From the NCBI GenBank assembly GCA_030695025.1, contig JAUYTX010000033.1:1-48594 (forward strand): 48,594 nt of DNA, written 5' to 3'. The position numbers and the translations under genes were made by a program. How positions within the stretch are numbered: the first letter of the stretch is position 1; each line of letters starts with the position of its first letter. Of the stretch, positions 1 through 48,594 are shown one piece after another. The notes below the pieces were generated by a model. That model ran no database searches, was not told the origin of the DNA, and saw only the letters and a list, made by a program, of their open reading frames with translations. This DNA is from Bacteroidales bacterium (lineage in GTDB: Bacteria; Bacteroidota; Bacteroidia; Bacteroidales; UBA932).

Positions 1-1022
1 GGGATTACCGTTTTTGCTGGTTAAGGGATGGATCAATGTCAATTGAGACATTGCTGAGCATGGGACACAGAGGTGCTGCAAAGAGGTTTATCACCTTTGT
101 AAAGAGCATTATACACTCAAAAGGGGATAGTTTTCAGATAATGTACGGTATAAGAGGGGAGAGAAAGCTTACCGAATTTGAACTTGACCATCTTGAGGGG
201 TATGAGGGGTCAAAACCGGTAAGAATCGGTAATGCCGCGTACAAACAAAAGCAGAATGACTCTTTTGGTTATCTTATGGATGTTATCTATAAGTATTATC
301 TCTATTTCCCCGGCACTCTTGACGAAATAGAGGATATGTGGGAGGTGGTAAAAAATATTGTCAGAACAGTTTATGATGAGTGGAGGTCACCCGATCAGGG
401 AATTTGGGAGATACGCAACAGTATGAGCCATTATGTCTTCTCAAAAGTTATGTGTTGGGTTGCGCTTGATCGTGCAGTTAAAATTGCCGAGCTGATCGGA
501 AAATATAACTACGCCGATAACTGGGCAAAAGAGGCCTCAGAGATACTTCGGGATGTTCATGAAAATGGTTGGAAAGAGAAGCTAGGCAGCTTTTCTCAAA
601 CCTACTCCAATCTGGAGCTTGACTCTTCGTTACTTCTGATGGAAGAGTATGGTTTTATTGAAGCTTCAGATCCCAAATATGTAAGCACAGTTAAGGCAAT
701 AAGAGATAATTTGCTGCATAATGGATTAATGTACAGATATAAAACAGAAGATGATTTTGGTAAACCTATATCAGCCTTTACAATCTGTACATTCTGGCTT
801 ATAAGAGCCCTCTTTGTAATTGGTGAGAGAGAGCAGGCATCTGCCATTTTTAATGAGATTCTCAAGTATTCAAACCATCTGGGACTCTTTAGCGAAGATC
901 TCGATTTTGAAACCAAGAGACAACTCGGCAATTTCCCTCAGGCATACTCTCACCTTGCTCTGATTAACACCGTTGAACTATTATCTGAGGAGAGAGTAAG
1001 ATCGAGGTTTATACGCCCGTAG
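1..1022 (+). CDS. GH15 glycoside hydrolase (glucoamylase/trehalase type), 5' truncated by window
   Basis: Predicted (alpha/alpha)6-barrel hydrolase that releases glucose from an alpha-linked substrate; bacterial GH15 proteins of this type act on trehalose or maltodextrin. The frame is open from the first complete codon at position 3, which reads DYRFCWLRDGS, a GH15 signature, so the gene begins before the window and the ATG at 36 is internal. GIWEIR at about 402-419 holds the likely catalytic acid Glu. The end carries LFSEDLD followed by RQLGNFPQAYSHL (about 886-950), where the second catalytic Glu of the family lies. The last 14 bases overlap the convergent mscS-type gene. The neighbouring trehalose-6-phosphate synthase/phosphatase suggests a trehalose or storage-glucan role, but the substrate cannot be fixed from sequence. 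Confidence 0.88.
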   Translation, partial: DYRFCWLRDGSMSIETLLSMGHRGAAKRFITFVKSIIHSKGDSFQIMYGIRGERKLTEFELDHLEGYEGSKPVRIGNAAYKQKQNDSFGYLMDVIYKYYLYFPGTLDEIEDMWEVVKNIVRTVYDEWRSPDQGIWEIRNSMSHYVFSKVMCWVALDRAVKIAELIGKYNYADNWAKEASEILRDVHENGWKEKLGSFSQTYSNLELDSSLLLMEEYGFIEASDPKYVSTVKAIRDNLLHNGLMYRYKTEDDFGKPISAFTICTFWLIRALFVIGEREQASAIFNEILKYSNHLGLFSEDLDFETKRQLGNFPQAYSHLALINTVELLSEERVRSRFIRP

Positions 1023-2094
1023 AGTTTAAACCCTTTATCCCGGAAAGCTCAGTGTTTATTTTTGCAAATGAACCGGGATATTCTTTATTAATAAAGTCAA
1101 TAAGCTGTTCTCTGATTCGTACTCTCAGATCCCAGTTCTTTGATGCATCACTGCTGCTGAGCAGTACCCTTATCTCCTTGTGCCACTCTTTGGATGCGGT
1201 TACCTGTATGTTTTGAACCCTTCCGTCCCAGTCCGGATTGCTTTTCAGAATAAGAGAGAGGTGCTCCCTAATGGGCTCTACGGGCAATTCATAAGAGACA
1301 TACAAAAAGATTGTTCCCATAATAGAGGACTCTGTTCTTGTCCAGTTTTGAAAAGGCTGCTCTAGGAAATAGCCCGAAGGCAGGATCAACCGTCTCTGAT
1401 CCCAAATTCTCACTACAACATAAGTTAGTGTGATCTCTTCAATTCTTCCCCACTCCCCCTCAACAATAACCACATCATCCAGCCTTATCGGTTGAGTAAT
1501 CGCAAGCTGCATTCCTGAGAGTATCTGCCCGATACTTTTCTGCGCTGCGAGTCCGATAATTAAACCGGCGACCCCGGCAGATGTCAGCAAGCTGATTCCA
1601 ATACTCCTTACACTCTCAATTGTCATCAGTGCAACCGATATGAAAATAACAGCGATAACTGTTATTGCAAGCCCTTCAAATACCTTCATCTGAGTGAGAC
1701 TCTTTCTTGCTCCAAGATTATCGGGATTGTCAATATCCAGCCTCTTTTCAAGTTGATAAAAGAGTACCCTTACCAGCTGAATTACAATCCATCCGAATGA
1801 GAGAACCAAAAGAATATTGTTTATCTTTATAATGATCTCAAATTCAGGAAGCTTAGTAATGAACAGGTGGTTAAACAACTTTAGTGAAAACCAAAATATC
1901 AGCCATATTGCCGGAAAACGAAAAAGCCTGATCAGAAAATCATCCAATTTAGTCTCGGTTCTCAGTGCTATTGCTTTGAGCCTCTTGAGCACAAACCTAT
2001 ACACGATAAGCACAATGATAAAAAAAAGTGCAAAAAAAGCGTAAAGCAGAACCGGTTCCGGCAGTATGCCGGTAATAAAAATATCTGTAATCAT
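1009..2094 (-). CDS. MscS-family mechanosensitive ion channel
   Basis: Small-conductance mechanosensitive channel that opens under membrane tension and lets solutes out after osmotic downshock. The 361-residue protein has about five hydrophobic helices (near 13-35, 56-75, 86-108, 134-160 and 165-190). The last is the Gly/Ala-rich pore helix (SAGVAGLIIGLAAQKSIGQI), followed by the beta-domain (QPIRLDDVVIVEGEWGRIEEI, then LPSGYFLEQPFQNWTR), a typical MscS order. It lies 19 bp downstream of the trehalose synthesis gene on the same strand, so the two are probably co-transcribed. This is a coherent osmotic pairing: make a compatible solute, then release it. It overlaps the convergent GH15 gene by 14 bp at the 3' end. 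Confidence 0.93.
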   Translation of the reverse strand: MITDIFITGILPEPVLLYAFFALFFIIVLIVYRFVLKRLKAIALRTETKLDDFLIRLFRFPAIWLIFWFSLKLFNHLFITKLPEFEIIIKINNILLVLSFGWIVIQLVRVLFYQLEKRLDIDNPDNLGARKSLTQMKVFEGLAITVIAVIFISVALMTIESVRSIGISLLTSAGVAGLIIGLAAQKSIGQILSGMQLAITQPIRLDDVVIVEGEWGRIEEITLTYVVVRIWDQRRLILPSGYFLEQPFQNWTRTESSIMGTIFLYVSYELPVEPIREHLSLILKSNPDWDGRVQNIQVTASKEWHKEIRVLLSSSDASKNWDLRVRIREQLIDFINKEYPGSFAKINTELSGIKGLNSTGV

Positions 2095-2113
2095 GTTAAT
2101 TCCTCCCCTCTTT

Positions 2114-4285
2114 TTAGTATCTCCCTGCCAATCTCCTCAAAAACGGCAATGTGTCGGTCTGATTAAGAAGATTGAAACGCGCACTGTCAGAAAGTGTCCC
2201 GATTTTTATGGTATATGATCCTACAGGGAGTGCGTTAAACATATCTTCATCTGTTACATCATCGCCCATCGCAAGAATAAAGTCGTAATACTTATCCTTT
2301 AACAGGCGGTTCACTTCTGAACCCTTGGTGAATTCAGGGTATTTTATCTCAATAATTTTATTACCCTTCATAATTTGCAGATGTTCTCTTGTGCACGGAG
2401 TTATGAGGGCCTGTATGAGTTGGGGCACCCTGATTGATGCCAGCCACGCGTCCACCTTTCTGTAGTGCCAGACAAGAGCAGTCTCCTTAACTTCCAGTGA
2501 CGATCGTGGGGTTTTTTCCACAAACTGTTGCATAACCTGTAGAATCTCCTCTTCCCACTCCTTTGGGGGGCTGTTCTTTGTCCAGTCTGAACCCTCTTTG
2601 AAAAATGCTCCGTGCTCTGCAGCAAGACCAATGTCAAGGCCTCCAAGCCACGTTTCAAGAGTGTTGTGATCCCTGCCACTGCTTATTACAACACGGTTTC
2701 TCTTGTCTGATGCAAGTAGCCTGAGGGTCTCCAGAATCTCTGCCGATGGAGCGGCATCCTCCGGTTTTGGCATAAAGGGTGACAGCGTACCGTCGTAGTC
2801 GAGAATTATTAGTCTTTGCTTGGTGTTGTCGTATGCAATTCTGATCTCCTCTTCGTATTCGATGCTGAGAACTTTGGAGAAGAGAGCAGTATTTCTCTCA
2901 CGAATGCTTTTAAGATCTCTTATGAAGTCTCCCGCCCATTTGTTTACAGTTTGTTTTGAAACTCGCTTTTGCATCCATTTCATCCTCTCCTGTTGCTCAC
3001 TTTCGGGCATTTTCAGTGCTTTCAGAATTGCCTCCTCAATCTGAGTTGAGTCATTCGGGTTAATTATCAAAGCATCTATAAGTTCAATTGAAGCACCTGC
3101 CATTTCGCTCAATATCAGCACCCCGTTGGCATTTCTTTTTGCGGCTATGTACTCTTTTGCGACAAGGTTCATCCCGTCTCTGAGGGGTGTTACAAGAGCT
3201 ATATCTGCTACGTAATACATTGCACAGAGCTCTTCGAATGAGAATCCATGATAGAAATAGTGAACAGGAGTCCAGTTCATGTTTGAGTAAATACCATTTA
3301 TTGAACCTATTGTCTCGTCAATTTTAGTTTTTAGTCCGGAATAGCTCTCAACATTATCTCTTGAAGGCACAATTATCATAAAGAGTGATACTTTGTTCCA
3401 GAATTCGGGGTTGTTCTCAAGGAACTGTGCAAACCCCTTTAGCCGGTGAAGTATACCTTTACTGTAATCCAACCTGTCAACGGACAAAATAATCTTATGA
3501 TCTCTGTAATCTTTTTTTAATTTATGTGCTATTCGAGCCACTTTGGGGTTAAGAATCGAGTCATAATAGAGATCAAAATTTATCCCCATCGGTAGTGCAT
3601 CAACCCTGACGATTCTCTCGCGTAGCCTCACCTCATCCAACTCAAAACTCATGTCCAGAACTCTCTCTGCTGCACTTATGAAGTGCCTCATATATTCGTA
3701 TGTGTGAAACGCAATAAGATCTGCTCCAAGCAGACCTGTCAGCAGTTCGGCTCTCTCAGGCAGTACCCGGAATAACTCATATGAAGGAAATGGTATATGA
3801 TGGAAATATCCTATACTTACTGTTGGGTTTATATCTCTTAACATCCTGGGAAGCAACATAAGCTGGTAATCCTGTACCCACACAATATCTCCGGGTTCCA
3901 TTATCTTTTCAGCAGCCTTGGCAAACAACATGTTAACCATTTGGTAGCTGTCCCAATGGCTGCTTTCGTGTTGAATAAGAGTAAAGAAGTAATGACATAG
4001 GGGCCATATTTTACTGTTACTGTACCCTTCGTAGTACTCTTCAATATCTTTTTTTGACAAAAAAACCGGATGGAAATTTTTTTCCAGAAGATGCTGTGTT
4101 ATAATCTCTTTGTCCTCCATATTTTTAGCATCTACCCCCGGCCATCCTATCCAGTGACGCTCAATGTCAGTGTCGAGAGAATCAAGCCCTGTAGTGAGGC
4201 CTCCTTCACTTCTGGAGAAGCGGAAAGTACCTTTGGTTTTTATGGCTTTTACGGGAAGTCTGTTGGAAATAATAATCAGTTTCAT
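2114..4285 (-). CDS. otsAB: Bifunctional trehalose-6-phosphate synthase / trehalose-6-phosphate phosphatase
   Basis: Makes trehalose from UDP-glucose and glucose-6-phosphate in two steps on one 723-residue chain. Residues 1 to about 465 are a GT20 synthase, with SNRLPV at 7-12, WVQDYQL near 136-142, the phosphate-binding RLDYSKG at 271-277 (Arg271, Lys276) and LRDGMNLVAKEY at 368-379. The C-terminal part is a HAD phosphatase with nucleophile motif LDYDGTL (Asp496, Asp498), SSGR near 535, and the metal-binding GDDVTDE at 674-680. Fusion of the two domains is common in Bacteroidota, whereas E. coli keeps OtsA and OtsB apart. It is followed at 19 bp by the MscS channel. The role is cytoplasmic osmoprotection or stress protection. 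Confidence 0.96.
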   Translation of the reverse strand: MKLIIISNRLPVKAIKTKGTFRFSRSEGGLTTGLDSLDTDIERHWIGWPGVDAKNMEDKEIITQHLLEKNFHPVFLSKKDIEEYYEGYSNSKIWPLCHYFFTLIQHESSHWDSYQMVNMLFAKAAEKIMEPGDIVWVQDYQLMLLPRMLRDINPTVSIGYFHHIPFPSYELFRVLPERAELLTGLLGADLIAFHTYEYMRHFISAAERVLDMSFELDEVRLRERIVRVDALPMGINFDLYYDSILNPKVARIAHKLKKDYRDHKIILSVDRLDYSKGILHRLKGFAQFLENNPEFWNKVSLFMIIVPSRDNVESYSGLKTKIDETIGSINGIYSNMNWTPVHYFYHGFSFEELCAMYYVADIALVTPLRDGMNLVAKEYIAAKRNANGVLILSEMAGASIELIDALIINPNDSTQIEEAILKALKMPESEQQERMKWMQKRVSKQTVNKWAGDFIRDLKSIRERNTALFSKVLSIEYEEEIRIAYDNTKQRLIILDYDGTLSPFMPKPEDAAPSAEILETLRLLASDKRNRVVISSGRDHNTLETWLGGLDIGLAAEHGAFFKEGSDWTKNSPPKEWEEEILQVMQQFVEKTPRSSLEVKETALVWHYRKVDAWLASIRVPQLIQALITPCTREHLQIMKGNKIIEIKYPEFTKGSEVNRLLKDKYYDFILAMGDDVTDEDMFNALPVGSYTIKIGTLSDSARFNLLNQTDTLPFLRRLAGRY

Positions 4286-4382
4286 GGGGCAAAGATTGGT
4301 GGGTCAATACGCAATATAGCATTTTCCCCCCTTAATTACAAAATCTCAGCACTGAAATCCAACCTTGTATAAATCTATTCAC

Positions 4383-4390
4383 TAAATTTG
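4383..4390 (+). promoter_or_regulatory. Bacteroidota -7 element for the DUF819 gene
   Basis: TAAATTTG is a full match to TAnnTTTG, 19 bp before the ATG at 4410. The -33 element is weak (TTG at 4365-4367, poor spacing). Confidence 0.5.
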
Positions 4391-4409
4391 TCTGCCTAAA
4401 CTGACATTC

Positions 4410-5567
4410 ATGATACTATTACTGACAGCCTCTTATATTATCACTCCTGCTATTGTTTTATGGCTCTGCAGAAAAATTAAAATTCTCAATAAAATTGGTC
4501 CGGTTCTTCTCTTATATTTAATTGGAATAATCCTGGGCAATTCGGGGTTAGTTGCAGAGAGCGCCTTTAAGGTTCAGGATTTGATAGTGACCTTAATAAT
4601 ACCTCTTGCAATTCCAATGATGCTCTTCTCCTGTAATTTTTTGCAATGGAATATTAAAAATGCTGTGCTCACCCTTATTACTGGAATAATTGCCGTAGTT
4701 GTAGCAATTTTTGCGGGCTACTTCATTTTTAAGCCTTTGATAGGGAGCGACCCAGCGATAGGAGGAAACATTGACAAAATTGCCGGAATGCTAGCCGGAG
4801 TCTACACCGGAGGAACACCCAATCTGGCAGCAATTAAACTGATGCTGGGAATACCTAACGAAACTTACATCATGGTTCACTCATACGATATGGCCATTAG
4901 TCTCATTTATTTGACTTTTGTTTTATCGATTGGAATTAAGTTGTTCAGAAAGATACTCCATTACGAACCCTCAAAAAAGAGTACAAAAAGTGACCACATG
5001 CCAATTGAACCCGAAGGGGATGAGCCATATAAAGACTTCTTTAAAAAAGAAAATTTCTTTCCGGTTCTGGGTGCCGCAGCACTTTCGTTATTGATTTTTG
5101 GCGTTGCCGGAGGACTCTCTATGGTACTTCCTAAGGATTTGCAGATGGTAGTGGTAATTCTTGCGATTACCTCTTTGGGAATAGGGGCATCATTCATCAG
5201 GAGAGTTCGTGAGATAAGAAAAAGCTACGATGCGGGGATGTACCTGGTGTATATTTTCAGTATGGTTGTGGCCTCGATGGCCGATCTTGGAAGATTAAAC
5301 CTGGCGGGTGGATTGTATATACTCCTCTACATTGTTTTTGTTATCTTCGGATCACTCATATTGCAACTTATAATGGCCAGAATATTGAAAATTGATGCCG
5401 ATACTGTATTAATTTCATCGGTGTCGCTCATAAACTCTCCACCTTTTGTTCCACTAATTGCAACAGCAATGAACAACAGAAGTGTAATCATAACCGGTTT
5501 GACGGTGGGACTTGTGGGGTATGCCATAGGTAACTATTTAGGATATCTGATTTCGATAATTTTATAA
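4410..5567 (+). CDS. DUF819 family integral membrane protein
   Basis: Polytopic membrane protein of 385 residues with about ten hydrophobic segments and short loops. The one long polar loop, near residues 185-212, is rich in Lys, Glu and Asp. The sequence has the DUF819 (YjcL-like) pattern, including the Gly-rich stretch AGVYTGGTPNLAAIKLMLG and INSPPFVPLIATAMNNR near the end. Members resemble secondary transporters, but no substrate is established and none is claimed here. The gene precedes the outer-membrane barrel gene by only 11 bp, so the two are likely one transcript. A -7 element lies just upstream. Confidence 0.85.
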   Translation: MILLLTASYIITPAIVLWLCRKIKILNKIGPVLLLYLIGIILGNSGLVAESAFKVQDLIVTLIIPLAIPMMLFSCNFLQWNIKNAVLTLITGIIAVVVAIFAGYFIFKPLIGSDPAIGGNIDKIAGMLAGVYTGGTPNLAAIKLMLGIPNETYIMVHSYDMAISLIYLTFVLSIGIKLFRKILHYEPSKKSTKSDHMPIEPEGDEPYKDFFKKENFFPVLGAAALSLLIFGVAGGLSMVLPKDLQMVVVILAITSLGIGASFIRRVREIRKSYDAGMYLVYIFSMVVASMADLGRLNLAGGLYILLYIVFVIFGSLILQLIMARILKIDADTVLISSVSLINSPPFVPLIATAMNNRSVIITGLTVGLVGYAIGNYLGYLISIIL

Positions 5568-5578
5568 AAATCAACGAG

Positions 5579-6928
5579 ATGAAAAAAGGATTAATCATTA
5601 GGGTGATAGTTTTGCTGGTAGTAATGTCGCTTTCAGCGGTGACCGTTAAAAGTCAGGAAAACAATTCCGCTCAGGATCACGAAAAAAGTTCCGTTCAGGA
5701 TCAGGAAAAGAAATCAGTTCAAGGTCCGGAAAAGAAATCAGTTCAAGGTCCGGGAAAAAAGACCGGCTGGAATTTTGGCCCGCTTCCCGCAATCAGTTAT
5801 GTTAGTGATCTTGGTTTTCAGTATGGTGCGCTGTGCGACATCTACTGGTTTGGCGACGGAAGTACTTTTCCCGATTATATTCATAAGTTCAATGTAGAGG
5901 TGTCAAGATATACCAAGGGTTCAGGAGTTTATCATTTTTTTTACGACTCAAAATATCTGATAAAAAACCTAAGGACTACTGTGGATTTCAGTTACCTTAC
6001 CGACAGAATGATGGATTTTTACGGATTCAATGGATATGCTGCAACGTACTTTTCTCATAGGGGAGAATCTTTTTATAAATATGACAGAAACCTTTTAAGG
6101 GCAACACTGGATGTACAGGGAAATATTTCAGGAAGCCTGAGTTGGGTAGCGGGTGTTGGAGCGTATGGGTATAAAACAGCACCTGTTAAACTAGATAAAT
6201 ATGCAGGAGAACCATCTCTTTTTCAGCATTATGTAGATGAAGGGCTAATCAGTGAAAGTGAGAAGGATGGCGGCACCAGACTTGAGGTAAAGCTGGGAGT
6301 GGTATACGATACAAGGGATAACGAGGCAGACCCCTACAGAGGTTTTAAAGGAGAGGCTATTTCGTCAATTTCTCCTGGTTTTGGAGGAGAGGGTTACACT
6401 AAACTTTTTCTCTCAGCTTCGGGATATATACCTCTAATAAACAATAAATTGACTTTTGCAGCACGAGGATTCTATCAGGGAACTATTTTGGGAGAACAAC
6501 CCTTTTATATGATGCAGAACATAACCACCCTCTATTTCAGACAGATCACCAGTGAGGGGCTTGGCGGGCTCAATACTATCAGGGGTGTGCTAAGAAACAA
6601 GGTTGTGGGAGCCGGAGTGGTACTCTCCAATTTTGAACTTAGATACCGTTTTGCAGACTTTAAATTTCTAGGTCAGGGGTGGTATTTGGTGGTTAATCCG
6701 TTTTTTGATGCAGGCAGGGTAGTTCAGTATCATAAGCTGAAAGAGATGTCCCAAAGTATGAACCCGGATATTTGGAGTATTCTGAATGAGAAATTTCACA
6801 TGAGTGCAGGAGCCGGTATCAAGGCTGTTATGAATCGCAACTTTGTTATTTCGGCAGAGTGGGGTAAGCCCTTTAATTCTCTTGATGGTAAAAGTGGTTT
6901 GAATATAGGTTTGAACTTTATTTTTTAG
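5579..6928 (+). CDS. BamA/TamA-family (Omp85-type) outer membrane barrel without POTRA domains
   Basis: Secreted 449-residue protein with an N-terminal signal peptide (about 1-25), a low-complexity linker of four 8-residue repeats (about 31-62), and then a beta-barrel of alternating aromatic and polar residues ending in Phe (LNIGLNFIF). The segment GLGGLNTIRGVLRNKVVGAG, followed by LRYRF and NPFFDAGRV, is the Omp85 barrel-end signature that includes the lid-loop RG motif. No POTRA domains are visible before the barrel, so this is a short surface-antigen type rather than BamA itself. It is probably co-transcribed with the DUF819 gene 11 bp upstream. The function is unknown; insertion or translocation of a partner is possible. 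Confidence 0.85.
   Translation: MKKGLIIRVIVLLVVMSLSAVTVKSQENNSAQDHEKSSVQDQEKKSVQGPEKKSVQGPGKKTGWNFGPLPAISYVSDLGFQYGALCDIYWFGDGSTFPDYIHKFNVEVSRYTKGSGVYHFFYDSKYLIKNLRTTVDFSYLTDRMMDFYGFNGYAATYFSHRGESFYKYDRNLLRATLDVQGNISGSLSWVAGVGAYGYKTAPVKLDKYAGEPSLFQHYVDEGLISESEKDGGTRLEVKLGVVYDTRDNEADPYRGFKGEAISSISPGFGGEGYTKLFLSASGYIPLINNKLTFAARGFYQGTILGEQPFYMMQNITTLYFRQITSEGLGGLNTIRGVLRNKVVGAGVVLSNFELRYRFADFKFLGQGWYLVVNPFFDAGRVVQYHKLKEMSQSMNPDIWSILNEKFHMSAGAGIKAVMNRNFVISAEWGKPFNSLDGKSGLNIGLNFIF
5669..5764 (+). repeat. Four tandem 24-bp coding repeats
   Basis: Units begin at 5669, 5693, 5717 and 5741 and each encodes an 8-residue unit of the form (A/V)-Q-(D/G)-x-(E/G)-K-(K/S)-(S/T). The third and fourth units are nearly identical at DNA level. 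The repeat makes a charged linker between the signal peptide and the barrel. Copy-number change would keep the frame. Confidence 0.9.
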
Positions 6929-6945
6929 AAATTATTATTATCTGT

Positions 6946-6968
6946 AACAATATTAAATGTTGTTCGTC
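6946..6968 (+). promoter_or_regulatory. Candidate ECF-type promoter of the sigma operon
   Basis: AAC at 6946-6948 and CGTC at 6965-6968 are separated by 16 bases, matching the general -35 AAC / -10 CGTC pattern of many ECF sigma factors. No TAnnTTTG element is seen in this gap. It would place transcription start about 5 bases before the ATG at 6980. Autoregulation is an inference. Confidence 0.3.
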
Positions 6969-6979
6969 TTTTTATCGGA

Positions 6980-7480
6980 ATGACATCTCAGGAGTTTAAC
7001 ATATTGGTTGGGAAGCTAAGGCCAAGGCTGATTCACTTTGCAAATGGGTTTGTAAAGGGAGGTGCTGCCACAGCCGAGGATATGGTGCAGGAGGCAGTCA
7101 TTAAGTTGTGGCGATCCAATGAGTTGCAAGAGATAAGAAATCCCGAGGCCCTTACAGTGCAAATACTGAAAAACGTATGCCTCGACTATATTAAGCTCAA
7201 AAAGAACAATATGGAGGCATTGAATCCAAACTTTAGAGTTTATACAGAGAATGACCCATCTGTGGCACTTGAGAGCAAAGATGAGATGTGTAATATAAAC
7301 GGCTATCTCGCCCAACTTCCCGAAGATCAGATGTTAGCGATAAGACTACGGGATATTATGGGTTATGAAATGGAGGAGATTGCACACATACTGGGAACAA
7401 CCGAAGGAAATGTGAGAACTCTTCTTTCGAGAGCCCGCCAGAGACTAAGAGAAAAATTAATGTCAAAATGGAAACAATAG
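6980..7480 (+). CDS. ECF sigma factor (sigma-70 family)
   Basis: RNA polymerase sigma factor of 166 residues, the usual ECF length. Region 2 is near residues 8-55 with DMVQEAVIKLWR in region 2.2/2.3. Region 4 is near 112-162 with the helix-turn-helix GYEMEEIAHILGTTEGNVRT followed by LLSRARQRLREKL. There is no extra C-terminal domain. The stop overlaps the start of the next gene, which looks like its membrane-bound anti-sigma factor, so the pair is translationally coupled. The downstream DUF4252 and barrel genes are probably its main operon-mates and perhaps targets. The stimulus is unknown. Confidence 0.93.
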   Translation: MTSQEFNILVGKLRPRLIHFANGFVKGGAATAEDMVQEAVIKLWRSNELQEIRNPEALTVQILKNVCLDYIKLKKNNMEALNPNFRVYTENDPSVALESKDEMCNINGYLAQLPEDQMLAIRLRDIMGYEMEEIAHILGTTEGNVRTLLSRARQRLREKLMSKWKQ

Positions 7481-8010
7481 ACAGAAAAAGAGCCGGAGAT
7501 CTTTTGGAAAGATACTTCGAAGCTCAGACAACACTTCAGGAGGAGCAGCTGTTGAGAGAATATTTCTCAGGAGCAAATATTGCCCCTGAACATGCTGTTT
7601 ACACGCAGATGTTCTGCGCCTTTGCAGAAGAGCGCGAGATGCTGAATCTGACTACCCGGAACTTTTCTGCAGAAGATAAATTTACCATAAATAGCAATTC
7701 AAAAAAATTCCACTTCAGATGGATGTCTATAGCAGTAGCTGCTGCCCTGGCAATCTTTGCATTTCTTATGATGCCAGAGAGAGGAGACTCTCTGAAACTT
7801 ATAATTGACGGAGTAAATGTAAAAAACAGAGAGCTTGCGCTTAGCAAAGCCGATATACATATGGAACAGTTAAACTCAATGCTTGGAAGATTTCGTGACG
7901 GGAGCACCAAACAAATTGACAATATGAATAAAATGGGAGATGCTCTTTCATCTTTTAAATCTTTTAACAAAATTTTGACACAAACGACGGTATCTGATCG
8001 TCTTGAATAA
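7468..8010 (+). CDS. Putative membrane-anchored anti-sigma factor
   Basis: A 180-residue protein whose start overlaps the end of the ECF sigma gene by 13 bp. It has a cytoplasmic N-terminal helical region (GDLLERYFEAQTTLQEEQ, near 10-27) typical of the short anti-sigma heads found behind Bacteroidota ECF factors. One transmembrane helix lies near 85-102, followed by a periplasmic tail of about 75 residues rich in Met, Asn and Lys. No zinc-binding HxxxCxxC motif is present. The anti-sigma role is inferred from position, topology and overlap rather than from a strong domain match. Confidence 0.65.
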   Translation: METIDRKRAGDLLERYFEAQTTLQEEQLLREYFSGANIAPEHAVYTQMFCAFAEEREMLNLTTRNFSAEDKFTINSNSKKFHFRWMSIAVAAALAIFAFLMMPERGDSLKLIIDGVNVKNRELALSKADIHMEQLNSMLGRFRDGSTKQIDNMNKMGDALSSFKSFNKILTQTTVSDRLE

Positions 8011-8058
8011 CAGAAGACTTCTGAAAGAATTAGAAATATTTTAAAAAAATTACTGATA

Positions 8059-8550
8059 ATGAAAAAGGTTTTAATAATAATGTTTGTTGCGCTGCTCTGC
8101 CCTTATTTAGCAGCTGCTCAGGCGAAGCAGATACACCTTATTCTTGATAAATACGAAAAGAGAAAAAAGGTTGAATCAATAATTATCTCACCGTCAGTGC
8201 TACAGATGGCAGGTAACGGAAACTACGATGCCTCAACTAAGGAGTTGCTGTCTAAAATAAGTGAGATGAGAATAGTAAACGTGAAAGAGGGCGCTGAACA
8301 AAATGGAACTCCATTGAAAATAATAATCCGGAGTGATCTTGACAAGGTTCTTACCGGAGAGAGATTCTCAAGAGTCCTAAAAATGCAGGAAGGAGAAGAA
8401 CTTCTGGAGCTGTTTGTTACCAAAAACGAAGAGGGGGTTCTGGTTTTCCTTGCCACTAGTCCTAAAGAGTTTGCCATAATCTCAATATTCGGCAATATTG
8501 ACAAGAGTGTAATCAATGCTGTGATGACCGGTGGTATTAAGGTTAAATAA
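8059..8550 (+). CDS. DUF4252 domain-containing exported protein
   Basis: A 163-residue protein with a clear Sec signal peptide (MKKVLIIMFVALLCPYLAAAQ). The mature part matches DUF4252, with short strands and helices such as VESIIISPSVLQMAG near 37-51 and a C-terminal IISIFGNIDKSVINAVM. DUF4252 genes commonly follow ECF sigma/anti-sigma pairs in Bacteroidota, as here (48 bp after the anti-sigma gene). The biochemical function of the family is not known. It is likely periplasmic, since no lipobox Cys is seen. Confidence 0.85.
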   Translation: MKKVLIIMFVALLCPYLAAAQAKQIHLILDKYEKRKKVESIIISPSVLQMAGNGNYDASTKELLSKISEMRIVNVKEGAEQNGTPLKIIIRSDLDKVLTGERFSRVLKMQEGEELLELFVTKNEEGVLVFLATSPKEFAIISIFGNIDKSVINAVMTGGIKVK

Positions 8551-8605
8551 CCAAACAGCTAATAAACTAATTCAATAATTTCAAAAAGAAAAATCAGACA
8601 AGAGT

Positions 8606-9415
8606 ATGAAAAAGATAATCAGGACTGTTTTTGCAGCAATAATATTACCGGTAGCTCTGCTATTAATCCACACCCAGGCTGCTTCACAAACAGTCGTTAA
8701 AATAGGAGAGGCCGAGATTGCTATCCAGTCTCCAATAAGCATAAAGAAAAAAGAGACTCCGGCTAATGTCAATGAGCGTGATGTTTCATTTGGGAGATCT
8801 GACAGATTTGGCGTGACTAAGTCGAAGCATTATCCAAGAAGCTACGAAGATTTTTTTGTAGGCATTGCAATGGCGGTTCCACTCAGAAATCAGGAGTACC
8901 TGCCCATGCATTACGGCAGCTCACATAGCATTGAGGTTGGATTCAAATATTTTTATCGTCCGGCAGCAAGATATGCAATAGGCACTTTATGGCAGTACAG
9001 TTTTTACAACTATAAACTAAAAGATGCAGCAGCAAATGAGACTTTTGTAAGCAATGTTCCGGGAGAGATTCGCTCAGAGTCCTTTAGGACAGACAACCTT
9101 GGTACCGGCATCATTAACAGATTCTATCTTTTCCCAATGCAGAACAAACCTTTCATGCTGGATTTAGGCGGATATGTAGACTTCTCTTACAGTAAGAGAT
9201 ATCATGTTAAGACTATTGAAAACGGAAAAGACACAAAACATAAATACAGAGACGGATCAAAATTCAACCCAATTCAGGCCGGGCTATATGGAGCCATAAC
9301 AAAGGGATCCTACTCATTGTTTGCAAAATACAGGTTGACCAATCTGTTTAACCCGGATGCTATTCCATTGGAGTTACCAAGATTAAGCATGGGAGTACAG
9401 ATCTCTCTTGATTAA
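8606..9415 (+). CDS. Small outer-membrane beta-barrel-like protein, last gene of the sigma operon
   Basis: A 269-residue protein with a signal peptide (about 1-28, ending near AASQT). The rest alternates aromatic and polar residues in strand-like stretches, for example YPRSYEDFFVGIAMAVPLR, RYAIGTLWQYSFYNYKL and GLYGAITKGSYSLFAKYRL. The final residues are SMGVQISLD, which does not give the classic C-terminal Phe. No named domain is recognised. The position, 55 bp after the DUF4252 gene on the same strand, suggests that it belongs to the ECF regulon. It could be a sensor or a target of envelope stress; both are guesses. Confidence 0.65.
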   Translation: MKKIIRTVFAAIILPVALLLIHTQAASQTVVKIGEAEIAIQSPISIKKKETPANVNERDVSFGRSDRFGVTKSKHYPRSYEDFFVGIAMAVPLRNQEYLPMHYGSSHSIEVGFKYFYRPAARYAIGTLWQYSFYNYKLKDAAANETFVSNVPGEIRSESFRTDNLGTGIINRFYLFPMQNKPFMLDLGGYVDFSYSKRYHVKTIENGKDTKHKYRDGSKFNPIQAGLYGAITKGSYSLFAKYRLTNLFNPDAIPLELPRLSMGVQISLD

Positions 9416-9443
9416 TAAAAGTTAAATGATGTGTTTAGAGAGA

Positions 9444-9974
9444 TTACAGCTCCAGGAGACCTTCGGGAATCCGGGCTGTAATTTTTTTTGACTTATCGTT
9501 AATTGCAATAATAATCTCTTCGTGTATCGGAAGAAGTAACTCTTCTTCCTTTTTGTCATTACGAGATATGCCAAAGCATGGATTTCCGGGATAGTCGTAA
9601 AACTCCTTTATGATACCGATTGCTTTGCCTGCTTCGTCAGCGAGAGTGTAGCCAATGAATTGAGAGGGGCCCTGCTCCTGATCATCATCCTGAATCTGAC
9701 TTGACTCAATATAGATAAACTCTCCGGTAATCTCAGCAATCTGAGTTTCATTGAATACCCCTTCCAGTCTGAGAAGTGCCTGATCGGTACCTTTAGGTGA
9801 TATGCCCTCAATAAAAAAGGGGACCGGTAGTCCATCGTAATTGATGAATACCGGTCTCTTCTCATCTATTTCGCCCTTGAAACGGGGAGAATACCTTATA
9901 AGCATCTCGCCCTTGATCCCGAACGATTTTATGACCTTTGCGACAGGCAGCAAATCTTTTGCCGGCTCTGACAT
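9444..9974 (-). CDS. rimM: Ribosome maturation factor RimM
   Basis: Assembly factor for the 30S subunit that binds S19 and the 16S rRNA head. The 176-residue protein has the N-terminal barrel motif LLPVAKVIKSFGIKGEMLIR and a C-terminal PRC-barrel containing EFYDYPGNPCFGISR and LLPIHEEIIIAIND. The length is normal. It starts 6 bp after the stop of rpsP, the conserved rpsP-rimM order seen across bacteria. An Asp/Gln-rich insert (QIQDDDQEQGPSQ) joins the two domains. Confidence 0.95.
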   Translation of the reverse strand: MSEPAKDLLPVAKVIKSFGIKGEMLIRYSPRFKGEIDEKRPVFINYDGLPVPFFIEGISPKGTDQALLRLEGVFNETQIAEITGEFIYIESSQIQDDDQEQGPSQFIGYTLADEAGKAIGIIKEFYDYPGNPCFGISRNDKKEEELLLPIHEEIIIAINDKSKKITARIPEGLLEL

Positions 9975-9980
9975 AATTTT

Positions 9981-10634
9981 TTACTCCTTAGTTTCGGTTG
10001 CCTCTGCAGCGGGAACTTCTCCCTCTGAGCTTTCGGTAGCGGTTTCGGCTACTGGTTCGGCTACTGGTTCAGCTACTGGTTCAGCTACGGTTTCGGCAAC
10101 TGGCTCAGCTACTGGTTCAGCAACGATTGCAGCAGCAGATTCGGCAGCAGATTCAGCAGCAGCCTTTTCGGCCTCTACTCTCTTCTTCTTAGCAATCTCT
10201 TCTGCTCTTGCCTCTTTTACTTTGGCTTCTGCCTCAATAACAGCCTTCTTTGTGTTGCGGCTATTTTGTGCAAGATCAGATTTTTTTGCACTAACTTTTC
10301 CCTCTTTCTCGTTTACCCAGTCATTCCATTTCTGGTCTGCTACCTCTTGAGTGATTGCGCCTTTCTTAACTCCTTCCTGAAGGTGTTTTCTTAAAAGAAC
10401 ACCTTTGTAAGAGAGAATTCTGCGGCAAGTGTCAGTAGGTTGAGCACCGTTCATTAACCATTGAAGAGCACTGTCGTTATTGAGCTCGATGGTTGCAGGG
10501 TTAGTGTTTGGATTGTAAGAGCCGATACGCTCTATAAAACGACCGTCGCGAGGAGCGCGACTGTCTGCGATAACAATGTGAAAGAATGCGAAATTCTTTT
10601 TACCATGTCTGGCCAGACGAATTTTAACAGCCAT
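9981..10634 (-). CDS. rpsP: 30S ribosomal protein S16 with long Ala/Glu/Pro tail
   Basis: The first 80 or so residues are a normal S16 ([20 protein letters not shown], then [18 protein letters not shown]). The protein then continues to 217 residues, more than twice the E. coli length. The extension begins with a Lys/Glu/Ala helix-prone stretch (about 105-165) and ends in V-A-E-(P/T) repeats (about 170-200) with a final acidic tail. Tailed S16 is common in Bacteroidota, but the repeat run is notable. The -7 element TATATTTG upstream gives a leader of about 55 bases containing a small palindrome. rpsP and rimM form one operon. Confidence 0.95.
10035..10126 (-). repeat. Tandem 12-bp coding repeats in rpsP tail
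   Basis: About seven units resembling GCTACTGGTTCG (plus-strand reading) encode repeated V-A-E-P/T. In-frame slippage would lengthen or shorten the tail without breaking it. Confidence 0.85.
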
Positions 10635-10695
10635 AATACTGTGGTTTTAAAGTTTTTATTTATTTAACTTCCTTAACTTCTCGAGAAAAGGCCCG

Positions 10696-10703
10696 CAAAT
10701 ATA
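10696..10703 (-). promoter_or_regulatory. -7 element for rpsP-rimM
   Basis: The minus strand reads TATATTTG, a full TAnnTTTG match, 62 bp before the rpsP ATG. TTCTCGAGAA at 10677-10686, inside the leader, is a perfect 10-bp palindrome that may fold in the transcript. Confidence 0.6.
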
Positions 10704-10729
10704 CGATCTTTTTTAATAAATACATAATT

Positions 10730-10761
10730 ATATCGCAAAATGAACATATCGTAAAATGAAA
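10730..10761. repeat. Two tandem 16-bp direct repeats in the intergenic gap
   Basis: ATATCGCAAAATGAAC (10730-10745) is followed at once by ATATCGTAAAATGAAA (10746-10761), 14 of 16 identical. They lie between the rpsP promoter and the hairpin at 10763. They could be a protein-binding site or a local duplication. Confidence 0.7.
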
Positions 10762-10762
10762 A

Positions 10763-10788
10763 GGCACCGTCTATTTTTAGACGATGCC
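10763..10788 (-). terminator. Hairpin downstream of the PHP phosphoesterase gene
   Basis: Minus strand: an 11-bp stem with one G-U pair (GGCATCGTCTA and TAGACGGTGCC), a 4-base loop, then TTTTC. It sits 49 bp past the stop of the PHP gene. On the plus strand the stem has one C-A mismatch and CTTTTT follows a few bases later, so it may work in both directions. Confidence 0.6.
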
Positions 10789-10836
10789 AATCCTTTTTAC
10801 TTAACCTAAAACTTAAACTATGAAAAAACTTCTCGA

Positions 10837-11949
10837 CTAATTAAAATACAAATCGTGTGCCAAAGTTTTGTTTTCATATATGTAAATATTTTTAAAGTTT
10901 ACATTAATGAATTTTTTATCGGTTTCAGGTGTTGTTACTATTACAGACGAGAGTGCCGGAATAGTATATAACTTATTGCCGGACTGCATTTCGTAGTGTG
11001 CCGAACCGTTGTTGGTTACGTTAATAAAAATCGTTTTTCCGTCACTGTGAACCTTTTTTGCTGTAATATTTGCATCAACAAACATCTTTGCTACATCTTC
11101 CCTTGCAGCCAGAATGTTTTGAAAAAATGCGAGAGTCATACGTGAGTCTAAAGCCTCTCTTATACCTTTAGCTGAGTTTTCTTTAACGAGCACCAAAGTA
11201 ACAGGGCGTTGTACTCCGTTTTTTTGTAATGTGCCGCTCTCAACATAGCCGTGAACATCTGTTGTTGCTATTATTGCAAGATTTTTATCAATAGCCCAAG
11301 AGAGTACTCTGGGGTAAAATTCGGTATTATTGTAAACCTCAATGCCGTCAATAAGACCATCTTTAAAAAGGTCTGCCTGGAAATCCTTAATGTATGTTGA
11401 ATCAACAGCCCATCCGGGGTGATTCCACATAACAAAAGCTCCCTGCCTTTTTGCCTCTTTAATTGACTCCTTTGGGTCATCAACAGCAATCTTGTTGGCA
11501 TCCTCGATGAAAAGAGCATTAAAGTGGCCTATTGTCCGTTGTGTGCGGGTAATTTCGGTTCCCTTAATCAGGATAAGCCCTGTATGTGCTGCTGCAGGTT
11601 TTGCTATTTCATGTGAAGTGTTGTGATCGTTATTGGTGTATTGCCTGTATGGGCGATACTCAATATGGTCAGTAATTGCAAGTGCGTCCATACCTCCCAG
11701 CCACGCCTCTGCAACTCTTTGAGTAGGCCAGACAAGCCCATCGGAAAACATTGTATGAGTGTGAAAATCACAAGACAAAACAGTTAATCCGCTTACTTTT
11801 GGATAAACAATATTAGTGCGGCTTTCAGTCTGGTACGATGGGTATGTAACCTTGTTTGGGTTGAGGTCCTGAGCATTGAGTTGTTGAAAATTGACAACTC
11901 CTGTACAAACAACTGCCAGTAAAAATGCTATAAAAGGGGTATTTTTCAT
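10837..11949 (-). CDS. Exported PHP-domain phosphoesterase (Sb-PDE-like)
   Basis: Metal-dependent phosphoesterase of the PHP superfamily, 370 residues, with a signal peptide (about 1-26). PHP metal motifs are visible: DFHTHTMFSDG (His63, His65, Asp70), AITDHIEYRP (Asp94, His95), the WNHPGW segment, and a late ATTDVHG. The closest family name I recognise is the Sb-PDE-type phosphodiesterases, but the substrate is not predictable. A C-terminal beta-rich region (about 290-370) follows the catalytic domain. It is the last gene of a likely operon with the VanX-type dipeptidase (44 bp) and tungsten oxidoreductase upstream, and a hairpin follows it. Confidence 0.82.
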   Translation of the reverse strand: MKNTPFIAFLLAVVCTGVVNFQQLNAQDLNPNKVTYPSYQTESRTNIVYPKVSGLTVLSCDFHTHTMFSDGLVWPTQRVAEAWLGGMDALAITDHIEYRPYRQYTNNDHNTSHEIAKPAAAHTGLILIKGTEITRTQRTIGHFNALFIEDANKIAVDDPKESIKEAKRQGAFVMWNHPGWAVDSTYIKDFQADLFKDGLIDGIEVYNNTEFYPRVLSWAIDKNLAIIATTDVHGYVESGTLQKNGVQRPVTLVLVKENSAKGIREALDSRMTLAFFQNILAAREDVAKMFVDANITAKKVHSDGKTIFINVTNNGSAHYEMQSGNKLYTIPALSSVIVTTPETDKKFINVNFKNIYIYENKTLAHDLYFN

Positions 11950-11993
11950 CTCGGATTAATTATTCAATTTTGGAATCTTATCTGTTCTAACTC

Positions 11994-12728
11994 TTATTTT
12001 TTCGATAGCTCTTCAAAGGAGATATCCATAAGTGAATACCGTGAGCGATCCTTTATATTATAGTGCCACCACTCATGTTCATACATTGTAAACCCATTCT
12101 CAGTCATTACCCTGCGTAGCTTTTCTCGATTTGCAATAACTGCAGAATCCAGATCCATAAAACTGTGGGAAGCTCTCTCTGAAAATTCGTCAAACGGGGT
12201 AGGCATCTCAAGCTCTTCGCCGGTTGCCAGATTTATGAGTGTGAGGTCAATTGCCACGCCTCTGTTATGAATTGACCCCTTCCAGGGTGCTGCTACGAAT
12301 GTCGTATCAGGATATACTTCATAAAAATAGAGTGTGCCGGCATACGGCCGGTATGCATCAAAAACCTTGATGCCAAGACCCTCTTTTGCAAGCAAACTCT
12401 GAATTTTAGCCAGAGAGTCTGCAGCGGGTTTTCTTAAATAGGCCTTGGGAGCAGTGTATATTTGTTTCCCGGTAAAGTTATTTGTCCCGGCATAGCGTAT
12501 TTCCAGCACAACTCCCGGAATATAGGTTTCAAGGTCAACCATTACGTTGCAGCTATCCTCTGCGACACTTTGAAGGTATGCTTCACTGGTGTTAATAATC
12601 TCCAGTCCGTAAGGATTTTTGGGATCTTTACCCGAATCGTTTTTGCAACCGAAAGAGGCCAGAGCCGCCAATAACAGCAACGCTGCAAAGGAGGTGGTTC
12701 TTATTAGGGTCAATCTGATTTTTGTCAT
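11994..12728 (-). CDS. VanX-type D-Ala-D-Ala dipeptidase lipoprotein (peptidase M15D)
   Basis: Zinc dipeptidase of the VanX/DdpX group, 244 residues. It is preceded by a lipoprotein signal with Cys28 in SFGC, so it acts in the periplasm rather than the cytoplasm where enterococcal VanX works. The zinc ligands match: SIHNRGVAIDL supplies His154 and Asp161, and EHEWWHY supplies His222 with catalytic Glu219. The substrate-positioning DAYRPY motif (Arg127) is also present. No vanH or vanA genes are nearby, so glycopeptide resistance is not implied. A role in recycling D-Ala-D-Ala or other D,D-dipeptides is more likely. It starts 9 bp after the tungsten oxidoreductase gene. Confidence 0.9.
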   Translation of the reverse strand: MTKIRLTLIRTTSFAALLLLAALASFGCKNDSGKDPKNPYGLEIINTSEAYLQSVAEDSCNVMVDLETYIPGVVLEIRYAGTNNFTGKQIYTAPKAYLRKPAADSLAKIQSLLAKEGLGIKVFDAYRPYAGTLYFYEVYPDTTFVAAPWKGSIHNRGVAIDLTLINLATGEELEMPTPFDEFSERASHSFMDLDSAVIANREKLRRVMTENGFTMYEHEWWHYNIKDRSRYSLMDISFEELSKK

Positions 12729-12737
12729 TTTAAATAT

Positions 12738-14894
12738 CTATTGTAAAGGTTTAACTACCTCAATAAGTTCAGGAAGATCCATTCCAATCTTCTGAAGGTG
12801 TTCAATTTTTGGAACTCCGTTTTTGTTCCATCCTCTTCTGAAGTAGACAGCATCAAGAAGTTTTTCGTATTGGTCTTCACGGTGTTCTCTTAACCTGGAC
12901 ATCTTCTGTTCAAGAGTAAGCTCTTCGGGATTAATTCCAAGAATTTCACTCAGTTGTTTGTCATATCTCTCCTGACGGCTAAGGTACTCCTCCTGAGTAA
13001 CCGGGCCTGCAGCTCTGTACGGTTGAGCATCATACTCTCTTGTGCCAAAGCCGAGACGTATGTTGAATATCTTCTGGAAGTTGTAAACTCTTTCCGACAT
13101 TCTTATCATCTCCTCCTTGTCAAATTCGCGCCCGGTAACCGCTTTAAATATTGTCACATAGTTGTCTACGTGTTCAGGAACCTTGTTTGGTTCCGGCTGC
13201 TGCGCATTGTCGGCAGGCTCGATGTCGTTCCAGCATAGTTTGCAGAAACCTGCAAGACCAAACCATGTTCTGAAGTAAGGGAAGTAGTGTAAAGCTTCGG
13301 CTTTATTTTCAAAGGTAGGAATCATGTTATTAACCATGTCCATGAAAATAAGCCAGGCTTCGTCGTGCTGCGGCCCTTTGTTGGTCATTGCGTATCCTCC
13401 CTGTTGTGCAAGTGACTCTTTAGAGAGGTACATCGAATATTCCAGACCTTTGTTCTCCATTGCAATATCATTGATGAATTTTGAGTCACCCCAGTTATTA
13501 TCAATAAACATTTTTTTCAGGCGCATAACTCCCAATCCGGTAGTAACTCCAAAACCTTCTCCGCGAGCCATTTGATGCAATAACTCAAGTGAAGCATCAG
13601 CATTTCCCCAGGTAAGATCAACTCCTCCGGTTCTCTCTGCATTTAGAATTCCGTTATCCCAGCACTCCATAAGGAAACCCACTATGTTGCCCCAGGTAAT
13701 TGTACATACACCGTAAGTATCGCAGTAAAAGTTCTGTTCGATAATGGCCAATGGGTCAAAAATGGCAAGGTTTGATCCCAGTGCTGCAGCATTTTCATAC
13801 TCAGGACCGTCAACAATTACTTTTGATCCTTTATATGGTCCTGTACGAAGTTCGAAATTATCAACCCCTTTTGCGCAGGACATATTACAGCCTATCCAGC
13901 AACCGTCAGGAACTCCCTGGGTAAAGTATTTTTTCCAAACCTCCATGTCTATTTTCGGACAATCTTTATGGTCACCGTACTTAAAGTTCATTACGGGAAG
14001 GATGTCATATTTTTCAAGAACGCCCATCAGGTGAGCAGTTCCAAGCTGTTTCATCTGGCACTGAATATCATCCAGTTCTCTCATCTCTTTATTGAATCGC
14101 TTTCCCCTCTCCATTATTGGTTCCAACTCGGCAACATTGTTGAAATTACCTGTAACTTTAGGTACTTTGGCAACAATTGCTCTTACACCTTTTTGTCTCA
14201 TAAGGGTTCCAAGTCCTCCGCGTCCTGCCTGCTTGAGCCTTACCTTTCCACGCTTCATATCGTAGAATGTAAAGTTTAACATTCCAATCAATGAGTGCTC
14301 GGCAGCTTTGCCTGAGGCTACAACAGAGACATTAATTTTATCTTTCTCACTATCTGCGAACATCTCCAGAAGCTCTTCACCCAACAGGTGTGAATCGTAG
14401 CTGAGCCCTTGAGGAGTTTCAAAAATCTCAACTTTATGATCTGTACCGTTGATGAATACTATAACATCTTTGTCAGATATACCCTGCAATTCAAGAGCAT
14501 CAAATCCGGCAATTTTCAGGTGCGGGCCAAAGTGACCTCCAACATTGCTGTCAATAATCTTCTCTGTCTGAGGTGATATGGCCACAACTATCGACTTTCC
14601 GGCACCGGAGTACTGAGTTATGCCGCAGCATGGACCTCCGGAGATGACAATCTCATTCTCAGGGTCGCTCCACTTTGTGTCAGGCTTAACTGCATCCCAG
14701 AGCATACGAAGTCCGTAACCTTTGCCACCGATAAATTTTTCTTTAGTCTCTGGGGCAATATCTCTGACCTCAATTTTGTTGTTACCCACATTTACATACA
14801 GACTGACATCGCTGTACCCTTTATCCATTGGTTTCCATGAATAGGGGGCCGATGCAATAATTTTTCTGTTGTTTTTAATCTCCTGCAAGTTCAT
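12738..14894 (-). CDS. Tungsten-containing aldehyde:ferredoxin oxidoreductase family protein
   Basis: 718-residue member of the AOR family, which oxidises aldehydes to acids (or the reverse) using a tungsten bis-pterin and one [4Fe-4S] cluster, with ferredoxin as partner. N-terminal pterin-contact features include IGGKGYGLRML (55-65), ISGGPCCGITQYSGAGKS near 84-101 and GRGGLGTLMRQKGVRAI near 224-240. Cluster cysteines are Cys332, Cys336 and Cys340 (CWIGCNMSC) with a distal Cys551 or Cys554 (GFCKLCWND). The first spacing is C-x3-C where the P. furiosus enzyme has C-x2-C. The gene heads an operon with the VanX-type lipoprotein and PHP phosphoesterase, and diverges from ThiF/ThiS-like genes. It is cytoplasmic, with no signal peptide. 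The substrate is unknown. Confidence 0.93.
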   Translation of the reverse strand: MNLQEIKNNRKIIASAPYSWKPMDKGYSDVSLYVNVGNNKIEVRDIAPETKEKFIGGKGYGLRMLWDAVKPDTKWSDPENEIVISGGPCCGITQYSGAGKSIVVAISPQTEKIIDSNVGGHFGPHLKIAGFDALELQGISDKDVIVFINGTDHKVEIFETPQGLSYDSHLLGEELLEMFADSEKDKINVSVVASGKAAEHSLIGMLNFTFYDMKRGKVRLKQAGRGGLGTLMRQKGVRAIVAKVPKVTGNFNNVAELEPIMERGKRFNKEMRELDDIQCQMKQLGTAHLMGVLEKYDILPVMNFKYGDHKDCPKIDMEVWKKYFTQGVPDGCWIGCNMSCAKGVDNFELRTGPYKGSKVIVDGPEYENAAALGSNLAIFDPLAIIEQNFYCDTYGVCTITWGNIVGFLMECWDNGILNAERTGGVDLTWGNADASLELLHQMARGEGFGVTTGLGVMRLKKMFIDNNWGDSKFINDIAMENKGLEYSMYLSKESLAQQGGYAMTNKGPQHDEAWLIFMDMVNNMIPTFENKAEALHYFPYFRTWFGLAGFCKLCWNDIEPADNAQQPEPNKVPEHVDNYVTIFKAVTGREFDKEEMIRMSERVYNFQKIFNIRLGFGTREYDAQPYRAAGPVTQEEYLSRQERYDKQLSEILGINPEELTLEQKMSRLREHREDQYEKLLDAVYFRRGWNKNGVPKIEHLQKIGMDLPELIEVVKPLQ

Positions 14895-14924
14895 CAGATA
14901 GTTTTTTTTAGTTTTAAATTTGAA

Positions 14925-14940
14925 TTGGTAAATTTACAAA
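14925..14940. promoter_or_regulatory. Palindrome in the divergent AOR/thiF-like gap
   Basis: GTAAATTTAC at 14928-14937 is a perfect 10-bp palindrome, extended to an imperfect 16-bp one by flanking TT/AA. It contains TAAATTTA, close to the TAnnTTTG -7 element, 30 bp before the ATG at 14967. It could be a shared operator or simply promoter sequence. Confidence 0.35.
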
Positions 14941-14966
14941 AAAATGATAGCCTAACAACCCGATTT

Positions 14967-15557
14967 ATGCCAACATTTAACCAAATTAAGGCAATTCTTT
15001 CTCAAAAGACAGTAGGAATTGCAGGAGCCGGAGGATTGGGCTCCAACTGTGCAGTATCCCTGATAAGATCAGGTGTAGGAAAGCTAATTGTTGCCGACTA
15101 CGACAGAGTCTCTCCGGAAAACCTTAACAGGCAGTTCTATTTCAGAAAGCAGTCAGGTATGAAAAAGGTTGATGCACTTAGGGAGAATCTGCATAAGATT
15201 TGTCCCGGGTGCTTGTTGCAGATGCACGATACCTGGGTAACAAAAGAGAATATTGATCTTCTTTTCTCGGTTTGCGATGTTGTGGTTGAGGCTTTTGACG
15301 AAGCAGAACAGAAGAGTATGCTTATTGAATATATGCTTACTAATCTTCCTGATATTCCGCTTGTTGCCGCTTCCGGAATGGCGGGGTTCGGGAGGACAGA
15401 GCTAATTAAAATTGTACAGTCGGGTAATCTCTATGTTTGTGGTGACGAAGAGAGCGAAATTTCAGAAGAGAACCCGCCACTTGCTCCAAGGGTGAGCATT
15501 GTTGCAAATATGCAGGCAGATATTGTTCTTCAGTTGCTACTGAAGGATGCTTTTTAA
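14967..15557 (+). CDS. thiF: ThiF-family E1-like adenylyltransferase (sulfur-carrier activating)
   Basis: ATP-dependent enzyme that adenylates the C-terminal Gly of a ThiS/MoaD-type carrier. About 196 residues, matching the short 'family 2' ThiF proteins. It has the nucleotide-binding GIAGAGGLGSN, the NRQFYF and KKVDALRENL segments, VVEAFDEAEQK, and the C-terminal PLAPRVSIVANMQADIVLQLLL block. Zinc CxxC pairs of MoeB/long ThiF are absent. I prefer the ATG at 14967: the only in-frame start further up is a TTG at 14925 lying before the likely -7 element. The next gene encodes the carrier. Divergence from a tungsten oxidoreductase suggests a role in pterin or sulfur supply for that enzyme, but thiamine synthesis is the annotated role of the family. 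Confidence 0.85.
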   Translation: MPTFNQIKAILSQKTVGIAGAGGLGSNCAVSLIRSGVGKLIVADYDRVSPENLNRQFYFRKQSGMKKVDALRENLHKICPGCLLQMHDTWVTKENIDLLFSVCDVVVEAFDEAEQKSMLIEYMLTNLPDIPLVAASGMAGFGRTELIKIVQSGNLYVCGDEESEISEENPPLAPRVSIVANMQADIVLQLLLKDAF

Positions 15558-15579
15558 CCTTTTAAGAAGAATAATGCAG

Positions 15580-15783
15580 ATGAAAATTACATTAAATAAC
15601 AGACCCGAAAATTTTGACGCTGATTCTCTCTCGGTATCAAGAATAATGGAGATAAAATCGTTTCACTTCAAAATGCTTGTTGTCAGATTGAATGACACAC
15701 TTATCAAAAGAGATGATTATGAGACAACTGAAGTGAGAGATGGGGATGACCTGAAAATAATTCATCTTGTCAGTGGGGGATAG
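15580..15783 (+). CDS. thiS: ThiS/MoaD-like sulfur carrier protein
   Basis: Ubiquitin-fold sulfur carrier of about 67 residues ending in HLVSGG; the terminal Gly-Gly is what a ThiF-type enzyme adenylates and thiolates. The start MKITLNNRPENF is the typical beginning of the family, so ATG 15580 is preferred over ATG 15574 and ATG 15547. The last of these overlaps the thiF-like gene and adds a non-conserved stretch. The gene follows the ThiF-like gene by about 22 bp and clearly forms a pair with it. Its 3' end is 6 bp from the convergent DAHP synthase gene. No thiG, thiH, moaE or moaA lies in the window, so the acceptor of the sulfur is open. Confidence 0.85.
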   Translation: MKITLNNRPENFDADSLSVSRIMEIKSFHFKMLVVRLNDTLIKRDDYETTEVRDGDDLKIIHLVSGG

Positions 15784-15789
15784 TCCCGG

Positions 15790-16866
15790 TTATCCATTAA
15801 CATCCTCTTTTCCGAAAATATCTAGTTGTTGCCTTACCGACTCCTCATGAATAGCCTCAAGGACTGTTCTGATGAACTCTTCGTTTACCAGAAGTTCAGA
15901 AGCCTGAGCAATACGGCGGTTTACAGTATAGTCATATCTCATAGGCTGTAGAACCGGCATGTTGTGCTCAACCTTGTATCGCCCAATCTCTCTGGATATT
16001 GCCATCCTTTTTGAGATCAGGTCAAGAAGTCTCTCATCAACTTCGTCCATCTCTCTTCGGAGTTCATTCAGTCTCTCTGTTGAGTCAACAGTATCTCTTA
16101 TAACCAAAGCTTTAATAATTGAATTGAGTGTATAAGGGGTAATCTGCTGCTCTTTATCACTTAACGCAACAGACGGGTTAATGTGGGTCTCAACCATGAG
16201 TCCGTCAAATCCCATATCCATAGCCTGTTGTGAGATTGGGTAAATTAATTCAGGCCTCCCTCCAATGTGGCTTGGGTCGCATAATATTGTCAGTGAAGGG
16301 ACTCTTCTTTTCAGTTCAATTGGAATATGCCAATGGGGGAGATTTCGAAAGAGCCCTTTTTCGTATGTACTAAACCCTCTGTGCACAGCAGCAATGTTTG
16401 TTATCCCACTGTTCATGAGCCTCTCTACTGCTCCCAGCCACAATTCCGGATCGGGGTTCACCGGATTTTTTACAAGCACCGTAACATTGGTTCCTGCCAG
16501 AGAGTCCGATATCTCCTGCACAGCAAATGGGTTTGCTGTTGTTCTTGCCCCGAGCCATAAAATATCTACCCCGGCTCTTAGGGCCATCTCAATATGTTTT
16601 GAGGTGGCAACTTCGGTTGCGGTTAACATTCCCGTCACCTCTTTAACCTCTTTTAGCCATTCAAGGCCTCTCTCTCCAACACCCTCAAAACCACCTGGTT
16701 TTGTCCTTGGTTTCCAGATACCTGCCCTGAAAATTTTAACGCCGAATGATGCAAGTTCTGAGGCAGTCTCCAGTGTTTGTTCCCTGCTCTCGGCACTGCA
16801 TGGTCCTGCAAGAATAAGAGGTTTTTTAAATGACTCTCCCTTTATGGTAAGATTTTTGATGTCCAT
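15790..16866 (-). CDS. Bifunctional DAHP synthase / chorismate mutase (AroQ type)
   Basis: Shikimate-pathway enzyme combining 3-deoxy-7-phosphoheptulonate synthase (about 1-260) and a C-terminal AroQ chorismate mutase (about 265-345), 358 residues in all. The synthase half is of the KDO8P-synthase-like type: LILAGPCSAES, FRAGIWKPRTKPGGFEGVG, IAAVHRGFSTYEKG, LCDPSHIGGR and MVETHINP. The mutase half has LNELRREMDEVDERLLDLIS, RMAISREIGRYK and a C-terminal helix. The order synthase-mutase is the usual Bacteroidota arrangement and probably allows feedback control through prephenate. A near-match -7 element (TATATTTC, minus strand 16888-16895) lies about 20 bp upstream of the ATG. Confidence 0.95.
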   Translation of the reverse strand: MDIKNLTIKGESFKKPLILAGPCSAESREQTLETASELASFGVKIFRAGIWKPRTKPGGFEGVGERGLEWLKEVKEVTGMLTATEVATSKHIEMALRAGVDILWLGARTTANPFAVQEISDSLAGTNVTVLVKNPVNPDPELWLGAVERLMNSGITNIAAVHRGFSTYEKGLFRNLPHWHIPIELKRRVPSLTILCDPSHIGGRPELIYPISQQAMDMGFDGLMVETHINPSVALSDKEQQITPYTLNSIIKALVIRDTVDSTERLNELRREMDEVDERLLDLISKRMAISREIGRYKVEHNMPVLQPMRYDYTVNRRIAQASELLVNEEFIRTVLEAIHEESVRQQLDIFGKEDVNG

Positions 16867-16908
16867 GTCCTTTACCTGAAAATTACCGAAATATAGCTGT
16901 TTTTTTGG

Positions 16909-16916
16909 TATTTTTG
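16909..16916 (+). promoter_or_regulatory. -7 element for the lipoprotein-wtpA pair
   Basis: TATTTTTG fully matches TAnnTTTG, 35 bp before the GTG start at 16951. No TTTG -33 element is visible at standard spacing. Confidence 0.5.
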
Positions 16917-16950
16917 CGATCGATTATTATTTACAAACAACAGATAAAAC

Positions 16951-18015
16951 GTGATTAAGTTTCGTACACTTGCAGTTCTTGTAATTGCTCTATTTATTGC
17001 AGGAGGCTGCAAATTTTTTGGTGCTGACGCATTTAGTGGGAGTACCCTCGTCTGGGAATCAGGTGCAAACAACTATTTTAACAGAGAAAAACCGACTTCT
17101 CTCCCATTTATCGGAAAGATACTTGTAACCGGTGAGGTAGTGAAGGATCAGTTTATAAATACGTCAGGGATGCCATGGCACTCTGTTACAATTAAAGAGT
17201 ATTCTCCATCTGCCGACTCTATGAAATTTGAAGGAGCCTTCAGATATGACGGGTATGCACTTTGTGATATATTAAGCACAGTTAAGGTAAATAAACTCTC
17301 AAAAGATGATTTCTACCCCCCGACTGACCTCTACGTTGAGGTTTGGAACAACAAGGGAGAGTACGTGGTCTTTAGCTGGGGTGAGATCTTTTACTCGGCA
17401 GACCCATACAAGATTATTATGGCAAAAAGTGTCTCAAGGGTTATTCCGGGAAAAACCGGCGAACTTTGGGCATTGCCAAAGGAGTCAAAGATTATTGCCG
17501 GGAACGATCTTGTGACAGTCAGAAACATAAGTGATCCAATTAAGATTGTAATTAAATCACTTAAGGGAGATTTTAAGGTAGAGAGAGAGCCTGCAAACTT
17601 TACTTCGGGTAAACTGGCTTTTGCAATAGACGGTGATCGGAATGCCATTAGGGAGATTACGGAGTTACCTTCCAGTTTACCGGAGATTTCTAGTCGAAGC
17701 GTATATTATGGTCAAAGCATGGGATATAAGGGAGAGAAGATGTTTACCGGAGTAGACTTTAGCCTGGTAATGAAGAGTGTTTTTCCTGCCGACCCTTCAA
17801 TTTTCAAAAATGCAATTGTTTGTATTGAGGGGATTGATGGTTACAGGGCTGCGTTCTCATTTTCTGAAATAGTAAACAGAAGCGATAGCAGAGAGCCTCT
17901 TCTTATGACAAACGGTTCGGAGAAGGGTAGAGAGGGCTTTTCTCTTTTTTGCAGGGGAGATATGTTTGCTGACAGAGCAGTTAAAGGTTTGAGCAAGATT
18001 ACAATCATGAGATAA
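16951..18015 (+). CDS. Lipoprotein with two tandem sulfite-oxidase-fold-like (molybdopterin-domain-like) repeats
   Basis: 354-residue protein starting at GTG; an in-frame TAA six bases upstream rules out an earlier start. The signal ends in a lipobox, LFIAGGC (Cys20). The mature part looks like two degenerate copies of the molybdopterin-binding domain of sulfite oxidase/YedY proteins. Copy one (about 50-205) has GKILVTGEVV, YDGYALCDIL, VVFSWGEIF and a closing ISDPIKIVIKSL. Copy two (about 215-354) has LAFAIDGDRN, FTGVDFSLVMKSVF, IDGYRAAFSFSEIV and a closing VKGLSKITIM. The Cys ligand for the metal is not recognisable, so an enzyme role is doubtful. It sits 14 bp before a tungstate-binding lipoprotein and is probably co-transcribed. 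The domain call is by eye; the function is unknown. Confidence 0.6.
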   Translation: MIKFRTLAVLVIALFIAGGCKFFGADAFSGSTLVWESGANNYFNREKPTSLPFIGKILVTGEVVKDQFINTSGMPWHSVTIKEYSPSADSMKFEGAFRYDGYALCDILSTVKVNKLSKDDFYPPTDLYVEVWNNKGEYVVFSWGEIFYSADPYKIIMAKSVSRVIPGKTGELWALPKESKIIAGNDLVTVRNISDPIKIVIKSLKGDFKVEREPANFTSGKLAFAIDGDRNAIREITELPSSLPEISSRSVYYGQSMGYKGEKMFTGVDFSLVMKSVFPADPSIFKNAIVCIEGIDGYRAAFSFSEIVNRSDSREPLLMTNGSEKGREGFSLFCRGDMFADRAVKGLSKITIMR

Positions 18016-18029
18016 ATTAAAGGAAATTT

Positions 18030-18959
18030 ATGGGAACTGTTCGAAAAATCGCTTTTCTTGTCATGTCAATTGTGTTAATTTACAGTTGCCATGGTAGAAA
18101 AGTTGCGACAGATTCCCAGGGATTAAATGGTAATCTTGTAATTTTCCATGCTGGCTCGCTTGCAATGCCCTTTAAAGCCATTGCCGACTCTTTTATGAGA
18201 ATAAATCCGGGATTGAAAGTTTTAAACGAGGCATCCGGAAGTATTGATGCTGCCAGAAAAATCACTGAGCTCAATAGGGAGTGCGATATAATGGCCTCTG
18301 CAGACTATGCAATTATTGACAAAATTCTTATCCCACGGTACGCTTCTGAAAACATACATTTTGCCGCCAATGAGATGGCTCTGGTTTATACATCAAAGTC
18401 ACGCTATTCCGGAGAGATTGATTCTGTGAACTGGATTGACATCCTGGCAAAGGACAAAGTCTTTACAGGCAGATCAGATCCGGATGCCGATCCGTGTGGT
18501 TACAGAACATTGCTGACTCTTAAGCTGGCTGAGATTTATTACGGTGATGCCGGCCGGAGTGACATGCAGGCCCTGACTCAAAAAATTTTATCAAAATCAG
18601 AGAGGTTTATCAGGCCTAAAGAGGTTGATCTGCTTGCACTTCTTGAAACAGGCGCTGTTGACTACATTTTTCTTTATAAATCGGTTGCAGTGCAGCACAA
18701 CTTGGAATTTCTAGCACTGCCGGCTGCAATAAATTTGGGTGATCCGCAAATGGCCGGCTATTACTCTCAGGTAACAACAGAGGTAAGAGGGGCAAAGCCC
18801 GGAGAGAAAATCAGCATTACGGGAGAGCCAATGGTTTATGGAATAACCATTATAAATAATGCCCCCAACAGAAGAGCTGCGGAGGCATTTATTGAATTTT
18901 TGCGGTCAGATGAAGGTGGAAAGAAAATTCTGATGCAAATGGGACAGAGTCCACTCTGA
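18030..18959 (+). CDS. wtpA: WtpA-type tungstate/molybdate-binding lipoprotein
   Basis: Periplasmic solute-binding protein of the WtpA/ModA group, 309 residues, with lipobox Cys20 (LIYSC). Family features are VIFHAGSLAMPF near 33-44, a following NEASGSIDAARKITEL, MASADYAIIDK, FTGRSDPDADPCGYRTL and DYIFLYKSVAVQHNLEFLALP. The archaeal and bacterial WtpA proteins bind tungstate or molybdate with very high affinity. An AAAGGA ribosome-binding site precedes the ATG by a few bases, uncommon in this window. No permease (WtpB) or ATPase (WtpC) follows: the next gene is convergent. The transporter must be encoded elsewhere or this protein works without one. It is paired with the tandem sulfite-oxidase-like lipoprotein upstream. 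Confidence 0.85.
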   Translation: MGTVRKIAFLVMSIVLIYSCHGRKVATDSQGLNGNLVIFHAGSLAMPFKAIADSFMRINPGLKVLNEASGSIDAARKITELNRECDIMASADYAIIDKILIPRYASENIHFAANEMALVYTSKSRYSGEIDSVNWIDILAKDKVFTGRSDPDADPCGYRTLLTLKLAEIYYGDAGRSDMQALTQKILSKSERFIRPKEVDLLALLETGAVDYIFLYKSVAVQHNLEFLALPAAINLGDPQMAGYYSQVTTEVRGAKPGEKISITGEPMVYGITIINNAPNRRAAEAFIEFLRSDEGGKKILMQMGQSPL

Positions 18960-18983
18960 ATATGAACTGTTAACCTTTGTGCT

Positions 18984-19553
18984 CTATTTTTTAGGCTTTA
19001 AAATTAACTCCTCAAGTGATCTCTTAGGCACGTGATGAATCTGCTGCGAATCTCGCCAGTATTTTATGTCACCATCTTTTACCGGGTCAATTACCACAAT
19101 CTCCTTTGGCTTACCCAATGCAATCACTAGTATTATTTCCATATTTTCGTGCAAATCCAATAATTGGGTAAGAGCCTCTTTTTTGAATGTTGCAATCATA
19201 CATCCGCCATAACCAAGTTCAACGGCTCTTAAAAGAATGCTTTGAGCAAATATTCCGTGGTCACAAGAGTAGCCTGCAGATATGCTCTTATCATGAAGCA
19301 GAATTATGTAGCCAGAAGGTCTCTCTCCCTCAGACGGCCCGTCCCACTCTTTGAGGTAACCTGCCCAGCCAAGGTTTGGGAAAATTTGGGCATTAATATC
19401 CCGGTCATTGCAAATAAAAAACTTGATTGGCTGTACATTTCTTGATGATGGCGAAAGCCTTGCTGCATCAACCATAGAGACAAGGTGATCTTCCTGAACT
19501 GTTACATCTTCGAAAAACCTTCTGTAGCTTCTGTTTTCCCTGAATGGTATCAT
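18984..19553 (-). CDS. Nitroreductase-family flavoprotein
   Basis: FMN-dependent NAD(P)H oxidoreductase fold, 189 residues. Visible family motifs are ENRSYRRF at the start, MVDAARLSPSSRNVQPIKFF (FMN phosphate/ring contacts) and the Gly-rich ILLRAVELGYGGCMIATF followed by LALGKP-like VIALGKPKE. The usual length is about 170-220. The physiological substrate cannot be inferred. It lies 11 bp behind the HAD phosphatase gene and likely shares its promoter. The 3' end faces wtpA across 24 bp with no obvious terminator. Confidence 0.88.
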   Translation of the reverse strand: MIPFRENRSYRRFFEDVTVQEDHLVSMVDAARLSPSSRNVQPIKFFICNDRDINAQIFPNLGWAGYLKEWDGPSEGERPSGYIILLHDKSISAGYSCDHGIFAQSILLRAVELGYGGCMIATFKKEALTQLLDLHENMEIILVIALGKPKEIVVIDPVKDGDIKYWRDSQQIHHVPKRSLEELILKPKK

Positions 19554-19564
19554 GATTATTTAAT

Positions 19565-20278
19565 TTATTTTATTTCAAATAGTTCCAATATTTTATCCAG
19601 ACCTTCTGCCCGTATTAGGTTAGGGTGATCTGTCTCTTCAACAACTTCGTGGGCCCAGATAATATCCGAGGGGATGTAGATAGCGTAACCACCAATATCC
19701 AATACGGGTTTTATATCTGATTTGAAAGAGTTGCCCACCATCAGAAAATTTTCAGGTTTAATTTTGTGCTCTTCAATAATTTTCTGATAACTGTCTGGAT
19801 GTTTTTCACTCATTATCTCAACAGTTGTGAAGTACCTCTTTAGCCCCGACCGCTCTACTTTTGACTCCTGTTCCTTAAGGTCACCCTTGGTAGCAAGAAC
19901 CAGAGGGTAATGGCCAGCGAGGGTAGCAAGAATTTTTTCTGTGCCGGGATATAGCTCTATAGGTCTGCCAATTGTCTCTTTTCCTATCTGAATGAGCTCA
20001 ATTATCTGGTCGTTGGAAAGTGATCCTCCACTTAATGCAATACCGCACTCTACCAGTGATATGATAAATGGTTTGGATCCGTAGCCAAGCAATGGCAGGT
20101 TATCTTTCTCAACCTTTAGCAATGCATCATTTGCTGTTTTTGAGTCGCACCATGGCTCCATAAGCCGGGCAAACCTCTTCTCTGCATTGTGGTAGTGATA
20201 CTCGTTTATCCAAAGGGTATCGTCAGCGTCAAACGCTATCAGCTTTATGTTGCTGTTCAATCTTATTTTATCGGGCAT
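19565..20278 (-). CDS. HAD-family hydrolase
   Basis: 237-residue haloacid-dehalogenase-superfamily phosphatase with motif I AFDADDTLW (Asp17, Asp19), a helical cap, motif II LVLATKG, a conserved Lys region near MSEKHPDSYQKI, and motif IV MVGNSFKSDIKPVLDIGG. The most likely reaction is dephosphorylation of a small metabolite; the substrate is not predictable. A -7 element TACTTTTG lies at 20297-20304, giving a leader of roughly 15 bases, so this gene and the nitroreductase appear to be transcribed separately from the large gene upstream. Confidence 0.87.
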   Translation of the reverse strand: MPDKIRLNSNIKLIAFDADDTLWINEYHYHNAEKRFARLMEPWCDSKTANDALLKVEKDNLPLLGYGSKPFIISLVECGIALSGGSLSNDQIIELIQIGKETIGRPIELYPGTEKILATLAGHYPLVLATKGDLKEQESKVERSGLKRYFTTVEIMSEKHPDSYQKIIEEHKIKPENFLMVGNSFKSDIKPVLDIGGYAIYIPSDIIWAHEVVEETDHPNLIRAEGLDKILELFEIK

Positions 20279-20296
20279 CTCTCAAAATTTGGAACA

Positions 20297-20304
20297 CAAA
20301 AGTA
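20297..20304 (-). promoter_or_regulatory. -7 element for the HAD-nitroreductase pair
   Basis: The minus strand reads TACTTTTG, a full TAnnTTTG match, within the 36-bp gap after the large surface protein gene. Confidence 0.5.
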
Positions 20305-20314
20305 GTAAAAATGG

Positions 20315-22750
20315 TTATTTTAATAACGAAAAAACCTCTCCCTCCAAAGTTATGCCTTCAACCGAAATATTATGACGGGTTTTTCTGTCGCTTGAATAGT
20401 ATGTTATTACAGCTTGGCCATTTTCATCTGTCTTTACCGTTGGGCACCAATAAAGAGTGGTTCGGGTGTCAAATGAGACAGCATTGTTATCCGCTTCAAG
20501 CGAGTAATCGGGTGAATAGAACTTTGATGGTTTTTGCCAACCGAGAGGTCTTGCAAAAATAGTATTGAAGTATGCATCAGGTGACCTGGCCAGGCTAGAG
20601 ATAGAGTATCTTTGAGTTACAAGAATAACACCGGAGAGGGTTCTGTAGAGAAATCCCTCATTCCCTCTCAAAAAGGCCACATTCTCAATATCGTCCACCA
20701 TATATTTGTCAAGATCGCCTGTGCTTCCAACTTTGAGTCTGTTGATATAAACATGTGGCTCCTCTTTCTCTCCGGTTATTGTAGAGCTTCTTGTCGAGAG
20801 CATGATTCTAGAACCATCCTCTGCAGTGCCTCCGTACATCAGTCCCGGAAATGTTCCCAGTATGTAATCAAAGAGAGACCATCCGGCATATATGTCCAGA
20901 TCGTCCCTCTCTCTTATCTGACGTTTTTCAAAGGTTTGATTGAAAGGAGATGGGTTGTGTTTTGCAGCAACTTTAAAGCTGGATGTAACAGTAGCAGCAG
21001 TAAGCATTATTGAACTATAGCCGCCCGATTGTTCAAAAATTCTGAGGTAACTGTCGTCTGAAACAGCATCTCTTTTTATAGAGGGAGTTGGTAAGAATGA
21101 GTAGTAGTTAAGGGGTGGGAAAATCTGTTTTGCCACCTCCAGATAATAACCCTTTTGCCCCTCTTTGCCCGTACAGGATATAATAAACCCTGTACTATCA
21201 GGAAAATCCAGATCCGAAACAATAAAGTTTCCGGTTTTGTTGAGGTTCTCACTTACAGCAAGGCTGATTTCAGGTGCCAAGACCGAAATGGTGGCTCTTT
21301 TAGTATTTCTGAAATTGCTGGAGGCCCTCCCTGAAACAGATTGGGTAAACTCTTTTTGATACCAGGGCTTGTTTAAAGCCTTTTTGCCGTTGGCACCTAA
21401 GTCACCTGATAGAATTGCGGGCAAATCGTAGTATCTCCACCCCTGAACCATCATAAGCAGGTCTATGGCCCGCTCCCTCTCTGTGTTGCTTTCGTCAAAG
21501 TACCATGCCGCCCTCTCAATCTGCCCTCTCAATTCAGAGCTGAGATGCATATATGATTTAATGTTGTCTGAATAGGGTTCGGCAGGTGCAAGAAAGCTAT
21601 CTGTTACAGATATTGAAAATTCTCCTCTGACAGGTGCTCCGGATGAATCTTTCAGGCTTATTCTTATAGTTGCCTTCTCTCTTCTCTCCAATTCGTCAGA
21701 TGGTTTATCTCTCTCCACAACAGTCTGCAGAGTATTTTCGGGGAATCTGAAGATCAGCCTCTCTGCCAGGATATTAAAATTATTATCAATCAAGAGTACA
21801 TGGTTTATTCCGGGTTGCAGATTGCCCTCATTAAGGATAAATACTCTCTCGTCTCTTTTGATCTCTTCGGAAAAGAGTATTTCATCACCATCATGGGCTA
21901 AGATAAAAGCCCCATTTGAGAGAAAGTCACCAGTTATCATTGTGTTGATAAAAATTCTGCCATCACGATTGAGAGTGTTTATTACTGCCCCCTGACTTTC
22001 GACTGGTGGTAGATTAAACCTCTTGTTGCCCCCTTTACCATCGGGAGTAAGAACATAGTAACTCTCATTTGATGCTGCATAGAACCTGAATTGCCCCATA
22101 CCGTTGTGTTCGGTTGAAATAGTTGTAATTGCAGAGTCCCGGCTGTTAAAAAGAGTTCCCTTAATATCTGTCCCTCTGCCCTCATTGTTGGTGGCCTTAA
22201 AGGCGACAAGGGTGAATTTGCCGGATATTATCCGTCCGCTCTCAGGAAAAAACTGAAACGAAACAACCGAGGTATCTCTCTCGTTTAGTTCAGCAGAAGA
22301 ATCAGCAGCATCTGTAACTAGAGGATTTATTACTGAAATCTTCTTGTAAAACATATAGTCAGGAAGTGAATTTGCCATCCATTGACTGTATGCCCTTAAT
22401 GTATACTCCCCGGTTGGTATTGTGTGGCTGATAGGTATTCTTCCCGAGAAACCATCCTCTCCGAATTTTATCTTAACACGTGAAATGAGGGTGTCACCAT
22501 ACAACTCTGCATAAACGAAGCGGCTCTCAATCAAAGATGAGAGAGGAGTGCTATTTTTAAGATAGCCTTTGAACCAGATAAACTCACCGGATACATAGTG
22601 CGATTTGTCTGTATGAAGAAAGAGTTTTTCAGGGGAGCTCTCCTCTGCAAATTTTGAATATCTGCTTATCACAGAATCTTTAATGTTTTGAGCCGATATA
22701 TTGCTGCTCAAAAGAAGCATGCAGGTAAGGAAAAGAATTGATTTCTTCAT
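20315..22750 (-). CDS. Large exported protein with MG2-like N-terminus and TonB-plug-like C-terminal region
   Basis: 811-residue protein with a signal peptide (about 1-20). The N-terminal region (EKLFLHTDKSHYVSGEFIWF, near 41-60) is the start typical of macroglobulin-like MG2 domains in Bacteroidota. The middle is beta-rich with several extracellular-type modules, including a carboxypeptidase-regulatory-like stretch. Near 690-765, PHVYINRLKVGSTGDLDKY followed by IENVAFLRGN and GVILVTQRYS has the shape of a TonB-receptor plug domain, but no 22-strand barrel follows. The last 60 residues resemble a MG/A2M-like ending (ADNNAVSFDTRTTLYWCPTV). It probably sits in the periplasm or at the surface. 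The function is unknown. Confidence 0.7.
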   Translation of the reverse strand: MKKSILFLTCMLLLSSNISAQNIKDSVISRYSKFAEESSPEKLFLHTDKSHYVSGEFIWFKGYLKNSTPLSSLIESRFVYAELYGDTLISRVKIKFGEDGFSGRIPISHTIPTGEYTLRAYSQWMANSLPDYMFYKKISVINPLVTDAADSSAELNERDTSVVSFQFFPESGRIISGKFTLVAFKATNNEGRGTDIKGTLFNSRDSAITTISTEHNGMGQFRFYAASNESYYVLTPDGKGGNKRFNLPPVESQGAVINTLNRDGRIFINTMITGDFLSNGAFILAHDGDEILFSEEIKRDERVFILNEGNLQPGINHVLLIDNNFNILAERLIFRFPENTLQTVVERDKPSDELERREKATIRISLKDSSGAPVRGEFSISVTDSFLAPAEPYSDNIKSYMHLSSELRGQIERAAWYFDESNTERERAIDLLMMVQGWRYYDLPAILSGDLGANGKKALNKPWYQKEFTQSVSGRASSNFRNTKRATISVLAPEISLAVSENLNKTGNFIVSDLDFPDSTGFIISCTGKEGQKGYYLEVAKQIFPPLNYYSFLPTPSIKRDAVSDDSYLRIFEQSGGYSSIMLTAATVTSSFKVAAKHNPSPFNQTFEKRQIRERDDLDIYAGWSLFDYILGTFPGLMYGGTAEDGSRIMLSTRSSTITGEKEEPHVYINRLKVGSTGDLDKYMVDDIENVAFLRGNEGFLYRTLSGVILVTQRYSISSLARSPDAYFNTIFARPLGWQKPSKFYSPDYSLEADNNAVSFDTRTTLYWCPTVKTDENGQAVITYYSSDRKTRHNISVEGITLEGEVFSLLK

Positions 22751-22826
22751 AATTAAGACCTAAGCAAGAAAATATTTTGCGAATCTATGAAAAAAATCAG
22801 GACAATTGGTTGGAATATAAATAAAA

Positions 22827-22857
22827 AGAGGCAGGAATTTTTGAAATTCCAGCCTCT
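22827..22857 (-). terminator. Rho-independent terminator downstream of the peptide transporter gene
   Basis: Stem AGAGGC-x-GGAATTT pairs with AAATTCC-x-GCCTCT (one internal mismatch) around a short loop. The minus strand continues into TTTTTATT; the plus strand also runs into ATTTTTT, so it may be bidirectional. Next to it lies AGGCATTAATGCCT (22867-22880), a perfect 14-bp palindrome just past the transporter stop. Confidence 0.75.
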
Positions 22858-22890
22858 CTATTTTTTAGGCATTAATGCCTGGTATTAAAA

Positions 22891-24417
22891 CTATTTAGAT
22901 ACCCTTTCGAGCCATTTAAGCATGAAGAGCATTGTTCCCATCGAAATGATACAAGCCACTACAAACAGACTCCATGTCAACCAGATTGGAACGTTATCGT
23001 AGAAAATTGCTCCGATAAACAGTAGCTGGTTGCCCAGTGCCGTGGCACCGAGCCAACCTCCCTGCATCAGACCCTGATATTGAGGAGGAGCAACCTTTGA
23101 AACGAATGAAATACCAAGAGGGCTGATAAACAACTCTGCAACAGTAAGTATAAAATATGTTCCCATTAGAAGGAAAGGAGTGACCTTCATAGCTTCAGGT
23201 AAGCTACCCATAGCTGTTACACTCTTACTGTCCGGAAGTCCGAATGAACCCAATGCCATAACTGCAAAGCCGATAGCGGCGATAAGCATACCGATGGCGA
23301 TTTTTTTAGGAGTTGATGGTTCGATGCCCTTTGCCCTCAACCAGCCGAAAACAGCAATTACAACAGGAGTAAGGAACACGACAAATAATGGGTTGAAACT
23401 CTGGAAGTCTTCAACAGCCATGTTGTATCCGAAAAGACTCAATGATGTGTAGTCCCTTGCGAAGAATGTAAGGGTCAGACCATTTTGGTGGAAAGAGAAC
23501 CAGAAGAAGATAACAACTGCAAACACTGCGAACAGTGCATAGATGCGCTGCTTAACCTCTTTTGCGTCCATCTGAATTTCACCTCTGGCAGCAGCATCGG
23601 CAGCTGCGTCTTTCTTGCTCTTGGCATCCGGAAGTTTATGTTTGTTGATAAGGAATATACCTACAGAGATAAGCATGGTTAAGATTGCAACTCCAAACGC
23701 ATAGTGAAAACCTGTAACGAATGAGTTCAGGTAAGAGTTAACAAAACCATCCATGTTACCTGCAAATGCACCTGTTAAGTCAACTTTGGCGGCAAGTTCT
23801 GTAAGTCTTGCACTACCTTCGGCCGTAAGTGTTCCGTCAAGGTATTGGTGACACATCGAAGGAAGACTTGGATTATATTCAAATCCGTTTTTAGCAAGCC
23901 AGATGGCTCTTACGTATTTTGCAACAAAAGGAGCAAACATTGCACCTACATTGATAAACATGTAGAAAAGCTGGAAACCTGAATCTCGCAATTTGCTATA
24001 TTCCGGCTTGTCATACATTTGTCCCACCAGAGCCTGAAGATTACCTTTGAAAAGCCCGTTACCAAATGCTATTGTAAATAGACCAATGCATGAAATAATC
24101 AGGAAAAGGGTTTTGTTTGGAACAGGGGTAGGGGTAGGAATGGCGATCATCAGATAACCCAATGCCATTACAAAAAGACCAGCTAATATGGTGCCTTTGT
24201 AATTCCTTGTTTTATCGGCTATCAATCCGCCTACAAGTGCCAGGATGTAAATCAAAGCATAGAAAACGGAGTAAATAATTCCGGCGTTTGTACCGTCGAG
24301 GCCAAATTTGGCCTGAAGGAACAGTACCAGGATAGCCATCATGGTGTAAAAACCAAAGCGTTCGCCCATGTTTGCCAGGGCTGCTGCCATTAATCCTTTC
24401 GGTTGTCCTTTGAACAT
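22891..24417 (-). CDS. Proton-dependent oligopeptide transporter (POT/PTR family, MFS)
   Basis: 508-residue inner-membrane symporter that imports di- and tripeptides with protons. The POT signature is at the N-terminus, NMGERFGFYTMMAILVLFL, where the usual ExxERFxYY motif is close to ERFGFY. A second family motif lies near 145-160 (DSGFQLFYMFINVGAMFAPF). About 12-14 hydrophobic segments can be seen. A loop near 175-235 is enlarged and lacks helices, as in Bacteroidota members. It has its own divergent promoter shared with the lipid A acyltransferase gap, and a terminator follows. Confidence 0.92.
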   Translation of the reverse strand: MFKGQPKGLMAAALANMGERFGFYTMMAILVLFLQAKFGLDGTNAGIIYSVFYALIYILALVGGLIADKTRNYKGTILAGLFVMALGYLMIAIPTPTPVPNKTLFLIISCIGLFTIAFGNGLFKGNLQALVGQMYDKPEYSKLRDSGFQLFYMFINVGAMFAPFVAKYVRAIWLAKNGFEYNPSLPSMCHQYLDGTLTAEGSARLTELAAKVDLTGAFAGNMDGFVNSYLNSFVTGFHYAFGVAILTMLISVGIFLINKHKLPDAKSKKDAAADAAARGEIQMDAKEVKQRIYALFAVFAVVIFFWFSFHQNGLTLTFFARDYTSLSLFGYNMAVEDFQSFNPLFVVFLTPVVIAVFGWLRAKGIEPSTPKKIAIGMLIAAIGFAVMALGSFGLPDSKSVTAMGSLPEAMKVTPFLLMGTYFILTVAELFISPLGISFVSKVAPPQYQGLMQGGWLGATALGNQLLFIGAIFYDNVPIWLTWSLFVVACIISMGTMLFMLKWLERVSK

Positions 24418-24457
24418 AAAATCAAATTATTAGTTAGTTTATAAAATCTAATGTTCG

Positions 24458-24465
24458 CAAAAATA
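24458..24465 (-). promoter_or_regulatory. -7 element for the peptide transporter
   Basis: The minus strand reads TATTTTTG (TAnnTTTG), 41 bp before the ATG at 24417. It lies back to back with the -7 element of the acyltransferase gene, 12 bp away. Confidence 0.55.
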
Positions 24466-24477
24466 ATAAAATTTGGA

Positions 24478-24485
24478 TAACTTTG
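24478..24485 (+). promoter_or_regulatory. -7 element for the lipid A acyltransferase; decides the start
   Basis: TAACTTTG fully matches TAnnTTTG; TTCG at 24454-24457 is a near match to the -33 element with a 20-bp spacer. Transcription would begin near 24492, so a TTG at 24473 cannot be the start codon and ATG 24506 is used. Confidence 0.6.
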
Positions 24486-24505
24486 TTAAAAATCTAAAGC
24501 GCCGG

Positions 24506-25402
24506 ATGACTAAAACTGCATTTTTATTACTTTCCTCTCTCATCTACCTAATATCTCTTCTACCATTAAGGGTTCATTACTTTTTTTCTTCGATTCTTAT
24601 CTTCTTTATTAGCAAAATAATGGGATACAGGAGGTACACCTCGACCATTAATATCGCAAGGTCTTTTCCTGAATTCAAGTATGACAGAGTTGAAAAAACA
24701 GTAAATAAATTTTTTAAAAATTTTTCTGAAATCATAGCAGAAAGCATTTGGATAGTATCGGCATCAAGAAAAAGTGTATCTAAAATGGTTGCTATTTCTA
24801 ATCCGGATGTTTTGAGTGAAATTTATAAAAGGGGAGACTCAGTGATTTTAGTCGGAGGTCACACGGGTAATTGGGAAATAATTACTCGCATGGAGCTCTT
24901 TTCATCACCAGTTCCCATAGGATTCGAAGGAGACAGCCTTATTGTTGCATATAAGAGGCAACACAGCAAACTATCCGATAAGCTTGTCCGCTGGACAAGG
25001 AGCGTTCAAAAGACGGCAAATCTTGTAGAGTCAGGCTCCCTGGCCAGATATATGCTAAAAAACAAAAACAAAAAGCATTGCTACGTTCTCTATGCAGACC
25101 AGACGCCATTGCCTGGCTCAAAATTTGTGGTTAATTTCCTTCACAGAGAGACCACCATGATAAACGGGCCGGAGGTGTTGTCAAGACTGATTGATTGTCC
25201 GGTGGTCTATTTTGAGATGATGAGAGAGCGCAGAGGCAGATACAAAATCGTCCTCACAAAGATTACCGATAAACCATCGGATGTACCTGAGGGTTATATA
25301 ACTGAAAAATATGCCCGCTTACTGGAAGAGACCATAATAAGCAGCCCTGATAATTGGTTATGGTCACACAAAAGATGGAAAAGAGGAGTGGAGGAAAACT
25401 GA
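24506..25402 (+). CDS. Lysophospholipid/lipid A acyltransferase (LpxL/HtrB family)
   Basis: Inner-membrane acyltransferase that adds a secondary acyl chain to lipid A or a related lipid. From ATG 24506 the protein has 298 residues. It has an N-terminal membrane helix (AFLLLSSLIYLISLLPL), the catalytic H-x4-E motif GHTGNWE (His119, Glu124), a downstream YADQTPLPGSKFVVNFL block, and a C-terminal NWLWSHKRWKR, all typical of the family. The -7 element overlaps an upstream in-frame TTG, which supports the shorter start. It diverges from the peptide transporter. The DUF4831 gene follows 66 bp later. Confidence 0.92.
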   Translation: MTKTAFLLLSSLIYLISLLPLRVHYFFSSILIFFISKIMGYRRYTSTINIARSFPEFKYDRVEKTVNKFFKNFSEIIAESIWIVSASRKSVSKMVAISNPDVLSEIYKRGDSVILVGGHTGNWEIITRMELFSSPVPIGFEGDSLIVAYKRQHSKLSDKLVRWTRSVQKTANLVESGSLARYMLKNKNKKHCYVLYADQTPLPGSKFVVNFLHRETTMINGPEVLSRLIDCPVVYFEMMRERRGRYKIVLTKITDKPSDVPEGYITEKYARLLEETIISSPDNWLWSHKRWKRGVEEN

Positions 25403-25468
25403 AAGCCTTTGCGGATTGTTTGGCTAAATGTAAAAGTTGATAAATAACTGAGAATAATTAAAAGAAAT

Positions 25469-26542
25469 ATGAAAAATCTATTTAAGACCCTATTCATTGC
25501 CACAGCACTGATAATATCTATCAGAGCCGAAGCGCAAATTATTAACCCGGGACAGGGAGCGCCTGCAGGAGCAATTGTTTATTCTCTGCCCATGACAGCC
25601 ATTAATCTCAAGATAGGTGCTGAATATGAATTGTTTACCGCGGGTCCTTATGCAAGATTCGCACAGAAATATCTGGGAGTTCAGGCAAGAGAAGAAAATA
25701 GAGAGACATACAGGATTACTTCTGTACAGATGATTCCTTATATTGAGGCCGATCCTTCAGTAAATATTGCACTAAATCTGGGCAATAACAAAAATGCCTC
25801 AGCCAATTTTCTCGAGATGATTAATCAGGGATTAATTATGTGGTCGGACTCATATGCCGGGAAAATGGAAAAAATTCAATACCCTTTACTTGCAGGTAAT
25901 GCAGATTTTCTAAGATCGATGTCCGGGTCAAATCTGACTAGCGAAATGACAACGCTTTACAGAACGGTTCAAAGCAGGTCCAGCCTGGACAGAACGGCCG
26001 TACAACAAAGTCAGGTCGTGGAGAAGAGTCTGGAGAAGAGGGCAGAGGAGACGGCCAATTTGATTTTTAAACTCAGAGCCAAACGACTGGAGATAATTAC
26101 CGGGGAGACCGATGCTACATTCAGCGGTGAAGCACTCAGAGCAGCTATCACAGAAATCAATCGTCTTGAAAGAGAGTATCTTGACCTATTCCTTGGTAAA
26201 ACCGATTTTGGTAAACAGACAATGTCTTTTGATGTTGTCCCAAAAGCAGATAATGAAAAACAGATCTATATTGCATTTCGTTTGTCCGATACACAGGGTC
26301 TTCTTCCTGCAAGCAATCTGTCGGGTCGTCCGATAGTGATGGAGTTGATAAGAGAAGATGCAGCTACTGCTGTAAATATGGATGCCACAGCCGGGAGGGG
26401 AAGAGTGATTTACAGAAAACCGGCCATAGTGAACGCAAGGCTTACAGACGGGCAGACTGTTTTGATTCAATCCAGGATTCCTGTTTACCAACTTGGCAAT
26501 TTGATGTCTTTTCCTATTGAAATTGCTACCGGAAGGTTGTAA
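25469..26542 (+). CDS. DUF4831 family exported protein
   Basis: 357-residue protein with a Sec signal (about 1-22, ending ISIRAEAQ). The mature part matches DUF4831: an N-terminal beta region with IVYSLPMTAINLKIGAEYE, the TYRITSVQMIPYIEAD segment, a helical middle with ANLIFKLRAKRLEIITGETDA, and a beta-rich end. No catalytic motif is recognised. The family is restricted to Bacteroidota and its function is not established. It may be co-transcribed with the acyltransferase upstream, since no clear promoter is seen in the gap. Confidence 0.85.
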   Translation: MKNLFKTLFIATALIISIRAEAQIINPGQGAPAGAIVYSLPMTAINLKIGAEYELFTAGPYARFAQKYLGVQAREENRETYRITSVQMIPYIEADPSVNIALNLGNNKNASANFLEMINQGLIMWSDSYAGKMEKIQYPLLAGNADFLRSMSGSNLTSEMTTLYRTVQSRSSLDRTAVQQSQVVEKSLEKRAEETANLIFKLRAKRLEIITGETDATFSGEALRAAITEINRLEREYLDLFLGKTDFGKQTMSFDVVPKADNEKQIYIAFRLSDTQGLLPASNLSGRPIVMELIREDAATAVNMDATAGRGRVIYRKPAIVNARLTDGQTVLIQSRIPVYQLGNLMSFPIEIATGRL

Positions 26543-26559
26543 TTATGCCCTTTTTTTAG

Positions 26560-26567
26560 TATTTTTG
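26560..26567 (+). promoter_or_regulatory. -7 element for pepD
   Basis: TATTTTTG fully matches TAnnTTTG, 54 bp before the ATG at 26621. Confidence 0.5.
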
Positions 26568-26620
26568 ACTCTTTACGCGCAAAATAATTCAATTAAATAT
26601 TAATTTTTAAAATTACCGTT

Positions 26621-28075
26621 ATGGACATCAGAGAATTGAAACCCGAAAGGGTATGGACCCATTTTTATTCACTAACCCAGATTCCACGCCCTTCAAAAAA
26701 AGAGGAAAAAGCAGTGCTATTCCTTGAGAAGTTTGGCAAAGACCTTGGGCTTGAAACAATAAAAGACCAACTGGGAAACATTATCATTAGAAAGCCTGCC
26801 AGCAAAGGCATGGAAAACAGAAAGGGAATTATTTTCCAGGCACACATTGACATGGTTCCTCAGAAGAATAGTGATAAAGTACACGACTTTGAGAAAGACC
26901 CTATAGTGCCAAGAATAGTTGAAGACTGGATGTACGCAACCGGAACAACCCTTGGAGCAGATAACGGTCTTGGTATTGCTGTTGCAATGGCAGTTCTGGA
27001 AGACAAAGATATGGTACACGGCCCTGTTGAGGCACTCTTTACAATTGACGAAGAGGCAGGAATGAATGGAGCAAGAGGTTTGAAAGCCGGTTTGCTTAAA
27101 GGGGATATTCTTATTAACCTTGACTCAGAGGATGAGGGAGAGCTTTATGTAGGATGTGCAGGGGGTCTTGATGCCAATGTTAAATTTACTTATAGCGAAG
27201 TTGCTGCCCCTGCAGGTACAGAGGGTTACAAACTAAACATAACAGGTCTTAAAGGCGGTCACTCAGGAATGGACATCGTTCTTGGCAGAGGTAACGCAAA
27301 TAAGGCTCTGGTAAGGATTTTACTTCCTCTTATGAAAGATCTTGGTGCATCTCTTGCCTCAATTGAGGGAGGAAGCCTGAGAAACGCAATTCCAAGAGAG
27401 GGATTTGCAACTCTTGCAATTCCGGCTGCCAACGTAGAGGCTGCAAAAAAGGTTGTTGAAAAGCACTTTACCGAGATGAAGCATGAACTTGCTGCACACG
27501 AAGCCGATCTTAAGATTACACTTGAAAAATGTGATACCCCGGCTACAATAATTGACAACAAAACCGCTCTAAACATGGTTAAGGCTGTCTATGTGTGTCC
27601 AAACGGAGTAGAGAGGATGAGTGACGCCATGCCGGGTCTTGTTGAGACATCAAACAACCTTGCAATTGCTAAATCCGGCAACGGCAAAATAGAGATCAGC
27701 TGTCTTATGAGAAGTTCGGTTGATTCAGCTAAAGATATTCTTGCAGCTGCAATAGCATCAACATTTGAGCTGGCAGGAGCTGAGGTATCTCTATCCGGCG
27801 GATATCCGGGATGGAAGCCAAATATGGACTCTGATATTCTTAAGACAATGAAGGTGGTTTACAAAAACCTTTACGGTAATGAGCCGGAGGTTAAAGCTAT
27901 TCATGCCGGTCTTGAATGTGGTATCTTGGGTGGTGCTTATCCTAACTGGGATATGATTTCATGCGGACCTACAATCCGCTCACCTCACTCACCTGACGAA
28001 AGGGTAAATATTCCGACTGTTCAGAAGTGGTGGGATTACGTTGTAGAGGTGCTTAAAAATGCCCCTGTAAAATAA
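26621..28075 (+). CDS. pepD: Aminoacyl-histidine dipeptidase (PepD, peptidase M20)
   Basis: Cytoplasmic di-zinc exopeptidase that cleaves dipeptides such as Xaa-His, 484 residues. M20 metal and catalytic residues are in order: HIDMV (His75, Asp77), GADNGLG (bridging Asp114), DEEAGMNG (catalytic Glu144, ligand Glu145), LDSEDEGE (ligand Asp near 165) and HAGLECG near 430 with the last His ligand, plus the C-terminal GPTIRSPHSPDE. The dimerisation lid lies about 190-380. It works with the nearby peptide transporter in peptide use. The transcript ends in the hairpin that also holds the rpsF promoter. Confidence 0.95.
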   Translation: MDIRELKPERVWTHFYSLTQIPRPSKKEEKAVLFLEKFGKDLGLETIKDQLGNIIIRKPASKGMENRKGIIFQAHIDMVPQKNSDKVHDFEKDPIVPRIVEDWMYATGTTLGADNGLGIAVAMAVLEDKDMVHGPVEALFTIDEEAGMNGARGLKAGLLKGDILINLDSEDEGELYVGCAGGLDANVKFTYSEVAAPAGTEGYKLNITGLKGGHSGMDIVLGRGNANKALVRILLPLMKDLGASLASIEGGSLRNAIPREGFATLAIPAANVEAAKKVVEKHFTEMKHELAAHEADLKITLEKCDTPATIIDNKTALNMVKAVYVCPNGVERMSDAMPGLVETSNNLAIAKSGNGKIEISCLMRSSVDSAKDILAAAIASTFELAGAEVSLSGGYPGWKPNMDSDILKTMKVVYKNLYGNEPEVKAIHAGLECGILGGAYPNWDMISCGPTIRSPHSPDERVNIPTVQKWWDYVVEVLKNAPVK

Positions 28076-28091
28076 TAAGTTACCAAAATAA

Positions 28092-28122
28092 TTTGTAGGG
28101 CTGAAAATATTCGTTATATTTG
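28092..28122 (+). promoter_or_regulatory. Complete Bacteroidota promoter for rpsF-rpsR-rplI
   Basis: TTTG at 28092-28095, a 19-bp spacer, then TATATTTG at 28115-28122: a full match to both elements at standard spacing. Predicted start near 28129. The -7 element forms part of the upstream gene's terminator stem. Confidence 0.85.
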
Positions 28123-28134
28123 CAGCCCTTTTTT
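28098..28134 (+). terminator. Terminator of pepD, overlapping the rpsF promoter
   Basis: GGGCTGAAAATAT (28098-28110) pairs with ATATTTGCAGCCC (28116-28128) with one mismatch across a 5-base loop, followed by six T residues (28129-28134). It sits 23 bp after the pepD stop. Its 3' arm contains most of the rpsF -7 element. Confidence 0.75.
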
Positions 28135-28155
28135 AATTATTAAAGTTTAATAAAA

Positions 28156-28509
28156 ATGTTAAGAAATTACGAAACCGTTTTCATTGCAACTCCCGTTTTA
28201 TCTGATGTTCAGATAAAGGAAGCGGTAAAAAAGTATCGTGACTTCATTACCGACAATGGTGGTGAAATTGTACACGAAGAGGACTGGGGCCTCAAGAAAT
28301 TGGCTTACCCAATCCAGAAAAAAACTACAGGTTTTTATCACCTGATTGAATTCAAGGCAGACCCTGCCATGATATCAAAACTCGAGATTCAGTATCGTCG
28401 TGATGAGAGAATCATCAGATTTCTGACTTTTGCCTTTGACAAACATTCAGCGGCATATGCAGAGAAGAGAAGAGCGAACAAAACTGAGACTAAAGCTAAG
28501 GAGGTTTAA
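28156..28509 (+). CDS. rpsF: 30S ribosomal protein S6
   Basis: 117-residue S6, with [20 protein letters not shown] at the start, the [20 protein letters not shown] core that contacts S18, and a Lys/Ala/Glu-rich C-terminal tail (about 98-117). The first gene of the S6-S18-L9 operon; S18 follows after 2 bp. There is no single-strand-binding gene between rpsF and rpsR, unlike E. coli or B. subtilis. Confidence 0.97.
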
Positions 28510-28511
28510 TT

Positions 28512-28784
28512 ATGGCAAATCCAGCAAACAACGAAATTCGTTATCTAAATCCTCCTACTGTTGAGGTTAAAAAGAAAAAGTACCGCCGCTTTAAAAAATC
28601 AGGCATTAAGTACATTGACTACAAAGACGCTGAGTTTTTGAAGAAGTTTCTCAATGAGCAGGGTAAGATTCTTCCCCGCCGTCTTACAGGAACATCTCTG
28701 AAATTTCAGAAGAAAGTTTCTCAGGCTGTTAAGCGTGCAAGACACCTTGCTTTGCTGCCATACGTTACAGATTTAATGAAATAA
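28512..28784 (+). CDS. rpsR: 30S ribosomal protein S18
   Basis: 90-residue S18 with [41 protein letters not shown] and the C-terminal [19 protein letters not shown] signature. No N-terminal CxxC zinc pair is present, so it is the zinc-independent form. It sits between S6 and L9, binds S6 in the platform of the small subunit, and is two bases from rpsF. Confidence 0.97.
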
Positions 28785-28802
28785 GCAAAGGAGAGAGATA
28801 AT

Positions 28803-29255
28803 ATGGAAATTATACTAATACAGGATGTTCCTAATTTAGGTCATAAAGACGATATCGTTACTGTGCGTAACGGATATGCAACAAATTATCTGATTCCTAA
28901 GGGTTTTGCGAAAATGGCAACCCCTTCTGCAAAAAAGATGCATGCCGAAAACCTAAGACAGAGAGCTCATAAAGAGGCAAATATCAGAGCTGAAGCATCT
29001 GCTCAGGCAGCCAAGCTTGAAGGCTCACAAGTTATTATAGCAACTAAAGTAAGTTCAACCGGTAAGATATTCGGATCGGTTAACAATATTCAGGTTGCGG
29101 AGGCTCTTGCTGCCAAAGGATTTGAAATAGACAGAAGAAATATCACTATTCTTGGTGAAGAATCTGTTAAAGAGATTGGCGTATATGATGCAGTTGTTAA
29201 ATTTTACAAAGAGATCAAAGCTAATATCAAAATCGAAATTACTGCAGAAGATTAA
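28803..29255 (+). CDS. rplI: 50S ribosomal protein L9
   Basis: 150-residue L9 with the N-terminal rRNA-binding domain (MEIILIQDVPNLGHKDDIVTV, GYATNYLIPKGFA), the long connecting helix (about 41-75) and the C-terminal domain ending IKIEITAED. A purine-rich AAAGGAG site lies about 9 bases before the ATG, one of few clear Shine-Dalgarno sites in the window. It is last in the operon and is followed by a strong terminator. Confidence 0.97.
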   Translation: MEIILIQDVPNLGHKDDIVTVRNGYATNYLIPKGFAKMATPSAKKMHAENLRQRAHKEANIRAEASAQAAKLEGSQVIIATKVSSTGKIFGSVNNIQVAEALAAKGFEIDRRNITILGEESVKEIGVYDAVVKFYKEIKANIKIEITAED

Positions 29256-29285
29256 TCATTCCGCAAATTTTGAAAATAATACGAA

Positions 29286-29310
29286 AGCTGTCTTAGGGCA
29301 GCTTTTTTTT
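29286..29310 (+). terminator. Rho-independent terminator after rplI
   Basis: AGCTGTC and GGCAGCT (one G-U pair) around TTAG, then at least seven T residues. Confidence 0.85.
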
Positions 29311-29365
29311 ACAGAGAGCTGTAAAAATATATTCAAATTATTGAACAACAACCGATCTTTATTAT

Positions 29366-29373
29366 TATATTTG
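29366..29373 (+). promoter_or_regulatory. -7 element for the OmpA-family gene
   Basis: TATATTTG fully matches TAnnTTTG, 27 bp before the ATG at 29400. A TTG lies at 29341-29343, slightly beyond ideal spacing. Confidence 0.55.
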
Positions 29374-29399
29374 ATAAATCTACCAAAATTAATCTGGAT

Positions 29400-30566
29400 A
29401 TGAAAAGGAAATTACTAACATTGACACTCCTGCTGATTACAGCAGTGTCATTCTCACAGAATCAGCCAGAAGGGAGCAAATATGGCCCCTTCCTGACAAA
29501 TAAATTTTTCGACAACTGGTTTATTTCAGCCGGTGGTGGTATACAATGGATGTATGGAGAGCACGATACAAAAGCATCGTTTAAAAATAGAATCTCGCCA
29601 GCAATAGACATTTCGCTAGGTAAATGGATTACTCCTTCAATAGGAATAAGAGGCCAGTTTGGCGGCTTCACTATGAAAGGTCTCTCTATTGACCCAACAG
29701 CAAAATTCATCGAAGGTCCTTCTGCTGATTGCGCCGGATGTTTTGAAGAGAAGTTTAACTTCTTTAATCTTCACGGTGATCTAATGTGGAATCTATCTAA
29801 CACAATAGGAGGTTACAGACAAGATCGTATTCTGGAATTCATTCCATTCCTTGGAGTTGGTTATGCCCGTTCATATAAGGAAAATGTTAATCCTGTTTAC
29901 AAAGAGGCATCTGCAACAGTAGGACTGCTTAACAAAATTCGCCTTTCTCAGGCTGTCGATTTCAATGTTGAGCTTAAAGCACTGTTGGTAAATGACAGGT
30001 TCGACGGTTATGAAGTCGGTCAGGGTATTGAAGAGCTTGTATCTGCAACTATCGGTTTTACATACAACTTCAAAAAGAGAGGTTTTGACAAATATGTTGA
30101 ACCTATACCTTGCGATTACTCTCCTTACACTTCAAAAATTTCAGCTCTCGAGCAGAAAATTGCAGACGCAGATGCTAAAGCCAGTAAACTTGCATCTGAC
30201 CTTGCAAACGAAAAGAATAAAAAACCAGAGGTTATTAAGTCAGTTGAGTACATAGCATCTCCAATTGCAATATTCTTCCCTATCAATCAGTCTAGGCTGA
30301 CAGATATGGACCTGATCAATCTTGGTACCTTCGCAGAGGCTGTTAAGAAAACAGGTAAGACATACAAGATTATGGGATCTGCCGACAAAGCTACAGGCAG
30401 CAAAAAAATTAATCTTAAACTTAGTCAGGATCGTGCAAACAGTGTTTACAATGCACTTGTAAATAAATTTGGAGTAAACGCTTCACAACTTCAGGTAATT
30501 GCAAAAGGTGACGAAAACGAACCTTTCGACAAGCCGGTTTTGAATCGTGTTGTAATTCTCGAATAA
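29400..30566 (+). CDS. OmpA-family outer membrane protein
   Basis: 388-residue porin-type protein. Signal peptide (about 1-19), an eight-strand-like beta region (about 25-235), a short coiled-coil linker (SALEQKIADADAKASKLASD, near 246-265), and a C-terminal OmpA domain that binds peptidoglycan (SPIAIFFPINQSRLTDMDLIN and KINLKLSQDRANSVYNALV). The PINQS-then-SQDRANSVY pattern contains the conserved Asp/Arg that hold diaminopimelate. The function is to tie the outer membrane to the wall, probably one of the abundant OmpA proteins. It is monocistronic: promoter and perfect terminator flank it. Confidence 0.92.
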   Translation: MKRKLLTLTLLLITAVSFSQNQPEGSKYGPFLTNKFFDNWFISAGGGIQWMYGEHDTKASFKNRISPAIDISLGKWITPSIGIRGQFGGFTMKGLSIDPTAKFIEGPSADCAGCFEEKFNFFNLHGDLMWNLSNTIGGYRQDRILEFIPFLGVGYARSYKENVNPVYKEASATVGLLNKIRLSQAVDFNVELKALLVNDRFDGYEVGQGIEELVSATIGFTYNFKKRGFDKYVEPIPCDYSPYTSKISALEQKIADADAKASKLASDLANEKNKKPEVIKSVEYIASPIAIFFPINQSRLTDMDLINLGTFAEAVKKTGKTYKIMGSADKATGSKKINLKLSQDRANSVYNALVNKFGVNASQLQVIAKGDENEPFDKPVLNRVVILE

Positions 30567-30588
30567 TTACCAACTCATTACTTAGAGA

Positions 30589-30617
30589 AGACTGTCCGCA
30601 CGGACAGTCTTTTTTTG
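30589..30617 (+). terminator. Strong rho-independent terminator after the OmpA-family gene
   Basis: A perfect 10-bp stem AGACTGTCCG/CGGACAGTCT with a 2-base centre and seven T residues after it. Confidence 0.93.
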
Positions 30618-30666
30618 TTACAACGGTTCATAATTTTATATAACTTAGTGCTATAAAATATTTACA

Positions 30667-31638
30667 ATGAAAACATCAGAAAATAAATCAGATGTAACCG
30701 GCGAACAGCCTTTTAAAGGAGTATGTCTTAACGGATTTCTTATGATCTTTTTGGACCTTATTCTCATTGCAGTGTCAGTTGCACTTATGTTTCAAACCGA
30801 ACTTCTCGGAGATTGGATTATAATCCTTTCAATTATCGGGTTCATGTCCTCTATGCTTTTATGGGCGGGCTTCATGCAGCTTGAGCCAAATGAAGCAAGA
30901 GCCATGGTATTTTTTGGCAAGTATAAAGGAACCTTCAAAATGACAGGCTTTTTTTGGGTTAACCCATTTACGGCAAAGAAGAAGCTTTCACTAAGAGCGC
31001 GAAATCTTGATGTTAAACCAATAAAGGTTAATGATAAAGCAGGAAATCCGATTATGATTGGCTTGGTGCTTGTCTGGAGACTCAGGGATACCTACAAGGC
31101 AATGTTTGAAATAGACGCACAAACAATGGCAAGGTCGGGTGTTCAGCCTGGCGCAGTCTCAGGTGATCAGACAGTTGGTAACAGAATGAACGCATTTGAA
31201 AATTTTGTCAAGGTTCAGTCAGATGCGGCACTAAGGCAGGTTGCGGGACAATATGCCTATGATGACAACGAAGTTGCAGAAAGTCAGTTGACTCTAAGAG
31301 GTGGTGGTGAGGAAATTAACCAGCAGTTGGTTAATGAACTAAATAATCGGCTAAGTATGGCCGGTATAGAGGTGTGTGAAGCCAGAATCAATTACCTTGC
31401 CTATGCACCTGAGATTGCTGCAGTGATGTTGAGACGTCAACAGGCTTCGGCTGTTATTGCTGCCAGAGAAAAGATTGTTGAGGGCGCTGTTTCAATGGTT
31501 AAAATGGCACTTGAAAAAATCGATAGCGAAGGAATTGCAAAGTTTGACAAAGATGCGAAAGTTAAAATGGTTTCAAACCTGCTTGTAGTTCTATGTGCTG
31601 ACGAGGCTGCACAACCAGTAATTAATACAGGAGATTAA
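30667..31638 (+). CDS. SPFH/Band 7 domain membrane protein
   Basis: 323-residue protein with two adjacent hydrophobic helices (about 23-44 and 47-68) followed by an SPFH domain (about 72-250: LEPNEARAMVFFGKYKGT, KGTFKMTGFFWVNPF, LSLRARNLDV, VKVNDKAGNPIMIGLVLVWR). The helical end has AYAPEIAAVMLRRQQASAVIAAREKIVEGAV, a family feature. SPFH proteins form membrane-associated oligomeric scaffolds. No NfeD partner is adjacent, so the specific role is open. It stands alone between two terminator/promoter regions. Confidence 0.88.
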   Translation: MKTSENKSDVTGEQPFKGVCLNGFLMIFLDLILIAVSVALMFQTELLGDWIIILSIIGFMSSMLLWAGFMQLEPNEARAMVFFGKYKGTFKMTGFFWVNPFTAKKKLSLRARNLDVKPIKVNDKAGNPIMIGLVLVWRLRDTYKAMFEIDAQTMARSGVQPGAVSGDQTVGNRMNAFENFVKVQSDAALRQVAGQYAYDDNEVAESQLTLRGGGEEINQQLVNELNNRLSMAGIEVCEARINYLAYAPEIAAVMLRRQQASAVIAAREKIVEGAVSMVKMALEKIDSEGIAKFDKDAKVKMVSNLLVVLCADEAAQPVINTGD

Positions 31639-31709
31639 TTTCAATAAAACAAAAATCTATTGTTGAAGAAATAATAACCCCTACAGCAAAAGATAAATAT
31701 TAAACAGAA

Positions 31710-31770
31710 TAACTAATGTGTTTAGTTAAGTAACTAATAAAGATAGTTGCATAACTAAATATATTAGTTA
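31710..31770. promoter_or_regulatory. Three phased BlaI-type operators
   Basis: TAACTAA-N5-TTAGTTA occurs at 31710-31728 (perfect), 31731-31749 (right half ATAGTTG, 5 of 7) and 31752-31770 (perfect). The start-to-start distance is exactly 21 bp both times, with 2-bp gaps. The third site runs into the -7 element at 31769. Repression of the blaI-blaR1-like pair by its own repressor is the expected outcome. Confidence 0.75.
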
Positions 31771-31776
31771 TATTTG
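31769..31776 (+). promoter_or_regulatory. -7 element for the BlaI/BlaR1 pair
   Basis: TATATTTG fully matches TAnnTTTG, 49 bp before the ATG at 31826, and overlaps the last operator by two bases. Confidence 0.65.
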
Positions 31777-31825
31777 TATTGTAAACATTTGCTGTAAATT
31801 TATATACTTCTTAAAGTATCAAGAA

Positions 31826-32191
31826 ATGAACAAATTAACAATAAAAGAAGAGGAGATAATGTCTTTCTTCTGGAATAACGGGCCTCTTTTTGTTAGAGAA
31901 ATAGTTGATCTTTACCCTGAACCCAAACCCCATTTTAATACTATTTCAACAAATGTAAGGAGTTTGGAAGAGAAGGGTTTTTTGTCACATACATCTTACG
32001 GTAATACCTTTAAGTATTTTCACATAATTGAAGAGCAAGACTACAAAAGAGGGACCTTGCTTAATGTAGTAAACAAATATTTTAAAAATTCATACCTGGG
32101 CCTGGTATCATCATTTATCGAAGAGGATAAAATTTCAATAGATGAATTGAAAAAATTAATTGAGAAGGCAGAGAATAGTAAAACAGATTAG
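31826..32191 (+). CDS. BlaI/MecI/CopY-family transcriptional repressor
   Basis: 121-residue winged-helix repressor: helix-turn-helix near 7-60 (LTIKEEEIMSFFWNNGPLFV, HFNTISTNVRSLEEKGFLSH) and a C-terminal dimerisation helix bundle with FIEEDKISIDELKKLIEKAE. It is released from DNA by proteolysis, probably by the M56 protease encoded 8 bp downstream. Its own promoter carries three phased palindromes. No beta-lactamase gene is adjacent, so antibiotic sensing should not be assumed; many Bacteroidota pairs respond to other signals. Confidence 0.93.
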   Translation: MNKLTIKEEEIMSFFWNNGPLFVREIVDLYPEPKPHFNTISTNVRSLEEKGFLSHTSYGNTFKYFHIIEEQDYKRGTLLNVVNKYFKNSYLGLVSSFIEEDKISIDELKKLIEKAENSKTD

Positions 32192-32199
32192 TTGAAGAT

Positions 32200-33792
32200 A
32201 TGGGATATTTTCTGGTATACATACTCAAGTCATCATTGTGCCTTGCGGCTTTCTACCTTTTTTACAAACTACTGCTAAGTCGGGACACTTTTCACCGTTT
32301 TAACAGGGTGGTACTATTATCAATCTTCATGCTGGCAGTAATCATTCCGTGGATTAATATTCCTGCAAATAAGGATTTTTCATATCCCGCAATATCATTA
32401 AACATTGAACATCTGTTAGAGCTGGCCAACTTTAACGAGCAAAGTAATAGTGTCAATGATACATCACACCTCCAACTTGCAAATCTATGGGCCTCCATGG
32501 TAACTCTTTTGTATTTAGCCGGAGTTGCCGTTACATTGTTATTCTCATTAATATCTATGATAATGATGATGAGAATGCTTTCAGGCAAAGGAGTTCAAAA
32601 AATTAAAACGGAAAACAGTGTTATTATTATAATTCATAAAGAAAAAACGGCACCCTTTTCATGGATGAAATACATAGCCATCGCGGAGCTGGATTACAAA
32701 GAAAACGGCAAGGAGATAATCTGCCATGAGATGGCCCACATCAAAGGGAGGCACTCATTAGATTTGATTTTATGTGAAATAGTGAAAAGCTTGCATTGGT
32801 TTAATCCAGCCTCGTGGCTTTTAAAACGCGAACTTAAAAACATTCATGAATATCAGGCAGATAATGCTGTAATTTTAGAAGGAACAAACGCTCAACAATA
32901 TCAACTATTATTAATTAAAAAAGCTGTTGGCGACAGGCTCTACACTATAGCCAACAGCTTTAATCACAGTAAACTTAAAAACAGAATTACCATGATTTCA
33001 AAAAGAAGATCAAACTTGTGGGCAACACTTAAAGTATTATATGTGTTGCCATTATCATTGGTTGCCGTAGCAGCCTTTGCAACAGAAGAGGTGTCTTTGG
33101 CACTTGCACCTGTATCTGAATTCAAAATTACAGATTTTATTCAGACAGACACAACAAAAACCAAAAAGAGAACAATTGAGATTAAAGCGACAAAAAAAGA
33201 GGTAAAAGTTTCCGGGAGTTCACACCATGATACATTATTCATCATAAAGTCTGCAGGGGACACCTCGAAAATTAGTATTAAAAAAGAGATAAACGTTTTT
33301 GTTTACGATTCAGATACTCTGAAGAATCACAAGTTTAAAAACAACTCAGATTCCAATGTCAAGGTTGCAGCATTTACATCTAAATCCGGCGATAGCGTTA
33401 ATGTAATTGTTTTTGTTGACGGAGTCGAGAAAGATATTGAAATTATCAAACAAATTGATTCTAAAGATATTAAAGAAGTTAAAGTTTTTAAAGGGTCAAA
33501 AGCTGTGACAGAGTATGGACAGAGGGCAAAAAATGGTGTTATTGTAGTGACTACAAAAAAAGAAAACTCGGCAGAAATTAAATTGAATGATGAGAAGGTG
33601 ATTGTGAAAATGTCTGATAAAGATGCCAATCCTCTTTATGTTATTGATGGAGTTATTCAGGAAAAAGCAACTCTCGATAAAATTGACCCAAAAACCATCT
33701 CCTCAATTAAAGTTCTTAAAGGCGATGCGGCAATAAATGAGTACGGAGATAGAGGGAAGCAAGGAGTTGTAATTATTACCCTAAAAAAGTAA
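32200..33792 (+). CDS. BlaR1-type M56 metalloprotease sensor with two C-terminal plug-like repeats
   Basis: 530-residue membrane protein. Four N-terminal helices (about 5-25, 36-52, 97-123, 280-296) hold a cytoplasmic M56 peptidase with zinc motif HEMAH (176-180) and the downstream HEYQAD (Glu217, Asp221). In place of the penicillin-binding sensor of BlaR1, the extracytoplasmic end has a charged linker and two copies of a TonB-plug-like module. Copy one is 400-454 (FVDGVEKDIE, DIKEVKVFKG, GVIVVTTKK). Copy two is 477-530 (VIDGVIQEKA, TISSIKVLKG, GVVIITLKK). The protease probably cleaves the BlaI-type repressor next door; the ligand is unknown. Confidence 0.88.
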   Translation: MGYFLVYILKSSLCLAAFYLFYKLLLSRDTFHRFNRVVLLSIFMLAVIIPWINIPANKDFSYPAISLNIEHLLELANFNEQSNSVNDTSHLQLANLWASMVTLLYLAGVAVTLLFSLISMIMMMRMLSGKGVQKIKTENSVIIIIHKEKTAPFSWMKYIAIAELDYKENGKEIICHEMAHIKGRHSLDLILCEIVKSLHWFNPASWLLKRELKNIHEYQADNAVILEGTNAQQYQLLLIKKAVGDRLYTIANSFNHSKLKNRITMISKRRSNLWATLKVLYVLPLSLVAVAAFATEEVSLALAPVSEFKITDFIQTDTTKTKKRTIEIKATKKEVKVSGSSHHDTLFIIKSAGDTSKISIKKEINVFVYDSDTLKNHKFKNNSDSNVKVAAFTSKSGDSVNVIVFVDGVEKDIEIIKQIDSKDIKEVKVFKGSKAVTEYGQRAKNGVIVVTTKKENSAEIKLNDEKVIVKMSDKDANPLYVIDGVIQEKATLDKIDPKTISSIKVLKGDAAINEYGDRGKQGVVIITLKK

Positions 33793-33821
33793 AATAAAAG
33801 CATTTAACCCAATTATTTTTG

Positions 33822-33829
33822 TAACTTTG
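33822..33829 (+). promoter_or_regulatory. -7 element for glyA
   Basis: TAACTTTG fully matches TAnnTTTG, 41 bp before the ATG at 33870. No clear -33 TTTG. Confidence 0.5.
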
Positions 33830-33869
33830 AAGACTCTTTTTTCAAACGAGTATTAAAAAAGTCACTATA

Positions 33870-35150
33870 ATGAAACAAGATCTTCAAATTTCGGAACTTA
33901 TAAAGAAAGAAGAAAACCGTCAGCTGCACGGAATCGAGTTGATAGCTTCAGAAAATTTTGTAAGTCCCCAGGTACTTGCCGCACTAGGCTCTGTGCTTAC
34001 AAATAAGTATGCTGAGGGGTATCCGGGAGCCAGATATTACGGAGGGTGCGAGGTTGTAGATATGGTTGAACAACTTGCGATTGACCGTCTATGCCAGCTC
34101 TTTGGTGCAGAGTATGCCAATGTACAGCCCCATTCGGGAGCTCAGGCAAATATGGCTGTTTTTATGGCTTGTCTCAAGCCGGGAGATACCTTTATGGGTC
34201 TGGACCTTGCTCACGGTGGTCACCTTACTCACGGCTCTCCGGTAAACATGTCAGGGATGTGGTATAATGCTGTTGCTTACCAGGTAAGCGAAGAGACAGG
34301 AACCATTGACTATGATGAAATGGAGAGAAAGGCTCTGGAGCACAAACCAAAAATGCTTATTGGTGGTGCCTCTGCGTATTCAAGAGAGTGGGATTGGGCT
34401 CGTATGCGTGAAATTGCAGATAAGGTTGGCGCAATATTTCTGGTTGACATGGCTCATCCGGCAGGTCTTATTGCAGCCGGTCTGCTTGAAAACCCTGTAA
34501 AACATGCTCATATTGTTACATCTACTACACATAAGACATTAAGAGGCCCACGCGGCGGCATTATACTTATGGGTAAAGATTTTGAGAATCCATTTGGAAT
34601 TAAAACGCCTAAAGGAGAGACCAAGATGATGTCAGCAGTTCTTAACTCAAGTGTCTTCCCCGGAATTCAGGGAGGCCCACTGGAGCATTGTATAGCTGCA
34701 AAAGCGGTTTCGTTTTTTGAAGCATTGCAACCGGAATTCAAGTTATATCAGATACAGGTCCAGAAAAATGCTGCCGCAATGGCTGCTGCCTTTGTTGAAA
34801 AAGGATACAAAGTTATATCAGGAGGGACAGATAACCATCTTATGCTTATTGACCTCAGAAGTAAATTTCCTGAGCTTACCGGTAAGGTTGCAGAAAAGGC
34901 ACTGGTAACAGCAGATATCACTGTAAATAAGAACATGGTTCCCTTTGACAGCAGGTCTCCTTTCCAAACATCAGGTATTCGCGTAGGCACTCCTGCAATT
35001 ACATCAAGAGGCTTGATTGAGAAGGACATGCCATTCATCGTTGACCTCATTGATAAAGTGCTTTCAAACCTTGGTAACGAAACTGCAATTGCAGAGGTTA
35101 GAGAAACAACCAGGAAGAAGATGCATGGTTTACCACTAAACATCTGGTAA
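33870..35150 (+). CDS. glyA: Serine hydroxymethyltransferase
   Basis: PLP enzyme that interconverts serine and glycine and loads one-carbon units on tetrahydrofolate, 426 residues (normal length). Motifs: [55 protein letters not shown] and the PLP lysine in [12 protein letters not shown] (Lys222). It is single-gene, with its own promoter; the convergent OstA-type gene ends 16 bp downstream. The C-terminal part has the family's [14 protein letters not shown]. Confidence 0.97.
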
Positions 35151-35165
35151 ATTTCCGCGCCGGTT

Positions 35166-37304
35166 TCAGTCAGACTCGTTCTTGATTAGCACTGTCTCAG
35201 TAGTTGTCTCTTTTTTAATGACCGTTGGATCGTTAGATTCTGTTTCGATTCCCTCTACTTCAATTTTCGCCTCTTCAGGCGGTTTGGGTTCGCGTGTTTT
35301 GATTATTATATCGGGAATTTCAGGGGTTATTTTGAAGAATCTGCTGGTTTGTCCATAAGTGGGTAATGAAACGGTAAGAATTTGCGATCGTTCTGATTTT
35401 CTTATTATTCTGTTACATACTGCAAATCTGTCAGCAGGTCTTTCGCTATCTCTAAGGTTGAAGCCTTTGAGTCTCTTCCTGGAGGGTTCCAGATCAATTA
35501 TCGGATATAGAACGCTTTTTGCGTTATCAATATAGTGGGCCTTTTCAAGATTCTGATCGACAATCCTTGCAGTCATGGTTTTACACTCTTTGTGATTCAT
35601 CGTTGTCAAAATGCTGTCTTCGGCAATGAAAACCAGCAGATTAATTCCTCCAAATGCATCAACCCTTGACAATTCACCCTCTTTGAAATGTAAGATGATA
35701 TCTGTCCCCTTTAACTGATTATAGTGAAGAGAGTCCTCTTTAGCCATAGCAAAGGCATTAGATAAAAACTCAACCTTGCGAAGCTTCTTATTGTCAATAA
35801 CCAGCTGGATACTGTCTGATGTAAACTGGTTTTTATCGTTCCACATGACTGGTTCTTTGAACATGCGAACAATTGAGTCGATAGAGTTAAATATTAGTGA
35901 GTCGCACTTTCCTTGCAGGTTGCTTCTGTGAAAGCGTACATTTTTATTGGCCAGAATAAATCTGATCAAAGTAGAATCTACTGCCGGTAAGGTGTCTTTT
36001 ATGTTTTTCAATGCAAGACTATCTTTTATTTTTAAAAGAGTGTCTGCAATAATTTTATCCCGGGCACTGTTAATTCTTAAACTGTCCGGTATGTTTATAA
36101 GATCACCTTTGGCAATAGTAAGTGTGTCAGAGGTTGAGTTTGTGGCCGAACTGGTTCTTTGCCGGGATGATGTGTTTTGTCTTCTCTGTTGCTGGGGAGG
36201 AGGTAGTTGTTTGTTCTCAGTAATATTTTCAGTTTTTCCTGCTGGAGGTGTTGGTTTGCTGCGCATTGCAGCAATAGGATCAATTTTGCTCTGATCGTAC
36301 CTCTTTTTTGATTGAGCGACTGTTGCCGAGTCGGCAAGATATCTTGGAACAGAGTTATAAAGCATTGTGTCTGCCGCTATAAAGAGTGTGTCCGGCTTAT
36401 TATCTTCAATAGAGTAAAAAGCAATGGAAGGGTTGTTATAGAGCTTTGCAAAGGCAGGTTCCCTGGAATACCGGGCGAAATCAGAAAAGATTATCAGAGA
36501 TTGAACAGTATCAAGAATCTGGACATTCTGAGACAATTCAGCGTTACCTTCCGGTGCGTTGTAAAAAATCCTCTCTGCCCAGACTTCGGTTTTGGGATCA
36601 AGAAGGTAAACACTCTTTTCAAAATTATAAAGCTCTTTCTCTCGTTCATACCAACCGTTTCCGGCTCTTAGATATGAATCGTTTTGCCATATTGAAGTTT
36701 GTCCTAAAAATTCTGCTCTGTTTTCATTGGCGTAATAGGCCAGGGAGTCAGACTTAAGCACCAGAGAATCGGACATCATCTCAACATTTTTGAGAAACTT
36801 GAATTTCTCAATTTTTGAATCGTAGTAACCGTAATTACTCTCTATTATATTGCCATCCTTGTCAATCATGGCACCTCCATCGTAGAACCACGCAACACTG
36901 TCTTTTGTATTGAAATCAAGATAGAAGGTTCTCAACCGGTTACTATCCCTATCCATTAGCTCAACAATGTGGCCTCTTACTTTAGCCAGAGAGCTGTCGG
37001 CAATATAATGGATTCTGTCACCGGAAAGAGAGGTGTTGTTCTGAATTATTTTTACATTTCCTATTGCATCAACAGTATTAAGACTTACGTCCCAAATAGC
37101 TGTATCACAAATAATAAGGGTGTTGTTATGTAGGAATTGAGCGGGTCCGGTTATCCTCCTGATGTTTCTGGATTCATTCTGGTACATCTCAGCCGTATTG
37201 GCCTTAATGAGTCGTACATACCTCTCCTCTTGAAGGTTTTGCTGGCCCTTCAGTGGAATTGCAACAATCAGAAAAAGCAGAAGAAATGTAGTGTTTATTC
37301 TCAT
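35166..37304 (-). CDS. OstA-like protein (LptA/OstA family, LPS transport related)
   Basis: 712-residue protein with a signal peptide (about 1-20) and an N-terminal beta-jelly-roll OstA region (about 25-240: SGDRIHYIADSSLAKVRGHI, VEMMSDSLVLKSDSLAYYAN), which resembles LptA/LptD N-terminal domains. A Pro/Gln/Ser/Thr-rich linker follows (about 345-395, PPPQQQRRQN). Another OstA-like beta stretch then runs from 420 to 640, and the tail is acidic. No LptD-type barrel is seen, so this is a periplasmic OstA-like protein of a type found in Bacteroidota. Its start overlaps the stop of the SurA-type gene by 4 bp, so the two are translationally coupled. Confidence 0.83.
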   Translation of the reverse strand: MRINTTFLLLFLIVAIPLKGQQNLQEERYVRLIKANTAEMYQNESRNIRRITGPAQFLHNNTLIICDTAIWDVSLNTVDAIGNVKIIQNNTSLSGDRIHYIADSSLAKVRGHIVELMDRDSNRLRTFYLDFNTKDSVAWFYDGGAMIDKDGNIIESNYGYYDSKIEKFKFLKNVEMMSDSLVLKSDSLAYYANENRAEFLGQTSIWQNDSYLRAGNGWYEREKELYNFEKSVYLLDPKTEVWAERIFYNAPEGNAELSQNVQILDTVQSLIIFSDFARYSREPAFAKLYNNPSIAFYSIEDNKPDTLFIAADTMLYNSVPRYLADSATVAQSKKRYDQSKIDPIAAMRSKPTPPAGKTENITENKQLPPPQQQRRQNTSSRQRTSSATNSTSDTLTIAKGDLINIPDSLRINSARDKIIADTLLKIKDSLALKNIKDTLPAVDSTLIRFILANKNVRFHRSNLQGKCDSLIFNSIDSIVRMFKEPVMWNDKNQFTSDSIQLVIDNKKLRKVEFLSNAFAMAKEDSLHYNQLKGTDIILHFKEGELSRVDAFGGINLLVFIAEDSILTTMNHKECKTMTARIVDQNLEKAHYIDNAKSVLYPIIDLEPSRKRLKGFNLRDSERPADRFAVCNRIIRKSERSQILTVSLPTYGQTSRFFKITPEIPDIIIKTREPKPPEEAKIEVEGIETESNDPTVIKKETTTETVLIKNESD

Positions 37305-38668
37305 TTAAGCCATCCATCTTTGAGGAAGGGACAATTTTGGAATAAAGGGTCTATCCTTATAAATGTTGTCTCCTTTTTCTTCTCTATGAATTTCATTATT
37401 TCATCCATAGCTGCCTTGTTTTTTGCTTCGTTAAGAAGCTCATTGTAGTCATCCTTAAAGTTGGCAACATGAGAAGGGATAATCTTCTCCAGCATTATAA
37501 TCTTGTAAACGATATTCCCGCTTTGCCCTTCATCGTCAGTTGTTTCAAAAGGCTCAGAAATTTCGCCCTCTTTAAGATCTTTAATAATGTTATAGTCTGA
37601 CGGTTTCAATTGGTCTTTAATAAAATAGGCTGAACCTGAATATTTATCTGATACTAAGCCTCCGTTCACAAACGATTTGATATCATGTGAAAACTTTCTG
37701 GCAGCATGCTCAAATGTGATGCTGTCTTTTACAAGAAGAGTTTTGATACTGTCAAGTTTATTGAATGCCTTTGATCTGTCATCGTTATTAAATTCGGGTC
37801 TGAGGAGGATGTGTCTGGCATTAAACATTTCGCCCTCTTTCTTAATCATCTGTATAAGGTGAAACCCATATTCGGTCTCTACTATCTGTGATACCTGACC
37901 CTCTTTCAAGGCCATTGCTGCGTCTGAGAAGGCAGGTAAATACAATGTCTTTGATGCCATTCCAAGCTCTCCGCCCCTGGCTGAATTACTTGGATCTTGT
38001 GAATAGAGTGTTGCCAGTGTACTGAATCGTTCTCCCTTCATAATCCTTTCACGAAACTCCAGCAGCCTCTCTTTAACAGCAATTACAGCTCCCTCTTTGT
38101 CAGGGTACTGAACTATATGGCGATATTTGTATTGAGTTGAAATTACGGGCAGTGAATCAGGATGGCTGTTTTTGTAAAATTTCTCAACATCTGAGGGGCT
38201 CAGATCCGGAGCTTTAGCTGCCACATTACCTCTCATCTCCTGAGTAAGAAATTGTTCTGTTAATGCCTCTCTCCACTCCTCCCTTAGCCTGAAAAGTGGT
38301 TTTTTGAAATACTCCTCTGCGGCTTTCTCTCCTCCAAGTTTTGAAAGTACATCAGCAATTCTTCTGCTCAACTCGCTCTCAACCTGTGATGGGTTAGCCG
38401 TTAAGCTGTCAAGACGTGCCTGTGTGAGAAAGAGTTTCTGAATAAGCATGTTCTCGAGAACATTGCATCTGATATTTCTGTCAGATGTAATACCCTGAAG
38501 CATCATCATCTGTACCTCGGCTTCCAATGCAGAGAGCTGAATCATATCGTTTCCTATAAGGGCAATGGTTTTGTCAATAAGCCCTTTTTCATATCTCTGT
38601 GAAAATGCTGGGGAAACCGATAGTATTGCTGCTGTTACAACAATTGTTTTTAAAATGCTATTTTTCAT
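37301..38668 (-). CDS. SurA-type periplasmic peptidyl-prolyl isomerase/chaperone
   Basis: 455-residue chaperone with a signal peptide (about 1-23), a SurA-like N-domain (DKTIALIGNDMIQLSALEAE near 32-51) and two parvulin domains. Domain one is about 176-280, with YKYRHIVQYP, SQDPSNSARGGELG and EYGFHLIQM. Domain two is about 283-395, with NARHILLRP and FVNGGLVSD. It helps outer-membrane proteins fold. It overlaps the upstream lipoprotein gene by 11 bp and OstA by 4 bp, inside the guaB operon. Confidence 0.9.
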   Translation of the reverse strand: MKNSILKTIVVTAAILSVSPAFSQRYEKGLIDKTIALIGNDMIQLSALEAEVQMMMLQGITSDRNIRCNVLENMLIQKLFLTQARLDSLTANPSQVESELSRRIADVLSKLGGEKAAEEYFKKPLFRLREEWREALTEQFLTQEMRGNVAAKAPDLSPSDVEKFYKNSHPDSLPVISTQYKYRHIVQYPDKEGAVIAVKERLLEFRERIMKGERFSTLATLYSQDPSNSARGGELGMASKTLYLPAFSDAAMALKEGQVSQIVETEYGFHLIQMIKKEGEMFNARHILLRPEFNNDDRSKAFNKLDSIKTLLVKDSITFEHAARKFSHDIKSFVNGGLVSDKYSGSAYFIKDQLKPSDYNIIKDLKEGEISEPFETTDDEGQSGNIVYKIIMLEKIIPSHVANFKDDYNELLNEAKNKAAMDEIMKFIEKKKETTFIRIDPLFQNCPFLKDGWLK

Positions 38669-39527
38669 TTCGGGTATTATCGTTTATGTTCAGTTTTATT
38701 TTATTGTTTTCCAAGGCCTCTTTGATAAGATCCTTTTCAAGTCCTGCTATAAGAGCCTGTTTCCTGCGGCTTATAATAATCTCTTTAATTCTTGGAAGAT
38801 AGTACTCAAATGGTGGGTTACCGTTTGGGGCTATCCTCTGAGGAAAATAGGCAAAATAGCTGTAAAGAGAGTCCTGAGCTTCGATATATGAAGCTGATTT
38901 TAGCATCTCTTCGCACCTGTATAAATCTAAAGGCAATTCTCTTGCCACAAATGAGAGATCAACCCATTTATTGTTAAAATTGTTGTATCTCTCCGCTGAA
39001 TTGTAGCTTATTCTCTCCAATTCGTCAATATCTTCAAGCGCGTCAGTTCTGTACATGCTCCTTAATCTGGATAGATTGGGTGATGATGAAGAGATCTTAA
39101 TTACTCTGGCTTTTACAACAGAGTTGTTAACAGTAATGGTACCTGAATTCTCCTGGTAGTATGCCCTTGCTTCCTGATCTGAAACCAGGGTGTCAAGACG
39201 TTTTTCTATATATTGCTTTTCGTATCGGTAAACAAGAAGAGAGGTTCTGTAATCCCGCAGCTCCCCCTCAACATCTTTGTCAGACTTTGAGAGTTCTGCC
39301 TCTGCCTTTGACAGCAAAAGATATTTAAGTGCCCATGAATTAATATACTGGCGTACCATCATGATGCTGTCGCTGTATGAAGTTCCGGGGGGGATAAGGT
39401 TTTTAATATCCTCTTTATAAAGATAGTTTTCACCAACGCGGGCAACAACTACGTCACCTGAGCGGAACTCCAGCAAATTGCAGGAGGTTACTGTCAGAAG
39501 AAGCGCAATGGCCGCGAATAATTTCAT
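38658..39527 (-). CDS. Lipoprotein related to SurA/PPIase N-domain
   Basis: 289-residue lipoprotein (lipobox TVTSC, Cys16). Mature residues 30-130 follow the SurA N-domain pattern (VVARVGENYLYKEDIKNLIP, QYINSWALKYLLLSKAEAEL), with helices and charged residues, but no recognisable parvulin domain follows. The C-terminal half is helical. It is therefore probably a chaperone-like outer-membrane assembly lipoprotein rather than an active isomerase. It lies directly after guaB, with no bases between, and overlaps the SurA-type gene by 11 bp. Confidence 0.75.
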   Translation of the reverse strand: MKLFAAIALLLTVTSCNLLEFRSGDVVVARVGENYLYKEDIKNLIPPGTSYSDSIMMVRQYINSWALKYLLLSKAEAELSKSDKDVEGELRDYRTSLLVYRYEKQYIEKRLDTLVSDQEARAYYQENSGTITVNNSVVKARVIKISSSSPNLSRLRSMYRTDALEDIDELERISYNSAERYNNFNNKWVDLSFVARELPLDLYRCEEMLKSASYIEAQDSLYSYFAYFPQRIAPNGNPPFEYYLPRIKEIIISRRKQALIAGLEKDLIKEALENNKIKLNINDNTRNEK

Positions 39528-41027
<1,500 letters not shown>

Positions 41028-41038
41028 TTAAAAAATAG

Positions 41039-41977
41039 TTACTGCCCGTAGAGCCTCGATTGAAATGTATCCCGCTCCTCCAATCGTTTTTCGAGCATTC
41101 TGATCAGCTCGACATTTCGTATAAAACCCCATGGATTGTTTTTCACAAATCTTGGGGGCATCTCTCCGGCAAAACGTTCAATATATACATCGGGCCTTAG
41201 AAGTTCCAGAATGTCAATAAAAAAGTCAATGTATTGTTCAAGGCCAAATTGGTAAAAGTCACCCGGATTTTCTTGAAAGTCCTTTTCCATTGCGGTGCCT
41301 GTTACAATCTGGAGCTGGTGAAATTTTACTGACTGCAAAGGGAGTCTGTTGATCTCACCGGCAACAGCCAACATCTGTTTCGGAGTCTCTCCGGGCAGTC
41401 CTAAAATAAAGTGAGCCCCCTGATCGATACCGTATGAGGCGGTTTTAAAGATCGCCTCAACTGCCTGATTATAGTTATGACCTCTGTTTATTCTTTCAAG
41501 TGTTGTGTCGTATATTGATTCTATACCATATTCAACAACCACAATTCTCTCTTTGGCAACCTCTGCCAGATATTCAAGTTTAGCATCATCTATGCAATCC
41601 GGCCTTGTCCCTAATACTATTCCTGACACAAGGGGGTGCTCAAGAGCCTCCCCGTATAACAGCTTCAGCTTTTCCAGGGGAGCATTTGTGTTGGAAAATG
41701 GCTGAAAGTAAGCAAGGTACTTTTCAGCTGTTCTGTATCTTCTCCTGTGAAATTCTATTCCCTCGTTCAGCTGTAGAGTTATGCTTTTATCAGGGGTGCT
41801 GTATGACGGGTGAAATGCTTCGTTGTTGCAATATGTACACCCTCCCACAGCTACGGTACCATCTCTGTTGGGACATGAAAACCCTGCGTCAATCACAATT
41901 TTTTGCAGGCGACTGCCATACTTCTCCTTGTGATATCCAACATAGGTGTTAAATCTTCTGTTGCCGGCGAATCTCAT
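41039..41977 (-). CDS. Radical SAM protein, TIGR01212/YhcC type
   Basis: 312-residue radical SAM enzyme related to Elp3-like YhcC proteins. The [4Fe-4S] cysteines are Cys35, Cys47 and Cys50 (SCPNRDGTV then GGCTYCNNEAF), a C-x11-C-x2-C spacing typical of this subgroup, followed by FQPFSNTNAPLEKLK and LGTRPDCIDD. The N-terminus (RRFNTYVGYHKEKYG) is also the family start. The reaction is not established; members may act on tRNA or a related substrate. The YhcH-type gene starts 10 bp upstream on the same strand, so the two form an operon. Confidence 0.9.
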   Translation of the reverse strand: MRFAGNRRFNTYVGYHKEKYGSRLQKIVIDAGFSCPNRDGTVAVGGCTYCNNEAFHPSYSTPDKSITLQLNEGIEFHRRRYRTAEKYLAYFQPFSNTNAPLEKLKLLYGEALEHPLVSGIVLGTRPDCIDDAKLEYLAEVAKERIVVVEYGIESIYDTTLERINRGHNYNQAVEAIFKTASYGIDQGAHFILGLPGETPKQMLAVAGEINRLPLQSVKFHQLQIVTGTAMEKDFQENPGDFYQFGLEQYIDFFIDILELLRPDVYIERFAGEMPPRFVKNNPWGFIRNVELIRMLEKRLEERDTFQSRLYGQ

Positions 41978-41987
41978 TTTTGGCAGG

Positions 41988-42434
41988 TTACATTAAAACC
42001 TTTATTACTGCCTTTTTAATTTTGCCTGTTCCTATAAGAGGGGCATGAGCATCATAGGGGAATACTATTGCTATGTTTCCCGGACCAAGGGTGACAAAAC
42101 TCTCAGGCTCCTCTTCAAGAAAAGCAATATCTTTATCTCTATCGTAAGAGGTGTTATCTCCCATGCATCTGCCTCTATCCCTCAACCCTATTGTCTCTGT
42201 TCCATCTATTAAGATATGTACATCAATATATGAGTCATGAACCTCCAGTTTGGGAAGTTCAAGTCCTTTGGCCTCCCCCTCCCATATGGTGCAGTAAACC
42301 TCTCTCCCCTTTATAGGGTATTCTCCTGCTTCCAAAGACTCAGGAGGGTTCTTTTTTAGAAATTCGTATGCCGCAGCAAATCTGGAGTGGAGGTTTAGAT
42401 ACCTCTCAAAACCTTTCAAAGAATCGACTATCAT
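41988..42434 (-). CDS. YhcH/YjgK/YiaL-family protein
   Basis: Cupin-fold protein of about 148 residues: MIVDSLKGFERYLNLHSRF at the start, HDSYIDVHILIDGTETIGLR and the C-terminal AIVFPYDAHAPLIG carry the metal-binding His/Asp/Glu positions of the family. Members are linked to sugar or sialic-acid metabolism and biofilm formation, and the substrate is uncertain. The ATG at 42434 is preferred over ATG 42488 because the TATATTTG -7 element (42452-42459) would lie inside the longer form. Two divergent -7 elements share this gap. Confidence 0.87.
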   Translation of the reverse strand: MIVDSLKGFERYLNLHSRFAAAYEFLKKNPPESLEAGEYPIKGREVYCTIWEGEAKGLELPKLEVHDSYIDVHILIDGTETIGLRDRGRCMGDNTSYDRDKDIAFLEEEPESFVTLGPGNIAIVFPYDAHAPLIGTGKIKKAVIKVLM

Positions 42435-42451
42435 TATTAAAGAAATTTCTG

Positions 42452-42468
42452 CAAATATAGTATCTTTG
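42452..42468. promoter_or_regulatory. Back-to-back -7 elements for the YhcH and DUF187 genes
   Basis: Minus strand TATATTTG at 42452-42459 serves the YhcH-type gene; plus strand TATCTTTG at 42461-42468 serves the DUF187 gene. A single base separates them, so the two promoters must exclude each other at least partly. Confidence 0.6.
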
Positions 42469-42503
42469 TAAGGATATACTAACCCCATAAAGTTTAAACC
42501 GCT

Positions 42504-43997
42504 ATGAATAAATTTTTTAAGATTGCATTAACGGGACTGCTTTTTGTCTCTTTAATGGGCATGGCAAAAGCCCAGGGATACGATGGCAAGCATGAATGGA
42601 GAGCAGTATGGATTGCAACTGTAAATAATATCGATTGGCCATCAAAGCCGGGCCTTAGCTCTGAGCAGCAACAAAAAGAGTTAATTGAATATTTTGACCT
42701 TTTCAAAAAGCTGAACATGAATGCCGTAGTGCTTCAAATCAGACCTACAGCTGATGCATTTTATGTCTCAAAACATGAGCCCTGGTCGATTTATCTTACA
42801 GGAGACCAGAAAAAGGGGCCTGTGCCACACTATGACCCATTGGAATTTGCAATAAAAGAGGCGCATAAAAGAGGAATGGAGTTACACGCATGGTTGAATC
42901 CATACAGAGTAAGTCAGGATACAGCAAATATCAAAGAGATGAATCCGGACCACCTCTACAATAAAAGACCGGATCTTTTTGTAAGACATGGCAAGAAGCT
43001 ATACTTCGATCCTGCATTTCCTGAAACCAGAGAGTTTCTTGTAAAGATTATTAAAGATATTGTAATAAGATATGATCTTGACGGTATTCACTTTGACGAC
43101 TATTTTTATCCCAATAACGATTTTGAAGACTCAAAATCTTTTGCATCACATAACAGAGGCTACAAAGCAGAAGATAAGATGGCTTGGAGAAGAGAGAATG
43201 TCGATCTGGTAATTGAGATGCTTCGTGATACAATTAAGTCTGTTAAACCTTATGTTAAGTATGGTATAAGCCCTTACGCTGTCTGGAGAAACAAGAGGGA
43301 AGACCCAAGAGGCTCAGATACAAAAAGTTATAGTTACACCAATTATGACCATTTGCATGCAGATCTTTTGCTGTGGATGGAAAAGGGCTGGCTGGACTAT
43401 GTTCTGCCTCAGCTCTATTTTAATATTGGTTACGAAGCGGCCGACTTTAATGTGCTGGCAAATTGGTGGCAGGATTACAGTTATGGAACTCCGGTTTATG
43501 CCGGGCTTGGAACCTACCGACTTGAGAAAGATGCCCGCATTCCTGACTGGCGCTCAGCTGAGCAGATAAAAATGCAGGCGGAGTTGATAAGAACCATGCC
43601 GGCTTATCAGGGAGCCTGTTATTTCAATGCAAAGAATTTTAAAGAGAACCGTTTAGGCATAAATGAGGTGATTCAGAAATTGTACCCAAATCCTGCACTT
43701 GTTCCGGCATTAATCGGATTCCCTGTTGATCCTCCTGTATCTCCTGTAACTGCTCATGCCCAATTAAGTGATGGTAAGATGACCTTTACTTGGAAGAGCG
43801 CAGCAAAATATCACATAGTTTACCGCTTTAACAAGGGCGAAAAGGCCGACTTCTCAAAAGGAAGCGCCATTATTGCACTAACCGGAGAAGACTCCTTTAC
43901 AATTCCGGCAAAAGTTGATGAGAACTATGAATATTATGTATCTGCCCTAGATAGATTATATAATGAAAGCAAACCGGTAAAGGTTCAGAAAAGATAA
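42504..43997 (+). CDS. DUF187/GHL10 glycosidase (DigH/YngK-like), exported
   Basis: 497-residue protein with a signal peptide (about 1-23) and a TIM-barrel of the DUF187/GH10-like group: EWRAVWIATVNNIDWPS, LKKLNMNAVVLQIRPTADAF, ELHAWLNPYRVS, YDLDGIHFDDYFYP and YVLPQLYF. The C-terminal 90 residues look like a fibronectin-type module. E. coli DigH, of this family, cuts glycan strands without stem peptides, so a peptidoglycan role is likely. It heads a three-gene plus-strand run with an NlpC/P60 peptidase (19 bp later) and a dipeptide epimerase. Confidence 0.88.
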   Translation: MNKFFKIALTGLLFVSLMGMAKAQGYDGKHEWRAVWIATVNNIDWPSKPGLSSEQQQKELIEYFDLFKKLNMNAVVLQIRPTADAFYVSKHEPWSIYLTGDQKKGPVPHYDPLEFAIKEAHKRGMELHAWLNPYRVSQDTANIKEMNPDHLYNKRPDLFVRHGKKLYFDPAFPETREFLVKIIKDIVIRYDLDGIHFDDYFYPNNDFEDSKSFASHNRGYKAEDKMAWRRENVDLVIEMLRDTIKSVKPYVKYGISPYAVWRNKREDPRGSDTKSYSYTNYDHLHADLLLWMEKGWLDYVLPQLYFNIGYEAADFNVLANWWQDYSYGTPVYAGLGTYRLEKDARIPDWRSAEQIKMQAELIRTMPAYQGACYFNAKNFKENRLGINEVIQKLYPNPALVPALIGFPVDPPVSPVTAHAQLSDGKMTFTWKSAAKYHIVYRFNKGEKADFSKGSAIIALTGEDSFTIPAKVDENYEYYVSALDRLYNESKPVKVQKR

Positions 43998-44016
43998 TCC
44001 CCCAAAATAAAAACAT

Positions 44017-45219
44017 ATGAGAAAAGTACTTATTATTTTAATTACGGCCCTTTTTGCCATCTCCTGTACATCAACAGGGAAAAAAGAGAAGATTGAAAAG
44101 CAGTTTGATGAGATTTCACAACTCGTGAAACAGGAGTTTGCTCCTGACAGAAGAGAGAAGACTTTCGAACCTGTAATTATTGTATCTGATGATGTAAAAA
44201 CATTAGTACTCAAAGGTTCAACCACAGAGCCACAAGCAAAAGAAGCGTTGCTTACCAGGTTGATTGAGAATAAAATAGAGGTGCTCGATAGTATGAAGCT
44301 ACTGCCTGATGTTGCTCTTGGTGATAAAACATACGGAATCACCAGTCAGTCGGTAATCAATTTCAGATATGGTTCAGGATATTCAAATGAGTCTGCTACC
44401 CAGACAATCATGGGAACACCACTCCGAATTCTTGAGAAGAAAGGCGGATGGACAAGAGCAATTACTCCGGAAGGATACATTGCATGGGTCTCTTCGGGAA
44501 GTATTCAGCCGATGAACGAAACTGAGTACAATGCTTGGACAGCTGCTCCCAAATTAATTGTTACAACACACTACACCCTTTTCAGAGAGACACCTTCGGA
44601 AAACGGAGCTGTTGTTTCGGACGGAGTATGGGGAAACATTGTGCGTGCTGACGGAGCATCCGGAAATTACAACAAGGTTATTTTACCTAACGGAAAGGTA
44701 GCTTTTGTTCTAAAAGCACATACAGCTGAATTATCAAAATGGATTGCTTCAAGAAATCCGTCAGCAGATAATATTTTAACTACCGCTTCTCAGTTTCTGG
44801 GCTTCCCTTATATGTGGGGAGGAACATCAGTTAAGGCGATGGATTGCTCCGGCTTTACTAAAACTGTATTTTATCTGAATGGTGTAATACTCGAAAGAGA
44901 TGCCTCACAACAGGCACTAACCGGAGAGGGCGTTGAAATTACCGAGAAATTTGAAAACCTTCAAAAGGGAGATCTTCTTTTCTTCGGTTCAAAGGCAACA
45001 CCAGAAAGAAAAGAGAGGATTACCCATGTGGGCATATACATTGCAAACGGTGAATTTATCCACTCAGCAACATCGGTTAAGATAAATTCTCTTATTCCTG
45101 ATTCACATAACTACTATGATGGAAGCAACCGTCTGGTAAGAGTGCAGAGGCTAATTACAAAGATAGACCAGGATCCCGGAATCGTTTCGATAGCAAAACA
45201 TCAGTGGTATTTTAATTAA
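44017..45219 (+). CDS. NlpC/P60 endopeptidase lipoprotein (gamma-D-Glu-diamino acid type)
   Basis: 400-residue lipoprotein (lipobox FAISC, Cys17). Two bacterial SH3-like domains lie about 100-165 and 170-240, then the C40 peptidase about 255-390. The catalytic set is Cys277 (MDCSGF), His337 (ITHVGIY) and His349 (GEFIHS). The arrangement of SH3 domains before the peptidase matches the YkfC-type murein endopeptidases that release L-Ala-D-Glu from stem peptides. The next gene encodes the matching dipeptide epimerase, 10 bp later, supporting muropeptide use as the role. Confidence 0.93.
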   Translation: MRKVLIILITALFAISCTSTGKKEKIEKQFDEISQLVKQEFAPDRREKTFEPVIIVSDDVKTLVLKGSTTEPQAKEALLTRLIENKIEVLDSMKLLPDVALGDKTYGITSQSVINFRYGSGYSNESATQTIMGTPLRILEKKGGWTRAITPEGYIAWVSSGSIQPMNETEYNAWTAAPKLIVTTHYTLFRETPSENGAVVSDGVWGNIVRADGASGNYNKVILPNGKVAFVLKAHTAELSKWIASRNPSADNILTTASQFLGFPYMWGGTSVKAMDCSGFTKTVFYLNGVILERDASQQALTGEGVEITEKFENLQKGDLLFFGSKATPERKERITHVGIYIANGEFIHSATSVKINSLIPDSHNYYDGSNRLVRVQRLITKIDQDPGIVSIAKHQWYFN

Positions 45220-45229
45220 TGTGCGTAAA

Positions 45230-46387
45230 ATGATGAACAATAAGATAACAACAAGAAGAACCTTTATTAAGTCGGCGGGTTTACTTACAGCCGCTGCTGC
45301 ATTTTTCAATCCTGCAGAGCTTTTCTCACAAAGAAGGGGTGCTGCGCAGGTTTCCGGCAGTAAAAAATTAACACTTAAATGGCTCCCTTTCGACGCTCTT
45401 CTCAGGCATCCATTTACCATTGCCGGCTTTACAAGGACAACCACTCCTATAGTCTTAACTGAAATTTCCTGGGACGGATTCACCGGATACGGAGAGGCTT
45501 CTATGCCTCCTTACCTTGGAGAGACGCAAGCCTCAGCAATGGAGTTCCTCAAAAAGGTTGACTTGTCCAGATTCAATAATCCTTTCCAGATTCAGGACAT
45601 TCTTGCATATGTAGATTCAATCGCCATAAACAATACCGCAGCAAAGGCTGCTGTAGACATTGCGCTTCATGATCTTGTAGGTAAAATATTGGGACAACCC
45701 TGGTGGAAAATCTGGGGATTCAATGCTGCAACAACCCCAAATACCTCTTTCACAATCGGACTTGACACAGAAGAGGTGGTTATTCAAAAGACCAAAGAGG
45801 CTGCTCCGTACAATGTGCTTAAGGTAAAACTCGGGGTTAACGATGCAACTGACAGAATGATGGTTAACACTATTCGCAAGGTTACAGACAAACCTATGTA
45901 TGTTGATGTTAATCAGGGATGGAAAGACAAACATTACGCTCTTGACATGATTCATTGGTTAAAGGAACAGAACATTACGATGGTTGAGCAGCCTATGAAT
46001 AAGCTGTGGCTTGACGAGACAGCCTGGGTAACAGAGAGGAGCCCGCTTCCTATTATTGCAGACGAATCTTGCCAAAGATTAACCGATGTGCAGAAACTTA
46101 AGGGTGCTTTCCATGGTATTAACATTAAATTAATGAAGTGTACCGGTATGAGAGAGGCAAGAGAGATGATTTCGCTTGCAAAGGCTCTTAAAATGAGACT
46201 TATGATTGGCTGTATGACAGAAACATCGTGTGCGATTTCTGCCGCAGCTCAGCTTGCTCCAGAGACAGAATGGGCAGATCTTGATGGTAATTTGTTGATA
46301 TCCAATGATCTTTATAGTGGGGTGAAGATAGTGGATGGTAAGATTACCCTCAATGATAAACCTGGAATTGGCATAGTCAAAATCTGA
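45230..46387 (+). CDS. L-Ala-D/L-Glu dipeptide epimerase with Tat-type signal
   Basis: Enolase-superfamily epimerase, 385 residues from ATG 45230 (a GTG at 45221 adds three residues). The catalytic lysines are Lys200 (KVKLG, second Lys) and Lys300 (NIKLMKCTG); metal ligands are Asp226 (VDVNQGW), Glu253 (VEQPM) and Asp278 (ADESC). The WADLDGN D-x-D motif is typical of Ala-Glu epimerases. The N-terminus TTRRTFIKSAGLLTAAAAF is a twin-arginine signal, placing this normally cytoplasmic type of enzyme outside the membrane. It follows the NlpC/P60 gene that would produce its dipeptide substrate. Confidence 0.9.
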   Translation: MMNNKITTRRTFIKSAGLLTAAAAFFNPAELFSQRRGAAQVSGSKKLTLKWLPFDALLRHPFTIAGFTRTTTPIVLTEISWDGFTGYGEASMPPYLGETQASAMEFLKKVDLSRFNNPFQIQDILAYVDSIAINNTAAKAAVDIALHDLVGKILGQPWWKIWGFNAATTPNTSFTIGLDTEEVVIQKTKEAAPYNVLKVKLGVNDATDRMMVNTIRKVTDKPMYVDVNQGWKDKHYALDMIHWLKEQNITMVEQPMNKLWLDETAWVTERSPLPIIADESCQRLTDVQKLKGAFHGINIKLMKCTGMREAREMISLAKALKMRLMIGCMTETSCAISAAAQLAPETEWADLDGNLLISNDLYSGVKIVDGKITLNDKPGIGIVKI

Positions 46388-46403
46388 TATTAAAATATTT
46401 TAT

Positions 46404-46411
46404 TACCTTTG
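46404..46411 (+). promoter_or_regulatory. -7 element; decides the start of the next gene
   Basis: TACCTTTG fully matches TAnnTTTG. An in-frame TTG at 46409 lies inside it, so ATG 46433 is the start. Confidence 0.55.
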
Positions 46412-46432
46412 CCCCCCAAACAAAAGAGAATT

Positions 46433-46705
46433 ATGGCAAGTTTAAGAGTAATCAAAAAAGATATTGACTATCTTGTATCAGAGGTAATTTCTGATTGCTG
46501 GACATTTCTTTACATTAATCCTGATAAAAAGGCAGAAGATGTAGTTGAAATTATCAACGATGCAATCACACTAAGAAATGGGCTTTTCGAAAGGGTAAAC
46601 ACACCTGTTAAAGAGAATGCCAAAGCACATTTTAAGGCTATCAACCAGGACCTTCTTACCGGTGTTGATGCTTTGTTTCAGAGAATGAGTGCATTGACAA
46701 AGTAG
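46433..46705 (+). CDS. Small conserved helical protein of unknown function
   Basis: 90 residues, no signal peptide, predicted mostly helical (VIKKDIDYLVSEVISDCWTF, AEDVVEIINDAITLRNGLFE, HFKAINQDLLTGVDALFQRM). I recognise it as a Bacteroidota-restricted hypothetical protein but no function. It has its own -7 element and is followed by an 8-bp stem (TTGACAAA/TTTGTCAA, 46694-46716) spanning the stop codon, and then by the insertion sequence 24 bp after its stop. Confidence 0.75.
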   Translation: MASLRVIKKDIDYLVSEVISDCWTFLYINPDKKAEDVVEIINDAITLRNGLFERVNTPVKENAKAHFKAINQDLLTGVDALFQRMSALTK

Positions 46706-46732
46706 ACATTTGTCAAATAATGAATTCATAAA

Positions 46733-46771
46733 AGAGGGTGACTAAAAAGAGATTTTTAGTTTCCCTCTTTT
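46733..46771. terminator. Hairpin at the left IS end
   Basis: GAGGGTGACTAAAAA pairs with TTTTTAGTTTCCCTC (two mismatches) around GAGA, followed by TTTTCTTTTT on the plus strand. It can stop transcription entering the element from 46433-46705 and lies just past the transposase stop. Confidence 0.6.
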
Positions 46772-46777
46772 CTTTTT

Positions 46778-48400
46778 CTATGCAACCTGTTTTTTTATAA
46801 AAAAGATGATTATTTCAGTTGAGCCATTGATTCTTTGTTGAAAAAGCAGATTTTGAGGTCTATTATTGTCAATATTGAGCACCTTGCCGGCATATTTTCT
46901 TAGATTATGTGCTAATGCAATAAGTCCGAACTCTACTGATACTTTAGGGAGCGTTTTTAACATAAATCGTTTGAAGCCACAATTGTATTTGATCTGTCCG
47001 AATACAGCTTCGGGCTCAATTGGCCTTTTACTTCTGTGAATTAGTCCCTTTTCGCTGGTCAATAACTCCCTTACGAGTTGCTTTTGTTTCATCAGGTTGA
47101 GGTTAGCTTCGTAAATTCTGTTCCCTTTTGCTTTTGTACACACACCCTTGATAGGACATCTGGAACAGTCTTGTGCCATATATATGCGATATTCTCCAAT
47201 ATATCCATTTTCACTTTTTCTTTGTCTTTTCCCTATATATGTCATGTGCTGGCCCATTGAACACACAAAGTAGTCGTCATGACTGTTATAGTATGGGATC
47301 GGTAGTTTATATGCATCTGACGGTCTCTTTCTTTCTTTTCTAATATCCATATGGAAGTAGTTGTACTTGACATATGGCACTATCTTGTTTTCAAGCATAT
47401 AATTGTAATTCTGTTCACTACCGTATCCGGAGTCTGCTACAATTTCCTTGCTTTGACGATGGTATTTTCTGTCGAAAGATTCCAGGTAGTCGATCAATGT
47501 TGTTGTGTCGCCTGGTTTCTGGTATATGCCATAGTGGGTGATGTACTGGTTTTCTGTGGATATCTGAACATTATAGCCCGGTTTTAGCTGACCATTTCCC
47601 ATATAGTCCTCCTTCATCCGCATGAATGTGGCGTCCTGATCTGTCTTCGAGTAGCTCCCTCTTTCCTGAAGTATCTCTTTATGTCGCTCGTACTCCTTAA
47701 TCTTCGGGAGACTTTCTTTACTTATTTTCTTGATTTCCTTCTGAATTTCTGAAGGGACCTTTTCTATCTTTTCTACAATATTGTCCAATCTGCGCTGGAA
47801 TTCTTCAGTATTCATCCCAACGGTTGTTCCAATCTGCTCCTCCTCTGATGAGATAACCTTTTCAGCCTGTCTTAGAACGAGATCAACTTTAGTTTTAAGC
47901 CTTTCATCATATTTGTCAACAGCCCCTTTCCAAACAAAAGTGTACTTGTTCGCAACAGATTCGATTTTGGTCCCGTCAATATATTGAACATCAAGAGTAA
48001 CTAACCCTTCGCGATGGATAAGTTCAACAACCTGAGTGAAAATCCTCTCGAAGTCTCCATTAAGCCTTTGCGCCCGGAACAGATTCAATGTCCTGAAGTC
48101 CGGTGTAGAGTATCCTGAAAGCCACATATAGATGATATTTTCTTTTAGTTGCTTCTCTATCTTTCTCCCTGAAAATGTATTGCACATATATCCATAAACA
48201 AGAACCTTGATAAGCATCCTTGGATTGTAGCTTGATGTACCGCCTCCCTTGTACTTGGACTCTATTGAACTGATGTCAAGATGGTCTATGACGTTGCTAA
48301 CTATTCTTGCAGGATGTGTCGGAGGAACCAGGTCTCCCAATGATGGAGGTAGAAGTAATGAATCGTTCTCTTTGTAAGATTTATAGATTACCTTTGCCAT
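46778..48400 (-). CDS. IS1182-family DDE transposase
   Basis: 540-residue, apparently intact transposase. N-terminal domain LPPSLGDLVPPTHPARIVS (about 17-35). Catalytic acids are Asp142 in YIDGTKIES, the second Asp in VADSGYGSEQNY, and Glu in EPEAVFGQIKYNCGFKRF. A CSRCPIKGVC cysteine cluster lies shortly before the last catalytic residue. The ATG at 48400 leaves about 190 bases of non-coding element to the right repeat, which contains the likely promoter. No frameshift is seen. Confidence 0.94.
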   Translation of the reverse strand: MAKVIYKSYKENDSLLLPPSLGDLVPPTHPARIVSNVIDHLDISSIESKYKGGGTSSYNPRMLIKVLVYGYMCNTFSGRKIEKQLKENIIYMWLSGYSTPDFRTLNLFRAQRLNGDFERIFTQVVELIHREGLVTLDVQYIDGTKIESVANKYTFVWKGAVDKYDERLKTKVDLVLRQAEKVISSEEEQIGTTVGMNTEEFQRRLDNIVEKIEKVPSEIQKEIKKISKESLPKIKEYERHKEILQERGSYSKTDQDATFMRMKEDYMGNGQLKPGYNVQISTENQYITHYGIYQKPGDTTTLIDYLESFDRKYHRQSKEIVADSGYGSEQNYNYMLENKIVPYVKYNYFHMDIRKERKRPSDAYKLPIPYYNSHDDYFVCSMGQHMTYIGKRQRKSENGYIGEYRIYMAQDCSRCPIKGVCTKAKGNRIYEANLNLMKQKQLVRELLTSEKGLIHRSKRPIEPEAVFGQIKYNCGFKRFMLKTLPKVSVEFGLIALAHNLRKYAGKVLNIDNNRPQNLLFQQRINGSTEIIIFFIKKQVA

Positions 48401-48555
48401 GCTTGTTCTTTTTAAGTGTTTTTATTTTTTTGTCGATATAAAGATACACAATTTAATTGAAACAAGCAAGGGTTATTTACTTTTAAATCAAGTAATTAAC
48501 CCTTTATTTTTGCGAATAAATCTCTTTCTTTCCGAATTTGGCGCAGCTATATATG

Positions 48556-48594
48556 AAAAAGAGGGTGACTTTACTTTTTAGTCACCCTCTTTTT
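48556..48594. repeat. Perfect inverted repeat at the right IS end
   Basis: AAAAAGAGGGTGACT (48556-48570) and AGTCACCCTCTTTTT (48580-48594) match over 15 bp with a 9-base loop. The outer arm is the terminal repeat; the inner arm is a duplicate in opposite orientation. Confidence 0.9.

Follow-up and report, generated by a model that had tools for sequence, protein, structure and literature searches.

How scarce tungsten crosses the outer membrane of anaerobic Bacteroidota is, to our knowledge, an open question. It arises here from a lipoprotein gene that lies immediately upstream of the gene for a tungstate-binding lipoprotein in a Bacteroidales genome: what does such a protein do beside a tungstate binder? 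The gene is found in the window (the whole stretch of DNA that was analyzed, 48,594 nucleotides), which comes from a genome that is about 91% complete. We use the label TSL for this open reading frame (Table 1).

Gene content of the TSL locus

Table 1. Positions of TSL, its parts and other features of the window (window coordinates).
Feature	Position	Strand	Description	Basis
Ribosomal protein S16-like ORF (presumed)	9981-10634	-	long repetitive tail rich in Ala/Glu/Pro/Val	
Aldehyde ferredoxin oxidoreductase (AOR) family enzyme	12738..14894	-		PF01314
ThiF/MoeB-type adenylyltransferase	14925..15557	+		PRK08644 and TIGR02354, above cut-off
DAHP-synthase-like ORF (presumed)	15790..16866	-	between the ThiF/MoeB-type gene and TSL	
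TSL	16951..18015	+	lipoprotein, 354 aa, GTG start; two predicted tandem sulfite-oxidase (SUOX)-fold domains	
TSL signal peptide	16951..17010	+	to lipobox Cys20	sequence
Predicted SUOX-fold domain 1 of TSL	17080..17592	+	approximately residues 44-214	whole-protein model; profile match
Predicted SUOX-fold domain 2 of TSL	17593..18012	+	residues 215-354	own model, Foldseek, profile match
WtpA	18030..18959	+	tungstate/molybdate-binding lipoprotein, 309 aa, ATG start	TIGR03730
Transposase-like ORF, IS1182 type (presumed)	46778-48400	-	at the contig end	

The start codon of WtpA follows the stop codon of TSL after 14 bp. WtpA scores 300.1 bits against TIGR03730, above the cut-off of 242.75, which agrees with the preliminary description of a tungstate-binding lipoprotein at this distance. 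It also matches solved archaeal tungstate/molybdate binders (E values of 4e-67 to 2e-62), and the stretches DPCGYR and RPKE.DLL, which we take to carry the metal ligands, are common to WtpA and the two archaeal binders displayed in full. WtpB and an adjoining ABC ATPase are encoded on a different contig of the same genome, and that contig also carries presumed MoaA-, MoaC- and MOSC/MogA-like genes.

On the other side of TSL, the AOR-family enzyme is the sole PF01314 match in the window's genome; the protein has 718 aa, compared with 604-653 aa for the solved AOR-family chains listed. Scanning for promoters and terminators produced a signal little above that of shuffled controls. No TonB receptor was seen near TSL in the window, and the best TonB-receptor match in the genome, an incomplete assembly, has 32% identity over residues 23-254, with no close copy present.

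The fold of TSL and its single-domain cousins

Scanning the 354-aa protein against Pfam and NCBIfam returned zero families at E values up to 1, including PF00174, whose cut-off of 24 bits TSL does not reach. Because the family models are silent, the presence of two domains was tested by structure modeling and profile comparison. The AlphaFold model of TSL, based on an alignment of 32 relatives, has a pLDDT of 83.0 and a pTM of 0.81, and both of its halves run through an identical series of 12 secondary-structure elements (E E E E H H E E H E E E). When this model was compared with the PDB by Foldseek, the top 12 matches all had the SUOX fold (best E value 1.9e-4, probability 0.99) and comprised sulfite dehydrogenase, sulfite oxidase, a nitrate reductase fragment and PruR, with alignments that span both domains reaching a TM score of only about 0.3 at an rmsd of about 16. 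Domain 2 modeled alone (pLDDT 82.7) had PruR (7kom) as its top match with an E value of 2.2e-4, the sole match at E ≤0.001, and the TM score against a further PruR structure (7kp2) was 0.59/0.60. The top ten matches of domain 2 were PruR and sulfite oxidase, the SUOX chains having TM scores of 0.62-0.67 on the query, and an unrelated fold appeared at rank 11 (E 6.5e-3). No SusD chain occurs among the 50 listed Foldseek matches of either the whole-protein or the domain 2 model.

Profile comparison agrees with the repeat. The two halves of TSL align with each other at an E value of 2.3e-5 (0.0025 with a shallower alignment), where each profile-profile E value refers to one pairwise comparison and not to a database search. 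PF00174 is the commonest weak match among the TSL relatives (8/32, best E 5.5e-4), and it was seen in one of ten order-level relatives with 13.7 bits; a PF00174 search of the window's genome found no match. A profile of 25 TSL relatives searched against PDB sequences retrieved two RTX proteins only, both at chance level (E 0.67 and 1.1). As modeled, TSL is two SUOX-fold domains in tandem, a fold that in enzymes usually accommodates the molybdenum-pterin cofactor. The preliminary description had proposed two degenerate copies of this fold, and the fold search bears it out for the whole protein and for domain 2, as do the repeated 12 elements and the alignment of the halves.

The relationship of TSL to SUOX-fold proteins was traced through shorter proteins of the same class. 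PF00174 matches were present in 24 of 149 class-level genomes, and nine of the ten matches scoring 30-41 bits, in frames of 200-226 codons, formed a set of single-domain proteins (loci L169-L177). These proteins of Bacteroidia are short, carry a lipoprotein-type signal and exceed the PF00174 cut-off. They match the profile of tandem TSL with E values of 2e-8 to 7e-5 in this small set. In profile comparisons, domain 1 of TSL aligns with them at E 1.7e-9 over 89 columns and domain 2 at E 8.4e-10 over 70 columns, and they in turn match groups of SUOX and YedY proteins from the same class (E 1.7e-5 and 6.9e-5, respectively). Direct matches of the TSL halves to the SUOX or YedY groups are weak (E 0.004-0.036), and the link to the fold therefore rests on the single-domain cousins together with the models. 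A profile of the cousins found no match among PDB sequences. Judging from these alignments, TSL most plausibly arose from a single-domain SUOX lipoprotein by duplication and divergence.

The two groups differ at the metal-ligand Cys. This residue, located in the motif VVCQSG, is kept in all nine single-domain proteins, whereas its position is occupied by Tyr253 in domain 2 of TSL (Tyr in 101/101 aligned TSL relatives) and falls in a gap of the sequence-only alignment in domain 1. The lipobox Cys is present in 71 of the 77 TSL relatives that have a letter in that alignment column, and no other invariant or near-invariant Cys was found among 32 TSL members, so the absence of a metal-ligand Cys, which had been suggested at the outset, was upheld. 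Besides Tyr253, the conserved residues of TSL include R299, N309, R310 and D312.

The genomic setting of the single-domain lipoproteins is partly shared. As with TSL, TonB-receptor and ModE-like genes occur beside them (in 8/9 loci), and Moa/Moe matches lie near two of them; unlike for TSL, neither WtpA nor WtpB was matched in any of the nine single-domain stretches examined. The cluster of a ModE-like gene, a TonB receptor and a Cys-bearing PF00174 lipoprotein (L169-L177; wider stretches, L184-L192) may represent a molybdenum uptake locus of Bacteroidia that has no name as yet.

Gene partners of TSL in relatives

Within the family, the TSL gene was detected in 31 of 199 genomes, and wtpA adjoins it in 30/30 loci; the 31st match is fragmentary and provided no locus. 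Named genomes, largely the same organisms and hence an overlapping set, were scanned as well and provided 33 close loci, all of them with WtpA, 30 with ThiF and 28 with AOR. Each of the five loci lacking AOR reaches a contig end on that side. Homologs thus do occur beside WtpA. Among the close loci, AOR (approximately 65-98%) is more strongly conserved than TSL (46-97%).

In three loci of two genera, TSL and WtpA are fused in frame. The fusion in L034 has 631 aa and is 97% identical to that in L036, while the fusion in L059, from the other genus, has 633 aa and is directly followed by wtpB. None of the junctions retains a WtpA signal peptide. In L034, two genes that we take to be an AbiE-type toxin-antitoxin-like pair (7336-8738, minus strand) separate ThiF from the DAHP-synthase-like gene. 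Further partners appear around the close loci: nine of them have a ModE-like sequence in the interval from TSL to WtpA, six have a TonB receptor downstream of wtpA, and matches to WtpC, WtpB, MoeA, MoaA, MoaC and MogA follow in 11/33. The ModE-like sequence and WtpA share a single open frame of 420-492 codons in L037, L043, L044 and L045, which is either a fusion or a frame with a start inside it.

At the level of the order, 73 of 393 genomes contain the TSL gene, with one match each and one genome holding it in two pieces. A WtpA match (E ≤0.001) was found in 71 of these 73 genomes and is missing in the other two, compared with 53 of the 320 genomes without TSL; the Fisher value of this co-occurrence, 3e-41, ignores shared descent and is not readable as a probability. 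The 53 genomes with WtpA but without TSL indicate that TSL is dispensable for tungstate uptake as such.

The neighborhoods of 69 of the 73 order-level matches were examined, excluding the window's own genome, G030 and two contig-end fragments. Each of the TonB, ModE and Wtp genes was identified by means of a single query protein (E 1e-5 or 1e-4). In the following counts, some 'TonB' or 'WtpC' labels may therefore denote other members of large families, and some receptors may have escaped detection. Three ModE-like proteins that were scanned reached 68 to 96 bits in TIGR00637, below its cut-off of 98.5, and are therefore termed ModE-like only; for three scanned TonB receptors, the best models were those of haem, B12 or siderophore receptors, all below cut-off. 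In 47/69 loci, TSL has a TonB receptor, WtpA or WtpB on the same strand at a distance of no more than 300 bp, and WtpA, WtpB, WtpC, ModE or TonB occurs anywhere in the stretch in 58/69. The TonB receptor is within 300 bp in 29/69 loci, invariably upstream, and 15 more TonB matches are located elsewhere in the stretches. Considering the nearest same-strand neighbors within 300 bp (n=69), the arrangements are TonB-TSL with no downstream partner (20 loci), WtpA-TSL-WtpB (12), TonB-TSL-WtpB (6), TonB-TSL-WtpA (3), three others (2 each) and no such neighbor (22). The gene orders around TSL vary and the partners are retained.

The remaining 11 stretches, some of them short contigs, had no match to WtpA, WtpB, WtpC, ModE or TonB (L088, L091, L095, L098, L105, L119, L122, L140, L143, L145 and L151). 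Separately, TSL has an internal stop in the match or is split in two pieces in L089, L143 and L153.

Beyond the order, three of 296 genomes in a phylum sample matched: the window's own genome, one from a different class with a copy of nearly full length, and one with a single-domain protein. The copy in the other class (L196) is part of a run of genes on one strand, wtpA-wtpB-wtpC-TSL-moeA-moaA-moaC-mogA, and AOR and ThiF matches are found close by. No TSL relative was detected in a scan of viral contigs.

The partnership of TSL and WtpA is beyond chance. A mere accident of neighborhood is ruled out by the co-occurrence in 71/73 genomes, the varying gene orders and the fusions.

A candidate role in tungsten acquisition

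From the fold, the lost ligand and the neighbors, we argue that TSL is a binding protein and not an enzyme. It probably belongs to tungsten/molybdenum uptake, as an unrecognized part of tungsten acquisition in Bacteroidales. The fusions also bear on its location: with TSL and WtpA on one polypeptide and no second signal peptide, TSL would reside with WtpA in the periplasm, from which we infer that it faces this compartment. Surface lipoproteins of Bacteroidota bear an acidic signal after the Cys. In the 71 countable TSL sequences, the five positions after the Cys contain no acidic residue in 37, one in 32 and two in 2. The earlier view of TSL as surface-anchored is therefore not supported.

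There is, in our estimate, about an even chance that TSL captures a periplasmic tungsten species and hands the metal to WtpA. A tungsten species would reach the periplasm, in many relatives through the TonB receptor encoded just upstream, and the two SUOX-fold domains would serve as the binding module that captures it. TSL would then contact WtpA, to which it is sometimes fused, and pass the metal on, and WtpB and the ABC ATPase would import it, here chiefly for the nearby AOR-family enzyme. The hand-over itself is conjecture, and so is the ligand, which may be either tungstate as such or a tungsten complex that is pterin- or catechol-like. The TonB receptor upstream of TSL in many relatives suggests a cargo larger than free tungstate, and the SUOX fold points to a ligand that is a chelate or resembles a pterin. 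Since the window's genome lacks a close receptor copy and yet has TSL beside WtpA, the WtpA side would be the constant part. A bolder version, which we regard as rather unlikely, is that the receptor imports an organic Mo/W compound, possibly pterin cofactor that has been released or a look-alike chelate, which the SUOX-fold lipoprotein binds via its old pterin pocket before WtpA takes the metal.

ModABC, WtpABC and TupABC are the prokaryotic Mo/W transporters named in the accessible excerpt of a comparative study (PMC6147048), which describes Mo/W transport as ABC transport and names no subunit beyond the transporter. TSL would be an extra component on the WtpABC route; WtpA adjoins it, and WtpB and the ATPase are encoded elsewhere in the genome. 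Searches of the open-licence literature brought up no case of a lipoprotein with the SUOX fold that serves the uptake of tungstate or molybdate.

The closest comparison is with PruR (PDB 7kom, 7kp2 and 7kos). The available portion of PMC13259868 presents PruR as a non-catalytic periplasmic SUOX-fold pterin binder without the metal-ligand Cys. It is a single domain of about 170 aa in which Trp takes the place of that Cys, and it signals to c-di-GMP enzymes through a partner protein, the c-di-GMP regulator DcpA. TSL is like PruR, so far as it is described there, in its SUOX fold, missing metal-ligand Cys, secretion and protein partner, and PruR is the top structural match of domain 2. It is unlike PruR in its second domain, its lipid anchor and its partner, a tungstate binder, and also at the Cys place, with Tyr in domain 2 and a gap in domain 1. 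The neighbors identified for TSL are Wtp, ModE-like and TonB genes. The novelty claimed for a non-catalytic use of the fold accordingly stands in part: its use in metal uptake is unreported in that literature, but a non-catalytic SUOX fold as such is already known from PruR (PMC13259868, as excerpted).

This precedent, in which a Cys-less SUOX fold works via a partner, together with the top rank of PruR for domain 2, favors the idea that TSL is a PruR-like sensor that carries no metal, binds free periplasmic pterin and, through contact with WtpA/WtpB or the TonB receptor, adjusts import to the supply of cofactor. We consider such a sensor unlikely, as PruR has a single domain and Trp where domain 2 has Tyr, and the fusions with WtpA fit transfer at least equally well. 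Somewhat less likely again, TSL could be a cell-surface lipoprotein that caps the TonB receptor and captures substrate outside, as SusD does for SusC. Like SusC/SusD pairs, many relatives have a TonB receptor gene followed by the lipoprotein gene (directly upstream in the 29/69 order-level loci), and the single-domain cousins come after TonB receptors in 8/9 loci; however, TSL has the SUOX fold, is fused in some relatives to a periplasmic binder, has scarce acidic residues after the Cys and is retained in the window's genome with neither a receptor nearby nor a close receptor copy. Least probable is that TSL holds a Mo or W pterin cofactor via other residues, acting as a periplasmic enzyme or in cofactor maturation: the SUOX fold of the whole model and of domain 2, the Cys and PF00174 scores of the single-domain cousins, and the cofactor genes near TSL in 11/33 close loci and in L196 would agree with it, but the lipobox Cys is the only conserved Cys of TSL, Tyr invariably replaces the ligand in domain 2, and the halves match the SUOX/YedY groups only weakly.

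Returning to capture and transfer of tungsten, we rate TSL as a new component, surprising in its fold, of a known transport route. As TSL is tied to a tungstate binder by position, co-occurrence and fusion, the question of how tungsten passes the outer membrane becomes testable. A role in uptake would show Cys-less SUOX folds working outside PruR signaling. If the path from TonB receptor through the SUOX-fold lipoprotein to WtpA is true, the fold of a cofactor enzyme would have been turned into a metal-acquisition module in Bacteroidota, which would possess a dedicated tungsten path from the outer to the inner membrane.
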